Of a stretch of DNA of 64,000 bases, positions 1-64,000 are shown one piece after another (within the stretch, counting starts at the first letter, position 1; each line of letters begins with the position of its first letter). The DNA comes from Peptococcaceae bacterium BICA1-7 (GTDB lineage Bacteria > Bacillota > Desulfotomaculia > Desulfotomaculales > Desulfocucumaceae), in the NCBI GenBank assembly GCA_000802095.1, contig JUEB01000022.1, positions 1-64,000 on the forward strand, read 5' to 3'. The position numbers were made by a program, and so were the translations under genes. The notes beneath the pieces were generated by a model that worked only from the letters and a program-made list of their open reading frames with translations, was not told the DNA's origin and did not search any database.

Positions 1-1284
1 GGCCCGGTGCTATTTGACATACCCCGGGACTACTTTTACGGCGAGCTGGAAGAAAAGCTCTTAAAGCCCCACCAGTACCGTGTAGACAAGCGTGGCTGCG
101 GCTGCCTCGAAGACCTGGACAGGGCCGCAGAGCTACTGGCCGGCGCCAAAAAGCCGGTAATCATCTCAGGCCGTGGCGCGGTTGACTCAGACGCACTGGA
201 CGTAGTCAAAGAAATAGCCGACCACCTCACCGCCCCGGTGGCCGTAACCTACCTGCACAACGACGCCTTCTACGCCGACCATCCCCTGTGGGTGGGGCCA
301 ATCGGCTACATGGGCTCCAAGGCCGCCATGCACAGCCTGGCCGAAGCAGACGTAATACTGGCCATTGGCACCAGGCTTTCAGTATTCGGCACCCTGCCCC
401 AGTATGACATCAACTATTTCCCGGAAAATGCCAAGATCATTCAGATAGACATCAATCCCAAGCACATCGCCAGGACACACCCTGTGGAGGTGGGCATAAT
501 AGGGGACGGCAAAGAGGCCAGCGTGGAAATATTAAAGCGCTTAAAGGCCAAGGACCCCGCCCCTAAAAAAGACCATGCCCGCCTGGCTGAAGTTTCGGCC
601 AAAAAGCAGCAGTGGGAAGACGAAATAGTATCACTGGCCATGGAGGACGGCAATCCCATCAATCCCCGCCGGGTACTGCTGGAGCTGTCCAAAGTGCTGC
701 CTGACAATGCCATAGTATCAACAGACATCGGCAACGTCTCCTCCACAGCCAACAGCTACCTTAAATTCAACAGGCCAAGAACCCACATCGCCGCCCTGAC
801 CTTCGGGAACACAGGCTTTGCCTATCCCGCCGCCCTGGGCGCCCAGATTGCCCGCCCGGAGGCCCCGGTGCTGGCCATCATTGGAGACGGGGCCTGGGGA
901 ATGAGCCTGCACGAGGTGAGCACAGCCGTGGAGCAGAACCTTCCGGTAATCGCCTGCGTGTTCAGGAACATGGCCTGGTGCGCCGAGAAGAAGAACCAGG
1001 TGGACTTCTACAACAACCGCTTTATCGGTGTGGACATTCCCAACCCCGAGAGCTTTGTGCCGGTGGCCAGGGCCATGGGGGCCCAGGGAGTAAGGATCGA
1101 CAGGGCCGGGGATGTGGCCGACGCCGTTACCGAGGCCATTAAGAGCAAAAAGCCCACCGTGCTGGAGTTCGTGGTGGACGGCACCCAGCTGGCTCCCCCC
1201 TTCAGGAAGGACGCCCTAGCCCTGCCCACCCGCCATCTGCCTAAATATGAGCACCTTGACTACAGAAGGTGGTTCGAGGATTAA
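1..1284 (+). CDS. xsc: Sulfoacetaldehyde acetyltransferase, 5'-truncated by the window edge
   Basis: Thiamine-diphosphate enzyme that converts sulfoacetaldehyde and phosphate to acetyl phosphate and sulfite in taurine/isethionate breakdown (cytoplasm). The frame is open from base 1 and begins in the middle of the protein at IPRDYFYG, a segment typical of Xsc. About 427 residues are present of a family length near 590, so roughly the first 160 are missing. The middle domain has LHNDAF and [17 protein letters not shown], and the C-terminal ThDP domain has IGDGAWGMS and [10 protein letters not shown], which separate Xsc from acetolactate synthase. A GTG at base 7 is only an internal codon. It is followed by a hairpin and two drug/metabolite-type exporters, which could carry sulfonates or related acids (inference). 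Confidence 0.85.
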
Positions 1285-1292
1285 TTATTGAT

Positions 1293-1319
1293 TGGGTAAG
1301 GGGACAACCCCCTTACCCA
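1293..1319 (+). terminator. 11-bp perfect hairpin after xsc
   Basis: TGGGTAAGGGG pairs with CCCCTTACCCA around a 5-base loop, starting 8 bases after the xsc stop. No T-run follows, so it may slow or process the transcript rather than terminate it fully. The first transporter gene starts 20 bases further on. Confidence 0.55.
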
Positions 1320-1339
1320 GTTTAGTAAGGGAGCAGGGG

Positions 1340-2239
1340 TTGAATATTTTGAAGGCATATTTTCAGATTCTTGCTGCCTGCCTGATCTGGGGCACCTATG
1401 GGGTGTTCGTGCAGAAGATGGCCTACCCGCCAGAGGTTATAGTATTTTTCCGCTTTTTTTTCGGGGCGCTTTTTCTTGTTATACTGTCTTACTTTACAGG
1501 GAGAATAAGTCAGCTGAGGCCTTCTTCACATACCGGCTTTCTTTTTGTGATTGGGTGTATAAACGCAGCCTCCTGGCTCATGATGACCCGGTCAATAATG
1601 TATACCAGCGTTGCCAACGGCTTCATACTCTTATACACGGCCCCCTGCTTTGTTATATTACTGGCGCCCTTTATTCTGAGAGAGCCCTTTGAAAAGAAAT
1701 CTCTCCTTGCCCTGGCAGTATCCTTTGCCGGAATTATACTGATCGCAGGCAGTGGCGCAGGGGGGTTAAAAGAATACAATCTTTGGGGCAGCCTGCTGGG
1801 ACTTTCCAGCGGGATTTTGTTCGCCCTTTATTTAGTAGCCCTGAAAAAACTGCCTTCAGGCCTGCTGGGCCTGGTTACCAATACTTACATGAGCTTTATC
1901 ATAGCTCTGGTTACTTTACCTCTGGCGGCCCCATCGGTATTCTCCGTTACACTGCCCGACCTGCTGGAGCTTGCTTTTATGGGCATTATGATTCAGGCCG
2001 TGGGCACAACAATTTACATGATTGGCCTTAGAAAAGTAAAGGCGCAGCATGGCGCTATTCTATGCTATTTTGAGGCTCTGTTTGCAATGCTGTTTGCCGC
2101 ACTTTTTTTACACGAGAGGATAACGCCTGTATTTCTTGCCGGAGCTGTTTTAATTATCGGCGGCGGGCTGATCATAGCCTTAAAGAGAAAGGAACGCTCT
2201 TCCGCCGCAGAAAACTGCCGTCTGCCCAAGAGCAACTAG
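1340..2239 (+). CDS. EamA/DMT-family membrane transporter
   Basis: Integral membrane protein of the drug/metabolite transporter superfamily with ten predicted hydrophobic segments arranged as two EamA halves (about residues 5-140 and 155-285). Such proteins export or take up small metabolites; the substrate cannot be read from sequence. I chose the TTG start at 1340 because GGGAG lies about 8 bases upstream and the first membrane helix follows directly. A TTG at 1292 would put the start inside the hairpin. It ends 27 bases before a second, distinct EamA gene, so the two are probably co-transcribed. The position after xsc suggests a link to organosulfonate or acid export, but this is inference. 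Confidence 0.8.
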   Translation: MNILKAYFQILAACLIWGTYGVFVQKMAYPPEVIVFFRFFFGALFLVILSYFTGRISQLRPSSHTGFLFVIGCINAASWLMMTRSIMYTSVANGFILLYTAPCFVILLAPFILREPFEKKSLLALAVSFAGIILIAGSGAGGLKEYNLWGSLLGLSSGILFALYLVALKKLPSGLLGLVTNTYMSFIIALVTLPLAAPSVFSVTLPDLLELAFMGIMIQAVGTTIYMIGLRKVKAQHGAILCYFEALFAMLFAALFLHERITPVFLAGAVLIIGGGLIIALKRKERSSAAENCRLPKSN

Positions 2240-2266
2240 TTATATGGCTAAATGAGGAGCACTCCC

Positions 2267-3097
2267 ATGGATATGCTGCCCTGGTCACTGGTCCTTCTGT
2301 CAGGAATAATTCATGCCTTATGGAACTTAAAAGTAAAGCAGGTGAACAACCGCTCGCTGTTTCTTGCCGTTGCCTATATTTCCGCCGGGGTGTTTATGTT
2401 TCCCCTGGCGGTTGTTTTAGACGGCTTTCTTATTCCGGCAAAGGCTGTTTTACCTGTTTTACTAAGCGCTGTTGCCGAGACAATGTACGTGCTGGCGCTG
2501 GCAAAGGCATATGCCAGGTATGATCTTTCCTTTGTATATCCAGTTGCCCGAGGCAGCGGGCCTTTATGGGCCACTGCCTCGGGTGTGCTTTTTTTTGGTG
2601 AAAGGCTGCCGGCTATGGGAGTGCTGGGTATAGCGGTGATTATAGGCGGGATACTGATAATCAGCCTAAAAAAGGAAAAAGGATCATTAAGCGCCCTGGG
2701 ATTATCCTTGCTGATAGGTTTTTTTATAGGTTCCTACTCATCACTGGACAGGCTGGCCATTGAGTACACCTCTGTTTACAGCCTGCTGTCCTGGAAATTC
2801 CTTGTGGCCGGAATTATACTTCTGGCGGTTCATTTAAGGGAGCAATGTCTTTGGGTAAATATAAAGTCCAACATAAAATTGTCAGCAATGGCCGGCCTCT
2901 TTATTCTGACAGCATATTTTCTGGTGGTGCTGGCCATGAAATACTCAAACCTCGGTTACGTGACGGTGGGGCGGGAAAGCGGAATAGGATTTGCCTGCCT
3001 TTTCGGCGCTTTGTTTTTGAAGGAAAGAATAGGGGGCTTAAAGCTGGCGGGGATTTTGGTTTTATTCGCGGGTATTGTTATTTTAAAACTTATATAA
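2267..3097 (+). CDS. EamA/DMT-family membrane transporter, second copy
   Basis: 276-residue integral membrane protein with about ten hydrophobic segments and two EamA repeats. The N-terminal half includes YVLALAKAYARYDLSFVYPVARG and the C-terminal half GLFILTAYFLVVLAM, patterns usual in this family. Start ATG 2267 is set by GGAG seven bases upstream; the ATG at 2252 overlaps that ribosome binding site. It differs clearly in sequence from the preceding EamA protein, so it is not a recent tandem duplicate. A strong terminator follows. The substrate is unknown. Confidence 0.8.
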   Translation: MDMLPWSLVLLSGIIHALWNLKVKQVNNRSLFLAVAYISAGVFMFPLAVVLDGFLIPAKAVLPVLLSAVAETMYVLALAKAYARYDLSFVYPVARGSGPLWATASGVLFFGERLPAMGVLGIAVIIGGILIISLKKEKGSLSALGLSLLIGFFIGSYSSLDRLAIEYTSVYSLLSWKFLVAGIILLAVHLREQCLWVNIKSNIKLSAMAGLFILTAYFLVVLAMKYSNLGYVTVGRESGIGFACLFGALFLKERIGGLKLAGILVLFAGIVILKLI

Positions 3098-3129
3098 TAA
3101 AGTACCGGCTTTGGTTTCCCGGGGAGTCG

Positions 3130-3164
3130 AAGACCTTCAGGCAATATGTCTGAAGGTCTTTTTC
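3130..3164 (+). terminator. Rho-independent terminator after the transporter pair
   Basis: AAGACCTTCAG and CTGAAGGTCTT form an 11-bp stem with a 9-base loop, followed by a T-run. It closes the xsc-EamA-EamA unit. Confidence 0.9.
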
Positions 3165-3209
3165 CATAGAGGGTTTGTATTTAGCTAAACCTTTAATAAT
3201 GTTTAGACC

Positions 3210-3518
3210 ATGGCCTTTGGATTCATGCCCACACTTTTCTGGGTTTTCCTGGGCACCATCTTTTTCGGAGCAGTCCACGACTATACCACTCTATTTGTCT
3301 CCATGCGGGAAAAGGGCCGGCCGGTGGCCCAGATAGCCGCTACCACCATAGGCCGGAGCGGATACCTGCTGTTTATTCTATTTACTCTGTTTATGATCAA
3401 AGGCTCTGCCCTCTGCGGGGCCTTAATTTTATTATTACCCACTACCCTATATTCTTTTATTATGCGTCTGTTTGAACAGTCAGGTATATCTTTTCTCTAT
3501 TTTCCCAGTGTAATGTAA
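3210..3518 (+). pseudogene. cstA: Remnant of carbon-starvation protein CstA
   Basis: About the first 70 residues match the N-terminal part of CstA-family peptide/pyruvate transporters: LFWVFLGTIFFGAVHDYTTL, then VSMREKGRP, QIAATTIG and a hydrophobic LLFILFTLF segment. Full-length CstA has well over 450 residues and this frame has 102. The region upstream of GAVHDY is missing, and after residue 75 the sequence no longer looks like CstA. No convincing ribosome binding site precedes the ATG. It is best read as a decayed fragment left by a deletion. Confidence 0.65.
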
Positions 3519-3561
3519 GAGTTTATTGTTTAAATAGAATAATGGGTGAGATTTTTGCAAA

Positions 3562-3628
3562 ATGTCGATATTTTTCAATATAAGACAGAATACGACATAT
3601 TTTCTGAAGGATCTTCAGATGTCAATAT
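3562..3628 (+). promoter_or_regulatory. Repeated ATGTC(G/A)ATAT elements upstream of the PAS kinase gene
   Basis: Direct copies lie at 3562-3571 (ATGTCGATAT) and 3619-3628 (ATGTCAATAT), with an inverted CGACAT at 3593-3598. A small CTGAAG/CTTCAG palindrome sits at 3604-3618. The first copy contains TGTCGA, close to the Spo0A box TGTCGAA. An operator role is inference. Confidence 0.4.
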
Positions 3629-3679
3629 CCAATCTAAATCAAAAAATAATATATGCTGTCTAACCCGGGAGGCATAAGA

Positions 3680-6475
3680 ATGAAGGACCAAGATAAAACT
3701 AGGGAACAGCTGATTAGTGAATTAATTGAGTTGCGCCACAGGAATGAATATATGCAAAAAGCAGCTCAGGAAATATCGATGGAGAGAGAGCATAGATATT
3801 ACAGTATAATAGAGAATTCTATTGATGGAATTGTATTAACCGATGAGAATGGTACTATAATCGAGTGGAATAACGGCATGAGGATGATTACAGGACTTGA
3901 TCGGGAAAAAGTTATAGGCTGCGCCAATTGGGATGTTGTGTTCATGGTTATGCCTGAAGAAAAGAAAAACTATTCTTTGTATAATAGACTTAGAGCATCA
4001 ACAATGGAAATGCTGTCTAAAGGGAAAACTTCCTGGTCAGGGAAGTACATTGAGGGTGAAATAAGGCAGCCTGATGGAAGTGTAAGGTATATACAGGATA
4101 TATCATGTCCTGTCAAGGCAGACAAAGGATTTATGTTCTGTAGTATAATCCGTGACATAACTGATAAGAAAAGACTGGAAAAAAAACTTGAGGAAAACAG
4201 GGAGCAACTGGAGGAAAATGTAAAAAAAAGAACAGAAAAACTGAGGAAAGCCAATGTGCGGCTTAACAGGGAAATTAAAAAGCGCAAACTTATAGAGGAA
4301 GCCTTGTGGGAAAACCAGCGGCGTTATGAAACTCTGTTGGAGATTCTGCCGGTAGGCCTGTATCAGGCTGATTCCGACGGCAGGTGCGTATATGTCAATG
4401 ACCTCAGCAGCAGGCTGCTCGGACTTTCTCAGGATGATCTGTCCAACTGCAGCTGGATGAAGGCATTACATCCGGATGACCGGGTACAGGTCACTGCCGA
4501 ACTTTTAAGATGTGCCGATAGAAGAAACAACTTTAAAATGAAATTTCGATTTTTAACCAGTGGCCAAAATGTGGCCTGGGTGCTGGGACAGGCAGTGCCC
4601 TTTCTGGGGCATAACAATAAATTTTTAGGGTATTTGTTTACTTTCTCTGATATCACCGATCTAAAATTGGCAGAGGGGGAATTGAAGGATAGCGAAGAGC
4701 GCTACAGAAGGCTGGTTGAGCTTTCACCCTGCGTCATCGCGGTGCACAGCGAGGGCAGAATTGTCTTCATAAACAGACTGGGGGCGAAGCTTTATGGCCT
4801 GGAAAACCCCGATGAACTCATAGGAAAGCCGCTGATGGATTTTGTCCATCCCGATTACCGGCCTTTAGTGTATGAGCATGTAAGGCTTATGCTTGAAGAG
4901 GGTAAAAATGTGCTGCCACCGGTTGAAGAAAGGCTTATACTGGCTGATGGGACTGTTAAGGATGTAGAGGTTGCGGCAGCACCTTTTATATTTAAGAATA
5001 AGCCGGCGATACAGCTTATAGCCCAGGATATCACTGAGAGAAAAAGCATTGAACATGCCCTTCGGCTGTCGGAGGAGCGGTTTTTGAAAGCCTTTAACGC
5101 CAGCCCCGACCCCACTGTCATCTCTACCTTTGATGATGGGACCATTATTGAAATAAACAACAGCTTTTTGTATGTTACAGGCTTCAGCCGTGAAGAGGTA
5201 ATTGGTAAAACATCACAGGAGCTTAATCTATGTGTGTACCCTGATACCTTTATGCAGGCCTATAAAAAAACAATAGAGCAGGGATTTGTACATAACCATG
5301 AAATATATATCCGCACAAAAACCGGAAAACAGAGGTTTGGGCTTTTTTCCACCGATATAATAAGCGTTGATAGGGAAAGGTATTTAATAGGTATATTTCA
5401 CGACCTGACCAGGAGAAAAGAGGCCGAGGATGCCCTTCGTGAAAGCAGCCGGTTAATGAACAGTGTTTTCGACAGCATACAGGATCACCTTTCGGTAATA
5501 GATACTGAGTTCAATATAATCCGCATAAACTCAAAGGTAAAGCAGTTATTCTCACACCTGCCCCTGGAAGGGGAAAAATGCCACAAGGTGTTCCATGGCA
5601 ATGATCATATATGTGAAGGCTGCCCCAGCTTAAAGGCCCTGAAGACAGGCAGGTCGGCTCATGCCGTCCTGCAGCTGGCCTGGGCCGGGGAAGATAAAAA
5701 AATATGGGAAGAGCATTACAGCTACCCTTTCATAGATCAGAAAACCGGCGAGATAAGAGGAATTATAGTCTACTCCAGAAACATAACCGACCGGGTTAAG
5801 GTGGAAAAAGAAATGGCCAGGCTTGAGAGACTCAACCTGATTGGGGAAATGGCCGCCTCCATCGGACACGAGGTAAGAAACCCGATGACCACGGTGCGCG
5901 GTTTCCTCCAGATGCTGGGGGAGAAAAGGGACTGGGGCATCTACAGGGAGTACTTTAATATAATGATCGAAGAGCTGGACAGGGCAAACAACATAATCAC
6001 TGAGTTCCTTTCCCTGGCCAGGAATAAGCCTGTAGATTTGAAGATTATCAGCCTCAATACTATACTGAGGTCCCTGTCGCTGCTCATGGCTGCCAACGGA
6101 ATAAATTCAAATGTTGATGTGGCGCTTGAGCTGGGGGATATTCCGGATGTTTCATTAAATGAAAAAGAAATCCGCCAGCTTATACTTAACCTGGTTCGCA
6201 ATGGTCTGGAAGCCATGAATGACGGCGGAAAACTGACTATAAAAACATATCTGGAAAATGGTGAGGTGGTGCTTGCTGTGCAGGATCAGGGGCAGGGCAT
6301 TAAAGCTGATCTGCTGGACAAGGTAGGCACTCCTTTTTTTACCACCAAAGAGGAAGGGACAGGCCTGGGGCTGGCTGTGTGCTACGGTATCGCAGACAGG
6401 CATAACGCCACAATTACTATGGAAACAGGTCCTTCCGGGACAGAGTTTTTTGTCAGGTTTAAGCTTTGCAATTAG
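3680..6475 (+). CDS. Multi-PAS sensor histidine kinase, sporulation-kinase-like
   Basis: Soluble 931-residue histidine kinase without membrane helices. From the N-terminus: a short coiled coil, a PAS domain (about 40-165), a Lys/Glu-rich coiled coil (about 170-210), then four more PAS domains to about residue 715. These end in a HisKA dimerisation domain and an HATPase domain. The phospho-acceptor is His730 in GEMAASIGHEVRNP, the H-box style of Bacillus Kin-type kinases that feed Spo0F/Spo0A. The ATP domain shows LILNLVRNGLEAM, DQGQGI and a GTGLGLAV box. The last PAS has three cysteines (634, 645, 648). Start ATG 3680 follows GGGAGG by seven bases. It stands alone with no response regulator beside it, as is usual for orphan sporulation kinases. 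The signal is unknown. Confidence 0.88.
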   Translation: MKDQDKTREQLISELIELRHRNEYMQKAAQEISMEREHRYYSIIENSIDGIVLTDENGTIIEWNNGMRMITGLDREKVIGCANWDVVFMVMPEEKKNYSLYNRLRASTMEMLSKGKTSWSGKYIEGEIRQPDGSVRYIQDISCPVKADKGFMFCSIIRDITDKKRLEKKLEENREQLEENVKKRTEKLRKANVRLNREIKKRKLIEEALWENQRRYETLLEILPVGLYQADSDGRCVYVNDLSSRLLGLSQDDLSNCSWMKALHPDDRVQVTAELLRCADRRNNFKMKFRFLTSGQNVAWVLGQAVPFLGHNNKFLGYLFTFSDITDLKLAEGELKDSEERYRRLVELSPCVIAVHSEGRIVFINRLGAKLYGLENPDELIGKPLMDFVHPDYRPLVYEHVRLMLEEGKNVLPPVEERLILADGTVKDVEVAAAPFIFKNKPAIQLIAQDITERKSIEHALRLSEERFLKAFNASPDPTVISTFDDGTIIEINNSFLYVTGFSREEVIGKTSQELNLCVYPDTFMQAYKKTIEQGFVHNHEIYIRTKTGKQRFGLFSTDIISVDRERYLIGIFHDLTRRKEAEDALRESSRLMNSVFDSIQDHLSVIDTEFNIIRINSKVKQLFSHLPLEGEKCHKVFHGNDHICEGCPSLKALKTGRSAHAVLQLAWAGEDKKIWEEHYSYPFIDQKTGEIRGIIVYSRNITDRVKVEKEMARLERLNLIGEMAASIGHEVRNPMTTVRGFLQMLGEKRDWGIYREYFNIMIEELDRANNIITEFLSLARNKPVDLKIISLNTILRSLSLLMAANGINSNVDVALELGDIPDVSLNEKEIRQLILNLVRNGLEAMNDGGKLTIKTYLENGEVVLAVQDQGQGIKADLLDKVGTPFFTTKEEGTGLGLAVCYGIADRHNATITMETGPSGTEFFVRFKLCN

Positions 6476-6491
6476 GCAAAATTGCAAAGCT
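6462..6491 (+). terminator. 12-bp perfect hairpin overlapping the kinase stop codon
   Basis: AGCTTTGCAATT and AATTGCAAAGCT pair around a 6-base loop; the stop codon lies at the loop boundary. No long T-run follows, so it may be a 3'-end stabiliser or weak terminator. Confidence 0.6.
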
Positions 6492-6514
6492 AAAGGCAAT
6501 TATCATTGACAGAT

Positions 6515-6543
6515 AAAAAAAGAGTCCCTCAAAGGAACTCTTC
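6515..6543 (-). terminator. Terminator of the tRNA-Gln/tRNA-Lys unit
   Basis: On the minus strand AAGAGTTCC and GGGACTCTT form a stem just after the tRNA-Lys CCA end, followed by a run of T. Confidence 0.75.
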
Positions 6544-6545
6544 AC

Positions 6546-6621
6546 TGGTGGGCCATGTAGGACTCGAACCTACAACCTGACGATTAAGAGTCGCCTGCTC
6601 TACCAATTGAGCCAATGGCCC
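6546..6621 (-). tRNA. tRNA-Lys (anticodon CTT)
   Basis: 76 bases including an encoded CCA end. Acceptor stem GGGCCAT pairs with ATGGCCC, the T arm contains GGTTCGAGTCC, and the anticodon loop reads CTCTTAA. It lies 17 bases downstream of tRNA-Gln on the same strand and shares its promoter. Confidence 0.95.
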
Positions 6622-6638
6622 GTATGAGTATAAATAAA

Positions 6639-6712
6639 TGGCTGGGGCGGCTGGATTCGAACCAACGATGCCGGAGTCAGAGTCCGGTGCCTTACCGCTT
6701 GGCGACGCCCCA
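6639..6712 (-). tRNA. tRNA-Gln (anticodon CTG)
   Basis: 74 bases with encoded CCA. Acceptor TGGGGCG pairs with CGCCCCA. The anticodon stem CCGGA/TCCGG encloses CTCTGAC, giving anticodon CTG. This isoacceptor reads CAG only, so a tRNA-Gln(TTG) should exist elsewhere. Confidence 0.93.
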
Positions 6713-6754
6713 TCGCAAGGGAACCTTTACAGGCCAAATAAAATGACAAATACT

Positions 6755-6783
6755 ATTATAAGCGAATCTGCAGGGTCCGTCAA
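6755..6783 (-). promoter_or_regulatory. Sigma-A promoter of the tRNA-Gln/Lys unit
   Basis: On the minus strand TTGACG and a perfect TATAAT are separated by exactly 17 bases. The -10 box lies about 43 bases before the tRNA-Gln 5' end. Confidence 0.8.
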
Positions 6784-6901
6784 GTCAGTGGAAACAAAAG
6801 TGGTTCCATTTTCAGCAGGCGGTTGTTCACGGGGGATAGAGTATTAAAAGGATGTATAACAATTTTATATCAAGCCATGCTATTGTTGGAGGTGTTTTTA
6901 C

Positions 6902-7045
6902 ATGGCCAAAAAGAAGAAAAAAGAAAAAAACAGCACTGCGGACCCTTCTCTCCTGGTTGTGGAACCTACCATTCAGTACCTGAGCGGTAAAAAAGCAGAC
7001 CCCATGCCGCACACCTATTCGATAGAACCTCCTGAAAGAGACTGA
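6902..7045 (+). CDS. Small Lys-rich protein, 47 residues
   Basis: Short gene with an excellent ribosome binding site (GGAGGTG about 7-8 bases before the ATG) and its own terminator 13 bases after the stop. The product starts with MAKKKKKEKN, a very basic tail that could contact nucleic acid or acidic surfaces. It continues with SLLVVEPTIQYLSG and ends PPERD. I do not recognise the family and make no functional claim. It stands alone between the tRNA unit and a convergent hypothetical gene. The signals suggest a real, translated gene. Confidence 0.6.
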   Translation: MAKKKKKEKNSTADPSLLVVEPTIQYLSGKKADPMPHTYSIEPPERD

Positions 7046-7057
7046 CCGCTTAAAGCG

Positions 7058-7088
7058 AAAACAGGCACTTAAAAAGGCCTGTTTTTAT
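7058..7088 (+). terminator. Terminator, probably bidirectional
   Basis: AAAACAGGC and GCCTGTTTTT flank a 10-base loop. It separates the small Lys-rich gene from the convergent gene ending at 7100. Confidence 0.8.
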
Positions 7089-7099
7089 TATTTGCAGTA

Positions 7100-7396
7100 T
7101 TAACGGGTGCGTGTGACGTACCTGTTGATTCTCCTGGAATGGTCTTCACCGAGGTGCATATGCCAGCCCCGGCTTTCCAGAAAGCTGGTTGCATTTTTAA
7201 AGAGCTTCTTGCTGATAGGAAAGTCACTTTTTTTGGGCCAAAGGACCCGGATGGCGATGACATAGTCGCGTACAGAAACATCGTTCTGGCTTATCAGGTG
7301 CTTCATAAGAGTCATCTCCATGATGACCATGAAATTTGTCTTGCTGCAGTCAGCCAGGGTTAAGTTGTTTTTTGTGTAAAACTGATTTTTGGTCAC
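7100..7396 (-). CDS. Hypothetical protein, 98 residues
   Basis: Starts at GTG 7396, with GAGGAGGT about eight bases upstream on the minus strand, so translation is well supported. The product has a central FMVIMEMTLMKHLI hydrophobic-amphipathic stretch and a basic C-terminus (SRRINRYVTRTR). No transmembrane helix, signal peptide or recognised domain is evident. It is convergent with the small Lys-rich gene and ends close to the shared terminator. Function unknown. Confidence 0.6.
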   Translation of the reverse strand: MTKNQFYTKNNLTLADCSKTNFMVIMEMTLMKHLISQNDVSVRDYVIAIRVLWPKKSDFPISKKLFKNATSFLESRGWHMHLGEDHSRRINRYVTRTR

Positions 7397-7787
7397 AGAA
7401 TAACCTCCTCGTATTTTAGGTTTTCGGTAAGCAACGGGTGCAAACCCTTAGAAATGTTTTTGTAATACCTTGAGCGGAGAAAAAATAAAACGCGGCAACC
7501 GCCGCAACTTGGAATACATTTAAAATGTCTCATCTAATTAAACCATGAATAGAATAATGTTGCAACTTTTTTAAAATTGCTTTGAATTTTAAAAAAAGTT
7601 TTGGAAAGATATTTAACTTTAAAAGAAAAACTATTCACTTCGCCCTTTTGTTGCTGATAGCAGGTTTTTAGACCTAATGATGGAGCTTATGAAATATCCG
7701 GCAGAGTTCTTTTCTGTCCAGTTGAATAGATGATATAATTATTTTAAGAGGACAGGAATTCTCCTCACTGATAATTGTGGTAAACAG
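7397..7787. other. 391-base AT-rich intergenic region between divergent genes
   Basis: It separates the minus-strand 98-residue gene from the PilZ gene. It contains a GCGGC/GCCGC hairpin at about 7473-7490 that on the minus strand is followed by T-rich sequence, and long A/T tracts at 7560-7630. A TATAAT hexamer occurs at about 7733, with no good -35 partner. I see no gene in it. Confidence 0.5.
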
Positions 7788-8477
7788 GTGGCGGGGGTGC
7801 ATGGTTTGAAAAGAGAAGGAAATGGCAAAAAGAGTATACTGCTAATAGCGGCGCTTCTGCCGCTAATGCTTTGGGGTGCCTTGCCGGCCGGGGCTGAGAC
7901 CCGCTGGAATGAGGTATCCGGCAGCATAACAAATTCTATGAGCGGCAATAATGTATTCAGCACAAAAAATATGCTGGCCTTATTTATGCTGATACTGGTC
8001 TTTTTTCTGGCTTATCAGCTTTTTAAATTTTCCTGGAAAAGGGAAGAAAAGAGATCCTCTGAAAGGCGCAGTCACAGGGTTAATCTACGACCTCTGTCGC
8101 CGCTGCAAAAGCGCTATTGGTTCAGGCTGCAGACTAGCTCCGAATTCGAGTGGGTTACTGCGGAAGAGGCTGAAAAAGCCCGGAGAATCAATTACAAAAA
8201 AGACCAGCTGGTGGATATTAGCGGGGGAGGTCTTTGCTTTACAACCTCTGAGAAACTGAATTCCGGTGATGAAATAAAACTGCTTTTGGATACCGGTACG
8301 GGCAAGCCCATGTACCTGGACGGCCATGTGGTGAGGGTAGATGAGGTTACAGACCAGGAAAAAACTGTGAATAGGGTTTCGGTCCAGTTTGGGGAGCTTC
8401 TGGAGGGGGAGCGTGATAGAATTATCAACTATATAATGGACAGGCAGCGGGATGCGGTGCAGATAAAAAGGGAATAG
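7788..8477 (+). CDS. Membrane-anchored PilZ-domain protein
   Basis: Probable c-di-GMP receptor. The N-terminus has a signal-like hydrophobic segment ending ALPAGAE (about residues 17-37), then a second helix (about 63-80, LALFMLILVFFLAYQLF). A cytoplasmic basic linker and a C-terminal PilZ domain follow. The PilZ signature is partly present: an RRSHRV-like arginine region before the domain and DISGGGLCF (D/N-x-S-x-x-G) in it, with a later VSVQFG strand. The start is uncertain: GTG 7788, GTG 7797 (best spacing from AGGTGG) and TTG 7806 are all possible. Topology suggests a surface or motility-linked sensor. A bidirectional terminator follows. Confidence 0.72.
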   Translation: MAGVHGLKREGNGKKSILLIAALLPLMLWGALPAGAETRWNEVSGSITNSMSGNNVFSTKNMLALFMLILVFFLAYQLFKFSWKREEKRSSERRSHRVNLRPLSPLQKRYWFRLQTSSEFEWVTAEEAEKARRINYKKDQLVDISGGGLCFTTSEKLNSGDEIKLLLDTGTGKPMYLDGHVVRVDEVTDQEKTVNRVSVQFGELLEGERDRIINYIMDRQRDAVQIKRE

Positions 8478-8536
8478 CCCGGCCAGTCCCAGTAAAAAGG
8501 CCGGTAAAACCACCGGAGTCACAAAATGTGATATAG

Positions 8537-8574
8537 AAGAGGCTGCGGTAGATTTTAAGACCGCAGCCTCTTTT
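8537..8574. terminator. Bidirectional terminator between convergent genes
   Basis: AAGAGGCTGCGGT and ACCGCAGCCTCTT form a 13-bp stem with a 10-base loop; A- and T-rich flanks lie on both sides. It ends both the PilZ and NRDE genes. Confidence 0.88.
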
Positions 8575-8588
8575 ATTAATTACTTTTT

Positions 8589-9392
8589 TTAAAAACTCTT
8601 AGGCAGGACGGGGCTGATAAAATGGGCTGGAAGCCGGTATACAATATCACTGCCGATCATTTGCCCCTCTTTCCCAAAGGTGCGCTCATAAAAGTGAACT
8701 ATTCCTCCCCGATCAACCAGCAGTACCGTGGAGGAACGTGTGCCGTAGGCCTCATTTTGAATAAAGATTGATGACAGCAGCCTCTCCCACCGGAGGCTGA
8801 CTCCTGTTTTGGGAAGGTCTTGATCCTGGGCCTGCTGGTTGTCGGAAAGCAGTTCAAACAAGCTGTCCACCGGGACAGTTTCTGAATGTTTTTTTAATAT
8901 TAGGCTCAGGTGGTCTTTGCCCCTGACCACCTTTGGCCATGGAGTATCCATCAGATGATTGCTTAGCCCGTGAATTCCGGGGATGATTTTTAAAGATTGG
9001 CCTGTTTTGTTGGAATAATGCCACATCCCTGTCTGGTCCATGATAAGCAGGTTGTAGCCGTTGTATACTTCTCGTGAGGCATCTAAGGAGTTAATATAAA
9101 GCAGAGGGTCTGCCGATGATAAGAGATAATCCTTTACCAGCTTACCCCTGGAAGGGGCTTCGGGCTTTACTGAAGCGGGGTCCCGGTAGTTGGTGAGGGC
9201 TGCAAAACGGCCCGGGCGGCTGATCCCCATCCATGTGCCGGACTGTAGAAGGTCCTTTCCCGCCAGCAGGTCCGGGGCCTCCTCCCAGAAATGGGCGGGG
9301 GCCGCAGGCCTGGCATGGTACTCGTCCCTGTTGGCTGCAAGTATCAGCAGGTATTCAGGATGGCAGTCATAGGCAAAGACAACAAAACACAC
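8589..9392 (-). CDS. NRDE (TANGO2-like) family protein
   Basis: 267-residue protein of the NRDE/TANGO2 family (PF05742), named for the motif seen here as ANRDEYHARPAAPAHFWE near residues 19-36. The second residue is cysteine (GTG start, MCFVVF), as in family members thought to be Ntn-hydrolase-like with an N-terminal cysteine after Met removal. GTWMGISRPGRFAALTNYRDP and GLSNHLMDTPWPKV are also typical. Bacterial function is poorly known; eukaryotic members are tied to haem/lipid trafficking. It lies 19 bases downstream of the M29 peptidase gene and is probably co-transcribed with it. Confidence 0.82.
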   Translation of the reverse strand: MCFVVFAYDCHPEYLLILAANRDEYHARPAAPAHFWEEAPDLLAGKDLLQSGTWMGISRPGRFAALTNYRDPASVKPEAPSRGKLVKDYLLSSADPLLYINSLDASREVYNGYNLLIMDQTGMWHYSNKTGQSLKIIPGIHGLSNHLMDTPWPKVVRGKDHLSLILKKHSETVPVDSLFELLSDNQQAQDQDLPKTGVSLRWERLLSSIFIQNEAYGTRSSTVLLVDRGGIVHFYERTFGKEGQMIGSDIVYRLPAHFISPVLPKSF

Positions 9393-9411
9393 TTCTTTCT
9401 CACCTTCCCTG

Positions 9412-10530
9412 CTATTTGGCCAGTCTTTCAGTATTGAGGCCTTCCAGGCCGGGCAGAACGAACCTGCCGTCTTTTCTTATGAGAAGGTTGTCAAAGTATA
9501 TTTCCCCTCCTCCATACTCAGGGGTTTGTATGCAGACAAGATCCCAGTGTATGGCTGATTTATTTCCGTTATTACACTTCTCATAGGCGCTTCCGGGGGT
9601 AAAGTGAAAGGACCCGGCTATTTTTTCGTCAAAAAGTGTATCCTTCATGGGACTGGTTATATAGGGGTTCACCCCCAGTGCAAACTCTCCAATGTATCTG
9701 GCGCCCCCGTCGGTGTCCAGTATTCTGTTTAACCTATCAGTATCGTTGGCGGTTGCCTTTACTATTCTGCCGTCCCTGAATTCAAACCTTATGCTTTCAT
9801 AGGTAAACCCCTGGTAAAGGGCGGGTGTATTGTATGTTATATGGCCGTTTACTGATTCTCTGACCGGGGCGGTATATACCTCCCCGTCAGGAATATTTCT
9901 TTTACCGGCGCACTTTATTGCCGGAAGGCCTTTTATTGAAAAGGACAGGTCTGTGCCCTTTCCGGTTATCCTCACCCTGTCTGTGCTGCCCATTATTTCA
10001 ACAAGGGGGTCCATGGCCCTGGACATGGCGCTATAGTCAAGGTTGCATACCTTAAAATAGTAGTCCTCAAAAGCTTCTGTGCTCATTCCGGCCAGCTGGG
10101 CCATTGAAGGTGAGGGGTATCTTAAAACTACCCATTTTGTTTGGGAAACTCTTATCTTCCCATGTACTTCGTTCCAGAATAGCTTATTGTAAAGCTCCAT
10201 TTTATCCGGCGGCACATCGGAAAGCTCCGCCGAATTATCACCGGATCTGATGCCTATGTATGCATCCATATCGCTCATTCTGGAGGATTCGTACCGTGCC
10301 CTCAGCTCCATTTGCTTTTCTTCGGCCCCCAGCAGCAAAGACCTTTCCACCGCGCTGTTTTTTATGGTGACAAAAGGAATACCCCCAAGGCGGTAAACTT
10401 CCTTGAGCAGTTCTATGATCACCGGCAGCTCCAGCCCGATGACCTCAATGAGAACCTTTTCCCCCTTTTTTATGCCGCAGGAATAGCCCGCCAGATTTTT
10501 TGCCAGTGCTTTTACCCTTTCGTCTGTCAT
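9412..10530 (-). CDS. M29-family metallo-aminopeptidase
   Basis: 372-residue cytoplasmic aminopeptidase of the AmpS/AmpT (M29) family, which removes N-terminal residues using two metal ions. Family motifs are present: DGEVYTAP (metal-binding Glu), GEFALGVNP, HFTPGSAYEKC and SAIHWDLVC towards the C-terminus. Start ATG 10530 is fixed by GGAGGAGG just upstream on the minus strand; a start at 10548 would overlap that site. It heads a two-gene unit with the NRDE protein. A TTGACA and a TATAAT occur upstream but on the other strand and only 9 bases apart, so they are not its promoter. Confidence 0.88.
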   Translation of the reverse strand: MTDERVKALAKNLAGYSCGIKKGEKVLIEVIGLELPVIIELLKEVYRLGGIPFVTIKNSAVERSLLLGAEEKQMELRARYESSRMSDMDAYIGIRSGDNSAELSDVPPDKMELYNKLFWNEVHGKIRVSQTKWVVLRYPSPSMAQLAGMSTEAFEDYYFKVCNLDYSAMSRAMDPLVEIMGSTDRVRITGKGTDLSFSIKGLPAIKCAGKRNIPDGEVYTAPVRESVNGHITYNTPALYQGFTYESIRFEFRDGRIVKATANDTDRLNRILDTDGGARYIGEFALGVNPYITSPMKDTLFDEKIAGSFHFTPGSAYEKCNNGNKSAIHWDLVCIQTPEYGGGEIYFDNLLIRKDGRFVLPGLEGLNTERLAK

Positions 10531-10684
10531 ATGAAAAACCTCCTCCAAAAGATTCGTAGTGGTGGTGATAATTTGTATTCAGCCGGACTTATTCTTGACA
10601 TATTCATTGTATAATATTAACAGTAAAGCCTTGCAGGGCTTTTAAAAGAAAAGAAATTATATTTAATATGGGTGAGGTGATATT

Positions 10685-11065
10685 TTGACCGAATTACTTG
10701 GCTGGATTGGTCTGCTGCTTATGATTGGCGCACTGCTTCCTTTCATATTGCGGCGCTTAAAACTATGGGAGAAAGGGGCTTCTTTTTTTGCCCGCTGTCA
10801 CCAGTGGCTGGCCATTTCTGCAGTATTGACACTGACCCTGCACGGACTGCTGGCCTTGACCGGCAGAGGACACAGGAGGGGATACGGGGCTTCTGGCCAG
10901 TGGGACTTTTTGTTGAGGGGCGATACTCTGACCGGCATAATAAGCTGGCTGGTGTTGCTGGCTATAGTGATACTTGCCCTTCGGGCGGTTAAAAAGAGAC
11001 CATTTCCCCGTACTCATTGCTGGCTGGCAGGCCTGCTGGCTGTTATGCTTATATTCCATTTATAG
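10685..11065 (+). CDS. Small four-helix membrane protein, possible haem-binding
   Basis: 126-residue protein with about four transmembrane helices (about residues 2-20, 38-56, 78-96, 110-125). Histidines lie in or at the edge of several helices: CHQWLA, TLTLHGLLAL, RTHCWLAG and the terminal IFHL. This pattern resembles small cytochrome-b/ferric-reductase-like membrane proteins that hold haem between helices, but I cannot confirm it. Start TTG 10685 follows GGTGAGGTGAT. It stands alone and is convergent with the creatininase gene. Confidence 0.6.
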   Translation: MTELLGWIGLLLMIGALLPFILRRLKLWEKGASFFARCHQWLAISAVLTLTLHGLLALTGRGHRRGYGASGQWDFLLRGDTLTGIISWLVLLAIVILALRAVKKRPFPRTHCWLAGLLAVMLIFHL

Positions 11066-11084
11066 TCTATCAGCAGTTAACCAA

Positions 11085-12008
11085 TTATCTTCTAAAAGCC
11101 CTAATCCACCAGAGCATTGGGCGGGTTGAGGGCTTTTTGCCTGCCATGGCCTCCTCCAGCAGATCCATGGCCACCGACACATGGCCCTTAATCATTCTAT
11201 GGCCGGACTCCGGGTCGGCCAGCCCGGGAGAGCCCAGGTAGGGCTTTTTGTCAGGTGAGTTTACCCAGGCCAGAAGGTTGGCCAGGTGAACAAGGTCTGC
11301 ACTGATGCCTGTTAGGCCAATTCTGCCCAGTATATGCCCAAGCCTTCCTGCCAGCGCCGAAATTCCGGACCATTCAGGCTGAAGACTGGGGGCAACCTCT
11401 TTCCAGCCCCGTACCAGTTCTTCCCTGGAGGCCAGCATCAATGATGTTTCGTTGGTTCCGGCATGGGCATCGGGGTCGTCGCCGCACTCTCCCGGTGAAA
11501 GTGACACCAGCTTCAGGAAGTAAGGGTCATTTAGGACCATTTTTCTAAAAATCACATTGAAAGGGTTTATAAGTGCAAAGCCATAGCGCCGCCACGCCCT
11601 GCGGGCCACAATCTCCATGGCTATCTGGTGACTGGGTCCGCCGTGATTATCACAGACCATGAGGAGCCGGAATCCCTGGCCGGCAAGGCCCTGCACATAA
11701 TCCCACAGGAGGCTCTCCAGAGTTCTGGCCCTTACCGGGATGGACCCTTTAAACGGCAGGGGGTCGCACCCTGCGTAAAGGGGTGGAAGCAGCACAAGCC
11801 GGTAGCCGGGATATCGCCCGGCAAGAGTGCGGCAGTACTCTTCCTGAAGCTTTTCCCCCACGAAAACATCGGCGCCCACAGGCAGGTGCGGCCCGTGGAC
11901 TTCCAGGGGGCTTACGGTTATTAGACATATAGCCCGGCGGGGATTGATTTTCTGAAGGTCGGACATTGTAAGCTCAGCATATTTTAGTACACCCAAAGGC
12001 CCGGTCAT
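11085..12008 (-). CDS. Creatininase-family amidohydrolase
   Basis: 307-residue member of the creatinine amidohydrolase family (PF02633), metal-dependent enzymes acting on cyclic or linear amides; this family also includes the MftE peptidase of mycofactocin maturation. Metal-ligand motifs are visible: SPLEVHGPHLPVGAD (residues about 33-47), DNHGGPSHQ and DAHAGTNETSLML. Start ATG 12008 follows GGGGAGG. The flanking genes do not reveal a substrate, and no mycofactocin genes are nearby, so I give only the family. Confidence 0.85.
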   Translation of the reverse strand: MTGPLGVLKYAELTMSDLQKINPRRAICLITVSPLEVHGPHLPVGADVFVGEKLQEEYCRTLAGRYPGYRLVLLPPLYAGCDPLPFKGSIPVRARTLESLLWDYVQGLAGQGFRLLMVCDNHGGPSHQIAMEIVARRAWRRYGFALINPFNVIFRKMVLNDPYFLKLVSLSPGECGDDPDAHAGTNETSLMLASREELVRGWKEVAPSLQPEWSGISALAGRLGHILGRIGLTGISADLVHLANLLAWVNSPDKKPYLGSPGLADPESGHRMIKGHVSVAMDLLEEAMAGKKPSTRPMLWWIRAFRR

Positions 12009-12102
12009 TATTACGCCTCCCCGCTTAATTCCAATTTTTGCTGCAGGTGTTGGTTAATAATAACTTATACTTAATATCTAATGAAGTCTATAGAAATATA
12101 AA

Positions 12103-12128
12103 AAAACACCTCCGGCTTAAGAGGTGTT
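12103..12128 (-). terminator. Minus-strand terminator
   Basis: On the minus strand AACACCTC and GAGGTGTT form an 8-bp stem followed by TTTT. It lies directly downstream of the small open frame ending at 12144 and upstream of the creatininase gene. Confidence 0.75.
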
Positions 12129-12143
12129 AGTTACAGGTGGGGG

Positions 12144-12332
12144 CTAGTAGGCCATCTCGGAGAGATAAACACCGAAATCATCAATTACAATGGCGACCAG
12201 GGCTTTCTTGCCCTCTTTGGCGCCCAGGGGTATTTGGGAGCAGACAGGGTTTTGACGGGTAATAGGAGAGCTTATATCCATATGTCCCGCCAGTGTTTCC
12301 GCAGGAGATCCGTTCCCCAACAGCTGAGGCAA
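12144..12332 (-). pseudogene. Short open frame with its own terminator; possible gene remnant
   Basis: The minus frame is open from about 12437 to a stop at 12144, with a TTG at 12332 but no convincing ribosome binding site. The last 30 residues contain KKALVAIVIDDFG, which recalls the start of divergent polysaccharide deacetylases, yet the frame stops eight residues later. A terminator follows at once. The region also has a 15-base-period duplication of AGAGCGGCTATA (about 12348-12374). It may be the ends of a deleted gene. Function and even coding status are uncertain. Confidence 0.3.
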
Positions 12333-12501
12333 AATTGTGCTGATCAGAGAGCGGCTATAAGTAGAGCGGCTATATACTTTCCAGACAAGGCTTCCACTCC
12401 CCAGGTGTTTTACACGGTTATTTTGTATGTCAGGGAATCAAAATATACCGTATAGGGTTTTACCATCAGGGTGGCTTAAAACCAACATTTGGAGGAAAAG
12501 A

Positions 12502-13164
12502 GTGAAGAAAACACTTTTTTTGTTATTGTACGGCCTGCTTTTAATACTTGCCGGGCCAACTGAGGTGGAGGCGGTTTTACCGCTGGAGGGCAAGGTAATA
12601 GTGGTGGACCCGGGTCACGGGGGCTACGATCCCGGGGCGGTAAGGGCAGGAGTTGAGGAGAAAAATATCAACCTGCAGATCAGCCTGAAATTAAAAGGAT
12701 ATTTAGAGGAAAAGGGCGCCAGGGTTTTTATGACCAGAAACGGCGACTATAATCTTGCTGTAGTCGGTTTGCATAAAAAAGAGGCTCACCGTTACGATCT
12801 CAGGAAAAGGCTTGATATGGCAAAGCAGTCGGGGGCCTCTTTGCTGATCAGTATTCATGCAAATTGCACTTATGGGGTAAGTCAGCAGGGCGCGGAGGTA
12901 TTCTACTACCAACCCTCGGAAAAGGGAAGGCTTATTGCCGACAGCATACAGAGTGAGCTCCGATCAGTTCCCGGCATGAGAAAAAGGATTATCAAGACCA
13001 GTAATTGTTATATACTGCGCAATGCCAGTATGCCTGCTGTGCTGGTGGAGGTGGGCTACCTCAGCAGCCCGGGGGAGAGAAAAAATCTGCTGAGGGGAGA
13101 ATACCAGGAACTGATCTCCCAGAGTATATCCAGTGGTATTCTAAAAGCGCTCTCAGTTCAGTAA
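12502..13164 (+). CDS. cwlD: Germination-specific N-acetylmuramoyl-L-alanine amidase
   Basis: 220-residue zinc amidase (Amidase_3) that cleaves the lactyl-peptide bond of peptidoglycan; in spore formers CwlD makes the muramic-delta-lactam precursor of the spore cortex. An N-terminal signal/anchor helix (about 4-22) precedes the domain. Zinc and catalytic motifs are DPGHGGYDPGAV, the Glu in GVEEKN, SIHAN, and VEVGYLS near the C-terminus. Start GTG 12502 is set by GGAGG six bases upstream; longer starts lack a binding site. The pairing with a single-domain architecture and no SPOR or AMIN domain matches CwlD. A strong terminator follows. With pdaB at 54.2 kb it supports an endospore former. Confidence 0.88.
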   Translation: MKKTLFLLLYGLLLILAGPTEVEAVLPLEGKVIVVDPGHGGYDPGAVRAGVEEKNINLQISLKLKGYLEEKGARVFMTRNGDYNLAVVGLHKKEAHRYDLRKRLDMAKQSGASLLISIHANCTYGVSQQGAEVFYYQPSEKGRLIADSIQSELRSVPGMRKRIIKTSNCYILRNASMPAVLVEVGYLSSPGERKNLLRGEYQELISQSISSGILKALSVQ

Positions 13165-13167
13165 TAT

Positions 13168-13197
13168 CAAAACCCCGGTTGAGAACCGGGGTTTTGA
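13168..13197. terminator. Terminator after cwlD
   Basis: CAAAACCCCGGTT and AACCGGGGTTTTG form a 13-bp stem with a 3-base loop. The symmetrical A/T flanks allow use from both strands. Confidence 0.92.
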
Positions 13198-13235
13198 AAG
13201 CCCAAAGGGCTGATTTTAACGGGTCCTGCGCTCAG

Positions 13236-13424
13236 TTATTTCTGTTTGTGCCCTCCCGGGCCAAACCATGGGCCAAAGCCGGGGCTTACTGGAACATTGC
13301 CTTTTAAAGTTAATCTTCTACCGCAGTATGGGCAGGTAATACTGCCGGGCTGATTCATAATAGGCTTCCCGGGCTTATCATGAGTGGGCTTAGTGTCGGT
13401 GGAAGGACCGAATCCGTACCCCAT
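13236..13424 (-). CDS. Small Gly/Pro-rich protein with a zinc-ribbon half-site
   Basis: 62-residue protein from ATG 13424, five bases after a GAGGAGGT site. The N-terminus is Gly/Pro/Lys-rich and low in complexity; the middle has one CPYCGRR knuckle, and the C-terminus FGPWFGPGGHKQK is Gly-rich with a His. A single CxxC would need a partner chain or the C-terminal histidine to bind metal. A longer frame to 13502 has no ribosome binding site. Family not recognised. Confidence 0.6.
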   Translation of the reverse strand: MGYGFGPSTDTKPTHDKPGKPIMNQPGSITCPYCGRRLTLKGNVPVSPGFGPWFGPGGHKQK

Positions 13425-13669
13425 ATTAAACCTCCTCTTCATTTTATTACCAGCATATTCTAAGAGGAGATTTTGTGTTACTAAATAAGATTTGAGTGAC
13501 ACATAAAATACAGTTTTGTTTTATCCTTTCAGGGGATTGCGGAAATAGATACTGGTAATGCTGAAAGTATATGATTTAATGCGTTGGGAACCCTTAAGTA
13601 AGAGCAGGATGACCCATACAGGCAGTGCTGACTGACGGCTTTAAAAATTGGGATAATGCGGGGGATAAA

Positions 13670-15031
13670 ATGACAGGGAATATACAGGTTATACTGGCTG
13701 CCGCAGTATTCTTGACAACCTATGCCGTTATAGTGTCTGAAAAGGTGCACAGAACAGTGGTTGCGCTGGCAGGCGCGGCTGTTTTGGGCCTGACAGGGTT
13801 GTTAACACCGGAGCAGGGTGTGGAGGCTGTTGACTTTAATACCATAGGCCTCTTGGTGGGCATGATGATAATTGTGGGCATCACCAGGCAGACAGGGGTT
13901 TTTGAGTACCTGGCCATTAAGGCTGCCAAAATGTCCAGGGGGCAGCCCATCAGTATACTTTCGGCCCTTGCCCTGGTAACTGCGGTTCTGTCGGCGCTGC
14001 TGGACAATGTCACCACTGTCCTCCTCATTGTTCCGGTAACCTTTGCCATAGCCGAAAAGCTTCGTGTTAACCCGCTTCCGTATCTTATAGTAGAGATACT
14101 GACGTCAAATATAGGAGGTACGGCAACACTTATAGGTGATCCTCCAAATATTATGATTGGCAGCGCTACATCACTGGGCTTTATTGACTTTATTATCAAT
14201 CTGACCCCGGTTGTAGTGGTTGTTTATGTTATCACCATATTCATACTGAGGCTTATTTACCGGGAGCAGCTGACCACCACGCCGGAGTTGCGGGAAAGCC
14301 TGATGGGAATTGATGAGAACAGTGAAATAAAAGACTCTGCACTGTTAAAAAAATCACTGACAGTGCTGCTTATGACAATAGTTGGCTTTGCCCTGCACCA
14401 GTATGTTCACCTGGAGTCCTCCGTTATTGCACTTAGCGGCGCCAGTCTTCTGATGCTGCTGACCCGCGATGACCCGGAGCATGTCCTGCGCTTTGTGGAG
14501 TGGCCGGTAATTTTCTTTTTCATAGGGCTTTTTATTATAGTGGGCGGGATAGAGCATGTAGGCATAATTGAAAAATTGGCGGAATACTCTCTCCGGCTGA
14601 CAGGGGGAGAGGTATTGACCTCGGGCCTCCTGATACTCTGGCTGGCCGCCGTGGCGTCATCCTTCGTGGACAATATCCCCTTTGTGGCCACCATGATTCC
14701 ACTTATACAGGATATGGGCAGACTGGGTGCCATTGAAAACCTGAATTTCTTATGGTGGTCCCTTTCTCTGGGCGCCTGCCTTGGGGGTAACGGCACAATA
14801 ATAGGGGCCTCGGCCAATCTGGTGGTTATAGGTATGGCGGAGAAAAGGGGAACCATTATCAGTTTTACTGAATTTTTGAAAATAGGTTTTCCCCTGATGG
14901 TATTGTCCATCATAATTTCCACGGCATACCTGTGGGCATGGTACAGCTATTCCACCGTTATGGTGCTTGGGGCAACATTGCTGGTGGGACTGCTGCTGGC
15001 TGCGGTATTAAGGCTGTTGTCCGGAAGATGA
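13670..15031 (+). CDS. ArsB/NhaD-family ion transporter
   Basis: 453-residue integral membrane permease of the ArsB/NhaD group (ion transporter superfamily), with about 11-12 helices. Members exchange Na+ for H+ or move arsenite or other anions. Characteristic segments are the duplicated LDNVTTVLLIVPVT and FVDNIPFVATMIPLI regions, and IGGTATLIGDPPNIMIGSA, which is strongly conserved in this family. ATG 13670 follows GGGGGAT and is chosen over 13625. No arsR or arsenate reductase is nearby, so a cation/proton exchanger is the more likely role. Its stop lies five bases from that of the convergent typA. Confidence 0.85.
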   Translation: MTGNIQVILAAAVFLTTYAVIVSEKVHRTVVALAGAAVLGLTGLLTPEQGVEAVDFNTIGLLVGMMIIVGITRQTGVFEYLAIKAAKMSRGQPISILSALALVTAVLSALLDNVTTVLLIVPVTFAIAEKLRVNPLPYLIVEILTSNIGGTATLIGDPPNIMIGSATSLGFIDFIINLTPVVVVVYVITIFILRLIYREQLTTTPELRESLMGIDENSEIKDSALLKKSLTVLLMTIVGFALHQYVHLESSVIALSGASLLMLLTRDDPEHVLRFVEWPVIFFFIGLFIIVGGIEHVGIIEKLAEYSLRLTGGEVLTSGLLILWLAAVASSFVDNIPFVATMIPLIQDMGRLGAIENLNFLWWSLSLGACLGGNGTIIGASANLVVIGMAEKRGTIISFTEFLKIGFPLMVLSIIISTAYLWAWYSYSTVMVLGATLLVGLLLAAVLRLLSGR

Positions 15032-15036
15032 AAATT

Positions 15037-16809
15037 TCAATGCTTTCGCATCCTCAGGGAATGAGGGGTTACCTCCACCAGCTCATCGTCGGTGATGAAT
15101 TCAAGGCACTGTTCCAGTGACATCTGGCGCGGAGGTGTGAGCTTGGCGGAAAAATCAGAGGTTGAGCTCCTTATGTTGGTCAGCTGCTTTTTCTTGCAGA
15201 CATTCACCGCCAGATCCCCGGGCCGCGAGTGTTCCCCCACCACCATGCCCTTGTAGACCTTAACCCCCGGGCTCACGAACAGATCGCCGCGCTCCTGGGC
15301 ATTCTCCAGTCCGTAGGTGGTGGTTTCTCCTGTTTCAAAGGCCATCAGTGAGCCTCTAAGTCTGGTCAGTATCTCACCCCGGCCGGGGGCATAATGGTGG
15401 AAGGAGTGGTGCATTATCCCCATGCCCTTGGTGTCGGTCAGAAATTCCGACCGAAAGCCGAAAAGTCCTCTGGTGGGTATGTGGAATTCCAGCTTTACGG
15501 TGCCGTCTCCCTTGTGGGTCATATTTATAAGCTCGCTCTTGCGGGGTCCCAGGCGCTCCATTACAATGCCCACGAACTCTTCAGGAATTTCAATGATCAA
15601 TTCCTCAACAGGCTCGCACTTCACGCCATTTACTTCCTTTTCGATCACCCGGGGGCGGGAAACCTCAAATTCATACCCTTCCCGGCGCATTGTTTCAATA
15701 AGGATAGAAAGGTGCAGCTCTCCGCGGCCTGAAACCAGGAAGGCATCAGGTGTATCGGTGGCCTCCACCCGGAGGCTGACATTTGACTCCAGCTCTTTCC
15801 AGAGCCTTTCACCCAGCTTGCGGGAGGTGACGTAGCCGCCCTCCTGCCCTGCAAAGGGGCTTTTATTGACGTGGAAGGTTACGGCGACGGTGGGCTCGTC
15901 TATAAGGACAAAGCTCAAAGGCACAGCATTGTCCGGGTCGGCTATGGTGTTTCCTACATTTATCTTCTCCAGGCCGGCCACCACCACAATATCACCGGCG
16001 GCAGCCTCTTCGGCCGGAATTTTTTTCAGCCCGTGGAAAGCGAATAGCCCGGCCAGGCGCTGACGGGGGGATGTATTCCCGTCGGCTATAACCACAACAT
16101 CCTGCTTGGCCCTGATGATGCCGTTATGAATACGGCCCACGGCCTGCCGGCCCAGGTAGTTGTCATAGTCTATCATGATCACGCCCATCTGCAGGGGGCT
16201 GTCCGGGTCACCGCCGGGGGCGGGTATCTTTTCTATGATTGTTTCAAAAAGTGGAATCAGGTCTGTGCCGGGAATTTCCGGGTCCAGCGAAGCTGTACCG
16301 GTCCGGGCATTGGTGTAGACCACCGGAAAATCAAGCTGATCATCGTTGGCCTCCAGGTCCATGAAAAGCTCCAGAACTTCATCCAGCACCTCTTTGGGCC
16401 TGGCGTTCAGCCGGTCTATTTTATTAACTACCACTATTGGGGCCAGGCCGGCCTCCAGCGCCTTCCTCAGCACAAAGCGGGTCTGAGGCATGGGGCCTTC
16501 CAGCGCGTCTACCAGGAGTAGCACCCCGTCCACCATCTGGACTATGCGCTCCACCTCGCCGCCAAAGTCGGCGTGACCAGGGGTGTCCACTATGTTGAGC
16601 TTAAAGCTGTTATAAAAAACCGAGGTATTTTTTGACATTATAGTTATGCCCCGCTCCTTTTCCAGGTCGTTGCGGTCCATAACCCTTTCCTCCACTACCT
16701 GCTTTTCGTGGAATATGCCGCTCTGCTTAAGCATCCCGTCCACCAGTGTGGTTTTGCCGTGGTCAACATGGGCTATTATACCAAGATTTCTTATTTTTTC
16801 CCGTACCAT
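15037..16809 (-). CDS. typA: Ribosome-associated translational GTPase TypA/BipA
   Basis: 590-residue translation-factor GTPase that helps 50S assembly and adaptation to stress. The N-terminus has the P-loop region IAHVDHGKTTL, the G2/G3 region ERGITIMSKN and DTPGHADFGGEVERI, and the NKIDR G4 motif. These are followed by EF-G-like beta-barrel domains and the BipA-specific C-terminal domain (LRMRKH end). Start ATG 16809 follows AAGGAAGGAAT; the frame upstream to 16860 has no binding site. Length matches the family. Confidence 0.95.
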   Translation of the reverse strand: MVREKIRNLGIIAHVDHGKTTLVDGMLKQSGIFHEKQVVEERVMDRNDLEKERGITIMSKNTSVFYNSFKLNIVDTPGHADFGGEVERIVQMVDGVLLLVDALEGPMPQTRFVLRKALEAGLAPIVVVNKIDRLNARPKEVLDEVLELFMDLEANDDQLDFPVVYTNARTGTASLDPEIPGTDLIPLFETIIEKIPAPGGDPDSPLQMGVIMIDYDNYLGRQAVGRIHNGIIRAKQDVVVIADGNTSPRQRLAGLFAFHGLKKIPAEEAAAGDIVVVAGLEKINVGNTIADPDNAVPLSFVLIDEPTVAVTFHVNKSPFAGQEGGYVTSRKLGERLWKELESNVSLRVEATDTPDAFLVSGRGELHLSILIETMRREGYEFEVSRPRVIEKEVNGVKCEPVEELIIEIPEEFVGIVMERLGPRKSELINMTHKGDGTVKLEFHIPTRGLFGFRSEFLTDTKGMGIMHHSFHHYAPGRGEILTRLRGSLMAFETGETTTYGLENAQERGDLFVSPGVKVYKGMVVGEHSRPGDLAVNVCKKKQLTNIRSSTSDFSAKLTPPRQMSLEQCLEFITDDELVEVTPHSLRMRKH

Positions 16810-17023
16810 AATAAGTATTCCTTCCTTGCAAAAACTCATTGATTGGAGTAAAAATTGCAATACTCTCTGCAGGACAGTATACGGGAAAAAAAACTATTCT
16901 GCAAATTTTATTTAGCTCTTTGGGGAGAGGAGTCACTTCACTTTAGTATATTTTTAAGGATAACCACCTGTTTTACCGGTTATTCTAGCAGTACAGATTA
17001 ATGTATACAGGGAGTATGATGTC

Positions 17024-17527
17024 ATGGCTGCAGGCTTTTTTAACAGCCCTGAACAAGTCATAATGCTGGGGTCGGTGGCGGTGAGTCTCGGCCTTCTGCT
17101 TTTTGCCGTAGACTGGCGCTATTTCAGGGACTGGATAGTTGTTTACCTTTTCAAGATGTCTATTGACCTGGTGCTGGCCTCCGTTGCTGTGGAATCAGGG
17201 CTCATGTCCTACCCGGTAAGGTATTTTTCGCGCTACTTTGATACCAGTATATTATTTGAGGCATTGGTCTTTCCTACCCTGTGCGTGCTTTATAATCAGG
17301 TGGCCAGGGCCCGCGGGGCTGGTGCGGCAGTTTTTTACGGGCTGCTGTTCGGCGTCGGCATTACATTTTTAGAGTACCCCATAGAGCTGTACACTGATTT
17401 AATTGAGTATACCGGCTGGACCTGGTACTTCACATTATTCAGTATAACCATTCTCTTTCTGCTCAGCAGGGTTTTTATAGCCTTTTACAGGTGGGGGTGC
17501 GGATATTTCGGACGCCGCCTTTTTTAA
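17024..17527 (+). CDS. CBO0543-like small membrane protein
   Basis: 167-residue protein with about five transmembrane segments, resembling the CBO0543 family found in many spore-forming Firmicutes. Landmarks are WRYFRDWIVVYLF, YPVRYF, a Pro-Thr-Leu-Cys segment (VFPTLCVLYN), and an acidic EYPIELYTDLIEYTGWTWY region. Start ATG 17024 has GGGAG ten bases upstream. Function unknown; convergent with ytaF. Confidence 0.6.
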   Translation: MAAGFFNSPEQVIMLGSVAVSLGLLLFAVDWRYFRDWIVVYLFKMSIDLVLASVAVESGLMSYPVRYFSRYFDTSILFEALVFPTLCVLYNQVARARGAGAAVFYGLLFGVGITFLEYPIELYTDLIEYTGWTWYFTLFSITILFLLSRVFIAFYRWGCGYFGRRLF

Positions 17528-17545
17528 GCGGCTCCGGGTAAGGGC

Positions 17546-18199
17546 TTAATATATTTTATAAAGGCCCAGGGCAATTAGTATACAGCCGGGGAGGGTGACC
17601 ACATGCCGGCAAAAGCTGGTGGCGCCGGCCATCCTGCCCAGATATAGACCCAGGTAGGTCATTATGATATGACCAAGGCCTACCACCACGGCTGTTGTCA
17701 GAATATTAAAGCCCAGCAGGGACACTGCAAAGCCGGCGCCGAGGGAGTCCATGGCCAGAGCGGCCCCCAGGAGGATGGCCTCCCCGGAGGAGATCATGCC
17801 CGAGCTGTCAAGGTCGGCCCGGTGGGGCTCTCTAAGAATTTTAATCACTATGCCCATATTTTTTATGCGGACCTGGAAAACGGTTTGGGGCAGGAGTTCT
17901 TCCTTACCCCCGGACTCGTGCCGGTCTTTCTTATTTGATAGGGACTGGTACAGTATCCACAGCCCGATAGCCAGCAGCACCAATCCACCGATTCGGTGGG
18001 CCGCATCAGTAGATATAAATCCTGCCAGCATACCCCCCGCCGACATGGAAAGTGCTATGGCAGCCACAGACATTCCGCTTATTATAAGTATCGATGACAG
18101 GGGCACTCTTATCCCCCTGACACCGTAGGCTACTCCGGCCGCTACCGCGTCGATGTTGAGAGCCAGGGCAAAAGCAGCCATGGTAAAAAAAACAGACAT
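17546..18199 (-). CDS. ytaF: Sporulation membrane protein YtaF (MntP-like)
   Basis: 217-residue membrane protein of the YtaF family, related to MntP manganese exporters and expressed in sporulating bacilli. It has two three-helix halves. The first has MAAFALALNIDAVAAGVAYG and the second ALAMDSLGAGFAV, each carrying the acidic residue of the MntP fold. The central cytoplasmic loop has ILREPHRADLDSSG, a YtaF hallmark. Start ATG 18199 follows GGAGG. It may move divalent metal in sporulation (inference). Confidence 0.88.
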   Translation of the reverse strand: MSVFFTMAAFALALNIDAVAAGVAYGVRGIRVPLSSILIISGMSVAAIALSMSAGGMLAGFISTDAAHRIGGLVLLAIGLWILYQSLSNKKDRHESGGKEELLPQTVFQVRIKNMGIVIKILREPHRADLDSSGMISSGEAILLGAALAMDSLGAGFAVSLLGFNILTTAVVVGLGHIIMTYLGLYLGRMAGATSFCRHVVTLPGCILIALGLYKIY

Positions 18200-18496
18200 A
18201 AACCGTTCCTCCGTGTTTTAGTTTGCTAACTAATCTATGGTGAAACGGTTTGAAAAGTTTCAGGCGGCAGGCTTATTAATTCTGGCACTGCGGCCTTTAT
18301 TTGCCATTTAAACAGGAATGCCCGCCATTATAGATCACTATTAAAAAGCTAGTATGGAGATCAATGATTGGCGGATTATTACAGGTGTCGTTTAAAAAGA
18401 ACAATTGTAATGAAATAAAAACACATTTGATTTTTGTATTATGACGGCGGAGTTGGAGAATTGTATTTTTCACTAATGTTTTCAATGTTTTCTGTC

Positions 18497-18511
18497 TGGC
18501 ATGGATATTGA
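18497..18511 (+). promoter_or_regulatory. Candidate sigma-54 (-24/-12) promoter of the acyl-CoA operon
   Basis: TGGCAT, five bases, TTGA matches the consensus TGGCAC-N5-TTGC at 8 of 10 positions. It lies 73 bases before the carboxyltransferase start. A better match stands before the CoA-transferase at 26.2 kb, and an activator of sigma-54 is encoded between them. Confidence 0.55.
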
Positions 18512-18583
18512 AGTAGGAAAAGTATGAAATGCAAAAACATTCACTATTATATGACAATATTCAGCAAGGAGGGACAGCCAAAA

Positions 18584-20128
18584 ATGGTAATGAAGGATTT
18601 CAAAGCACTGTATGACCAGCTGGAGCAAAAGGAAGCGGAGGTAAAAAGGGGTGGGCAGCAAAAGTACCATGAGAGTAACGCCAAAAAAGGAAAGCTGTTT
18701 GCCAGGGACAGGATAAACCTTCTGCTGGACCCCGGCAGCTTTGTGGAGGACGGGCTCTGGGCCAATAACATGGCCGGGGACCTGCCGGCGGACGGGGTGG
18801 TCACCGGGATTGGCAGGATGCACGGCAGGACAGTCTGCGTGATGGCCAATGACTCCACCATAAAGGCCGGCTCATGGGGCTGGCGCACAGTGGAAAAAAT
18901 AATTCGCATCCAGGAAACCGCCATTGATATGATGGTTCCCATGGTGTACCTGGTTGATTCCGCCGGGGCCCGCATCACCGACCAGATTGAAATGTTCCCG
19001 GGCCGCAGGGGCGCCGGTAAGATATTCCATAACGAGGTAAAGATGTCCGGCATGATACCCCAGGTCTGCCTGCTGTTCGGACCCTCGGCCGCAGGCGGCG
19101 CCTATATACCTGCCTTTTGCGACGTGGTGTTCATGGTGGAGGGCAACGCCAGCATGTATCTGGGATCACCCCGCATGGCCGAGATGGTTATATTCGAAAA
19201 GGTAACCCTTGAGGAACTGGGTGGGGCCCGGATGCACTGCTCGGTAAGCGGCTGCGGCGACCTGCTGGCCTCGGGTGAAGAGGAGGCCATTGAGGCCTGC
19301 CGGCAGTATATGTCCTATTTCCCCCAGAATTACACTGAAAAGCCTGTGTATGTAGATACCGTTTTACCGGCGGCGGGCAGGGAAATAGAGGAAATAGTTC
19401 CCCTTAATGAAAATCTTCCCTTTGATATGAAGGAGCTGATCTTTGGTCTAATTGACGGTGGAAGCTGGTTTGAGCTGAAAAAGCTGTTTGCCCCCGAGCT
19501 AATTACAGGATTAGCCCGGATGGGGGGAAGAACAGTGGGTATTCTGGCCAACCAGTCAGCGGAGAAGGGCGGGGTGCTTTTTGTGGACTCGGCGGATAAG
19601 GCCGCCCGCTTTATAAACCTTTGTGACGCCTATAATATTCCGCTGCTATTTCTAATGGACGTACCGGGCTTTATGATTGGCAAGAGCGTTGAGCGCCAGG
19701 GAATTATACGGCACGGCGCCAAGATGATCTCGGCCATGTCCGAGGCTACGGTGCCCAAGATATCAGTGGTAGTGAGAAAGGCATACGGGGCCGGCCTTTA
19801 CGCAATGTGCGGCCCGGCTTTTGAGCCGGACTGCTGCATGGCCCTGCCTACTGCCCAGATAGCTGTGATGGGACCCGAGGCCGCCGTCAATGCGGTTTAT
19901 GAGAATAAGATAAAGGCCCTTCCCCCGGAGGAGAGGCCTGCCTTTGTGGAGCAAAAGAGGGAGGAGTACAAGAAGGACATAGACATATACCTCCTGGCCT
20001 CGGAGCTGGTCATAGACCAGATAGTCAGCGGGAAGGAGCTGCGTGATGAACTGATCAGGCGCTTTGAGCTATACAGCTCCAAGGACCAGCCCTTTACCAG
20101 GAGAAAGCACCCTGTTTATCCGGTTTGA
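18584..20128 (+). CDS. Biotin-dependent acyl-CoA carboxyltransferase subunit
   Basis: 514-residue carboxyltransferase of the propionyl/methylcrotonyl-CoA carboxylase beta and methylmalonyl/glutaconyl-CoA decarboxylase alpha group. It moves CO2 between an acyl-CoA and biotin on a carrier protein. Oxyanion-hole glycines occur in the N-half (YLVDSAGARITDQ, FGPSAAGGAYIPA) and C-half (FLMDVPGFMIG, KAYGAGLYAMCG). Start ATG 18584 follows AAGGAGGGAC; an ATG at 18524 has no site. It heads a four-gene run with hydratase, HMG-CoA-lyase-like and dehydrogenase genes, as in the Bacillus yng leucine-degradation operon, but no biotin carboxylase or biotin carrier is present. It may instead use the Na+-pump module at 55.6-57.1 kb (inference). 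Confidence 0.88.
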   Translation: MVMKDFKALYDQLEQKEAEVKRGGQQKYHESNAKKGKLFARDRINLLLDPGSFVEDGLWANNMAGDLPADGVVTGIGRMHGRTVCVMANDSTIKAGSWGWRTVEKIIRIQETAIDMMVPMVYLVDSAGARITDQIEMFPGRRGAGKIFHNEVKMSGMIPQVCLLFGPSAAGGAYIPAFCDVVFMVEGNASMYLGSPRMAEMVIFEKVTLEELGGARMHCSVSGCGDLLASGEEEAIEACRQYMSYFPQNYTEKPVYVDTVLPAAGREIEEIVPLNENLPFDMKELIFGLIDGGSWFELKKLFAPELITGLARMGGRTVGILANQSAEKGGVLFVDSADKAARFINLCDAYNIPLLFLMDVPGFMIGKSVERQGIIRHGAKMISAMSEATVPKISVVVRKAYGAGLYAMCGPAFEPDCCMALPTAQIAVMGPEAAVNAVYENKIKALPPEERPAFVEQKREEYKKDIDIYLLASELVIDQIVSGKELRDELIRRFELYSSKDQPFTRRKHPVYPV

Positions 20129-20149
20129 TGTTAGTGGAGGTGTTTAATT

Positions 20150-20932
20150 ATGGGCTATGAGTGCATAAAACTTACCCGGGACGGCCATATCGCTGTTCTG
20201 GCCTTCAACCGTCCTGAGGCCATGAACGCCATAAGCACCCGGACCGCCAGGGAGCTGCTGGAGGCACTGGAGGAAATGGAGCAGGACAGGGATATATTTG
20301 CCGCGGTCTTTACTGCCGAAGGTGACAGGGCCTTTTGTGTGGGAGCAGACCTAAAAGAAAGAAAAGACATGAGCCGGGAAGACATGAAGAAGCAAAGGGC
20401 CCTTTTCGTTAAGGCCTTTACAGCGGTAGCCGAGTTTCCAAAGCCGCTGGTGGCCGCCGTGAACGGGTATGCCCTGGGGGGCGGCTGCGAATTTGCCCTG
20501 GGCTGCGACTTTATCATTGCCTCGGAAAAGGCTGCCTTCGGGCTACCCGAGGTGGGGCTGGCCATTATACCCGGTGGGGGAGGGACCCAGCTTCTGCCCA
20601 GGGTGCTGGGCAGGAATAAGGCCAGGGAGCTTATTTATACCGGCCGCCGCATTTCAGCCCGGGAGGCCTATGACCTGGGGCTGGTGAACCATGTGGTTCC
20701 GCCTGAAAAGCTGATGGAAAAAGCAATGGAGATAATGAAGGAAATAACCAGGAACGGCCCGGTGGCCCTGCAGCAGGCCAAGAAGGCCATAAACCTTGGT
20801 ATAGAGCTGGATTTGCACACCGCCTTCGCCCTGGAGGCCGAGTGCTATAACGTCTGCCTGGCTACCGAAGACCGTGATGAGGGCTTAAAGGCCTTCAATG
20901 AAAAGCGCAGGCCGGTTTATAAAGGCCTATAA
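20150..20932 (+). CDS. Enoyl-CoA hydratase/isomerase family protein
   Basis: 260-residue crotonase-fold enzyme that adds water to 2-enoyl-CoA thioesters. The oxyanion-hole segments AFCVGADLKERKD and ALGGGCEFALGCDF are intact. Both glutamates used by hydratases are present, one in ASEKAAFG and one in LPEVGLAIIPGGGGTQ. GGAGGTG precedes the ATG and only 21 bases separate it from the carboxyltransferase. In the yng-type operon the matching gene is a methylglutaconyl-CoA hydratase, which is the most likely role here but not proven. Confidence 0.87.
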   Translation: MGYECIKLTRDGHIAVLAFNRPEAMNAISTRTARELLEALEEMEQDRDIFAAVFTAEGDRAFCVGADLKERKDMSREDMKKQRALFVKAFTAVAEFPKPLVAAVNGYALGGGCEFALGCDFIIASEKAAFGLPEVGLAIIPGGGGTQLLPRVLGRNKARELIYTGRRISAREAYDLGLVNHVVPPEKLMEKAMEIMKEITRNGPVALQQAKKAINLGIELDLHTAFALEAECYNVCLATEDRDEGLKAFNEKRRPVYKGL

Positions 20933-20938
20933 GAAGCA

Positions 20939-20967
20939 GGGATTGGGGATTCCCAATCCCCAATCCC
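20939..20967 (+). other. 13-bp perfect hairpin inside the acyl-CoA operon
   Basis: GGGATTGGGGATT and AATCCCCAATCCC pair around CCC, between the hydratase stop and the next ribosome binding site. No T-run follows directly. It probably tunes transcript stability or partial read-through. Confidence 0.7.
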
Positions 20968-21003
20968 AAAGTCAAAAAAAGTTTGCTACAGGGGGAGATG
21001 TAT

Positions 21004-22011
21004 ATGAAATACCCTAAAAAGGTTGTCCTGGGTGATATAACTGTGCGGGACGGTTTTCAGCACGAGGAAATGACCATTCCCACCCAGGCCAAGCTGTGGT
21101 GCCTGGAAGAAATGATACTGGCCGGCTTTAAGCGCCTGGAGGTAACCAATCTGGGCAACCCCAGGGGGATGCCGCAGTTTTCCGATGGGGATGAGCTGTT
21201 CAGGCTTATCCGCAGCAGCAAGAGGGTAAAGGATATGCTGTCCGGTGTGGAGCTTACCGCCATTACAATAAGGGAAAAGGCGGTGGACAGGGCTATTGAA
21301 TTGAAAAAACAGGGGTGCGGTCCCGACAGGATACTTCAGATGGTGTCTACCTCCCCCTCGCATATGTATAAGAATTCAGGCCTGGACCACAAGGGCTACT
21401 GGAAAATGACTGAGGAGTCCATAAAAAAGGCCCATGATGCCGGCATTAAGGTAAACGGCACGGTTAGCACCATCTGGGGCTGCCCCATTGAGGGCCCCAC
21501 CGAGCTTAAGAAGGCTGTTGAGTTTACCAGGCGCTATCTGGAGCTGGGGGCAGACGACATAGAGCACGCCGACCACGACGGGTCAGCGCCACCCAACAAG
21601 GTGTATGAATACTTTTCCATGATACTGGACGCCCTCCCCAATCCGGAGCTCCATATAGCCCATTTTCATGTCACCAGGGGATGGGGTCTGGCTAATGTGC
21701 TGGCCTCCCTGCAGGCTGGAATCACTCATTTTGAGAGCACCATGGGGGGAACAGGCGGGCAGCCCACCAATTTTATAGACGGATATCCCGTATCGGGAAC
21801 AGGGGCTTATTATTATCAGGACCCCAACATTGTGGGGCTGGTCTCCACCGAGGACATGGTGGTGATGATGGACGAGATGGGCATTGAGACCGGAGTCGAT
21901 GTGGAGAGGGTATTGGAGATAGGCAGGATGATGGAGAAGATATTGGGTCGCCGGCTCAGAAGCGAGTGCATCAGAACAGGGCGCATACCCAAGGGCCCAA
22001 CCGGGTTTTAA
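21004..22011 (+). CDS. HMG-CoA-lyase-like DRE-TIM metallolyase
   Basis: 335-residue TIM-barrel protein of the HMGL-like superfamily (HMG-CoA lyase, homocitrate synthase, pyruvate carboxyltransferase). The DRE-like start is VRDGFQHEEM, with the metal-binding HFHVTRGWGLAN motif and the downstream loop HFESTMGGTGGQPTNF. The usual HMG-CoA lyase loop GCPFAPGATGN with its catalytic cysteine is replaced, so true HMG-CoA lyase activity is uncertain. It may cleave or condense a related acyl-CoA. Start ATG 21004 follows GGGGGAG by six bases. Context is leucine/isovalerate-like degradation. Confidence 0.78.
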   Translation: MKYPKKVVLGDITVRDGFQHEEMTIPTQAKLWCLEEMILAGFKRLEVTNLGNPRGMPQFSDGDELFRLIRSSKRVKDMLSGVELTAITIREKAVDRAIELKKQGCGPDRILQMVSTSPSHMYKNSGLDHKGYWKMTEESIKKAHDAGIKVNGTVSTIWGCPIEGPTELKKAVEFTRRYLELGADDIEHADHDGSAPPNKVYEYFSMILDALPNPELHIAHFHVTRGWGLANVLASLQAGITHFESTMGGTGGQPTNFIDGYPVSGTGAYYYQDPNIVGLVSTEDMVVMMDEMGIETGVDVERVLEIGRMMEKILGRRLRSECIRTGRIPKGPTGF

Positions 22012-22042
22012 CCTTTGTTTTTAAAGAAAGGGGGACACGGAA

Positions 22043-23182
22043 ATGAATTTTGAACTGACTGATGAACAAAAATTGATAAGGGATAATGTGTACGATTTTG
22101 CTCAAAACGAGATTGCCCCGGGAGCCACCGAAAGGGATAAAACAGGGGAAATCCCCCTGGATATAATCAGTAAAATGGGAGAAATGGGGCTCATGGGCCT
22201 TCCCATTGCTGAGCAATACGGCGGGGCGGGGGCCGACAGCATAAGCTACCTGCTGGCCACCGAGGAGATTTCCAGGGCCTGCGCCTCCCTGGGGCTGACC
22301 TACGATGCCCATATAGCGCTGGGGATGGCCCCTATATACTATTTTGGCACCGAGGAGCAGAAAAACAGGTACCTGCCGGAATTGTGCAGCGGGCAGTACC
22401 TTGGGTCCATGGGGCTTACCGAGCCGGAGGCCGGAACAGACTCCGGCAACACTAAAACAACGGCTGTTCCGGATGGGGACGGCTGGGTTATAAACGGGTC
22501 CAAATGCTTTATAACCAATTCCAGGTACTCAAGGGTGGTCACGGTAACTGCCATTACCGATAAGGGTAAGGGGACAAGAGGGATCAGCACCTTTTTGGTG
22601 CCCGTTAGCGCACCGGGGTTTGATATTATAAGCGGGTACGAAAAACTTGGCATGAACTCCTCCAACACCAATGAGCTTATCTTTGACAATGTCAGAGTGC
22701 CCGGGGAAAACCTTCTGGGACCCCTCAACAACGGGTTCAGGCAGTTGATGAAGGTACTGGACGGGGGCCGGCTGGCAGTGGCGGCCATCTGTGTGGGCAT
22801 CGCCCAGGCCTGTCTGGACGCCTCGGTAAAATATGCCAGGGAAAGAGTCCAGTTTGGCCAGTCAATATCAAAGTTCCAGGCTATTCAGTTCAAGCTGGCC
22901 GATATGAAAATGAACATAGAGGTGGGCAGGAACATGTACTTAAAGGGCGGCTGGCTTAAGGACAGCGCCAGGCCCTATACACAGGAGGCGGCCATCGCCA
23001 AGCTCTTCTGCTCTGAGATGGCCACCAGGGCAGCCCTCGAAGCCATACAGATTCACGGGGGGTACGGCTACATCAAGGAATTCCCTGTGGAAAGATATCT
23101 GCGGGACGCCAAGCTTCTGGAGATAGGCGAGGGTACTTCAGAGGTGCAGCGGATTCTCATAGCCAGGGGTCTGGGGCTTTAG
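22043..23182 (+). CDS. Acyl-CoA dehydrogenase
   Basis: 379-residue FAD enzyme that makes 2-enoyl-CoA and passes electrons to ETF. The family signatures are GSMGLTEPEAGTDSG, the FAD-binding W-V-I-N-G-S-K segment, VQFGQSISKFQAIQF, and IQIHGGYGYIKEFPVERYLRDAK. The catalytic base is probably the Glu in EIGEGTSEVQR, the position used by short-chain and medium-chain enzymes. Isovaleryl-CoA dehydrogenases of the LiuA type have GAGT there, so a simple isovaleryl-CoA role is not certain. GGGGGAC precedes the ATG. It is the last gene of the four-gene operon and is followed by a terminator. Confidence 0.9.
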   Translation: MNFELTDEQKLIRDNVYDFAQNEIAPGATERDKTGEIPLDIISKMGEMGLMGLPIAEQYGGAGADSISYLLATEEISRACASLGLTYDAHIALGMAPIYYFGTEEQKNRYLPELCSGQYLGSMGLTEPEAGTDSGNTKTTAVPDGDGWVINGSKCFITNSRYSRVVTVTAITDKGKGTRGISTFLVPVSAPGFDIISGYEKLGMNSSNTNELIFDNVRVPGENLLGPLNNGFRQLMKVLDGGRLAVAAICVGIAQACLDASVKYARERVQFGQSISKFQAIQFKLADMKMNIEVGRNMYLKGGWLKDSARPYTQEAAIAKLFCSEMATRAALEAIQIHGGYGYIKEFPVERYLRDAKLLEIGEGTSEVQRILIARGLGL

Positions 23183-23204
23183 TCATTTATTTATACGTAA
23201 GAAA

Positions 23205-23238
23205 AAAGGCTGCCGGCTCACAAGAATCGGCAGCCTTT
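23205..23238 (+). terminator. Terminator of the acyl-CoA operon
   Basis: AAAGGCTGCCG and CGGCAGCCTTT form an 11-bp stem with a 12-base loop. Confidence 0.88.
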
Positions 23239-23310
23239 CTGTGCATTATGTCAGCCATCAGCCATCAGTAAGATTGTTCTAATCTGAAAGTGATGAATGT
23301 CTTTTTTATG

Positions 23311-23481
23311 AACCACAGAGGACACAGAGATCACAGAGAATTTGCTCTCAGGCATTACTCTTAGGTCTGAAACCTATGTAATTAATAATAAATTTTTTTC
23401 CTAACCTATTTTAATAAAAACCTTTTAAATCATTCAAGCAAGGCTAAACTACCTCTGTGTCCTCTGTGTTCTCTGTGGTTT
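23311..23481. repeat. Inverted pair of CACAGAG-type intergenic repeats
   Basis: Left arm 23311-23340 is built of near-tandem CACAGAG units beginning AACCACAGAG. Right arm 23453-23481 is its inverse (CTCTGTG units ending GGTTT). The arms are about 110 bases apart across AT-rich sequence. Short-unit intergenic repeats of this type occur in many genomes. No gene is visible between 23239 and 23564. Confidence 0.75.
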
Positions 23482-23564
23482 AAAAAGGGGCCGATTTTCA
23501 TCTTCCATGGTGGCTGCTTATTTGCGACCAGGTTGTCTCTATACTGACTGCTCAATACTGGCAG

Positions 23565-23942
23565 TCAGGGCTTATCGCTTTGTTTTCTTTTTCTTCTCTT
23601 TTCTTTTCTTTCCCAGTCTTCCAAAAAATCCAGGTACTCAGAAAGCTTCTCCTTTCCTTCCGGGGTCAGCCTGGCCGCCCGCAGCAGTATATCTTCGGCG
23701 GGATCGGAAGAATAGTGGGCATTGCTCTCGGAAAGAAGGTAACCGGCCGCCCGTAACAGATCCTCGTATGGTATGAAGAGCGGCACTGCAATTTTTCTCA
23801 GTATTTCCGGGGAGGGCACCCCCGAGGAGCCGCTGCATATTTTGGATAGGTAGGTATGGTTGACTCCCGACAAAGAGCCCAGCTTCCTGTATGAATACCC
23901 GCTTTTTTTGATAAGGTTTTTCAAATATAATGAAAAATCCAT
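23565..23942 (-). CDS. XRE-family transcriptional regulator
   Basis: 125-residue protein with an N-terminal Cro/CI helix-turn-helix (about residues 5-62: YSYRKLGSLSGVNHTYLSKI and VPSPEILRKIA). A helical tail (PEGKEKLSEYLDFLEDWERKEKRRKRK) ends very basic. It is divergent from another XRE gene, with a palindrome-rich 154-base region between them, so it probably controls itself and its neighbour. The target pathway is unknown. Confidence 0.82.
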   Translation of the reverse strand: MDFSLYLKNLIKKSGYSYRKLGSLSGVNHTYLSKICSGSSGVPSPEILRKIAVPLFIPYEDLLRAAGYLLSESNAHYSSDPAEDILLRAARLTPEGKEKLSEYLDFLEDWERKEKRRKRKQSDKP

Positions 23943-23992
23943 GTGCGCCAGCCCCCTTGAAGGAGATTATACTCCCGGTGGTGACTATTGGC

Positions 23993-24071
23993 AACATAAT
24001 ATACAATAAGATGTTTAAATTTAACATAAGTGTAGACAAAAGGAAACATCGATGTTAATATTATGTATAAT
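23993..24071. promoter_or_regulatory. Divergent operator/promoter region between two XRE genes
   Basis: AACAT/ATGTT half-sites recur: ATGTT-N7-AACAT at 24011-24027, a perfect AACATCGATGTT palindrome at 24045-24056, and a lone AACAT near 23993. A TATAAT at 24066-24071 reads towards the plus-strand gene, so the palindrome would lie between its -35 and -10 regions. Confidence 0.55.
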
Positions 24072-24096
24072 AATTTATCCGCAGGGAGGTGCCGGG

Positions 24097-24318
24097 GTGC
24101 CCAGGTATGCCATGGATAACAAAAAGGTAGAGAGGCTAATTTATGCCAACTATAAAAGCCTGAGAAAGGCGGCGGCGGCCATGGGCATCAGCCATTCCTA
24201 CCTGTCCAAGGTGCTGGCCGGAAGGCGGGAGCCCGGCAGGAAATTTATCGATGGCATTCTTGCCGCTCATAAGGGAATCAAGTTTGAAGAAATATTTTAT
24301 GAGGTGAAAAATGACTAA
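24097..24318 (+). CDS. Small XRE-type helix-turn-helix protein
   Basis: 73-residue DNA-binding protein that is nearly all helix-turn-helix: SLRKAAAAMGISHSYLSKVLAGRREPGRKF. Start GTG 24097 follows GGGAGGTG by five bases; an ATG at 24112 is possible but has no site of its own. It overlaps nothing and is 15 bases upstream of a Cys-rich small gene, with which it shares a terminator. It is probably a partner or antagonist of the divergent XRE regulator. Confidence 0.75.
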   Translation: MPRYAMDNKKVERLIYANYKSLRKAAAAMGISHSYLSKVLAGRREPGRKFIDGILAAHKGIKFEEIFYEVKND

Positions 24319-24333
24319 AAGGAGGATAAGCCG

Positions 24334-24534
24334 GTGGCTCTTCCGTGTGTCTGTTATAAATGCGCGGTCTACAGGGAATTGAAGACAATCAGGGACCCCC
24401 TGTGCCTTTCCATGGAGGAAAAGAACTGCGAGGGCAGGGACTGTGACAGGTGTGATTTTGTCTGTGAGGGCTATACCGAGAAGGAGGGGGGAAAATTCGG
24501 GGGTCTAAAACAATTTGCCAACTTTTCAAAATAG
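24334..24534 (+). CDS. Small cysteine-rich protein, 66 residues
   Basis: Starts at GTG 24334 with AGGAGGAT upstream. Eight cysteines are arranged CVCYKC near the N-terminus, then LCL, and NCEGRDCDRCDFVCEG, which suggests one or two metal or iron-sulfur sites. It is co-transcribed with the small XRE protein and followed by a terminator. I do not recognise a named family. A small metal-sensing or regulatory partner is possible but unproven. Confidence 0.65.
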   Translation: MALPCVCYKCAVYRELKTIRDPLCLSMEEKNCEGRDCDRCDFVCEGYTEKEGGKFGGLKQFANFSK

Positions 24535-24537
24535 GGT

Positions 24538-24564
24538 AAAAAGGCCGCTCAATGCGGCTTTTTT
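24538..24564 (+). terminator. Terminator
   Basis: AAAAAGGCCGC and GCGGCTTTTTT around a 5-base loop. Confidence 0.88.
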
Positions 24565-24629
24565 GTGTCTCATTTAGAGGACATGAGAGGGCTGTATAGA
24601 ATAGGTTTATAGGTCAGCAGGCCGGGGAG

Positions 24630-26015
24630 GTGGCAAAAACGGATACTGAAGGAAACGCCGACCTGTGGGATATATTCCATACCATTGCCGATAATGAGTA
24701 TGAGGGTGTAATTTATATTGACGGAGAAGGTATAGTTCGCTTTATAAGCCAGGGATACGCTGATTTTTTGAATATCAACAGGGAGGCCATGCTGGGCTGC
24801 TATATTAACGACGTGGTGCCCCAGTCCAGGCTGATGGAAGTAATGAATAGCGGCAAGCCCCAGTATGGTGACGTTTGGGAGGTAAACGGGCAGCATGTGA
24901 TGGTGCACCGCTGGCCAATATTCAAAGATGGCAGGGTGGTGGGCTGCCTGGGGAAAAGCCTTTTTAAGGATGAGCTTTCTCTGGCCAGGGAGTTTATCCG
25001 CAAGGTTAAATGGCTGGAGGATGAGCTGGCCTATTACCGGGATGAGCTGGAAAAGGAGCGCAGGGCTAAATACAGCCTGGACCATATTGTAGGCAAATCG
25101 GATGTGGTGGTTAAGCTGAAGGAAAAGGTGGCCAGGGTGGCTAAAACAAACTCTACTGTGCTTATAACCGGGGAGAGCGGCACAGGAAAGGAGCTGCTGG
25201 CTCATGCCATTCACAGTGTGTCACCGAGGAAAAACCGCCCCCTGGTAAGGATAAACTGCACTTCTATACCGGAGGACCTGCTGGAGTCCGAGCTTTTCGG
25301 CTACGAGGAGGGGTCCTTCACCGGGGCTAAAAAGGGTGGCAAGATAGGGAAGTTCGAACTGGCCCAGGGGGGCACCATACTTCTGGACGAGATCGCCGAC
25401 ATGAACCAGTCCATGCAGGCCAAGCTGCTTCGGGTTTTACAGGAAAGGGAGATAGAGCGTATAGGAGGCAGCAAGCCTATACCGGTGGATGTACGGGTGA
25501 TAGCCTCCACCAACAGGAATTTGGAGGAAATGACCGGGGCGGGCCTGTTCCGCCTGGACCTGTATTACCGGCTCAATGTCGTGCTGCTCTATACACCCCC
25601 GCTGCGCAGCAGGAAGGAAGACATTCCCCTTTTGACCGACTACCTTATCGGCAATTTGAATCAAAACCTGGGTACCATCACCAGGGGGGTTGCTGCCGAG
25701 ACTTTTCAGCTTTTTGAAAAGTACGACTGGCCGGGAAACATAAGGGAGCTGAAAAACCTTCTGGAGCAGGCTATAAATTTGAGTGATGCCCAGTACCTTA
25801 CCCCGGAAGATTTTCCCATACTGCTCAAAAGGCTGAACAGGCAAAGCGCCCGGGCCAGGGTGAAGTTCCTGGCCCGGGCCATGGAGGAGGCAGAAAGAGA
25901 GATACTGTCGGCGGCTCTGGAAAAGGCAGGAAACAACAGGACCGAGGCTGCAAAACTTCTTAATATCCACAGGTCTGTTTTATACAGAAAGCTGGAAAAA
26001 CATAAAATAAGATGA
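24630..26015 (+). CDS. Sigma-54-dependent transcriptional activator (PAS-AAA-Fis)
   Basis: 461-residue enhancer-binding protein. An N-terminal PAS domain (about 12-115, EGVIYIDGEGIVRFISQGYADF) likely senses a ligand. A short coiled coil leads to the AAA+ domain with Walker A GESGTGKE, the sigma-54 contact loop GSFTGA (a Ser variant of GAFTGA) and Walker B ILLDEIADM. The C-terminus is a Fis-type helix-turn-helix (NRTEAAKLLNIHRSVLYRKL). The start GTG 24630 overlaps its Shine-Dalgarno-like GGGGAGG and is not secure. A near-consensus -24/-12 promoter lies 200 bases downstream, before the CoA-transferase, and another before the acyl-CoA operon, so it likely turns on this catabolic region. Confidence 0.92.
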   Translation: MAKTDTEGNADLWDIFHTIADNEYEGVIYIDGEGIVRFISQGYADFLNINREAMLGCYINDVVPQSRLMEVMNSGKPQYGDVWEVNGQHVMVHRWPIFKDGRVVGCLGKSLFKDELSLAREFIRKVKWLEDELAYYRDELEKERRAKYSLDHIVGKSDVVVKLKEKVARVAKTNSTVLITGESGTGKELLAHAIHSVSPRKNRPLVRINCTSIPEDLLESELFGYEEGSFTGAKKGGKIGKFELAQGGTILLDEIADMNQSMQAKLLRVLQEREIERIGGSKPIPVDVRVIASTNRNLEEMTGAGLFRLDLYYRLNVVLLYTPPLRSRKEDIPLLTDYLIGNLNQNLGTITRGVAAETFQLFEKYDWPGNIRELKNLLEQAINLSDAQYLTPEDFPILLKRLNRQSARARVKFLARAMEEAEREILSAALEKAGNNRTEAAKLLNIHRSVLYRKLEKHKIR

Positions 26016-26167
26016 ATTAATGTTATAAGCTGGTGTCCCGGCCTGTCTCAAAAGGACAACTTGTTGCTGAAACAGGACAGTCGGGGATATATGAAATATA
26101 GAGGTTTATGTCTGAAAAATAGGACAGGCTGTTAAAACAGCTATGGGCTGCCATTTATAGTAAGGTT

Positions 26168-26197
26168 AAAAAGCCATGTTATTCATGGCTTTTTTCT
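26168..26197 (+). terminator. Terminator after the sigma-54 activator gene
   Basis: AAAAAGCCATG and CATGGCTTTTT with a TTATT loop, then a T-rich run. Confidence 0.9.
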
Positions 26198-26218
26198 TTT
26201 TGAGGAAATTTTTACTTT

Positions 26219-26233
26219 TGGCACTGTTCTTGC
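26219..26233 (+). promoter_or_regulatory. Sigma-54 (-24/-12) promoter of the CoA-transferase gene
   Basis: TGGCAC-TGTTC-TTGC is an exact match to the consensus TGGCAC-N5-TTGC. It lies about 60 bases before the CoA-transferase start and just after the terminator of the activator gene. Confidence 0.88.
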
Positions 26234-26292
26234 GTAATTGAGTAAATATATAAATTTCAGACTTGTATGTTATTTTTTGGAGGAGGGACAAA

Positions 26293-27651
26293 ATGAATTA
26301 CACCGGGGAGTATCAGAAAAAGCTTGTCAAGGCGGAGGAGGCTGTAAAGGTTATCCAGTCAGGGGACTGGGTTGACTACGGCACCTTTCAGAACCAGGTG
26401 GTTATGCTGGACATGGCCCTGGCGGGAAGAAAGGACGATCTGAGGGACGTTAAAATAAGGTCGGCCTGCAGGGTTTCAGGGCCGCCGGCGGCCGCCATGG
26501 CCGACCCTACCAATGAGAGCTTCACCTTCAACAGCGGTCATTACAGCCCTATCGACCGCAAGGTGGGCGATTTCGGGATGTGCTATTACTATCCCCTGCT
26601 TTTCAGGGAGGTTCCCAGCTATTACCAGTATGCCACCGTTGATGTGGCTATGGTGGCGGTTACTCCCATGAACAGGCACGGGTATTTTAATTTCGGGCCC
26701 ACTAATGTTTACAGCAAGAAGACCTGTGACCTGGCCAAGCATGTTATTCTGGAGGTCAATCCCAATATTCCCTGGGTTATGGGTGGAAACCAGGAGAGCA
26801 TCCATATATCCGAGGTTGACTATATTGTTGAGGCCGACTGGCCGCTGATGCAGCTTCCGGAGATACCTGTCAAGTATGAGGATGAAAAAATTGCCGGCCT
26901 GATTCTGAAAGAGATAGAGGATGGCAGCTGTATACAGCTGGGTATAGGCGCCCTTCCCAATGCACTGGGGAGGCTTATTGCCAAATCGGACCTAAAGGAC
27001 CTGGGAGTGCACAGTGAAATGATGTGCGATGCCTTTCTGGAGATGTGGGAGGCCGGAAGGATTACCGGCATGAAAAAGAACATAGACCAGGGCAAGATGG
27101 TCTTTACCTTTGCTCTGGGCAGCCTCAGGCTGTATGATTTCCTCGATCAAAATCCCGGCGTTGCCTCATACCCGGTGGACTATGTAAACTACCCGCACAT
27201 GATAGCGGCTAACGATAAAGTGGTTTCAATTAACAACGCCCTGGAGGTGGACCTTTTCGGACAGGTGGCCGCTGAGTCTTCAGGCCCCCGTCATATAAGC
27301 GGGACCGGGGGACAGGTGGACTTCGTGGAGGGCGCCTACATGTCCAAGGGAGGAAAGTCCTTCATAGCCCTAAGCTCAACCTATACCGACAAGGAGGGCC
27401 GCCTGCAGAGCCGCATAAGCCCCACCCTGAGCCCGGGCACCATAGTGACTACCACCCGGTCTACCGTCATGTATATTGCCACCGAGTTCGGCATTGCCTG
27501 CATGAAGGCCAAGAGCACCTGGGAGAGGGCCGAGGCCCTTATCGAGCTGGCCCATCCCAAGTTCAGGGAGGATCTGATCCGGGAGGCCGAAAAGATGAAT
27601 ATATGGAGAAAGTGCAACAAGAGACCTACCATGGCCCAGTGTGTGGGATAA
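26293..27651 (+). CDS. Acetyl-CoA hydrolase/transferase-family CoA-transferase
   Basis: 452-residue family I-like CoA-transferase of the 4-hydroxybutyrate/butyryl-CoA:acetate CoA-transferase group. It swaps CoA between an acyl-CoA and acetate through a glutamyl-CoA thioester, so that the acid is activated without ATP. The catalytic Glu is in GVHSEMMCDAF; GIGALPNALG and ISGTGGQVDFVEGA are also family motifs. Start ATG 26293 follows GGAGGAGGG; the ATG at 26263 lacks a site. It is likely sigma-54 controlled. It would feed acyl-CoA to the dehydrogenase operon at 18.6-23.2 kb. Confidence 0.9.
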   Translation: MNYTGEYQKKLVKAEEAVKVIQSGDWVDYGTFQNQVVMLDMALAGRKDDLRDVKIRSACRVSGPPAAAMADPTNESFTFNSGHYSPIDRKVGDFGMCYYYPLLFREVPSYYQYATVDVAMVAVTPMNRHGYFNFGPTNVYSKKTCDLAKHVILEVNPNIPWVMGGNQESIHISEVDYIVEADWPLMQLPEIPVKYEDEKIAGLILKEIEDGSCIQLGIGALPNALGRLIAKSDLKDLGVHSEMMCDAFLEMWEAGRITGMKKNIDQGKMVFTFALGSLRLYDFLDQNPGVASYPVDYVNYPHMIAANDKVVSINNALEVDLFGQVAAESSGPRHISGTGGQVDFVEGAYMSKGGKSFIALSSTYTDKEGRLQSRISPTLSPGTIVTTTRSTVMYIATEFGIACMKAKSTWERAEALIELAHPKFREDLIREAEKMNIWRKCNKRPTMAQCVG

Positions 27652-27677
27652 TTTCATTGGCTTTGGGGATAGTTTTT

Positions 27678-27719
27678 GCGGTCGGAATACAGAAGTCAGA
27701 ATTCAGAACCCAGAATGGA
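27678..27719. repeat. GGTCGGAATACAG-family dispersed repeat
   Basis: GCGGTCGGAATACAGAAGTC followed by ATTCAGAAC-like units. Close relatives occur at 30962-31079, 29335-29391, 54990-55042 and 55161-55225. Confidence 0.75.
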
Positions 27720-27748
27720 ACAGCATTCCTCTATAGTATAAAATCTTT

Positions 27749-27770
27749 GCCGCCTGCGGGCGGTTTTTTT
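27749..27770 (+). terminator. Terminator
   Basis: GCCGCC, TGC, GGGCGG followed by seven T. It ends the CoA-transferase transcript. Confidence 0.85.
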
Positions 27771-27840
27771 CTTGCCGGACGGAGGAATTGAAGGAAATTG
27801 GCCGGGGCCGGCAAATTATTGTTATAATAAGTTGTGGGAG

Positions 27841-28704
27841 ATGTTGACTGAATTGGCTGAAAAAAAACTCAGGATCTGGGACGCTCATGTTCATATTTTT
27901 CCGCCCAGGCTGTTCGGGGCTATCTGGCAGTGGTTCGAGAGATATTCCATAAGCCTGCCCTATCGGGGCATAAGCAGCGCTGAAGCCGCCGGACACCTCA
28001 GAGGAATGGGTGTGGATAAGGCTTTCCTGCTTGTGTATGCCCACCGTCCGGATGTTTCTGCGGGAATAAACAGGTGGCTGTACAATTTTTGCCTGAATAA
28101 CCCCATGTTCCTCCCTTTTGGGTGTATACATCCAGGCGATCGGATGCTTAACGGCGTTATTGAAGAGGCCCTGGATGTGTTTGGCTTTTGCGGGTTTAAG
28201 ATACACTGCATGGTTTCTCAAATGAAGGCAGACGACCCCTCACTTACCCCGGTATACAGAGAAATTGAGAGAAGGGGCAGGATGCTGGTGGTGCACGCAG
28301 GCACCGCGCCAATGCCGGCGCCATGGCTGGGCCTGGACAACATTGAGAGAATACTCTATGCCCACCCCGACATGGTGGTGCAGGTAGCCCACCTGGGGCA
28401 TTTTGAAATAGAAAAAGCCGCCAGGCTGCTGGAGAATTACCCCCGCCTATTCCTGGACACTGCCTGGGCGCTGGGCAACAGCTATATGAAGGTGGACCAG
28501 AGGGCAGTCTGCGATCTTATTAAAGCCTTTCCGGGCAGGGTGCTGTACGGATCTGATTTTCCCATCATTCCAGAGGACCCCGGGATGGGGATAGAAAAGC
28601 TTGTGAACCTGCTTCCGGATAGTATTATTCAAGATGTGCTTTACTGTAATGCTGAAAAAATTATTAAAGGATTAAGCCGGCCCGCCTCCGGCAAGCTGTC
28701 CTGA
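27841..28704 (+). CDS. Amidohydrolase_2-family metal-dependent hydrolase
   Basis: 287-residue TIM-barrel hydrolase of the ACMSD/amidohydrolase_2 family (PF04909), which includes decarboxylases and hydrolases of aromatic or cyclic acids. Metal-site motifs are WDAHVHIFP at the N-terminus, KIHC in the middle, VVHAG and HLGHFE, and the late Asp in LYGSDFPI. The start is uncertain: ATG 27841 sits directly on GGGAG, so TTG 27844 or 27853 may be used. It could process a side product of the acyl-CoA pathway, but the substrate is unknown. Confidence 0.8.
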   Translation: MLTELAEKKLRIWDAHVHIFPPRLFGAIWQWFERYSISLPYRGISSAEAAGHLRGMGVDKAFLLVYAHRPDVSAGINRWLYNFCLNNPMFLPFGCIHPGDRMLNGVIEEALDVFGFCGFKIHCMVSQMKADDPSLTPVYREIERRGRMLVVHAGTAPMPAPWLGLDNIERILYAHPDMVVQVAHLGHFEIEKAARLLENYPRLFLDTAWALGNSYMKVDQRAVCDLIKAFPGRVLYGSDFPIIPEDPGMGIEKLVNLLPDSIIQDVLYCNAEKIIKGLSRPASGKLS

Positions 28705-28777
28705 GGCCTGGTGGACTAAATATGGAAGTATGACTAAAAAATACAAAAATATATACAGTAAAGGAGTAGTGAACAGT

Positions 28778-29311
28778 ATGGAAGTTTTTGAAGCTATCAG
28801 CGCCAGAAAAAGCATCCGGCGCTACAAGGAAGATCCGGTTTCCAGAGACCTTCTGGAATACGTGCTTGACGCCGCGAGACTGGCTCCCTCCTGGCACAAT
28901 AAGCAGGGCTGGTTTTTTATCGTGCTCACTGATGAGAGCCGAAAGCTCATGACAGGTGCACTTGATGACACCAACCCCTGCAAGAACGCTCTGACCCAGG
29001 CGCCTGTCATCATAATACTCTGTGCAGACCCTGAGCAGTCCGGTAACTGCGAGGGAAAGGCATATTACCTGGTGGACGCCGCCTGCGCCATGGAAAACCT
29101 TATGCTGGCGGCCATAGAGAAAGGTCTGGGGACATGCTGGGTGGCCGGGGATCTGAATGAGGGGTTTGTCAAAAAGACCTATGGCATACCGGACAATATA
29201 AGGGTGGTGGCCATTTCCCCCATAGGCTATCCCTCCTATCAGCCCAAGCCCCGTCCCAGAAAGTCCATTCAGGAAATAGCTTTCTTAAATGGCTGGGGGA
29301 AACAATTCTAA
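28778..29311 (+). CDS. Nitroreductase-family FMN protein
   Basis: 177-residue flavoprotein of the nitroreductase superfamily, using NAD(P)H to reduce nitro groups, quinones or other acceptors. The N-terminal FMN phosphate site is ISARKSIRRYKEDPV, and LAPSWHNKQGW and the C-terminal GLGTCWVAGDL are conserved positions. ATG 28778 is preceded by AAAGGAG at 11 bases; GTG 28769 is closer but short-spaced. It stands alone with no clear partner. Confidence 0.85.
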   Translation: MEVFEAISARKSIRRYKEDPVSRDLLEYVLDAARLAPSWHNKQGWFFIVLTDESRKLMTGALDDTNPCKNALTQAPVIIILCADPEQSGNCEGKAYYLVDAACAMENLMLAAIEKGLGTCWVAGDLNEGFVKKTYGIPDNIRVVAISPIGYPSYQPKPRPRKSIQEIAFLNGWGKQF

Positions 29312-29334
29312 ATACCCCGGAGGATACAATTACA

Positions 29335-29391
29335 GGTCGGGAGACTGCTCCTGGGTAATAACTCCGGTCGGGAGACAGGAGACAGGAGTTG
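29335..29391. repeat. GGTCGGGAGAC-family repeat, two copies
   Basis: GGTCGGGAGAC occurs at 29335-29345 and again at 29366-29376, the second followed by ACAGGAG tandem units. Same family as 27678-27719. Confidence 0.7.
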
Positions 29392-29413
29392 CCAGGCATT
29401 TTCTTATTGCCTT

Positions 29414-29465
29414 AAAGCCTTTAAAACCGAAGCCCCGGCAGTAATTACCGGGGCTCAGGCTTTTT
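29414..29465. terminator. Nested bidirectional terminator
   Basis: An inner stem AGCCCCGG/CCGGGGCT sits inside an outer AAAGCCT/AGGCTTT pairing with T-runs outside. It separates the nitroreductase gene from the convergent DUF378 gene. Confidence 0.8.
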
Positions 29466-29694
29466 AGCGTGTCAGTTCAATTTTCTCTCGGAATAAGTAT
29501 GGGATCATATAAAGTCCGCCTAACCCAACCAGGGAGTAGATAATTCTGCTGAAAAGGGTGGAGGGCCTGAATGCAGACGCTCCCGACAGAGCCTGAACCA
29601 GATCCCATTGGAACAGTCCCACCAGCAGCCAGTTGATCGCCCCTATAATAGTCAGGGCGAGAGCTGTTCTAAACAGCCAAACCATTTTTTTCAC
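29464..29694 (-). CDS. DUF378-family small membrane protein
   Basis: 76-residue protein with two transmembrane helices (about 8-28 and 48-66) of the DUF378/YuzA type. The family signature ALALTIIGAINWLLVGLFQWDLV is present, with a second helix ending VGLGGLYMI. Start ATG 29694 follows AAAGGAGGTG. Function unknown; common in Firmicutes. Confidence 0.85.
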   Translation of the reverse strand: MKKMVWLFRTALALTIIGAINWLLVGLFQWDLVQALSGASAFRPSTLFSRIIYSLVGLGGLYMIPYLFREKIELTR

Positions 29695-29888
29695 CTCCTT
29701 TTTTAGTAGTTTTTTAAAGGGAATACTATAATAACTTAAGAAAGCATTATTCCCTATTATTGGTTTTTTGGCTGACCAATATACATATTGGCTTTTCTAG
29801 GGAGACGGTGAGCCCCTTGTTTGGAATTAAAAAGCAGCCGATGAGCGGCTGCCGACTAGTTATTAATAAGATGGGAGAGAATTTTATT

Positions 29889-30089
29889 ATGAATTACCAT
29901 GAGCCCCTGACGGTGCTTGAGATACTTGATATGGATGAGCAGCAACTCCTTCTGACCTGTCTTTTAATGGCCCTGGGCACTGAAAAGACATATGAGATTG
30001 CCATGCAGGCGGTATCCATGCTGAAGGAGAATAACCGGGAAGATGTGGCCGGGCTGTTGGAAAAGGCTGCCCGAAAAATGACCGCTTAA
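29889..30089 (+). CDS. Small hypothetical protein, 66 residues
   Basis: Acidic, mostly helical protein (MNYHEPLTVLEILDMDEQQ, then CLLMALGTEKTYEIAMQAV and EDVAGLLEKAARKM). GGGAGAG lies nine to ten bases before the ATG at 29889; the longer frame back to 29760 has no site. No membrane segment and no recognised domain. It is convergent with mutM, 12 bases from its stop. Confidence 0.55.
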   Translation: MNYHEPLTVLEILDMDEQQLLLTCLLMALGTEKTYEIAMQAVSMLKENNREDVAGLLEKAARKMTA

Positions 30090-30101
30090 AAATTGGCGGC
30101 C

Positions 30102-30926
30102 CTACTTTTGGCATTTGGGGCAGTAGTACGAGCTGCGTCCCCCCAGCCTTATCCGGGCAATGGGCTTTCCACAGTTAAGACAGGGCTTCCCCTCCCGGTC
30201 ATAGACCCGTAGGGCCTCCTTGTTCGACCCGGCCTGGCCCATGCCGTCCACATAATCCCTGAAGGTAGTGCCTCTGTTGGCAATACCCTCTTCCAGAACT
30301 TCCCGGATAGCCCGGTAAAGAAGGGCTATTTCCCTGGCAGTAAGGTTAGCTGCTGTTTTTTCCGGGTTTATCCTGGCCCTGTGCAGAGCCTCATCCGCAT
30401 ATATATTCCCCAGCCCGGCTATAAAGGTCTGGTCCAGCAGGAGGGGCTTTATTTTAATGCGCCTTCTTTTTATCTGTTTTTTAAGATAATCTCTGCTGAA
30501 CTCCTCGCTTAAAGGCTCTACTCCCAGATCTTTAAGGCCCGACAGGGTGTCTAGCCGGTCTGTTTCCATAAGGGCCATTGTCCCGAACTGGCGCATGTCC
30601 GTATAGTGCAGCTCATCACCGTTGCTGAGCCTGAATACAGCATGGGTATGCTTGGCGGGTTCTGTCTGCGGTGGTGAGTATACCAGACGCCCGGTCATTC
30701 TGAAGTGAATCACCAGAGTATGCTTGTCGCTCAGGTGAAAAAGGAGATATTTCCCCCTTCGGCCCAGCCGTTTTATTGTCTTGCCGGCCAGAGTATCGGA
30801 AAATAATGTAGGTGAAGGCGTTTTTACAATTTTAGGCATAAAGAGGCGGACTTCTGTAATAACAAGTCCTGTGATCAAGCCTTCAAGACTTTTTTTAACT
30901 GTTTCCACTTCCGGGAGCTCCGGCAT
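30102..30926 (-). CDS. mutM: Formamidopyrimidine-DNA glycosylase
   Basis: 274-residue DNA repair glycosylase/AP lyase that removes 8-oxoguanine and ring-opened purines. The N-terminus MPELPEVE has the catalytic Pro2 and Glu3. The H2TH region includes GLGNIYADEALHRA, and the C-terminal zinc finger is CLNCGKPI ... YYCPKCQ with Arg in RLGGRSSYYC. Start ATG 30926 follows AAGGAGAG; the frame upstream runs through an intergenic repeat and is not part of the protein. It follows polA on the same strand, a common arrangement in Firmicutes. Confidence 0.96.
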   Translation of the reverse strand: MPELPEVETVKKSLEGLITGLVITEVRLFMPKIVKTPSPTLFSDTLAGKTIKRLGRRGKYLLFHLSDKHTLVIHFRMTGRLVYSPPQTEPAKHTHAVFRLSNGDELHYTDMRQFGTMALMETDRLDTLSGLKDLGVEPLSEEFSRDYLKKQIKRRRIKIKPLLLDQTFIAGLGNIYADEALHRARINPEKTAANLTAREIALLYRAIREVLEEGIANRGTTFRDYVDGMGQAGSNKEALRVYDREGKPCLNCGKPIARIRLGGRSSYYCPKCQK

Positions 30927-30961
30927 CAGCGACAACTCTCCTTGCTTAAAGGTAATACCTC

Positions 30962-31079
30962 CGGTCGGGAGACGGTAGACAGAATACAGGAGACAGAATA
31001 ATAGCAGCAAAATTGGACCTTTCAGAAATGCCTGAAACCATTCTGACTCCTGACTTCTGAATTCTGTATTCCGACCGCA
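30962..31079. repeat. Inverted pair of GGTCGG-family repeats between polA and mutM
   Basis: Left arm (30962-31004) begins GGTCGGGAGAC and carries ACAGAATACAGGAG units. The right arm (31039-31079) is the inverse, ending TTCCGACCGC. Read on the minus strand the right arm nearly matches the element at 27678-27719. The two arms are about 35 bases apart. Confidence 0.8.
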
Positions 31080-31092
31080 GTTTATTTCAGTA

Positions 31093-33732
31093 TTAGCATT
31101 TTTTAACGTCATACCAGTTGGGGCCTGATTTCATATCCACCTTTAGCGGAACATCCAGCTTTATGGCGTTTTCCATGCAATCCTTAACCAGTGCCCTGAC
31201 CTCAAGAACCTCATCCGGAGGAACGTCAAATATAAGCTCGTCATGCACCTGCAGTATCATCAGTGTTTTAAGCCCGCGCTTTTTCAGCTGGTTCCATACT
31301 CTTACCATGGCCAGCTTTATTATATCAGCCGCGCTGCCCTGGATGGGAGTGTTTATGGCTGTGCGCTCCCCGAAGCCCCGTATGGTTTTATTGGGGCTGA
31401 AGAGGTCTGGAAGGTAGCGGCGGCGGTTCAGTATTGTGGTTACATAGCCCCTGTCCCTGGCCTCGCTTATGGTTCTGTCAATAAAGGACCTGGTGCCGCT
31501 GTACCTTTCAAAATAGTTTTTAATGTACAGGGACGCCTCTTTGCGGGAGACCTTTATGTCCCTGGCCAGCCCAAAGTCGCTTATCCCGTATACTATTCCG
31601 AAATTTACAGCCTTTGCCCGCCCCCTCATGTCGGAGGTTACCTCCTTGAGTGATACCCCGAAGACCTCTGAGGCCGTTCTTGTGTGTATATCCTGCTCTT
31701 CCCTGAAGGCCTCCAGCAGTACAGGGTCCCCGGCCATGTGGGCCAGTATGCGCAACTCGATCTGGGAGTAGTCGGCGGTCAGTATGATGTTGTTTTCTTT
31801 CCTGGCCCGGAACACCTTTCTTATTTTCCTGCCCTCTTCCAGCCTGATGGGTATGTTCTGAAGATTGGGCTCGGCGCTGGAAAGCCTTCCGGTGGCCGTG
31901 ACATTCTGGTGGAAGGTTGTGTGTACAAGGCCGGTTGACGGCTTAATAAGGGGTATCAGCCCGTCTATGTAGGTGGACTTCAACTTTACCAGCTGCCGCC
32001 GCATTATTATGTAATTAACGATATCATGGGCCCCTGCCAGTTCCTCAAGCACTTCCGCATCAGTAGAGTAACCGGTCTTTGTTTTCTTTATTACCGGCAG
32101 CTGCAGTTTTTCGAAAAGTATATGTCCCAGCTGGCGGGTTGAATTTATATTGAATTTTTCCCCGGCCAGGCCGTATATAAGCCCGTCCAGCTCCTCTATG
32201 CGGCCACCCAGGTCCGCCGACATCTCTTCAAGAATAGGAGAGTCCACCTTCACTCCCGCCATTTCCATATCCGCCAGTATTTCCACCAGGGGTAGCTCCA
32301 CCTCATAGTACAGCCTTTCCATCTGGGCTTCTCTAAGCTGATCCTCCAGCAGTCCGGCCAGCCTTGCCGCGGCATCTGCACGGGCGCAGAGAGAGACCTC
32401 CCCCCAGGGGGGAAGCACCACATCCAGGTGCTTAAGGGCCAATTCGTGCAAATCCCTGACGGCGGTGCCGGGGTTAATCAGGTAAGCGGCTATCTGCACG
32501 TCAAAGGATACCCCGGAAAGCCTGGCCCCGTGCCTGGACATAAGCCACATGTCAGACTTGGCGTCAAAACATATTTTACCCAGCCCCGGGTTTTCGGCCA
32601 GTTGTATTATAAAGTCCAGTGCCTCCCGGGAAGCTGCCGGAATGTAATAATTTTTTCCTCCGGGTATGCTTAAGGCTGCGGCTGTAAGGCCTTCGCCGGG
32701 GTCTCCGGAAAGGGCCAGCCCCACCCGGGAGCCCTCGACATCCTCCAGAAGAGCTTCGAAATCTTTAGGACTTGCTGCCTCGACATACTCAATTCTGTAT
32801 GTATTAAGCCCGGCAGGAGTTTCCTCGCCTGAAGCCTCTCTTTTCCCAGGATCGGTAGCCTGGTTCATTTGCCTGGTGATGCTTTTTATGAGGCTGCGGA
32901 ATTCCAGCCTGCTGAACAGGGGTAGCAGTGTGTTGTAGTCAGGCCCTTCCCAGCGGCACTTTTCCGGCCCTATTTCCAGTGTAATATTCCTTACAATGGT
33001 GCCGATCCTTTTAGAAAGCCTGGCCTGGTCGGCAAACTGGCTTAGCTTCGCCGCCAGCCTGGGCCCGGCCCCGGAGGAGTTGTCCAGCAGGTTTTCCAGG
33101 CTGTTATATTCCTTGATAAGCTTTATGCCGGTTTTTTCACCTATCCCGGGAACTCCCGGAATGTTATCAGAGGTGTCTCCGGCCAGACCCTTTAAGTCCA
33201 GCAGCTGTCCGGGACTCAGCCCGTACCTTTCCCACACCCTGCCCTCATCATATTCCTCAAGCTCACTGATCCCCTTTTTGGTAAGGAGAACGGTGGTCAA
33301 AGGAGAAACCAGCTGGAGAGCGTCCCTGTCCCCGGTAACTATTAAATTCTGGATGCCTTCTTTTTCGGCCAGGGTGGTCAGGGTGCCGATCAGGTCATCG
33401 GCCTCGTAGCCTTCCATTTCCAATACCCTAATATCCATGGCTGCCAGCACCTCTTTAAGAAGGGGGAACTGGGGCCTCAATTCATCCGGAGTGGCCTTGC
33501 GGGTGCCCTTGTAGGTTTCCAGCTGGCTATGCCTGAAGGTGACTCTGCCCTTGTCGAAGCAAACGGCAACCATGCGAGGCTTTTTTTCGGACAGTATCCT
33601 CAAAAGCATGGTGGTAAAGCCGTATACCGCATTGGTAAAGGCCCCCTCACTGGTGGTAAGCAGTGGGATGGCGTGAAAAGCCCTGTGGGTCAGGCTGTTT
33701 CCGTCAATAATCATAAAAATTTCCGGTGCCAA
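31093..33732 (-). CDS. polA: DNA polymerase I
   Basis: 879-residue family A DNA polymerase for Okazaki fragment processing and repair. The N-terminal 5' nuclease domain (about 1-295) has IIDGNSLTHRAFHA and GDRDALQL with downstream GLAGDTSDNIPGVPGIGEKT. The middle 3'-5' exonuclease-like domain (about 315-480) lacks the Asp/Glu motifs (ALSGDPGEG where DxE is expected), so proofreading is probably lost. The polymerase domain has ADYSQIELRILAH, KAVNFGIVYG and VHDELIFD. Start TTG 33732 follows AAGAGGTG. Length fits Firmicute PolI. Confidence 0.96.
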   Translation of the reverse strand: MAPEIFMIIDGNSLTHRAFHAIPLLTTSEGAFTNAVYGFTTMLLRILSEKKPRMVAVCFDKGRVTFRHSQLETYKGTRKATPDELRPQFPLLKEVLAAMDIRVLEMEGYEADDLIGTLTTLAEKEGIQNLIVTGDRDALQLVSPLTTVLLTKKGISELEEYDEGRVWERYGLSPGQLLDLKGLAGDTSDNIPGVPGIGEKTGIKLIKEYNSLENLLDNSSGAGPRLAAKLSQFADQARLSKRIGTIVRNITLEIGPEKCRWEGPDYNTLLPLFSRLEFRSLIKSITRQMNQATDPGKREASGEETPAGLNTYRIEYVEAASPKDFEALLEDVEGSRVGLALSGDPGEGLTAAALSIPGGKNYYIPAASREALDFIIQLAENPGLGKICFDAKSDMWLMSRHGARLSGVSFDVQIAAYLINPGTAVRDLHELALKHLDVVLPPWGEVSLCARADAAARLAGLLEDQLREAQMERLYYEVELPLVEILADMEMAGVKVDSPILEEMSADLGGRIEELDGLIYGLAGEKFNINSTRQLGHILFEKLQLPVIKKTKTGYSTDAEVLEELAGAHDIVNYIIMRRQLVKLKSTYIDGLIPLIKPSTGLVHTTFHQNVTATGRLSSAEPNLQNIPIRLEEGRKIRKVFRARKENNIILTADYSQIELRILAHMAGDPVLLEAFREEQDIHTRTASEVFGVSLKEVTSDMRGRAKAVNFGIVYGISDFGLARDIKVSRKEASLYIKNYFERYSGTRSFIDRTISEARDRGYVTTILNRRRYLPDLFSPNKTIRGFGERTAINTPIQGSAADIIKLAMVRVWNQLKKRGLKTLMILQVHDELIFDVPPDEVLEVRALVKDCMENAIKLDVPLKVDMKSGPNWYDVKKC

Positions 33733-33875
33733 GTCTATACACCTCTTTACTTCTTAATAGCTATTATTTTCACCGCTATGGCATTAAATACCTCCTGCTT
33801 CCGGCCTTAAGGCGCAGGCAGGAAAATAGAGAGCGGGGGCGAATCAAGATATAAGTATTAATGGGAGTTGATTAT

Positions 33876-35342
33876 TTGTCCAGAAAAATATTTGTAGCAC
33901 TGCTTATTATTTTGTTTTCCCTGGCCGGAAACGGGTGGGCCCTGGCAGCTGATTCAGATCAGAGCCGTAAGACAGTTGATGAGGTTTATGAATATATTCT
34001 TAAGTACCACAAAGATAATCCAGAGGTTCAGCAACTGGTGGAGGGCGCCATCTGGGGTATGATAGACACCCTGGAGGACCCCTATACCGTTTATCTTGCC
34101 GCGGATGAGGTAGACCAGTTTGTCGACTCCATAAATGGCAACTACCAGGGTGTGGGCATATACCTGGAGGCCCAGTCCGACTATCCCAGGGTGCTGGAGG
34201 TTTTCCCATATTCGCCGGCCAGTGAGGGGGGAGTACTGCCCGGCGATATCATAACAGGAGTGAATGGGAAAAACATAAAGGGGCTGCCTTTAAATGAAAT
34301 AGTGGATTCCATTAAGGGTAAAGAGGGAACCCTGGTGGATCTTGCCATGGAAAGGGACGGCAAGGAGATTGTTCTTACGCTGAAAAGGACAGCAGTAACC
34401 GTTTCCTCAATAGATTCCAGGGTAATAGGGAAAAACACCGGATATATAGCTGTAAAGACTTTCGGGGAAAAAACCGCTGAAGAATTTAAAGAGGCTCTGG
34501 ACGGACTGGCCGGGCAAAACATTACCGGGCTGGTGGTGGACTTAAGGGATAACCCGGGAGGGTACCTGGACTCGGCCGCCAAAATGGCCGAGCTGTTTTT
34601 AAAGCCTGGTGATTTGATAGTCAGAACGATATACAATGACGGAACCGGCGAAGACTATGTGAGTGAAAATAGTGACGAAAAGATTAAATTTCCGGTGGTA
34701 GTACTGGTTAACTCTTTCAGCGCCAGCGCCTCGGAAGTTTTTGCCGGCGCTCTTTTGGATCACGGCGTGGCTACTCTGGTGGGGGATAACACCTATGGCA
34801 AGGGAGTTGTGCAGAAAGTGATTCCCCTGGAGAAAGGGGGCGCCCTGAAGCTGACCATGGCCGAGTATACCACCCCCAGCGGCAGGCACCTCAACGAAAT
34901 TGGTATTAAGCCCGACTATACTGTTATCACCGGGGAACTGCAGCTTCCCTTTGCCATGCTTGTTTTACAGCCCGGGCAGCACAGGGTGGTGAGTATTTCC
35001 CCCGGAAGCAGGGAGGCTTTTGTTGATGGGGAGAAAATACCGCTAAAGGATGAGGCCTTTGTCAGGGAGGGCGCTTTGTACCTTCCACTGCGCTTCATTT
35101 TTGAGGCACTGGGCTGTGAAGTACACTGGGACGCTGCGTCAGAGAGCATTGCCGTCAAAAAAGAGGGAAAAGAAATTTTGATTTCCGCAGGGGGACAGAC
35201 ACTTTTAAACGGAAATAGAATAGAGTCCGGTATGAGCATGCTGGTTCAAAACGACGTCTCCTACGTGCCGGAAGAAATGTTGCGGGCACTGGGCTTTTCC
35301 TGCTCCTTTGACGGCCAGAAGGCTGTTGTGGAGGTTAAATAA
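33876..35342 (+). CDS. S41-family C-terminal processing protease with stalk domain
   Basis: 488-residue secreted serine protease of the CtpA/Prc group. The TTG start at 33876 is set by GGGAG eight bases upstream and places a signal peptide (KIFVALLIILFSLAGNGWALA) at the N-terminus. A PDZ domain follows (about 95-185, GVGIYLEAQS, EGGVLPGDIITGVNG). The S41 domain has the catalytic Ser in NSFSASASEVFAGAL and the Lys in NTYGKGVVQ. The last 110 residues form a copper-amine-oxidase-N-like domain with two repeats (VREGALYLPLRFIFEALG, VQNDVSYVPEEMLRALG), often cell-wall or substrate binding. The protein may act at the spore or cell envelope. Confidence 0.9.
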   Translation: MSRKIFVALLIILFSLAGNGWALAADSDQSRKTVDEVYEYILKYHKDNPEVQQLVEGAIWGMIDTLEDPYTVYLAADEVDQFVDSINGNYQGVGIYLEAQSDYPRVLEVFPYSPASEGGVLPGDIITGVNGKNIKGLPLNEIVDSIKGKEGTLVDLAMERDGKEIVLTLKRTAVTVSSIDSRVIGKNTGYIAVKTFGEKTAEEFKEALDGLAGQNITGLVVDLRDNPGGYLDSAAKMAELFLKPGDLIVRTIYNDGTGEDYVSENSDEKIKFPVVVLVNSFSASASEVFAGALLDHGVATLVGDNTYGKGVVQKVIPLEKGGALKLTMAEYTTPSGRHLNEIGIKPDYTVITGELQLPFAMLVLQPGQHRVVSISPGSREAFVDGEKIPLKDEAFVREGALYLPLRFIFEALGCEVHWDAASESIAVKKEGKEILISAGGQTLLNGNRIESGMSMLVQNDVSYVPEEMLRALGFSCSFDGQKAVVEVK

Positions 35343-35415
35343 ATAGCCCAAGCCCGGGCCTGTTAAATTATAACCTGAGTTACTTTGCGCTATTTTGCCA
35401 GGGAGGTGATGGGGG

Positions 35416-36909
35416 ATGGCAGACAAAATGGATAGTCTATTCCCCTCCCGAAAGGGGAGTAAAAAGGGCGGCCTGGCCGGTATTATATCTCTGGACCAGT
35501 ATCGCTGGAGAAAAGTGGGGCAGGTACTGCGCCGCAAACTGGGTGATTTTGCAGGCGACCCGGTTTTCTCGAAGGAAATATCCAGAGCCCAGCAGATGTA
35601 TCTTGATGGTGTTGATCCTGATATAGTGGATGAAAATGAAGATATGATCATGGAGAGATGTTTTGAGTGGTTTATATTTGATTATGTGGTTGACGGTGGG
35701 GTCACACCCATAGAGATTTATGCCGCTCAGAACACCCTATCGGGTATGGAGAAAAAACTACTTGACGACTGGACCGGCTCAAGACTGTCGGTTTTCGAGG
35801 TTAAGGAAGTTGACCCGGGCAGTGGCCTTAGCATAGAGGACGTATTGTTAAGCCGCCAGGTTATGGTCAATAATTTCGATGTGGCCGGGAATATTGAAAA
35901 GGGATCAATAGTATACATGCGGATTTTAAGAGTGGGAGACGAGTACGAGTTTTCTACCGGAGGATTTGGTCTTCCACCGGCCTGTGCTGAGCCCCTTCTG
36001 GAAAGGATAAGGGTGGATGCCGGGAAATACGCTTCCAGGAGGGGGACCGGTCGATTCTTTCTGGAAAAATATTTAAGAGAGCGGGCCCATTTAATTAACT
36101 CCTGGGTGCTGGATCTTGCTCACAGATCATACAGTACAGGATTTGACCATGATGAAGAAGTATTATCAGACGGTTTTTCAGATTTAAGGGATAAGATGTC
36201 CCGGAAAATAGCGCAGCAGATTACCGACGCATTTCTTGATGATTATTATGAAAGGTGGATCAACCAGCCCCAGCAGGCTCTTGACGGGAATACCCCCAAA
36301 GAGTCAGTAAGGACTGTTCATGGCCGGGCCAAGCTGGAAGAACTCCTCAAAGAGCTTGAAAAGATGGAGAAAAAAAGGGCCAGAAAAGGGGAGCCCCACT
36401 ACGATATAGAAAAGGTGAGGTCCCGGCTGGGCCTGTTGAACAGAGAGAGCGCCACCACGTCTGATCCGGACAGGGTGCAGGTAAAGGGCGGCCAGGGTAT
36501 AGTGGAGGACTTTAGCTGGCCTGACCGTAAGTGTGCAAGGATTGCCCTGCTGCTTAATGACAGGCTGAAGATAAAAGAATATGCCGTTGAGAGAGTGAAC
36601 GGGGCTATAAAGCTGTGGTTCGATTACTGCGTTAAGGTTAAGCCCATTATACGAAAGGAACATCTCTGGGTGGCTGCGGTGGAGTATGCCATGGCCAGGA
36701 TAGAGTGTGACCATGCCGTCAGCCAGAGGAAGCTGGCAGAAGAGTTTTCCATAAACTCCTCCAGCCTTTCGGAGAAATTTCGCCTGCTGTGCAGCTCACT
36801 TAATCTGACAGTTTTTGACAGCAGGTATTTCTCGGGTAAAACAGCCATTGATGGGCTTGAGCTTTACGACCCTGTCCTGGCTGGTATTTTCTATGATCTT
36901 AAGCTATAA
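35416..36909 (+). CDS. Hypothetical protein, SEC-C-associated architecture
   Basis: 497-residue soluble protein. Residues about 25-200 resemble the N-terminal region found in many SEC-C-type hypothetical proteins (CFEWFIFDYVV, GVTPIEIYAAQ, SIVYMRILRVGDEYEF). The cysteine-rich SEC-C motif itself is absent. Residues about 300-345 form a Lys/Glu-rich helix, and the C-terminus has a helix-turn-helix-like stretch (AVSQRKLAEEFSINSSSLSEKF). GGGAGGTGAT precedes the ATG. It sits between the S41 protease and a DedA gene. I cannot assign a function. Confidence 0.65.
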   Translation: MADKMDSLFPSRKGSKKGGLAGIISLDQYRWRKVGQVLRRKLGDFAGDPVFSKEISRAQQMYLDGVDPDIVDENEDMIMERCFEWFIFDYVVDGGVTPIEIYAAQNTLSGMEKKLLDDWTGSRLSVFEVKEVDPGSGLSIEDVLLSRQVMVNNFDVAGNIEKGSIVYMRILRVGDEYEFSTGGFGLPPACAEPLLERIRVDAGKYASRRGTGRFFLEKYLRERAHLINSWVLDLAHRSYSTGFDHDEEVLSDGFSDLRDKMSRKIAQQITDAFLDDYYERWINQPQQALDGNTPKESVRTVHGRAKLEELLKELEKMEKKRARKGEPHYDIEKVRSRLGLLNRESATTSDPDRVQVKGGQGIVEDFSWPDRKCARIALLLNDRLKIKEYAVERVNGAIKLWFDYCVKVKPIIRKEHLWVAAVEYAMARIECDHAVSQRKLAEEFSINSSSLSEKFRLLCSSLNLTVFDSRYFSGKTAIDGLELYDPVLAGIFYDLKL

Positions 36910-36941
36910 GTGCCAGCTTCATCTTTTAAGGAGGTTACCAG

Positions 36942-37562
36942 TTGGAGTATATTTTTGCGCTGTTGGAGCCGCTATTTACAGTGGTTACAGAAAAGATTGC
37001 AGCCCTGGGTTATTGGGGAGTTGGTTTGGGAATGGCCATCGAGAGCGCCAATATACCCCTTCCCAGTGAGATTATAATGCCCTTCGGAGGCTATCTGGTT
37101 TACACCGGGCAGCTGAATTTTTTCTGGACGGGCATGGCCGGAGCCATAGGAGGGACGGTTGGGTCAGTGCTTTCCTACTGGCTGGGCCTGTGGGGGGGAA
37201 GGCCTTTTCTGCTAAAGTATGGCAGGTACGTGGGTATAAACCACAAGAGACTGGCCATGGCCGATAGCTGGTTTTACAGGTACGGGGAGGCCACTGTTTT
37301 TTTCACCAGGCTTATGCCTATAATCAGGACATTTATTTCCCTCCCTGCAGGGATATCCGGTATGAATTTTCCCCGCTTTGTCATATACACCTTTCTGGGA
37401 TCGATTCCGTGGTGCTTCTTTCTTACTTACCTTGGCCTCAAGCTGGGAGAGCACTGGGAAGACCTGAAGGTGTGGTTTCATAGAATGGACCTTCTGGTGG
37501 CCGCGCTTATTATCGTGGGAGCGCTGTATTTGCTTTACAGGAGTAAAAAAAGAAAGTATTAG
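36942..37562 (+). CDS. DedA-family membrane protein
   Basis: 206-residue DedA/VTT membrane protein with about five or six helices, including the two re-entrant VTT segments. Conserved positions are ESANIPLPSEIIMPFGGYL, GAIGGTVGSVLSYWLG, and the C-terminal FTRLMPIIRTFISLPAGISGM with arginine and proline. The family moves undecaprenyl phosphate or phospholipids across the membrane and helps keep proton motive force. Start TTG 36942 follows AAGGAGGT. It is convergent with another VTT protein of a different subfamily. Confidence 0.9.
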   Translation: MEYIFALLEPLFTVVTEKIAALGYWGVGLGMAIESANIPLPSEIIMPFGGYLVYTGQLNFFWTGMAGAIGGTVGSVLSYWLGLWGGRPFLLKYGRYVGINHKRLAMADSWFYRYGEATVFFTRLMPIIRTFISLPAGISGMNFPRFVIYTFLGSIPWCFFLTYLGLKLGEHWEDLKVWFHRMDLLVAALIIVGALYLLYRSKKRKY

Positions 37563-37582
37563 CCTATCATTTAAAAAAGGTT

Positions 37583-37632
37583 AAAAAAGGGGACAGGCTA
37601 CTTTTAGCAAAAGTAGCCTGTCCCCTTTTTTA
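37583..37632. terminator. 17-bp bidirectional terminator carrying the GGACAGGCT palindrome
   Basis: GGGGACAGGCTACTTTT and AAAAGTAGCCTGTCCCC pair around AGC with A- and T-runs outside. It ends both convergent genes. The core is shared with the hairpin at 60951-60996 and, degenerate, at 55103-55136. Confidence 0.92.
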
Positions 37633-38313
37633 TTTGTGCGTGTTACCGTTAAACGATGCGGCTTTTTTTGAGTGCAGTGAGAAAATCAGCAGGCTTAAGA
37701 CAATTATCAACACCGTAACTCTGGTCATAAGCCCCTCAGCCCTCTCCAGGCTGTGTCCTAAAGCGGTGTAAATTACTATTTCAGGAAGCTTTCCAAATAC
37801 ACTGGCCACAAAAAACCCCTTAAAGCTCACCTTGCTTAAACCGGCGGCGTAACTGATAATGCTGGAGGGCAGTATGGGGACCAGCCGGGCCAGAAATACC
37901 ACCCTGGCCCCGGAGGTTTTGCTCATCTCCTCCACCCTGGGCATGTATTTGGCCAGACGTCTGGAAAAAAAGTCCCGGGCCAAGAACCGGGCTGTGAAAA
38001 AGGCCCCCGTTGAGCCCAGCAGCGCTCCCACCATGGTTATGACTATTCCCCAGGCAATACCGAAAATATATCCGTTAGCTCCGGCCACTATAAACAGCGG
38101 CACTGGGGTGGCAATGGTCTGGATGATCATCACCGCAATGCTTATAATAACTGCCCAGGCGCCAAAGGACAGAAGCCATTCGGCGATATCCTGGCTGTTC
38201 TTAAAAAGACCCACCTTTAGTATGTTTTCCGGACTAATATGGTCGATGATTACAGCTCCGACAGCCATAGTAACGAAAGCGGCGGAGATTATAAATAATA
38301 GCCTTTTAGTCAT
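37630..38313 (-). CDS. TVP38/TMEM64-type VTT membrane protein
   Basis: 227-residue membrane protein of the VTT (SNARE-associated) family. An N-terminal signal-anchor helix is followed by ATPVPLFIVAGANGYIFG, GALLGSTGAFFTARFLARD and FLARLVPILPSSIISYAAGLSKV, the standard TVP38 landmarks. GGGAGGAG precedes the ATG at 38313. Likely a lipid scramblase or transporter; the role is not known. It differs from the adjacent DedA in the N-half. Confidence 0.88.
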   Translation of the reverse strand: MTKRLLFIISAAFVTMAVGAVIIDHISPENILKVGLFKNSQDIAEWLLSFGAWAVIISIAVMIIQTIATPVPLFIVAGANGYIFGIAWGIVITMVGALLGSTGAFFTARFLARDFFSRRLAKYMPRVEEMSKTSGARVVFLARLVPILPSSIISYAAGLSKVSFKGFFVASVFGKLPEIVIYTALGHSLERAEGLMTRVTVLIIVLSLLIFSLHSKKAASFNGNTHK

Positions 38314-38601
38314 GGGCTCCTCCCATTATGGATGAGGCTCGAATTCATTAATTAATATACCAAAAATGTCAATATAGAGAAAGCTTTTTCTTGGCCCGGG
38401 GGAAAATAACCAATAATGGTAAGTACGTAAATAAAAACCAAAAGAAGGAATATGCAAAATAATGTGGAAAATATGATTTAATTTAACAGTGGCAACTTAT
38501 TCCAGCTCAGCTCCCTAAAATTGGTGTAAAACCTTCTCAGGGGGGATGCGATGGGCAAATAGATTTATAATAACCAGTTAAATAATAAAGGAGGGTGAAC
38601 T

Positions 38602-39837
38602 ATGGTATTTAATGGCAGACCTTTCACTGCCCTGGCGGTGGCTGTCATTCTGCTGGCATTTGCCGGGACAGCTTTTGCAAGCACTGCGCAACAGGCAGGG
38701 GCGAGGAGCATAGTGGTCTTTCAGAAGGGCTTTGTTGATCAGGACCAAAAGGACAGCATAATTAAAAAGGCCGGAATGAAGAAAATAAAAAATCTGAATA
38801 TAATCAATGCAGTGGTGGTTGAGCGTGAGGGTGGGGCAAGCGCCCTGACAGAGGGGCTAAACGGTGTCTTAAGGATGGAGAATGACGCTGTAATCCATCT
38901 ACAGGGAAAGCTTAAGGGACATCCCCAAAAGGAATCTGATGAGGTGCTGCCCTGGGGAGTGGACCGTATAGACGCCAATGATGTTTGGGACAGAAACCAT
39001 GACCTGGATGTCGACGGCCAACGCTGGGCCGGAAGCGGGGTAAAGGTAGCCCTGCTGGACACCGGCGTGGAAATGAATCATCCTGATCTTAGAAAAAACA
39101 TAAAAAAGGGCTATAATGTGGTGGATCCCAAAAAACCTCCCTATGACGCCCTGGGGCACGGCACTCACGTGGCCGGAACCCTGGCTGCCGTGGACAACAG
39201 GGCAGGAGTCCTGGGAACAGCCCCTAAAGCTCTTATTTACCCGGTGAAGGTAATGGATGATGAGGGTTACGGAACCGTTTCCGGAGTTATTGAAGCGCTG
39301 GAGTGGTGTATAGAGAACAGGATGCAGGTTGTAAATATGAGCTTTGGCACTTATGAAGACGTACAGTCACTTCATGACGCTATAGCTGAGGCCTATGACA
39401 GCGGTATAGTACTGGTTGCGGCTGTGGGAAATGACGGCCCCGGGAATGACACGGTGGAGTACCCGGCCAGATATACCGAGGTGATAGCAGTGTCGGCCAC
39501 CGACAGTACCGATACGGTGACCGAGTGGAGCAGCAGCGGGCCAGAGGTGGAGATTGCCGCCCCCGGGGCAGACATACTGTCCACCTTCCTTGACGGGGAA
39601 TATATTGCAGGATACGGCACCTCCATGGCAGCCCCTCATGTTTCCGGGACTGCAGCCCTGATTATCTCCTCGGGCATAAAGGATAAAAACAAAGACGGTC
39701 GGATTAACAGCGAGGTGCGGGAGGCGCTGAGGGAGAGCGCTACCGACCTGGGGGATCCCGGGCGGGACAGTCTGTACGGGCATGGACTTTTAAATGCCAA
39801 AGGGGCGGTTGGCCGGCCGGGACACAATGAGAGGTAG
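38602..39837 (+). CDS. Secreted subtilisin-like serine protease
   Basis: 411-residue S8 protease with a signal peptide (cut after about residue 26, TAFA-S), an inhibitor-I9-like propeptide (about 35-100) and a catalytic domain from about 115. Catalytic residues are Asp in VALLDTGVEMNHPDL, His in GHGTHVAGTLA, oxyanion Asn in AVGNDGPG and Ser in GTSMAAPHVSG. GGAGGGTG precedes the ATG at 38602. It is probably an extracellular feeding or processing protease. The 288-base region upstream has no gene and includes A/T-rich stretches. Confidence 0.93.
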   Translation: MVFNGRPFTALAVAVILLAFAGTAFASTAQQAGARSIVVFQKGFVDQDQKDSIIKKAGMKKIKNLNIINAVVVEREGGASALTEGLNGVLRMENDAVIHLQGKLKGHPQKESDEVLPWGVDRIDANDVWDRNHDLDVDGQRWAGSGVKVALLDTGVEMNHPDLRKNIKKGYNVVDPKKPPYDALGHGTHVAGTLAAVDNRAGVLGTAPKALIYPVKVMDDEGYGTVSGVIEALEWCIENRMQVVNMSFGTYEDVQSLHDAIAEAYDSGIVLVAAVGNDGPGNDTVEYPARYTEVIAVSATDSTDTVTEWSSSGPEVEIAAPGADILSTFLDGEYIAGYGTSMAAPHVSGTAALIISSGIKDKNKDGRINSEVREALRESATDLGDPGRDSLYGHGLLNAKGAVGRPGHNER

Positions 39838-39860
39838 TTAAAAAGATGTTCTAAGAAAAC

Positions 39861-39893
39861 GGGCTGCCTGCTTTTAGAGTGGGCAGCTTTTTT
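39861..39893 (+). terminator. Terminator after the protease gene
   Basis: GCTGCC and GGCAGC around a T-rich loop, then a run of T. Confidence 0.75.
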
Positions 39894-39941
39894 ATGGTAA
39901 AATAATACCACCAAAGATAAAAGGGGCGGGAGGGTGTTTAT

Positions 39942-41525
39942 ATGTCATCAGCGATACACAGCATTGAACTAATTTTAATTCTTCTGGCACTCTCTATTGG
40001 TGTCACCGCCCTGGCTAAAAAGTTTGGTAAACCTTATCCCATTGCCCTGGTCCTAATCGGTGCTCTGATAGGGCTGGTTCCGGTGTGGGAGCTTTTTGAG
40101 GACCTTAAGCAATTCTTTGCCTCGGATGAGGTCTTTCGGGTAGCGGTTATTTCAGTATTTCTTCCGGCCTTGCTAGGTGAAGCCTCATTGAAGCTGTCGG
40201 TGCAGGATCTTAAAAAGAATCTCCGGCCAATAGTTCTGCTGGCCTTTCCGGGCACACTGCTGGCATTTTTAATAACCGGAGGTCTTGTATATTGGGTGCT
40301 GGGGCTGCCGCTTCAGAATGCCCTGGTATTTGGAGCCCTTATGGCCGCAACCGACCCGGTAAGTGTAATATCGGTATTTAAAAGCCTTGGGGTAAACAGG
40401 AGGCTGGCCGTTGTAATAGAGGGTGAAAGCCTTATCAACGATGGGGTTGCAGTAGTAATATTCAATATTTCGGTTTTTTCCCTGGCTGCAATAATGTCTC
40501 TGGGATACTGGGGGGTCCTTGAGGGATTGACCACCTTTTTTAAAGTGGTGGCCGGGGGAGTGCTGGCGGGTGTTTCGCTTGGGTTTGTGGTATCCTGGAT
40601 GCTTCGCTATTTCGATGACTACCCGCTGGAAAACTCATTCTCATTGGTACTTTTTTACGGTGCTTACTTTATAGCGGAATATTTTCATGTCTCCGGTGTC
40701 ATCGCGGTGGTGGCTGCAGGTCTGGTGCTGGGCAGCTATGGAAAGGAAATTGGTATGACCCCTGCCACCAGGCTGAGCATTTCTGTGTTTTGGGATTCAA
40801 TAGTGCTGGTGGCCAACTCACTTGTGTTCATACTGGTAGGCCTTGAAATCTCCAGGATAAACATGGCACATCACCTCGCCCAGGTGGCTATTGCAGTTCT
40901 ACTTGTTTTGCTGGGCAGGAGCGGGGCTGTTTTAATCTCTACTATGGGAACAGGAATTCCTCTGCCCTGGAAGCACGTTCTTAATTGGGGAGGGCTTAAG
41001 GGCTCACTTTCTCTTGCCCTTGCGCTCAGTTTGCCCCCTTCTTTTGAAGGGAGAGAGATGATTATTGTTCTCACCTTCGGAGTTGTTTTCTTTTCACTGG
41101 TAGTTCAGGGAATGACTATAGGGCCGTTGATCAGGATCTTAGGGCTGCAAAAAACAGTACAGGGGCTGAAGGAATACGAGAACCTTTCCTTTGACCTCCA
41201 GCAGGCGCTGGCAGCAGGTGAGGAGCTTGAACGGGTACATTCCGGGGGAAAGGTGTCTCCTGTAATTTATGACAGCCTCAGAAAAGAGATTTCCTTGCGG
41301 GTTACCGGGATAAACCAGAAATTGGGGCGCCTTTATGACCAATACCCGGAGCTTCTATGTGAACAGGAGTTAACCACCCGTAAGAAATTACTGTATGCTG
41401 AGCATCAGGCCGTGGAAAAACTCCTGGGGGAGGGCTTTTTGAGCGATGAAACCGGAAGTGAAAAGAAACATCGAGTGCTGGAGCTTATGGAAGAATTGGA
41501 AAAAGGAAGAGTAACTGACAAATAG
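39942..41525 (+). CDS. CPA1-family Na+/H+ antiporter
   Basis: 527-residue monovalent cation/proton antiporter (NhaP-like). About 12 helices are followed by a hydrophilic coiled C-terminal tail (about 410-527). The ion-binding motifs are ATDPVSVISVFKSLGVN and EGESLINDGVAVVIF, and RSGAVLIS and WGGLKGSLSLALALS match later conserved helices. A GGGAGG lies upstream of the ATG at 39942. It would trade sodium for protons, which fits a cell that also runs a Na+-pumping decarboxylase. Confidence 0.93.
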   Translation: MSSAIHSIELILILLALSIGVTALAKKFGKPYPIALVLIGALIGLVPVWELFEDLKQFFASDEVFRVAVISVFLPALLGEASLKLSVQDLKKNLRPIVLLAFPGTLLAFLITGGLVYWVLGLPLQNALVFGALMAATDPVSVISVFKSLGVNRRLAVVIEGESLINDGVAVVIFNISVFSLAAIMSLGYWGVLEGLTTFFKVVAGGVLAGVSLGFVVSWMLRYFDDYPLENSFSLVLFYGAYFIAEYFHVSGVIAVVAAGLVLGSYGKEIGMTPATRLSISVFWDSIVLVANSLVFILVGLEISRINMAHHLAQVAIAVLLVLLGRSGAVLISTMGTGIPLPWKHVLNWGGLKGSLSLALALSLPPSFEGREMIIVLTFGVVFFSLVVQGMTIGPLIRILGLQKTVQGLKEYENLSFDLQQALAAGEELERVHSGGKVSPVIYDSLRKEISLRVTGINQKLGRLYDQYPELLCEQELTTRKKLLYAEHQAVEKLLGEGFLSDETGSEKKHRVLELMEELEKGRVTDK

Positions 41526-41638
41526 GCAATGTAAAGCTTGAAAGTGCGGCATTTATTAAGTACAGCTGTATTTAACAATGGAGTAAGACTGCAGCACAAT
41601 AATGGACCTAATCTTTTAGAGAAAGAGGGTCATATGTT

Positions 41639-42319
41639 TTGACTGGTATATCTGTTTTTATAATGGGAGCCGGCAGGATGGGAGAGATTCTGGCCGCCTC
41701 AATGGTCAAAAGGCACCGGGTGATTCTCTATGACCATGACGGGGAGAAGGGAAGTCAGGCAGCGGAGAGGGCGGGCTGCGGCTTTTCCCCTCCCCAGGAG
41801 GCCCTTAAGGGTGCGGGGGCGGTAATACTGGCCCTCCCCCCTGCGGTGACGGTAAGCGCGCTGGAAGCTATAAGCAGCTACATTCACCCGGAGACGGTGG
41901 TGATAAATATAGCCACCACTGTTTTCAAGGATGACCTGCGGCCTGCCCTGGAGGGCAGGGGGCACCTGGTGGGAGCCAAAATTGTTGGCCATTACCGGGA
42001 AATGGGCGGCAGGCCGGCTATACTGGTGGATGCAGAAACAGAAAAAGGCGGGGAGGTGGCCGGGGAGCTTTTTTCAGGCCTGGGGCAGGTGGAGCGGGGT
42101 GATGAGAGGCTGGTTGGGATCATCAATACAGTGGCCACCCGGGAGGCCTTCAGGGCCGCAGCCACCATAGAAAAGATTCTCCGTAAGGAGGGTGTTGGCC
42201 CTGCCCTTATTAAATCAGCCCTTGGTGTGGTGGCTGCTGGTTCTATTAAATCCTATGCCGAGGGAGATATAGGCCCCTTTGCCCAAAAACTGTTGGAAGA
42301 AATAAACGGTGGTAATTAA
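41639..42319 (+). CDS. NAD(P)-binding Rossmann protein, ProC-like
   Basis: 226-residue protein with an N-terminal dinucleotide-binding fold (SVFIMGAGRMGEILAASM) and ILALPPAVTVSALEAI, resembling the pyrroline-5-carboxylate reductase/NADP-oxidoreductase family. It lacks the usual C-terminal dimerisation region of ProC (about 270 residues), and no ProC signature is evident, so the substrate is open. TTG 41639 follows AGAGGG by about ten bases. A terminator follows. Confidence 0.7.
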   Translation: MTGISVFIMGAGRMGEILAASMVKRHRVILYDHDGEKGSQAAERAGCGFSPPQEALKGAGAVILALPPAVTVSALEAISSYIHPETVVINIATTVFKDDLRPALEGRGHLVGAKIVGHYREMGGRPAILVDAETEKGGEVAGELFSGLGQVERGDERLVGIINTVATREAFRAAATIEKILRKEGVGPALIKSALGVVAAGSIKSYAEGDIGPFAQKLLEEINGGN

Positions 42320-42335
42320 TAGGCGTGTTGGTTTA

Positions 42336-42378
42336 AGCGGGCGGGAGCCGGATATTATTCCGGCTTCTGCTTTTTTTA
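42336..42378 (+). terminator. Terminator at the left edge of the AT-rich cluster
   Basis: GCCGGA and TCCGGC in an extended stem with a following seven-T run. Confidence 0.8.
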
Positions 42379-42504
42379 TAACCGTAAGTTGAAATTGTTA
42401 TGCTTAACGGTTGATCTTTTTATATCCACTTCCGGCCGGTTTCTCTTTTGAGATAGTACATTTTTTGATACAGAGGGACTTACTTGTCTATAAGGGGTAA
42501 ATTG

Positions 42505-42603
42505 ATGTCTAAAAAAGCCAAAACAATACCTAAAAATGGAAGGATATTTCAAATAAAGGAAGAAGTAATATTTATTGCATTAAATAAAAATTATTCCCAT
42601 TGA
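42505..42603 (+). CDS. Candidate 32-residue small protein upstream of the acyl carrier gene
   Basis: A short ATG frame with AAGGGG about eight bases upstream: a Lys-rich start (MSKKAKTIPKNGR) and a hydrophobic-amphipathic end. It is 63 bases before the ACP gene and AT-rich like the cluster. It could be a small component of the cluster or a chance frame; no homology is claimed. Confidence 0.3.
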   Translation: MSKKAKTIPKNGRIFQIKEEVIFIALNKNYSH

Positions 42604-42666
42604 ATCTATGTCAGTTTATGCTCCGTATCTTGTTTCAAATACTATTTTATGAGAGGTGAATAAAAA

Positions 42667-42924
42667 ATGAATACACATGAGCTAATCAACCAGATTATCC
42701 ATGACACTGTCAAGAAATATGGTATTGCTTTAGAAACGATTACCGAGGAGAAATCTATTATAAGTGAATTACAGGCTGATTCACTTGACATAATTGAATT
42801 GATGCTGGCATTCGAAGAAAACTTTAATATTTCTATAAATGAAAAGGACATTGGCAGTATAGTCACTGTTGGAGATATTTATAGTTTTATTGAAAATGGC
42901 CTGGAGAAAGTTCAAAATCAATAA
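42667..42924 (+). CDS. Stand-alone acyl carrier protein
   Basis: 85-residue acidic four-helix protein of the ACP/PCP fold. The phosphopantetheine attachment Ser39 lies in QADSLDIIELM, matching the D-S-L-D motif of fatty-acid ACPs. Housekeeping acpP usually sits among fab genes, which are absent here; this copy is instead the first recognisable gene of a radical SAM cluster, with a fatty-acyl-AMP ligase at the other end. GAGAGGTG precedes the ATG. It likely carries the acyl chain that the cluster modifies. Confidence 0.9.
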   Translation: MNTHELINQIIHDTVKKYGIALETITEEKSIISELQADSLDIIELMLAFEENFNISINEKDIGSIVTVGDIYSFIENGLEKVQNQ

Positions 42925-43048
42925 GGAGTATCTATAGCAAATAATCGAGTTTATTAAGTATGAGCTTCTTTAGTGCAGGCCAGTTATAATTCCAGCAGCT
43001 TTGCTAGCTTGAACCCTACCTGGGAAATTTTTAATAAGGAGATATCGC

Positions 43049-44551
43049 ATGAAAATAACCTTAATATCACCAAAGCGGGAAAGATTTGAACAAAACAGAA
43101 TGGAATTTTGGGAATTTGGATTTATGGCTAGTACGGCAGGTCTCGGAACCAGAAAATATAGTGGCACACCTTTGGCAATACCCATCCTTGCCTCACTGAT
43201 ACCGGATAAATACGATATCGAAGTAATTGACGAAAATATCGATGAAATTGATTTTAACAGACCAACGGATCTAGTACTCTTAACATTCTTTACTACTGCT
43301 GCCACCAGGGGATATGAGATAGGGGATATATATAGAAGTAAAAATGTAAAAGTGGTTATAGGTGGCTGTCATGCCTCAATGGAACCGGATGAGACCAGTA
43401 AACATGCCGATGCTGTTTCCATAGGAGAAGCAGAGGTACTATTGCCCAGAATACTAAATGACTTCGAAAGTGGTGTACTGGCTCCCTTTTATAGGGTTGC
43501 CGAAGCAGAGAGGCCCAACCTGGATAATCAACCGGTACCGCGGTTTAATGCCTTGAAATTAGAGAATTACTTTAACCCCACTATACAAACCATGAGAGGC
43601 TGTCCCATGGGTTGCGAGTTCTGCACAGTGCGAGTTCATTGGGGAGCAAAATATCGTTATAAGCCTATTGAAAAAGTGATTAGTGAGATTGAGCTGTTAA
43701 AAAAACAATTTGGAAGAAATACTTTCATAATGATAGTTGATGATGATGTTGCTGCTAATACCACACGTTCAAAAGAGTTGTTTAAAGCATTAATACCGCT
43801 AAAAATACAGTGGATGAGCCAGGGATCGATGGCTATGGCCAAGGATGACGAATATCTTGACCTGATGGTGAAATCCGGTGGAACCAGAATGATAATGGGG
43901 TTTGAGTCAATATCAGCAGATAACCTCAAAAATATGAGGAAAAACCCAGCCAATAAATTGAACGAATTTACTGACAATATCCGTAAAATACAGTCATACG
44001 GAGTTGCCATAATTGGAGCATTTGTCTTTGGCTTTGATGGAGATGATACTACTTGTTTTGATAATACCGCCAATTTTATTATTGAAAACAGCATTGGACT
44101 TCCTCAGCTTTTTGCTTTGACGCCTTTTCCGGGAACAGCCTTAACTAAAAGGCTGGAGGAGGAAAACAGAATATTATCGAGGGACTGGAAGTATTACACC
44201 GGCTCGACAGTTCAATTTGTACCAAAACTAATGTCAGTTGGAGAATTAGAGGAAGGTTACTATCGTACAATTCAAAATGTATATTCGTATAAAAATATTT
44301 TAAAAAGGTTAACTGGGTTATGGGATCTATGGGATAAGCATGCTCAAAGAGAAGAACACATACTTGTTAAGGAAAAAATAGATGTAATATTACTTAATGA
44401 GAACTTCAGGGCCTGTGCCTATAGTTATAGAAATTGTTATGATGTTGATATCGAAGAAGAAAAACATTATAAAAATGAGATTCAAAATAAATTGAAGATG
44501 TTTCTTAAGAAAAGAAATGTGCTTATGGAAAGGATAAGACCATATGCCTGA
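43049..44551 (+). CDS. Cobalamin-binding-like radical SAM protein
   Basis: 500-residue protein with an N-terminal B12-binding-like Rossmann domain (about 1-150: IGGCHASMEPDETSKHADAVSIGEAE) and a radical SAM domain. The [4Fe-4S] cluster cysteines are Cys185, Cys189 and Cys192 in GCPMGCEFC, with a later GFESISADNLKNMRK strand and ALTPFPGT. This layout is that of the BchE/P-methylase class (B12-radical SAM). Members methylate unreactive carbons or rearrange chains. Upstream GGAG and a 124-base gap from the ACP gene suggest one transcript. Exact reaction unknown. Confidence 0.85.
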   Translation: MKITLISPKRERFEQNRMEFWEFGFMASTAGLGTRKYSGTPLAIPILASLIPDKYDIEVIDENIDEIDFNRPTDLVLLTFFTTAATRGYEIGDIYRSKNVKVVIGGCHASMEPDETSKHADAVSIGEAEVLLPRILNDFESGVLAPFYRVAEAERPNLDNQPVPRFNALKLENYFNPTIQTMRGCPMGCEFCTVRVHWGAKYRYKPIEKVISEIELLKKQFGRNTFIMIVDDDVAANTTRSKELFKALIPLKIQWMSQGSMAMAKDDEYLDLMVKSGGTRMIMGFESISADNLKNMRKNPANKLNEFTDNIRKIQSYGVAIIGAFVFGFDGDDTTCFDNTANFIIENSIGLPQLFALTPFPGTALTKRLEEENRILSRDWKYYTGSTVQFVPKLMSVGELEEGYYRTIQNVYSYKNILKRLTGLWDLWDKHAQREEHILVKEKIDVILLNENFRACAYSYRNCYDVDIEEEKHYKNEIQNKLKMFLKKRNVLMERIRPYA

Positions 44552-44575
44552 TTTCTTCTATAATGGAGGAGTGAC

Positions 44576-45655
44576 ATGTATAAGAATAAATATGTAAATA
44601 TATTTTCTAAAATAGCCTGGGACTTTGGCCTGCTAAAAGAAGATCTGTTGAAATCAGTGGAAAAAAAATTTGATACATCGAATAATATTATAATAACCAG
44701 AGAACTTGAGGCTAAGCCTACAACACTCTATTTAATGCAATATTTATCAGAGGGCTGCCAGGCCAATTGCGCCTTTTGTGTTCAGGGGCTATCCAGTACC
44801 AGGGAAAGAAAATCATCCTATCTGGTAGCCAATCAGCTGCTAAGATTTCCATTGGATACTATTACTCAGTTCTTAAAGGATAAAGAGCTGCCATTTAAGA
44901 GAGTTTGCATTCAAACCATACTGCATGATGAGGCTTTTGATGATTTAGTTAATCTTGTAGAGGAGTTAAAAAAAGCCACTGATTTGCCAATAAGCGCTAA
45001 TTGCACTCCGATGAGCAGGGAAAGTATAAGTAAATTAAATGACATTGGACTTGACAGGATAATAATCAATTATGAACTGGTAACACCTGAACTCTTCGAT
45101 AGGATAAGGGGAAGAGAACGTAATAGTCCATATAGTTGGGAACAGACAACCCGGGCATTGGATTACGCTATGGAAATATTCGGATATCCCAGGGTTTTAT
45201 CGCACCTGATCATAGGAATTGGCGAAACAGACCTTGATGCTTTGAAACTTATAGAAAATTTGCACAGGAAAAAAATAATCCCCTCTTTATTTGCTTTTCG
45301 ACCGCTTAAAGGGACAGATCTTGAGAATTATTCACGTGTTTCCCATGAAAGGTTTCACTGTATACAAATGGCCGCCTTTCTTATTAAAAATGATCTGACG
45401 GACCTTAAAAATATGAAATTCGACCAAGCAGGGAACCTGATTGATCCCGGGGTAGAGGAAGAAATTATCAGAAATGCTATCTATGGAGGAAAATGTTTTA
45501 TGACCAGCGGATGTCCCTGGTGTAACAGGCCAAACTATACCGTAGATCCTGGTGAACGTCACTATACTTACCCGAGAGTGCCGTCTCCCGACGAACTGTC
45601 TGATATAAAAAGAGAAATAGGCCGCCGGTGGAATTTATTTGGCGGAGATATATAA
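44576..45655 (+). CDS. LipS1-like radical SAM protein
   Basis: 359-residue radical SAM protein with cluster cysteines 61, 65 and 68 (GCQANCAFCVQG). Further on it has HLIIGIGETDLDA and FAFRPLKGTDLE. Its C-terminal SGCPWCNRPNY motif, followed by PGERHYTYPR, is the auxiliary-cluster-type end I associate with LipS1, half of the LipS1/LipS2 lipoyl-synthase system. The identification is from remembered motif pattern, not a search. GGAGGA precedes the ATG; it starts 24 bases after the previous gene and its stop overlaps the next start as TAATG. A LipS2-like gene lies 1.9 kb downstream. Confidence 0.75.
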   Translation: MYKNKYVNIFSKIAWDFGLLKEDLLKSVEKKFDTSNNIIITRELEAKPTTLYLMQYLSEGCQANCAFCVQGLSSTRERKSSYLVANQLLRFPLDTITQFLKDKELPFKRVCIQTILHDEAFDDLVNLVEELKKATDLPISANCTPMSRESISKLNDIGLDRIIINYELVTPELFDRIRGRERNSPYSWEQTTRALDYAMEIFGYPRVLSHLIIGIGETDLDALKLIENLHRKKIIPSLFAFRPLKGTDLENYSRVSHERFHCIQMAAFLIKNDLTDLKNMKFDQAGNLIDPGVEEEIIRNAIYGGKCFMTSGCPWCNRPNYTVDPGERHYTYPRVPSPDELSDIKREIGRRWNLFGGDI

Positions 45656-46959
45656 TGAGTAATTTTTTTAAGCGCTTCGGCACAAAAGCGTTATTTACAA
45701 CCGTCCCAGTCACTTCAATATCTATCGTTAATCAGGTTCCTGGACAAAGAATAGATATAAACTCTCTTAATACTGTGGAGGATTGTATTCTTCTGGCCAA
45801 TAACGAGTCCTTTCAGAGCGGAAAGATACAACCCGCTATTGGACTCCATTTCCTAAAAGAAAATATATCCTGCATCGATATATTGGAGTATCCTACCTGG
45901 GAAGAATATGAAAATACCCTTAAGAACAATTATGACATTGTAGCCATAGGGTTCTATACTATGAATTTTTATGATGCCATAAGAATGGCTAATATGGCAA
46001 AGGAATATGGTGTTAAAGAGGTGTGGGCGGGTAATTATGGAGCTATGACCCCGGGGGTAACCGATTATTTTGACCGCCGGATAATTGGATTTCCTGAAAA
46101 AGAATTAAAAATGGCCCTTGATAATGAAGTATTGCAAAGCATAAAGCATCCGGTACTTACAACCCCCTTTAGGATATTAGCCAATGAGGAAAAAGCCGGA
46201 TTTCTTATATCTAACAGAGGGTGCAAATACAATTGTGATTTTTGTTCCACATCACATTTTGCGCCCTTGGTTGAAAAAATCAGCACAGAAGAGATTGAGC
46301 GTGTGCTTGATATATATAAAGATATGGGAGTCAATTATATCATTTTATTTGATGAAACATTTTTGCAGGATAAAAATCATGCCAGGGAAACTATAAATTT
46401 ACTGCATAAAAAGGAAATGAAATGGTTTTGCACAACAAGGGCAGATTTACTGATAGGTCATGTGAGTGAACTGAAAGAAAAGGGTCTGGACGGGGTTTAT
46501 ATGGGCATTGAATCAATGAACGATGGTAATCTCAAGGATCAAAAAAAAGGAGAGTCAGTTGAAAGAATAAAAGAAGCAATTATGGAATTAACCAGGAATG
46601 AAATTTCAATATCTGGGACATATATTCTTGGCTTATTAAATGATACATCTGAATCCATAAAGTCAGATCTGGAAAAGCTACAGGATTTATCCCTATTTGT
46701 GCTGATATTTTTGGTTTTGACACCATATCCCGAGCTTCCTCAATACTTGTCCTGGAAAAATAAAGGTCTTATTATTAACGACGACTGGCGCTCATATGAC
46801 GGCATGAATTTGGTATTTCGCCACCCGAACATGAGTGTTGAAGATGTAAGAGATATTTTTGAATATGCTGTGTGTAATATTTATAGCCCCTATAATTACA
46901 ATAAACGAAGAGTGTTGCAAAGAATGCAAAAAATTAAAAGTTCAATAATACAAGGATGA
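45655..46959 (+). CDS. Second cobalamin-binding-like radical SAM protein
   Basis: 434 residues. ATG 45655 overlaps the preceding stop (TAATG), so translation is coupled; a GTG at 45628 is internal to the LipS1-like gene. The N-terminal 150 residues look like a B12-type Rossmann domain (VAIGFYTMNFYDAIRMANMA, VWAGNYGAMTP, IGFPEKELKMAL) without an obvious DxHxxG cobalamin ligand. The radical SAM motif is GCKYNCDFC (Cys190, 194, 197), followed by YIILFDETFLQD and GVYMGIESMNDGNLK. It is only distantly like the first B12-type protein, so the two probably act at different steps. Confidence 0.82.
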   Translation: MSNFFKRFGTKALFTTVPVTSISIVNQVPGQRIDINSLNTVEDCILLANNESFQSGKIQPAIGLHFLKENISCIDILEYPTWEEYENTLKNNYDIVAIGFYTMNFYDAIRMANMAKEYGVKEVWAGNYGAMTPGVTDYFDRRIIGFPEKELKMALDNEVLQSIKHPVLTTPFRILANEEKAGFLISNRGCKYNCDFCSTSHFAPLVEKISTEEIERVLDIYKDMGVNYIILFDETFLQDKNHARETINLLHKKEMKWFCTTRADLLIGHVSELKEKGLDGVYMGIESMNDGNLKDQKKGESVERIKEAIMELTRNEISISGTYILGLLNDTSESIKSDLEKLQDLSLFVLIFLVLTPYPELPQYLSWKNKGLIINDDWRSYDGMNLVFRHPNMSVEDVRDIFEYAVCNIYSPYNYNKRRVLQRMQKIKSSIIQG

Positions 46960-46981
46960 GAAATTTGAAAGGTACAAAGGA

Positions 46982-47437
46982 ATGATACTTTTACCAAGTG
47001 ACAATGGATGTTATGTTTGTGGCGTTATGAATAAAAAGGGATTCAATAACCCATTTTATGTTGATGGAGATTTTGTTGTGGCTTTTTTTGAAGGGAGTAT
47101 TGACTATAAGGGCCATGGCCCAATTCACGGCGGTGTCCCTGCAGCCCTGCTGGACGAGGCAATGGGTCTTGGAGTCACATATTCTAAAAAAATACTGTGT
47201 GTTACGGCTGAAATTACAATTCGGTACTTAAAGCCTCTTCATATAAATGGGAGTTATACTGTGCGCGGGAGGATGGTCAAGGACAGGAAACTGCTGTGTG
47301 AAGCTTACGGAGAGATTATTGATCATGAACACAACAGGTATGTAAAGGCTTTCGGTAAGTATGTGCCTCTTACAAAGGCGCAGTCCTGTGAATTATATCC
47401 CGATGTTTTTACTGACCATTTTGGTAACAGCAAGTAA
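46982..47437 (+). CDS. Hotdog-fold acyl-CoA/ACP thioesterase (PaaI/4HBT-like)
   Basis: 151-residue hotdog thioesterase that hydrolyses acyl thioesters. The active-site block is HGGVPAALLDEAMG (residues about 48-61), with the Asp/Glu pair typical of PaaI/4HBT proteins, and TAEITIRYLKPLHING strands after it. It lies 22 bases after the second B12-type gene, between LipS1-like and LipS2-like genes. In this setting it would release the modified chain from the ACP. AAGGA and GAAAGG lie just before the ATG. Confidence 0.85.
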   Translation: MILLPSDNGCYVCGVMNKKGFNNPFYVDGDFVVAFFEGSIDYKGHGPIHGGVPAALLDEAMGLGVTYSKKILCVTAEITIRYLKPLHINGSYTVRGRMVKDRKLLCEAYGEIIDHEHNRYVKAFGKYVPLTKAQSCELYPDVFTDHFGNSK

Positions 47438-47553
47438 AAGTTACCTGTTTATGGGGTCTCTTCCTCAATACATTCTTGTGAAATTGATCCAGGGTATTCC
47501 ATAAACTGTTACTACCAACTGTTTAAAGCCTGAAAAAGAGGGGTGATAATAAA

Positions 47554-48615
47554 GTGGGTGCTTCAGATTATCTGCGCATTAAATGCAGCAGCAGTCCTGT
47601 TGACTGGCTCATGGAGGAGGCACGAAATATTTCCTGGAAACATTTTGGAAAAAACATTGAACTTTACTACTCTTACTACCAGGATAAATCTAATGAAACG
47701 CAATTTACTAAGGACGCCAGGGAGAGGTATAAAGTTGATTATATTAGTAAGATAAAAAAATCACTTGTCAATGTTACACCCATCATAAGTTTATCAGGTC
47801 AGAGATGTGAGCTTAGATGCGATCACTGTAAAACAATTACACTAAGAGCCATGTATGATGCGGAAAGTCCGGAAAAATTGTATCAGTCAGCAAAATCATT
47901 TTATTTGAATGGCTCAAAAGGAATTCTTTTGTCCGCCGGTTCAAGGAAGGACGGAAGCACCCTGATAGGGCAAGAGTATAATGATACGATTAAACGTATT
48001 AAAGAGGATTTTTCCATGTATATAGGGGTGCATGCCGGTTATGTATCCCGTCAGCGGGTTAAAGAAATAAAGGAGCTTGGTGCGGATAGTATTTTAATTG
48101 ACGTTATTGGCCATCAGGAAACATTAAGTAAAGTATACCACATCGAACGCCCGCTAAGCGTTGTTGAGGAGGTCATAAGTTATACTATTGAAGAAAATAT
48201 AGATGTAATTCCACATATATGTATTGGCCTTCATTATGGAGAAATTAAGGGTGAATATGACGCAATTAAAATGCTTTCCAAATACCCATTGAAATATATA
48301 ACTTTTATAATATTGGTGCCAACCCCGGGAACTCCCATGGCATCCCTGGATCCTCCGGATATTACCAGCGTAGCCCGTGTTATGGCTTACGGAAGATTTA
48401 AATTGCCAAAGGTCATACACTCTCTGGGATGTACCAGGCCAATAGGAGTATTTGGAGAAGAAGCGGAGTTAATGGCTATCCAGTTGGGTTGCAACAGGAT
48501 TGCAGGCATATCATCTGACTTGACCATAAAAAAGTGCAAGGAACTGGGATTGAATTTCAATATTGCGTCACATTGCTGTATGATAGGTAACGGTATGTTT
48601 GATAGTTTAATATGA
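47554..48615 (+). CDS. LipS2-like radical SAM protein
   Basis: 353-residue radical SAM protein with cluster cysteines 85, 89 and 92 (RCELRCDHC). SILIDVIGHQETLSKVYHI, ICIGLHYGEIKGEYDAI and VPTPGTPMASLDPP follow the pattern I remember for LipS2, the partner of LipS1. Differences from that pattern include HCKTITLRAM in place of a Gly-rich HCGGKLLEGM-like segment, and SAGSRKDG where a GGC-type Cys is common. GTG 47554 follows GAGGGGTGAT. It makes a LipS-type pair with the gene at 44.6 kb. Function on an ACP-bound chain is inference. Confidence 0.75.
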   Translation: MGASDYLRIKCSSSPVDWLMEEARNISWKHFGKNIELYYSYYQDKSNETQFTKDARERYKVDYISKIKKSLVNVTPIISLSGQRCELRCDHCKTITLRAMYDAESPEKLYQSAKSFYLNGSKGILLSAGSRKDGSTLIGQEYNDTIKRIKEDFSMYIGVHAGYVSRQRVKEIKELGADSILIDVIGHQETLSKVYHIERPLSVVEEVISYTIEENIDVIPHICIGLHYGEIKGEYDAIKMLSKYPLKYITFIILVPTPGTPMASLDPPDITSVARVMAYGRFKLPKVIHSLGCTRPIGVFGEEAELMAIQLGCNRIAGISSDLTIKKCKELGLNFNIASHCCMIGNGMFDSLI

Positions 48616-48657
48616 TCTAATGTGTAACCAAATAAATAACAGAAAGGTGTGGTTTTA

Positions 48658-49158
48658 ATGGGAAAACAATTATTGGAGAATGTTACCCGGGAAAAAATGC
48701 TAAAAGATATGTGGTTGCTGCATGATAGTAGATGGTTCATAAAAGTAATTGGAGAATTTGGTTTCGATGCTGCAAATAAGCTCAATCAGGAGATAAATAA
48801 GTCTATCGGAAGAACTGAGATGAAACGGTTAATTAAAGAGCTTAAACGTGAAAAGATAGGCAGTGCTAAAGAACTGAAGGAAATATTTGATACAGCTGTT
48901 GAACTGTATTTACCTGATGAGCATCAATATGAATTTGAGGTTTATGATGAACATACAGTTCTCGGTAAAGTAATTAAATGCTTTATTCATAGTCACCTGG
49001 AAAAGGCCGGAACCACCAGTATCTATAAGTGCCCCGGCAAGTTAAGGTGTGATTCCTGGCTGGAGGCCTGCGGCGTTAAAGGAGAATCCATTGCTGATAA
49101 AACAGCCCAGGATTGTAATGGAAGGTGCACCATAACCTACAAAATAAATTGGGAATAA
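48658..49158 (+). CDS. DUF6125-like cysteine-containing protein
   Basis: 166-residue cytoplasmic protein resembling the DUF6125 family (related to L-2-aminothiazoline-4-carboxylate hydrolase-like proteins). The N-half has WLLHDSRWFIKVIGEFGFDAANKLNQ, a recurrent family segment, and the C-half has six cysteines including KCPGKLRCDSW, EACG and DCNGRC. Start ATG 48658 follows AAAGGTG. The function of DUF6125 is unknown. In this cluster it could bind a sulfur donor or an intermediate, but that is inference. Confidence 0.65.
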   Translation: MGKQLLENVTREKMLKDMWLLHDSRWFIKVIGEFGFDAANKLNQEINKSIGRTEMKRLIKELKREKIGSAKELKEIFDTAVELYLPDEHQYEFEVYDEHTVLGKVIKCFIHSHLEKAGTTSIYKCPGKLRCDSWLEACGVKGESIADKTAQDCNGRCTITYKINWE

Positions 49159-49251
49159 AAAAGATTTTACCTGGCAGACCATTGTTCTTAAATTGATCAG
49201 ATAAATATGCCCTTGGATTAAATGGCTGTGTATATGATATTTGAGGGATGG

Positions 49252-51000
49252 ATGACCATGAACAATTACAGTGTTTTTAATAATATGATTGATGTATTAC
49301 AGTATCAGTCAGAAGTCAAAGCAGATAAAATAGTGTATACTTTTTTAGATTACACTCTAGATGATGACTACGTTGAAAATAAAATTACATATCGCCAGTT
49401 AGAGAAAAAGGCCAGCATTGTATCCTTCTTTCTTCAGCAGCACCAGTGTTTTGGAGAAAGAGCCATATTACTTTATCCACCTGGGATAGACTATATTGTC
49501 GCATTTTTTGCCTGTTTACGGGCCGGTGTTTTGGCAGTGCCCTCCTACCCCCCATATTCCACAAAGATTTTTTCTCAATTTATTTCTATTGTTAAGGATG
49601 CTCTGCCAAAATTCGTTATTACTAATAAACTTATGGCCGAAGTGCTTAAATCTCAGTTAGGAGAGAGCCCTGATTTCCCGGATATAATATGGATCGAAAC
49701 CGATGGTCTCGATGATGAAGAATTGCATGAATATAAGCCAACACCCAATAAAATTGCATTTCTCCAGTATACCTCCGGCTCAACCTCTCAGCCAAGAGGG
49801 GTTATGGTTACTCATGATAATTTACTGCATAACCTATTTTTAATACGTGATAGTTTTCAGCATGAATCACATAGCTGTGGAGTAATATGGCTTCCTCCCT
49901 ATCATGACATGGGCCTTATTGGAGGTATATTACAACCATTGTATGCAGGCTTTCCGGTGGTTTTGATGTCACCACTGGATTTCCTAAAAAAACCGATAAG
50001 GTGGCTGCGGGCAATAACCAGCTACAGGGCGAATACCAGTGGCGGTCCTAATTTTGCTTATGAATTGTGCATAAGGAAGGTTACACCGGAACAAAGGCAG
50101 AGTCTGGATTTAAGAAGCTGGGATTTGGCCTTTAATGGTGCTGAGCTGGTACAGGCCGATACAATCGAAGAATTTGCCAAAACATTTGAGGATTGCGGTT
50201 TTAATCCCCGGGCATTTTATCCATGCTATGGGCTAGCTGAATCAACATTAATAGTAACCGGAGGATTAAAGGGGGAACTGCCTAAAATAGCGCAATTTGA
50301 TAAAGAAAGTATACTTGATAATATTGCTCTGCCTAAAAATTCACATGATGGAGGATTGCATAAACGATATGTGGGCTGTGGTTATCCCCTGCATGTGGGT
50401 GAAGTTGCAATAGTGGATCAGGAAACATGTGTAAAATTGGAACAGGGCTGTGTAGGAGAAATATGGGTAAAAAATCCCAGTGTTGCTTTTGGATACTGGA
50501 ACAATAATGATGAGACAGAGAGAATTTTTAATGCTTATCTGTCTGATACAAATGAAGGCCCTTTTCTCAGAACAGGTGATCTTGGGTTTATATATGATGG
50601 GGAGTTATTTGTAATAGGACGGATCAACGATATAATAATCCGGGGTAAAAACTACTATCCCTATGATATTGAAAAATCTGCTGAGATAAGTCACCCCTGT
50701 CTGAGAAAGGGGTGCAATGCCTTGTTTTCGGTGGGTGAAGCTGATGATATGAGAATTATTTTAATGCAAGAAATAAAAAATGGTTATGAGGATATAGATC
50801 TTAGAGAAGTTGTAAGTAGTATACGGGATTTAATTGCTTTGAACCACCAGCTATATGTTAACGAGATAGTGTTGATTAGACAGAATTCCATACCTAAAAC
50901 ATCAAGTGGTAAGATAAGAAGAAGTGCATGCAGGGAGAATTATTTGCGTAATAAATTTGAAGCTGTTTTTGGTGAACAGCAAAATCTTGACTCACTGTAA
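49252..51000 (+). CDS. Fatty-acyl-AMP ligase (FAAL)
   Basis: 582-residue adenylate-forming enzyme of the FadD32/FAAL type, which activates a fatty acid as acyl-AMP and passes it to an ACP rather than to CoA. Motifs are [16 protein letters not shown] (ATP loop), [10 protein letters not shown] (a FAAL hallmark), [20 protein letters not shown] and [18 protein letters not shown], and the catalytic Lys in [15 protein letters not shown] lies at 49243-49247, so ATG 49252 or 49258 is the likely start, not 49222. It faces the ACP across the cluster and is probably its loading enzyme. Confidence 0.9.
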
Positions 51001-51014
51001 AGGAGGCCTGTATA

Positions 51015-52205
51015 TTGCCCAGACACTGGTTTACATCCGAATCTGTAACCGAGGGACACCCCGACAAGGTGGCTGACCAGATATCCGATGCCATTCTGGA
51101 TCAGATTATCGGTCTGGATCCTGCTGCCCGGGTGGCCTGCGAGACCTTTGTCACCACCGGTCTTGTGCTGGTGGGCGGCGAGATAACCACCAGATGTTAT
51201 GTAGACATTCCACGGGTAGCACGGGAGACAGTCAGGGAGATCGGTTACACCAGAGCTAAATATGGCTTTGATTGCGACACCTGCGCAGTGATCACCTCTA
51301 TTAACGAGCAGTCTCCGGACATCGCCCTGGGAGTGGATGAGTGCCTTGAGGCCAAGGAGGGCCAGGAAGCCAACAGTGGATTAGAAGCCATGGGGGCAGG
51401 TGATCAGGGTATGATGTTCGGCTATGCCTGTAGCGAAACCCCCGAATTGATGCCCATGCCCATCTCGCTGGCCCACCATATGGCTTGGCGTCTGGCTAAT
51501 GTGCGCAAGACCAGGGAATTGCCTTACCTGCGTCCTGACGGCAAGGTGCAGGTCACAGTTGAATACGAAGAAAGCAGACCGGTCCGGGTGGATACCATCA
51601 TTGTCTCGGCTCAGCACCACCCGCGGATGGGGCAGGAGGCAATCCGGGAGGACATTATAAACAAAGTAATCAGGCCCAGTGTTCCTGAAGAAATGATCGA
51701 CTCCGGCACCCGCTTCCTGGTCAATCCTACCGGCCGGTTTGCAGTGGGTGGCCCCCAGGGCGATACTGGCCTAACCGGACGGAAGATCATTGTGGACACC
51801 TACGGAGGCATGGCCCGTCATGGCGGCGGCGCCTTTTCAGGCAAGGATCCCACCAAGGTAGACCGCTCGGCCAGCTATGCATTGCGCTATGTGGCTAAGA
51901 ACATTGTAGCCGCCGGTCTGGCAGAACGATGTGAGGTGCAGGCGGCATATGCCATAGGTGTGGCCAGACCGGTATCCATCAGGGTGGATACCTTTAATAC
52001 TGGCCGGGTGGACGAAGAAAAGCTGGTGCGGGCGGTAATGGAAGTATTCGATCTGCGGCCCGCAGCCATTATCCGTGACCTTGATTTACGTCGGCCAATA
52101 TTTAAGAACACCGCTGCTTATGGTCACTTTGGGCGGAGGGACATCTCCCTGCCCTGGGAGAGCACCAATAGGGTTAGCATGTTACGCCAGCTTTTTAATT
52201 GTTAA
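51015..52205 (+). CDS. metK: S-adenosylmethionine synthetase
   Basis: 396-residue methionine adenosyltransferase making SAM from methionine and ATP. It has [52 protein letters not shown] and the phosphate-binding [22 protein letters not shown] precedes the TTG start 14 bases after the FAAL stop, so it is probably in the same transcript, and it would supply SAM to the radical SAM enzymes. Its base composition is clearly higher in G+C than the preceding genes. Whether it is the cell's only metK cannot be seen from this window. Confidence 0.95.
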
Positions 52206-52303
52206 CATAATATTATTGCTGAAATAAAGAATCAGCCGTTAATCACACCGTAATAATCCATTTTATTGCACGGAATGCTATGGGAATCGAAAGGATATAG
52301 GTT

Positions 52304-52645
52304 ATGGAAAGAATGATTGCCTATTGTGGAGTAGATTGTTTTGAGTGCCCCACATTCAGGGCCGCTCAAAAGGATGATGATCAAAAAAGAATGAAAGTTG
52401 CAGAGTTGTGGTCAGTAGTATTTAAAATGGAGCTTAAAGCTGAGGACATTAACTGTGACGGCTGCCTGACTAAGAGTGGACGGCTTTTTAATCATTGCAA
52501 AGTATGTAATATAAGAAAATGCTGTCAGGAGAAAAAAATAGATAACTGTGCTTATTGCCATGAATTTATTTGCCAGGAGCTGGATTTTATTTTTAAGGCC
52601 ATACCAAAAGCTAAAACAAACCTTGAAGAAATAAGAAAGTCATAA
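52304..52645 (+). CDS. DUF3795-family cysteine-rich protein
   Basis: 113-residue protein with about ten cysteines: CGVDCFECPTF at the N-terminus (typical of DUF3795), NCDGC, HCKVCNIRKCC and NCAYCHEFICQ. The many CxxC units imply metal or iron-sulfur binding. AAAGGAT precedes the ATG at 52304. Small proteins of this family are common in anaerobes and have no clear role. It lies 98 bases after metK, and a large hairpin follows. Confidence 0.85.
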   Translation: MERMIAYCGVDCFECPTFRAAQKDDDQKRMKVAELWSVVFKMELKAEDINCDGCLTKSGRLFNHCKVCNIRKCCQEKKIDNCAYCHEFICQELDFIFKAIPKAKTNLEEIRKS

Positions 52646-52695
52646 ATGAGGGCCGTCTCTTTACTTTAAACCAACATGATAGTTTTACCAAAGTT

Positions 52696-52732
52696 AAAGG
52701 TCCAGTGCAGGCGTAGCCTGTACTGGACCTTT
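52696..52732. terminator. Long bidirectional hairpin terminator
   Basis: AAAGGTCCAGT, a further CAGGC, loop GTA, GCCTG and ACTGGACCTTT; the stem is 16 bp with one mismatch. It separates DUF3795 from the minus-strand tRNA-Val. Confidence 0.85.
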
Positions 52733-52739
52733 ATAATGT

Positions 52740-52814
<75 letters not shown>

Positions 52815-52858
52815 ATATGTTTTACCCACCGGGCTGCTGCCCGTTTGACGCATATATT

Positions 52859-52887
52859 ATTATGCATTATTGAAGGCCTCAAGTCAA
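52859..52887 (-). promoter_or_regulatory. Sigma-A promoter of tRNA-Val
   Basis: On the minus strand TTGACT and CATAAT are 17 bases apart. The -10 box lies about 45 bases from the tRNA 5' end. Confidence 0.7.
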
Positions 52888-52926
52888 GGAGATTTGTCTT
52901 AACAGGTGAAGTAAATGCTGGATTGT

Positions 52927-54057
52927 TTATAGCATTGAACTAATCCTGTGAAGCAGTCCGGGCTTTTCCACCCTCCCGGCGGCAACCAGCACTGATCTGG
53001 TCAGTTCCCTCCCCTTAAGCATAAAAACAACTGTGCCTATTTCCTGGCCCTCCTTCACCGGCGCCTCCAGGGGTCCCGCAGCAATTATCTTTCTGGTCAG
53101 CTCTTTCAGATCCTGGTCGGAGAGGTGCAGATTAACCTCTTTTGGACAGAGCGCCTCCACCTGGTCTTTTAGTCCCCCGGTTACCGGCACCCGGCCAACT
53201 ACTTCTCCACTGCCGGTCACAGCTACCTGCGGCAGGTCATTAAATCCGTAGTCCAGGAGTTCCACCGCGTCACGGAATCTATTCCGGCTGTGCAGTATTA
53301 CTGCGATAAGAGTGCGTCCGTTTCTTTCGGCGGCAGCCACCAGGCAGTTGCCTGCCCTGATTGTTGTGCCTGTTTTTACACCCATTATGCCCTCGTAGCT
53401 GTTCTCACGGACAAGGCTGTTGGTGTTTGCCACCGGCTTTTCTTTTTTTCCGTCGGCCCAGTAAATGGTAGCCCGGGGCAGGCGGACAATTCCGGCAAAA
53501 TCACTATTGGACAGGGCGTAGCGGGTTATAACGGCAAGATCGTGGGCGGTGGTGTAGTGGTTGGGGTGGTGATAGCCGTTGGTATTGGCAAACCTGGTAT
53601 CCAGTGCCCCCAGTATAAGCGCCCTGTTGTTCATCAGCTCTATGAATCTTTCCTGGCTGCCGGCCACGTGCTGGGCTATGGCCACGGTGCTGTCGTTGGC
53701 GGAGTACAACAAAGCTGCCTTGATAAGGTTTTCCAGGGATAACCTGTCTCCCCTTTCCAGCCTCAGCTCCTGGCCCACCGAAATGCTGGCCGGCTCCTTC
53801 CCTATGACTACAATTTCTTCCCGGTGACCGTACTCCAGGGCTATTATGGCGGTCATTATTTTGGTCAGGCTGGCTGGCTCCCTTCTTTTATAGCCTTGGT
53901 GCTCGTATAGCACCTGTCCGGTGCCGGCATCCATAAGCAGGGCCGATGCGGCGGATATTCTAAGGGCTTCGGCGGCCGGGGCCGGAGTGGTATATAAAAA
54001 CAGAATTGCAGCAATATATATAAATATTATTTTCTTTTTCCTGAACAGCACATCCAT
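52927..54057 (-). CDS. D-alanyl-D-alanine carboxypeptidase (S11 family)
   Basis: 376-residue penicillin-binding protein that trims the terminal D-Ala of peptidoglycan stems (DacF/DacB type). A signal peptide (about 1-30) precedes the domain. Active-site motifs are SLTK (Ser-xx-Lys), SAN (Ser-x-Asn) and KTGTT. The C-terminal beta-rich domain (from about 270) is usual for these proteins. Start ATG 54057 follows GGGGTG with weak spacing; GTG 54060 is the alternative. It is divergent from pdaB, another envelope/sporulation gene. Confidence 0.93.
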   Translation of the reverse strand: MDVLFRKKKIIFIYIAAILFLYTTPAPAAEALRISAASALLMDAGTGQVLYEHQGYKRREPASLTKIMTAIIALEYGHREEIVVIGKEPASISVGQELRLERGDRLSLENLIKAALLYSANDSTVAIAQHVAGSQERFIELMNNRALILGALDTRFANTNGYHHPNHYTTAHDLAVITRYALSNSDFAGIVRLPRATIYWADGKKEKPVANTNSLVRENSYEGIMGVKTGTTIRAGNCLVAAAERNGRTLIAVILHSRNRFRDAVELLDYGFNDLPQVAVTGSGEVVGRVPVTGGLKDQVEALCPKEVNLHLSDQDLKELTRKIIAAGPLEAPVKEGQEIGTVVFMLKGRELTRSVLVAAGRVEKPGLLHRISSML

Positions 54058-54215
54058 CACCCCAGAAATTGAATTCGCAAGTTATTCTGCCTCGGCTGCC
54101 CTTTAATATTAGCGGTAACTTTTTGCTGCAAATGAATATTTACCCGCATATTAAAGGGGACAGGCCCATATGTATAGTACAGGGAAATATTACCATCCTT
54201 CAGGAGGGGTTTATG

Positions 54216-54965
54216 ATGAAGATTTATTTTTTCAATTTTTCCAGGGTGCGGCGTTATCTATTTTTGTTGCCTGCGCTTCTGGTTATGGCGGCGCTGTTTA
54301 CCGGGATGCTGCTGTCCGATATTCCGGCGGTATCCTCGAAAACCAAGCCCTATGCCATATTTAAAGTGAAAACAGATAAAAAGGTAGCTGCTCTTACCTT
54401 TGATATAAGCTGGGGCACCAAAGTGCCGGGACCGGTGCTGGACACCCTCAAAAAAAATAATGTAAAATCCACATTCTTTCTCTCGGGGCCATGGGTGAAA
54501 AAGTACCCCGAATTTCCCCGTCGAATTGTCGCCGAGGGACATGAAATCGCCTCCCACGGTAACAGACACATAGACCTTGACAGGGAATCACCGGCAGTGG
54601 TGAAGGACGAAATAACAGCCGCCCACCAGTCCATCATGGAGGTAACCGGGGTTGAGCCCCGCCTTATCAGAACCCCCAACGGGGCATGGGATGACATGGT
54701 GCTGGGAGTGGCGGATGAGCTGGGCTATAAAGTAATACAGTGGAGTGATGACTCCCTGGACTGGAAAAAGCCTGGAGTGGACGCCATAGTAAACAGGGTG
54801 CTGGACAGGGTTCACCCCGGGGCCATAATTCTAATGCACGCCAGCGATACCTGCCTGCAGACCCCCGAGGCCCTGCCAAGGGTGCTGGAGGGGCTAAAGG
54901 CCCGGGGGTATGAGCTGGTTACCGTGTCTGAGCTGCTTAATGAGGGGACGGGGGTGGCGGAATAA
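54216..54965 (+). CDS. pdaB: Sporulation polysaccharide deacetylase PdaB
   Basis: 249-residue NodB-fold deacetylase with an N-terminal membrane anchor (RYLFLLPALLVMAALFTG). The TFDISWG start of the NodB domain, with its Trp, is the PdaB signature, and SHGNRHIDL supplies the metal histidines; LIRTPNG and ILMHASDT are further NodB motifs. ATG 54216 (or 54213) lies after AGGAGG. PdaB is needed for late stages of spore formation in Bacillus. It and CwlD at 12.5 kb argue for an endospore former. Confidence 0.88.
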   Translation: MKIYFFNFSRVRRYLFLLPALLVMAALFTGMLLSDIPAVSSKTKPYAIFKVKTDKKVAALTFDISWGTKVPGPVLDTLKKNNVKSTFFLSGPWVKKYPEFPRRIVAEGHEIASHGNRHIDLDRESPAVVKDEITAAHQSIMEVTGVEPRLIRTPNGAWDDMVLGVADELGYKVIQWSDDSLDWKKPGVDAIVNRVLDRVHPGAIILMHASDTCLQTPEALPRVLEGLKARGYELVTVSELLNEGTGVAE

Positions 54966-54989
54966 GCATAGCTTATACTGAATACTTTT

Positions 54990-55225
<236 letters not shown>

Positions 55226-55237
55226 GGGAAGGCGGCT

Positions 55238-55495
55238 CTAGTGGGTTTTTCCACTGCCTACCATTCGTGTTATCAGTCTGGACAGCACCTTCTTTTCCTC
55301 TTCGTCCCCCTGTTCCCAGAGTTCCTTTAAAAGCCGCTGCTCACGGTTGCCCGGGTCGAAATGATCGGAAAAGAATTCTCCCAGCCGGTAGGCCATGCTG
55401 TCCATATTCCGGTCGGAAATACCCAGGGCCTTGCCTCCGTGCACGAAGTTGCCCAGCAGGTTTTTCCATTGGTGCCAGGTTGTTTCCGCTTCCAC
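55238..55495 (-). CDS. DUF3243-family protein
   Basis: 85-residue acidic helical protein of DUF3243: WHQWKNLLGNFVHGGKALGIS, MAYRLGEFFSDHFDPGNREQRLLKELWEQGDEEE and LSRLITRMV match the family pattern. Start GTG 55495 follows GGAGGTGATTTTA; the longer frame to 55555 has no site. Function unknown; common in Firmicutes. Confidence 0.85.
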   Translation of the reverse strand: MEAETTWHQWKNLLGNFVHGGKALGISDRNMDSMAYRLGEFFSDHFDPGNREQRLLKELWEQGDEEEKKVLSRLITRMVGSGKTH

Positions 55496-55549
55496 TAAAA
55501 TCACCTCCAGGCCTATTTTCCCCGGCTGTGGCCCCCGGTTATTCCGTAA

Positions 55550-55580
55550 AAACAAAAACCGCCCTTTATAAAGGGCGGTT
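55550..55580 (-). terminator. Terminator of the decarboxylase module
   Basis: On the minus strand AACCGCCCTTT and AAAGGGCGGTT form a stem followed by a long T-rich run. It lies downstream of the beta-subunit gene and upstream of DUF3243. Confidence 0.85.
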
Positions 55581-55603
55581 CAGTCATGCATAATAACGTA
55601 TAA

Positions 55604-56722
55604 CTACTTGATTGACAGTATAAAAGCCCCGGCCGCCACTGCCGTTCCAATAACTCCGGCCACGTTGGGGCCCATGGCGTGCATGAGCAGGTAGTTCTGG
55701 GGGTTGGACTCTGTTCCCATAACATGTACCACCCGGGCGGCCATGGGCACTGCCGAGACTCCGGCTGCCCCGATAAGAGGGTTGACCTTGTTTTTGGTCA
55801 CCAGATTCATTAATTTGGCAATAATTACCCCGCCCGCTGTGGCGAAGGCAAAGGCCACAACACCCAGTACAAATATATAGATAGTCTTCTGATTGAGAAA
55901 GTTCTCGGCCGACATGGTGGAACCCACACCAACTCCCAGCAGTATGGTGATTATGTTCATCAGCTCGTTGCGGGAAACGTTGGTGAGCCTGTCCACCACC
56001 CCGGACTCCATAAACAGGTTGCCCAGCATGAACATGGCTATAAGGGGTGCAGAGGGGGGAACCAGAAGTATTATGATGATAGAGGCCAGCAGAGGGAATA
56101 CTATTTTTTCACCCTTGCTTACAACTCTCATCTGGGTCATAACCATGGCTCTTTCCTTGCTGGTGGTGAGCAGCCGGGCTATGGGCGGTATTATAATGGG
56201 TACCAGCGCCATATACGAGTAGGCCGCCACCGAGGTCGGGCCCATCAGGTGAGGGGCCAGATTGGCTGCAAGGTATATGGTGGTGGGGCCGTCAGCCCCT
56301 CCTATAATTCCTATGGTGGCTGCTTCCTCAATGGTAAAGCCTAACAGTAGTGAGGAAAAGAAGGCGGCATATACCCCCAGTTGAGCGGCTGCGCCCAGCA
56401 GCAGTGTTTTGGGATTGGCTATCACCGGCCCGAAATCAGTCATGGCTCCCAGGCCAAGGAAGATCAGGGGGGGGATCAGCTCGGTTTCTATGCCAAAGTG
56501 ATAAAAGATATAGAAAAGACCGCCTTCATTAGTAAGGCCGGTCAGGGGGAAATTGGCGGCAAATATACCAAAGCTGATGGGTAAAAGCAGAAGGGGCTCA
56601 ATCCCTTTTTTTATTGCCAGGTACATAAGGGTGAAGGCAATAGCCCACATTATGACATTTTTCCAGGACAGGTCCCATATGCCGAGCCCGGCCAGGCTGT
56701 GCGAGAGTATTTCCGGCAACAA
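55604..56722 (-). CDS. Na+-translocating decarboxylase beta subunit
   Basis: 372-residue integral membrane protein of the OadB/MmdB/GcdB family, the part that moves two Na+ outward as carboxybiotin is decarboxylated. Landmarks are GAMTDFGPVIANPKTLLLGAAAQLG (conserved Asp), GIIGGADGPTTIYLA, and the C-terminal NPLIGAAGVSAVPMAARV and HAMGPNVAGVIGTAVAAG. TTG start follows GGAGGG. It is the third gene of a minus-strand unit with a gamma-like and a biotin-carrier gene; there is no carboxyltransferase beside it, so the substrate (oxaloacetate, methylmalonyl-CoA or glutaconyl-CoA) is not fixed. Confidence 0.94.
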   Translation of the reverse strand: MLPEILSHSLAGLGIWDLSWKNVIMWAIAFTLMYLAIKKGIEPLLLLPISFGIFAANFPLTGLTNEGGLFYIFYHFGIETELIPPLIFLGLGAMTDFGPVIANPKTLLLGAAAQLGVYAAFFSSLLLGFTIEEAATIGIIGGADGPTTIYLAANLAPHLMGPTSVAAYSYMALVPIIIPPIARLLTTSKERAMVMTQMRVVSKGEKIVFPLLASIIIILLVPPSAPLIAMFMLGNLFMESGVVDRLTNVSRNELMNIITILLGVGVGSTMSAENFLNQKTIYIFVLGVVAFAFATAGGVIIAKLMNLVTKNKVNPLIGAAGVSAVPMAARVVHVMGTESNPQNYLLMHAMGPNVAGVIGTAVAAGAFILSIK

Positions 56723-56750
56723 CTTTCCCTCCTAACTTTATGCTATGTTT

Positions 56751-56963
56751 TTACTCGAGGACCATTATGACGATATCAGGATTTATTACCTCGCCGGGGG
56801 CAACCTTTATTTCCTTTACCTCTCCATCAGCGGGAGAGTATATCTTTACAAACATTTTCATGGCCTCAATAGTGGCCACCACGTCATTTTGCTTTACCTT
56901 GTCGCCCACTTTTACATCCACTGAAACAAGTTTACCCACCATGGGGGCGTTTACGTTTGCCAT
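56751..56963 (-). CDS. Biotin carboxyl carrier protein of the decarboxylase
   Basis: 70-residue biotinyl domain. The biotin lysine lies in EAMKM, in IEAMKMFVKIYSPADGEV. The domain alone, without the Pro/Ala hinge, resembles carriers in methylmalonyl-CoA and glutaconyl-CoA decarboxylases. AAGGAGGATATGA precedes its ATG; it is 28 bases upstream of the beta-subunit start. It shuttles CO2 between a carboxyltransferase and the membrane pump. Confidence 0.95.
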   Translation of the reverse strand: MANVNAPMVGKLVSVDVKVGDKVKQNDVVATIEAMKMFVKIYSPADGEVKEIKVAPGEVINPDIVIMVLE

Positions 56964-56985
56964 TATTCATATCCTCCTTTTAATT

Positions 56986-57138
56986 CTATGCGCTTGCTTT
57001 TTGTTTTTCTGCCTGTTTTTTTGCCGCCAGATTGAACAGGTACCCGGAAAGACTCACCGCAGCACTTAGTATGCCCAGAGCGAGGAAAACAGATAGTATT
57101 CCTGTTATTGCCACTACAGAAGCCTTGTCCCAGTCCAC
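56986..57138 (-). CDS. OadG-like gamma/delta subunit of the Na+ decarboxylase
   Basis: 50-residue protein missed by length cutoffs. It is one transmembrane helix (about residues 6-28, SVVAITGILSVFLALGILSAAV) with a basic, Ala/Lys/Gln-rich tail (AAKKQAEKQKASA). This matches the small membrane anchor (gamma or delta) of these decarboxylases, which joins the carboxyltransferase to the beta subunit. The GTG start at 57138 has GGGAGGTG about 10 bases upstream. It is followed, after 22 bases, by the biotin carrier. Confidence 0.75.
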   Translation of the reverse strand: MDWDKASVVAITGILSVFLALGILSAAVSLSGYLFNLAAKKQAEKQKASA

Positions 57139-57670
57139 CTTCTATAAACACCTCCCTGCCAAAAAAGTAAAAATACTATTTTATTATAATACAATAACAT
57201 TCAGTGCAAAAAAACACTGAATTTCTTATGTATAGTGTAACACTCTGCTTTGATTCGTAATACTCCGGAAACATATGAATACTGTATAACTGTTTTAATT
57301 TGGGAAACTCGGAGCCATGAATACTGTATACAATATAGTATACAATAATTTTGCAATAAACAATATTCAACTAATTAGATTTATTAAGAACATTATGTAC
57401 AAAATTCAAAATAGTTTTTGCCGGGCTTGTTATGCTTCAATTACTTACGGAAAATCATATTTGCCGGATATAAATATTGTTTTAAGGATGCTGGAGAAGT
57501 ATAATATTAAGATACTATTTTATTTGCGCTGGGAAAGGTGCTGTGAATAGCCGGGAACAAAAAATGGACACAATATTTTATATGGTAAATTGCCCTATGT
57601 ATGGTAAAATGGTGGCAATTATTAGATATACATATTTCTTAAATGTTAGAATCAAGGGGGAGCACGGTTA
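57139..57670. other. 532-base AT-rich region between the decarboxylase module and tig
   Basis: No convincing gene. The segment 57317-57550 is open but AT-driven and has no ribosome binding site. GAATACTGTATA occurs twice (about 57277 and 57318). GTATAC is repeated at 57326-57331 and 57338-57343 within a symmetric 22-base element, similar to a GntR-type operator. Confidence 0.5.
57325..57346. promoter_or_regulatory. Symmetric TGTATAC/GTATACA element
   Basis: Two GTATAC palindromes 12 bases apart (centre to centre) with matching flanks. Possible operator for the divergent decarboxylase or tig gene; the factor is unknown. Confidence 0.4.
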
Positions 57671-58987
57671 ATGAAGGCTACTGCAGAAAAAATGGAAAAG
57701 AACACTGTTGTTCTGGAGGTCGAGGTTGAGACGGAAAAGTTTGACAGGGCATTGGATCAGGCTTATAAAAAAGTCGTCAAAAAGGTCAATATACCCGGTT
57801 TCAGGAAAGGCAAGGCCCCAAAAGTTATTATTGAGCGGTATATGGGAAAAAAATATCTTTACGACGAGGCCGTTGAGATAATTATTCCGGACGCTTATCT
57901 GAGCGCAGTTGAAGATACCGGTATAGAGCCGGTTTCACAGCCCGAGCTGGAGCTGGTGCAGGTGGAGGAAGGAAAGCCTGTAATATTTAAGGCCAAGGTT
58001 GTAGTCAAGCCCGAGGTGAAGCTGGGACAGTACAAAGGGCTGGAAATAGAAGATCCCCGCAGTGAAGTGGGAGACGAGGATGTCCAAAAGGAGCTGGAGA
58101 AACTTCAGAACCGCCACGCCAAGCTGATTACCCTGGAAGAGGGCGCGGTGGAGAGCAAAGACCTGGTGACCATCGACTTTGAGGGTAAAATTGACGGTGT
58201 TCCCTTCGAGGGCGGCAAGGCTGATGACTACAGTCTGGAAATTGGTTCCGGTTCTTTCATTGCAGGTTTTGAAGATCAGATTGTGGGCATGAATATAAAC
58301 GAGACCAGGGATATAAGCGTAACCTTTCCGCAGGATTACGGCAAAGAGGATCTGGCCGGGAAGGATGCGGTATTCACCGTTACTGTGAAGCTTATCAAAA
58401 GGAAGGAACTGGCGCCTCTGGATGATGAGTTTGCCAAGGACGTCAGCGAGTTTGACACCCTGGAGGAATTACGTGCCGACCTGGCGAATAAATTAAAGCA
58501 GACTGCTGAGGCAATGGCCAAAAGACAGATGCAAAAAGATGCCGTCAGTCTGGCGGTAGAAAACGCCGAGGTTGACATTCCTCCTGAAATGATTGAAGCC
58601 CGGATGGAAGAAATGGTCTCCAGCATGGAGCAGCGTCTATCCGGTCAGGGGCTCACCCTGGATAAGTATTTAACCTATACCAATTCCAATATGGATGAGC
58701 TTAAGGAAAGGGTCCGCCCGGATGCCGAAATAAGTGTGCGGCAGTCACTGATCATAGATTCGGTGGCCAAGGCCGAAAAACTTGAGGTTACCGAAGATGA
58801 GATTACCGAAGAAATAGGCCGCATGAGTGAAGAAATGAAACAGGATCCGGATGTAATAAGAAAGATACTGGAAGGTCAGAACCAGCTGGATTTTATCAAG
58901 GAAAGTATTTTAAGGGAAAAAACGGTGCAGTTTCTTGTGGACCAGGCCGTGTTAAAAGAAGGAACAAATAAGTCTGTAAAAGAATAA
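57671..58987 (+). CDS. tig: Trigger factor
   Basis: 438-residue ribosome-bound chaperone and peptidyl-prolyl isomerase. The N-terminal ribosome-binding domain has the signature GFRKGKAPKVIIERYMG, the PPIase domain (about 150-245) has DLVTIDFEGKIDGVPFEGGKADDYSLEIGSG, and the helical C-terminal arms follow. GGGGGAG precedes the ATG. It starts the quality-control run tig-clpP-clpX-lonB-lon, a standard Firmicute arrangement. Confidence 0.97.
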   Translation: MKATAEKMEKNTVVLEVEVETEKFDRALDQAYKKVVKKVNIPGFRKGKAPKVIIERYMGKKYLYDEAVEIIIPDAYLSAVEDTGIEPVSQPELELVQVEEGKPVIFKAKVVVKPEVKLGQYKGLEIEDPRSEVGDEDVQKELEKLQNRHAKLITLEEGAVESKDLVTIDFEGKIDGVPFEGGKADDYSLEIGSGSFIAGFEDQIVGMNINETRDISVTFPQDYGKEDLAGKDAVFTVTVKLIKRKELAPLDDEFAKDVSEFDTLEELRADLANKLKQTAEAMAKRQMQKDAVSLAVENAEVDIPPEMIEARMEEMVSSMEQRLSGQGLTLDKYLTYTNSNMDELKERVRPDAEISVRQSLIIDSVAKAEKLEVTEDEITEEIGRMSEEMKQDPDVIRKILEGQNQLDFIKESILREKTVQFLVDQAVLKEGTNKSVKE

Positions 58988-59042
58988 TCTCTTAAAAATA
59001 AATAAAATAAGGTGAGAAAGCAAACAGGGAGGGATCAGGTAA

Positions 59043-59636
59043 TTGTCTACTTTGGTACCGATTGTTGTTGAGCAGACCAACCGCGGGGAGCGGGCCTATG
59101 ATATCTATTCCAGGCTTTTAAAGGACAGAATTATTTTTATAGGAGGCCCCATTGATGATTACGTGGCCAATCTCGTTATAGCCCAACTGCTGTTTTTAGA
59201 GGCCGAGGATCCCGAAAAGGACATTCATATATATATCAATTCCCCGGGAGGTGTTGTCACCGCGGGGATGGCTATGTATGACACCATGCAGTACGTAAAG
59301 TGCCCGGTGTCTACAATATGTGTTGGCCAGGCGGCCAGCATGGGATCTTTCCTGCTCAGTGCAGGAGCCAAGGGAAAGAGGTATGCCCTTCCCTATGCAA
59401 GAATAATGATCCATCAGGTCATGGGCGGAGTTCAGGGTCAGGCCACCGATATAGACATTCATGCCAGGGAAATACTGCGCACAAAGGATGTTCTTAACAG
59501 GCTATTGTCTGAGCATACCGGTCAGCCCCTGGACAGGATTGCACAGGATACCGAGCGAGACTTCTTTATGTCTGCAGAGGAGGCCAAGGAATACGGGCTG
59601 ATAGACGAGGTGTTCCAGCTAAAGAAGCAAAGATAA
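59043..59636 (+). CDS. clpP: ATP-dependent Clp protease proteolytic subunit
   Basis: 197-residue serine protease forming the Clp chamber. The catalytic Ser is in [11 protein letters not shown], His in YARIMIHQ and Asp in the [11 protein letters not shown] region. TTG 59043 follows GGGAGGGA. It is 55 bases after tig and 13 before clpX. Confidence 0.97.
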
Positions 59637-59649
59637 ATGAGGTGAAATG

Positions 59650-60903
59650 ATGTTTAACGAGAAGGGTCAGCTAAAGTGCTCTTTTTGCGGTAAGTTACAG
59701 GACCAGGTAAAAAAACTGGTAGCGGGCCCCGGGGTATATATCTGCGATGAATGCATCGAGCTTTGTAACGAGATTATAGAAGAAGAACTGAACGAGGATT
59801 TGGGGCTCGATCTTAGCGATATCCCCAAGCCCAAGGAAATAAAGGCTATTCTGGACCAGTACGTGATTGGCCAGGAAGAGGCCAAAAAGTCTCTGTCCGT
59901 AGCCGTTTATAACCACTACAAGAGAATAAACCTGGGCGGCAAAATTGATGAGGTTGAGCTGCAAAAGAGCAATATCGTCATGCTGGGGCCTACCGGAAGC
60001 GGTAAAACTTTGCTGGCGCAGACTCTGGCCCGTCTTTTAAACGTTCCCTTTGCCATAGCTGATGCCACTTCTCTTACTGAGGCCGGGTATGTGGGTGAAG
60101 ACGTTGAAAATATTCTCCTGAAGCTTATCCAGGCTGCCGACTATGATGTGGAGAAGGCTGAAAAGGGCATTGTATATATTGACGAAATTGATAAAATAGC
60201 CCGCAAGTCCGAGAATCCCTCCATAACCAGGGATGTGTCCGGGGAGGGGGTCCAGCAGGCTCTTCTTAAGATACTGGAGGGAACGGTGGCCAGTGTTCCT
60301 CCCCAGGGCGGCAGAAAGCACCCCCACCAGGAATTTATCCAACTGGACACCACCAACATATTATTTATATGCGGGGGTGCCTTTGACGGTATAGATAAAC
60401 TTATACAAAATAGAATAGGCAAGAAAACAATGGGCTTTGGGGCTGAAATACAGACTCAAAAGGAGAAGAAAATAGGGGAAATATTAAAACATATACTTCC
60501 TGAAGATCTTCTCAAATACGGTCTCATTCCCGAATTCGTGGGCCGCCTTCCTATTATAGTCACCCTGGAGGCGCTGGATGAGGAAGCGCTGGTAAGGATA
60601 CTTACCGAACCCAGGAACGCCCTGGTAAAGCAGTACGAAAAGCTTTTTGACCTGGATGGGGTAAATCTCGAGTTTCAGCAGGAGGCTTTAAAGGCCGTGT
60701 CCCAGGAAGCTCTCAAGAGAAAAACAGGGGCCAGGGGCCTTAGAGCAATACTGGAAGAGATTATGATGGATATGATGTATGAAATTCCATCCCGCCAGGA
60801 TATTGCCAAGTGCATAATCACCAAAGACACCATTATGAAAAAGGAAAAGCCTTTGGTGGTAGCGGCCGTAGAGAGGAAAAAGAAAAAGGAAGAAACTGCA
60901 TAA
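59650..60903 (+). CDS. clpX: Clp protease ATP-binding subunit ClpX
   Basis: 417-residue AAA+ unfoldase. The N-terminal zinc domain has CSFCG ... CDECIELC; the ATPase domain has Walker A GPTGSGKT, Walker [12 protein letters not shown] and the pore/sensor segments [11 protein letters not shown] and [19 protein letters not shown] lies just upstream; ATG 59647 is also possible but closer to the site. Length is typical. Confidence 0.97.
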
Positions 60904-60910
60904 AAACATA

Positions 60911-60942
60911 CGCCGCCTCAGCAAGAGGCGGCGTTTTAATTT
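60911..60942 (+). terminator. Terminator after clpX
   Basis: CGCCGCCTC and GAGGCGGCG with a 5-base loop, then TTTTAATTT. Confidence 0.9.
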
Positions 60943-60950
60943 GCTGGGCA

Positions 60951-60996
60951 AAAAAAAGGACAGGCTTTTTCACTGTGAAAAAGCCTGTCCTTTTTT
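60951..60996. repeat. GGACAGGCT palindrome with T-run
   Basis: GGACAGGCTTTTTCA and TGAAAAAGCCTGTCC pair around CTG, flanked by A7 and T6. Same core as 37589-37625. It stands right after the clpX terminator, so it probably serves as a second terminator. Confidence 0.85.
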
Positions 60997-61099
60997 ACTC
61001 CTCTCTTCTTATTTTGGGATTTATGGACGGGGGGATAAAAAATGTCAATCTCTGTAATAATATTTATTAAAAATGTATAGAATCAGGAGGCTCCTTTTG

Positions 61100-62827
61100 A
61101 TGGGGGAATACGGTTTCGGAATAGGGAGTTTATTAACCTTTATACAGGTGTTTTTTGCGGTAATAATAGGCCTTTACTTTTGGAATCTGCTGAAAGCGCA
61201 GCAGGGGAGCAAGAGCGCTGTGGAAAGGGAGTCCTCTAAAGAGCTTGAAAAGCTTAGTAAAATGAGATCAATTTCACTGACTGAGCCCCTTTCTGAAAAA
61301 ACCCGTCCGGACAGGTTCGAAGACATAGTAGGCCAGGATGAGGGTCTTAAAGCTCTGAGGGCAGCCCTTTGCGGTCCAAATCCGCAGCATGTGATTGTAT
61401 ACGGCCCCCCGGGGGTTGGCAAAACCGCCGCCGCACGGCTGGTGCTGGAGGAGGCTAAAAAAAGCGGCTGCTCACCCTTCAGAGAAGATGCCAGGTTTGT
61501 GGAAGTAGATGCCACCACTGCCAGGTTTGATGAGAGAGGCATTGCCGACCCTTTGATAGGATCGGTACACGATCCCATATACCAGGGGGCCGGCCCGCTG
61601 GGCATGGCCGGCATACCCCAGCCAAAGCCCGGCGCTGTGACCAAGGCCCACGGAGGCGTGCTGTTTATTGATGAAATAGGTGAGCTGCACTCCATACAGA
61701 TTAACAAGCTGTTAAAGGTGCTGGAGGATCGCAAGGTTTTGCTGGAGAGCGCCTATTACAGCCCCGAGGGGTCCAATATACCGTCACATATTCATGATAT
61801 ATTCCAAAATGGACTGCCCGCTGATTTCAGGCTGGTGGGCGCCACCACCAGGACTTCAGAGGATATACCACCGGCTATAAGGTCCCGCTGTCTGGAAATA
61901 TTTTTCCGGCCGCTTTTACCTGGAGAAATTGAGGTTATTGCCCGCAGGGCAGCTGAGAAAATAGGCCTTCCCATCGAGGAGAGGGGCCTAACGGTAATTA
62001 AAAAATATGCCACCAATGGCCGTGAGGCTGTCAATATAATTCAGATAGCCTCTGGAATATCTATAACCGAGGGCAGGGAAAAGGTGCAGGCCTCGGATGT
62101 GGAATGGGTGGTGCACAGTGGACAGTATTCCCCCAGGCCGGACAGGAAGGTGGCGGCGAGCCCGCAGGTGGGTCTTGTAAACGGCCTGGCGGTATACGGG
62201 CCCAATATGGGGACCCTTGTTGAGCTGGAAGTGGGCGCTGTGCCGGCAGCCAAGGGACAGGGCAAAATGATTGTTACCGGTGTTGTGGAGGAAGAGGAGT
62301 TGGGTGGGCGGGGAAGGACCATACGCCGCAAAAGCATGGCCAGGGGGTCCGTGGATAATGTTCTGACGGTGCTGCGGTTGATTTCCGATGTTGATCCCAG
62401 GGATTACGACATTCATATAAACTTTCCGGGCGGTGTGCCCATAGATGGCCCTTCGGCCGGTGTAGCCGTGGCTACTGCGGTGTACTCAGCTATAAAGGGG
62501 ATACCTGTGGATAATACAGTGGCCATGACCGGTGAAATATCTATAAGGGGTATGGTGATGCCGGTGGGCGGGGTAGTGGCCAAAGCAGAGGCTGCCCGGC
62601 AGGCTGGAGCCAAAAAAGTGCTGATTCCTGCGGAAAATTTTCAGGATATATTAGCCCATATGGATGGTATAGAGGTTATTGCGGTAAAAAGGCTGGAGGA
62701 GATACTGGATTTGGCTTTGGTCAAGGGTTCTCTCCAGGACTGCGCCAAGGGCTTTTCACCCCAGGCCGGAATTCTTGCGGCCAGAGGTTTTGGATCTTCC
62801 CTGGGGGCGGCAAAAACCGGGGAGTAG
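61100..62827 (+). CDS. lonB: ATP-dependent protease LonB
   Basis: 575-residue LonB of spore-forming Firmicutes, with an N-terminal membrane helix (SLLTFIQVFFAVIIGLYFWNLL) that Lon lacks. The AAA+ domain has GPPGVGKTAAA and LFIDEIGELHSIQ. The protease domain has the catalytic Ser in DGPSAGVA and Lys in GGVVAKAEAA. Start ATG 61100 follows AGGAGG. It lies between clpX and lon, the order seen in Bacillus, where LonB is expressed in the forespore. Confidence 0.95.
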   Translation: MGEYGFGIGSLLTFIQVFFAVIIGLYFWNLLKAQQGSKSAVERESSKELEKLSKMRSISLTEPLSEKTRPDRFEDIVGQDEGLKALRAALCGPNPQHVIVYGPPGVGKTAAARLVLEEAKKSGCSPFREDARFVEVDATTARFDERGIADPLIGSVHDPIYQGAGPLGMAGIPQPKPGAVTKAHGGVLFIDEIGELHSIQINKLLKVLEDRKVLLESAYYSPEGSNIPSHIHDIFQNGLPADFRLVGATTRTSEDIPPAIRSRCLEIFFRPLLPGEIEVIARRAAEKIGLPIEERGLTVIKKYATNGREAVNIIQIASGISITEGREKVQASDVEWVVHSGQYSPRPDRKVAASPQVGLVNGLAVYGPNMGTLVELEVGAVPAAKGQGKMIVTGVVEEEELGGRGRTIRRKSMARGSVDNVLTVLRLISDVDPRDYDIHINFPGGVPIDGPSAGVAVATAVYSAIKGIPVDNTVAMTGEISIRGMVMPVGGVVAKAEAARQAGAKKVLIPAENFQDILAHMDGIEVIAVKRLEEILDLALVKGSLQDCAKGFSPQAGILAARGFGSSLGAAKTGE

Positions 62828-62941
62828 CCCTGGATAAAAACTAAGCCAGGAAATGAATATCAGATATGGTATTATACCAGACAGTACAGTGAAAGCAGGT
62901 AAGGCTGAAAAAAAATTGAATTATGGTTATATATCTTCCAA

Positions 62942-62970
62942 AAACCCGGCTAATCCCGGGTTTCCTTTAT
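62942..62970 (+). terminator. Hairpin after lonB
   Basis: AAACCCGG and CCGGGTTT around CTAATC, then a C/T-rich tail. Confidence 0.6.
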
Positions 62971-63069
62971 GACTGACAGTTATTACTATAGCAGGCCGCA
63001 ACATCGTGTGGTAGAATGTATTATACATGCCGCAAATAATATCGTATATACCTAAAAGGAGGTGTAGCT

Positions 63070-64000
63070 TTGGATACCATTGTTCGAACGTTACCATTGC
63101 TACCACTCCGGGGCATTCTCGTGTTTCCCAATATGGTTATTCACCTGGATGTTGGCAGGGAGAAATCCGTTCAGGCCATTGAAGAGGCTATGCTTCAGGA
63201 ACGGGTCATCTTTTTGGCAACTCAGAAAGAAGCACAGACAGATGACCCCGGGGAGGAAGACATTTACCAGATAGGTACAGTGGCCGAGGTTAAGCAGCTC
63301 TTAAAGCTTCCCGGCGGCACCATCAGGGTGCTGGTGGAGGGTATTGCCAGGGCGAGAATAAAGAGCTACACGGCCCACGAGCCGTTTTTCAAGGTTGAGA
63401 TCGACCAGTATAACGAGGTATTTAAAAAGACCCCCGAAGTTGAAGCCCTGATGAGGAATCTGGTCTATCAGTTCGAGCAGTACGTGAAGCTGTCCAAGCG
63501 TATTCCCCCTGAAACCGTTGTCTCGGTGGTTAACCTTGAAGAGCCCGGGCGCCTGGGTGATATAATTGCCTCTCATCTGGCCCTCAGGATTGAGGATAAG
63601 CAGAGCATACTGGAGGCAGTGGATATAGTAAAGCGCCTGGAGCGTCTCTGTGCAATCGTGGCCAAGGAATTGGAGATAGTGGAACTGGAGCGCAAGATCA
63701 ATATCCGGGTCCGCAAGCAGATGGAAAAGACTCAAAAAGAGTATTACCTTCGCGAGCAGATCAAGGCTATCCAGAGGGAACTGGGCGAAAAGGATGAGAA
63801 GGCCGCTGAGGGCGAGGAATACAGGGAGAAGATTGCAGAAGCCAAGCTTCCCAAAGAAGTTGAGGAAAAAGCCCTCAAAGAGGTGGATAGGCTTGAAAAA
63901 ATGCCTCCCATGGCTGCCGAGTCCGCTGTGGTGAGAAATTACCTGGACTGGCTTTTAGCCCTGCCCTGGAGCAAGGGAACCAGAGACAGGCTTGATATCA
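63070..64000 (+). CDS. lon: ATP-dependent protease Lon, 3'-truncated by the window edge
   Basis: First 310 residues of about 800 in Lon. TTG 63070 follows AGGAGGTG by five bases, and the start reads TIVRTLPLLPLRGILVFPNMVIHLDVGR, the usual LON N-terminal domain. It continues into the coiled middle region (EYYLREQIKAIQRELGEKDE), and ends at YLDWLLALPWSKGT just before the ATPase. The catalytic domains are off the window. A second frame starting at 63080 is spurious. Confidence 0.95.
   Translation, partial: MDTIVRTLPLLPLRGILVFPNMVIHLDVGREKSVQAIEEAMLQERVIFLATQKEAQTDDPGEEDIYQIGTVAEVKQLLKLPGGTIRVLVEGIARARIKSYTAHEPFFKVEIDQYNEVFKKTPEVEALMRNLVYQFEQYVKLSKRIPPETVVSVVNLEEPGRLGDIIASHLALRIEDKQSILEAVDIVKRLERLCAIVAKELEIVELERKINIRVRKQMEKTQKEYYLREQIKAIQRELGEKDEKAAEGEEYREKIAEAKLPKEVEEKALKEVDRLEKMPPMAAESAVVRNYLDWLLALPWSKGTRDRLDI

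Follow-up and report, generated by a model that had tools for sequence, protein, structure and literature searches.

A pair of LipS2- and LipS1-type radical SAM enzymes encoded in the 64-kb window (the whole stretch of DNA analysed here, 64,000 nucleotides long) of Peptococcaceae bacterium BICA1-7 is not the housekeeping lipoyl synthase of its host. In the reading that we favor, to which we assign a probability of roughly 0.55, these two proteins, termed LipS2x and LipS1x, are horizontally acquired, have a non-housekeeping role, and act on an acyl chain carried by the neighboring acyl carrier protein (ACP). As a housekeeping role is excluded, both proteins are divergent, and their genes stand in the context of an ACP and a fatty acyl-AMP ligase (FAAL), the pair probably inserts sulfur into an acyl chain rather than into the usual proteins.

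A low-GC gene island upstream of metK

The ACP gene is followed by seven genes on the same strand with gaps of at most ~125 bp (Table 1), in which LipS2x and LipS1x are separated by the genes for the radical SAM enzyme rSAM_B and a thioesterase. The GC content is 35–42% across 42.5–51.0 kb (~37% for the island), compared to ~50% in the flanks, and jumps from ~39% to 56% at the start of metK, which is probably a native gene with host-like GC. Taken as a whole, the island resembles an operon that was gained by horizontal transfer and came to lie ahead of native metK. In an Rfam search, a tRNA (52743-52814) was the sole element found near the island.

The FAAL assignment is based on matches to both FAAL models and the DIP2-like C-terminal domain, and the protein is 52% identical to a Gloeothece FAAL. 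From its sequence, this ligase is predicted to load the ACP with a fatty acid. For the DUF6125 protein, a single-sequence fold prediction reached a pLDDT of 41, which is too low for use.

Table 1. Features of the gene island and its borders (positions in the window).
Feature	Position	Strand	Evidence and remarks
Terminator-like hairpin	42339..42372	+	Strong; 14-bp stem, then T tract; separates the island from the host gene upstream
ACP, 85 aa	42667..42924	+	NF002148, E=2.2e-18; PF00550 above cut-off; DSL phosphopantetheine site at S39
rSAM_A, HpnJ/BchE-like radical SAM with DUF4070 and N-terminal B12-binding-like domain	43049..44551	+	PF04055, PF13282, PF02310 (31.4 bits, marginally below the cut-off of 32.1); CxxxCxxC at 185
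LipS2x, divergent LipS2-type radical SAM, predicted sulfur-inserting	44576..45655	+	NF053743, 231.9 bits, E 1.1e-68
rSAM_B, HpnJ-like radical SAM without recognisable B12 domain	45628..46959	+	PF04055, 80 bits; start probably the ATG at 45655
PaaI-type hotdog thioesterase	46982..47437	+	PF03061, 3.9e-9
LipS1x, divergent LipS1-type radical SAM, predicted sulfur-inserting	47554..48615	+	NF053742, 199.4 bits, E 8.2e-59
DUF6125 protein, Cys-rich C-terminus	48649..49158	+	PF19620, 1.2e-7
FAAL	49222..51000	+	PRK05850, 8.8e-136; DIP2-like C-terminal domain PF23024, 3e-10
metK, methionine adenosyltransferase	51015..52205	+	TIGR01034, 596 bits; right border of the island

Family assignment and catalytic ligands

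The first-pass annotation had recognised a LipS1/LipS2-like pair at 44.6 and 47.6 kb. Both the pair and its position hold, but the labels were reversed: NCBIfam profiles assign the 44.6-kb protein (with SGCPWCNRPNY) to the LipS2 type and the 47.6-kb protein (with DVIGHQETLSKVYHI and GLHYGEIKGEYDAI) to the LipS1 type, both far above chance (E values in Table 1). The two scores lie below the curated cut-offs (230 bits for NF053742 and 270 bits for NF053743). A score of this kind is not diagnostic on its own, since some pairs from canonical lipoate loci also fall under the cut-offs, namely two LipS1 (224.8 and 227.4 bits) and two LipS2 (197.4 and 231.3 bits).

Ligands of the auxiliary cluster have been described for the Thermococcus enzymes as C230, C276, C277, and probably H159 in LipS1, and as C85, C276, C279, and probably H178 in LipS2 (Neti et al. 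2022, PMC9585515). When aligned to residues invariant in 31 control sequences, LipS1x retains the RS cysteines C85/C89/C92 together with the auxiliary ligands C293, C341, C342, and H221. LipS2x likewise keeps C61/C65/C68 and the auxiliary residues C111, C313, C316, and H210, all of which correspond to residues invariant in 32 controls. Because all mapped ligands are conserved, both enzymes should bind two clusters and donate sulfur. Homology and ligands place the two proteins in the LipS1 and LipS2 superfamilies, and both look able to insert sulfur; our best guess from these features is that the window pair works like LipS enzymes, that is, by sulfur insertion.

Divergence and phylogeny

Divergence was counted over columns in which 85% or more of the controls agree, using alignments with 31 canonical LipS1 and 32 canonical LipS2 sequences; one mis-extracted control LipS1 (L065) was excluded. 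The pair had been called divergent from the sequence alone, and the counts bear this out: 13 of 48 conserved columns are altered in LipS1x and 21 of 58 in LipS2x, against a control median of 1–2 and, with the mis-extracted row set aside, control maxima of 11 (LipS1) and 9 (LipS2). The residues originally put forward as evidence, all in the 47.6-kb protein, fared unevenly. T94, which follows the CxxxCxxC motif, and A128 are true departures, with a glycine found at these positions in 28/31 and 31/31 canonical LipS1, respectively. The adjacent K93, in contrast, occupies a position that varies among the controls, and the serine of SAGSRKDG (the ‘SGGC’ position) aligns with C, A, S, or F in 14, 13, 3, and 1 canonical LipS1. 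The supposed loss of a cysteine there was rejected as a sign of divergence, as it represents ordinary variation at a position that is not an auxiliary-cluster ligand.

The stronger departures are instead located in the LipS2-type protein at 44.6 kb, which had gone unflagged. In LipS2x, RVxWP is replaced by ANQLL, YRR by FHC, and NER by TVD, these being motifs derived in the present analysis and not a published criterion. In all, LipS2x has lost R85, V86, W88, P89, P255, Y260, R261, N322, and N331, residues that vary little or not at all across the 32 controls (R85, V86, Y260, R261, and N322 in 32/32). With a pLDDT of 50, the predicted structure of LipS2x is too poor to place them relative to a lipoyl domain.

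In a concatenated tree, the window pair forms a single long branch (2.72 vs. a median of 0.19) outside both the clade of the host order and a 20-member clade of the phylum’s other families; it is at most 37% identical to any relative found. This phylogeny, proposed earlier as a check, thus places the pair outside the canonical LipS clades sampled from the phylum and does not reveal the tight clustering that would speak for a housekeeping function. A grouping with a Bathyarchaeota pair, which shares the motif ISWKHFGKNI, was considered and rejected (AU test, p = 0.013 against), and the long branches involved call for caution.

Housekeeping lipoylation and the context of control pairs

The genome contains a standard, adjacent LipS1/LipS2 pair on another contig (C33:90595-92306), with scores of 297 and 342 bits, both above the curated cut-offs. 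This pair is located directly downstream of the gene for dihydrolipoamide dehydrogenase (Lpd) and nests with its nearest kin in the order (support 100/98). LipB is encoded at C1:129400, and the next gene specifies a stand-alone lipoyl domain of 76 aa that carries the EMLTSKA motif. Three other Biotin_lipoyl matches are present in the genome, two of which carry a biotin motif (EAMKL and ESMKM). The third, at 56.8 kb on contig C22, is also the single match of a genome-wide GCV_H search and is probably a biotin-carrier domain. With the lipoyl domain as target, LipB as octanoyl transferase, the C33 pair for sulfur insertion, and Lpd for reoxidation, the genome already provides for housekeeping lipoylation without the window pair. 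As anticipated by the first-pass annotation, LipS2x and LipS1x are therefore paralogs rather than the genome’s only lipoyl synthase.

The genomic neighborhood points in the same direction. Among 30 control LipS pairs of the phylum, 29 are located within ~10 kb of GcvH, LplA, LipT, or Lpd, the lone exception lying at a contig end, and none has a FAAL or ACP nearby. By this measure the C33 pair sits in a housekeeping lipoate locus and the window pair does not: GcvH, LplA, LipT, and Lpd are absent across the entire 64-kb window, which has FAAL and ACP instead. As LipS2x lacks the RVxWP, YRR, and NER motifs and the pair lies away from lipoate genes, naming these proteins lipoyl synthases is not justified.

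Search for related clusters

Orthologues of LipS1x were searched in genomes of the order (113), the phylum (398), and two other classes (26), as well as in plasmids, phages, IMG/VR, and a GTDB contig scan, and all of these yielded canonical pairs or nothing. In these same searches the complete cluster did not turn up in any further genome, so that the association of LipS with FAAL and ACP rests on one locus. Two genomes of the class with rSAM_B profile matches (G112 and G013) were rejected because the matching proteins belong to another subfamily, with genes that adjoin a peptidase-like gene and lack FAAL and ACP. Plasmid matches of rSAM_A in Citrobacter, Paraclostridium, and Synechocystis were also set aside, having no FAAL or ACP nearby. 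The literature covered, which lies mostly outside subscription journals and is thus weak evidence of novelty, describes no LipS pair with FAAL or ACP.

Proposed function and alternative explanations

Based on the gene context, acyl-ACP can reasonably be regarded as the putative substrate. In the following scheme, the activities of the early enzymes are taken from what is known of their families, and we infer the step order, chain length, and product. FAAL would adenylate a free fatty acid and transfer it to the ACP. LipS2x would then thiolate the end of the chain, and LipS1x would add another sulfur two carbons further in, with the auxiliary [4Fe-4S] cluster of each enzyme acting as the sulfur donor. 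rSAM_A and rSAM_B may tailor the chain further before a putative thiolated or 1,2-dithiolane fatty acid is freed by the PaaI-type thioesterase. More tentatively, and at somewhat less than even odds, the island might represent a dedicated pathway in which the two LipS proteins put two sulfurs on a phosphopantetheine-bound chain that is subsequently tailored by radical SAM enzymes, giving rise to a new class of dithiol or dithiolane fatty acids or to a carrier-bound redox arm.

Known LipS substrates are octanoyl-lysyl and 8-mercaptooctanoyl-lysyl species, not acyl-ACP (PMC9585515). A second protein-lipoylating synthase, gained horizontally, parked in a lipid cluster, and serving the lipoyl domain of the host, would agree with the retention of all cluster ligands in both proteins and with the known transfer of LipS families between lineages (PMC10332631). 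We consider it unlikely, as the genome already has its standard pair, the window lacks a lipoyl domain in addition to GcvH, LplA, and LipT, motifs invariant in canonical LipS2 are lost, and the LipS genes are interleaved with acyl-ACP genes. A related and similarly doubtful scenario is the formation of true lipoyl-ACP, in which FAAL loads octanoate, LipS2x and LipS1x convert it to lipoyl-ACP, and LipB transfers the lipoyl group to the lipoyl domain or the thioesterase frees lipoate. The chemistry would be that of the favored scheme, but with ordinary lipoate as its product. The linkage of ACP, FAAL, and thioesterase genes to both LipS genes and the presence of LipB in the genome would fit, and Jordan & Cronan (2003) reportedly presented E. 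coli lipB as a lipoyl (octanoyl)-ACP:protein transferase. Such a route would, however, make two additional radical SAM enzymes and the DUF6125 protein superfluous; moreover, LipB is encoded on another contig, the housekeeping pair is present, and the divergence of LipS2x suggests another chain or carrier.

The remaining explanations dispense with sulfur insertion or with function altogether. The pair may subject the acyl chain to some other radical chemistry, such as C–C bond formation or oxidation via a transient C–S(cluster) intermediate. For tetraether lipid synthase, it has been proposed that a cluster sulfur captures a radical at the end of the chain, and this precedent, together with the strong divergence around the conserved cluster ligands, lends the idea some plausibility. 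It is nevertheless improbable, since every auxiliary ligand tied to sulfur donation by LipS1 and LipS2 is kept, and the two members of the pair have stayed side by side in the island, as would be anticipated if sulfur is inserted twice. Finally, a decaying locus or an assembly accident, and hence a functionless island, would be consistent with the sharp GC change at both borders and the failure of the searches to recover a further copy of the cluster. This seems very improbable given that none of the eight reading frames is interrupted and their motifs are intact, that both borders are internal to an 85-kb contig, and that the genome contamination is 1.5%.

If sulfur insertion into an ACP-bound acyl chain proves correct, a split lipoyl synthase would have been recruited from the assembly of a protein-bound cofactor to acyl-ACP chemistry, providing a route for sulfur into unactivated positions of fatty chains outside lipoate biosynthesis. 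It would also caution against labelling every LipS1/LipS2 pair as lipoyl synthase. As the genome holds its own control in the form of the canonical pair and the small lipoyl domain, the substrate choice is directly testable.

Comparison with known systems

Among the closest known systems is the split lipoyl synthase LipS1/LipS2 of Thermococcus kodakarensis (TK2109/TK2248; NF053742/NF053743), which shares with the window pair the families, the RS Cx3Cx2C motif, the auxiliary Cys/His ligands, and the presence of both partners. The window pair differs in being interleaved with other genes amid ACP, FAAL, and thioesterase genes and in having lost the LipS2 motifs. BioB also inserts sulfur by radical SAM chemistry and is distantly homologous (bioB model, 2.8e-13 and 1.8e-9), but the LipS models score much higher and the ligand pattern of the window pair is that of LipS. 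FAAL/ACP starter modules of lipopeptide and polyketide clusters resemble the island in their FAAL (at most 52% identity to cyanobacterial FAALs) and stand-alone ACP. NRPS and PKS genes, however, are absent from the island, where radical SAM enzymes presumably take over the modification of the chain.

The best partial counterpart of the island, a plasmid-borne cluster of Streptomyces camelliae (NZ_CP115301, 121454-128066), encodes in one row a homolog of rSAM_B (33% identity, E 1.7e-77), a B12-type radical SAM enzyme, an AMP-ligase, an ACP, a ketosynthase (KS), and a PaaI thioesterase. Only rSAM_B gives a strong match between the two loci; the other genes correspond by family and by neighborhood. 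Unlike the island, the S. camelliae cluster contains a ketosynthase and lacks the LipS pair and DUF6125, and the absence of LipS implies that such a module can operate without sulfur insertion. This comparison suggests that ACP, FAAL, radical SAM enzymes, and thioesterase form a working module, which the island extends with the LipS pair and DUF6125.

Related loci in BICA1-7 and other genomes

In the BICA1-7 genome, LipB directly precedes a free-standing lipoyl domain, and a GCV_H search of this genome found no true GcvH. At an LplA/GcvH locus (L045), an additional, distant LipS2-like radical SAM gene adjoins the canonical LipS2. The Bathyarchaeota LipS2 and LipS1 are separated by a deoxyhypusine-synthase-family gene, with neither GcvH nor LplA present in the 11.8 kb of sequence covered.

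A cassette repeated in other genomes joins an Xaa-Pro-peptidase-like protein to a radical SAM protein resembling rSAM_B of the window island, and in two of its three loci (L087 and L089) also includes a ferredoxin-type 4Fe-4S protein. Two plasmids carry clusters with radical SAM genes. Besides five radical SAM proteins, the Citrobacter cluster encodes a fatty acid desaturase, an N-acetyltransferase, and a member of the GH3 family. The Streptomyces cluster, which lies within a region that also holds ribA, ribC, rosB, and rosC (riboflavin/roseoflavin genes), combines two radical SAM enzymes with an AMP-ligase, ACP, KS, and a PaaI thioesterase.

Coordinates of the compared features (L-numbers, loci; C1, BICA1-7 contig)
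Feature	Position	Strand	Detail
rSAM_B-like/Xaa-Pro-peptidase-like cassette	L087 13575-16236; L089 11272-14976; L079 112-1965
Additional LipS2-like gene	L045 12690-13736		22% identity to LipS2x, the window's divergent LipS2-type protein
Bathyarchaeota LipS2 and LipS1	L075 7585-10942
Free-standing lipoyl domain	C1 129048-129266 (L093 1492-1722)	minus	76 aa; motif EMLTSKA
Streptomyces plasmid cluster	L078 19995-26607		NZ_CP115301.1 121454-128066
Citrobacter plasmid cluster	L080 13429-24815		NZ_CP134684.1
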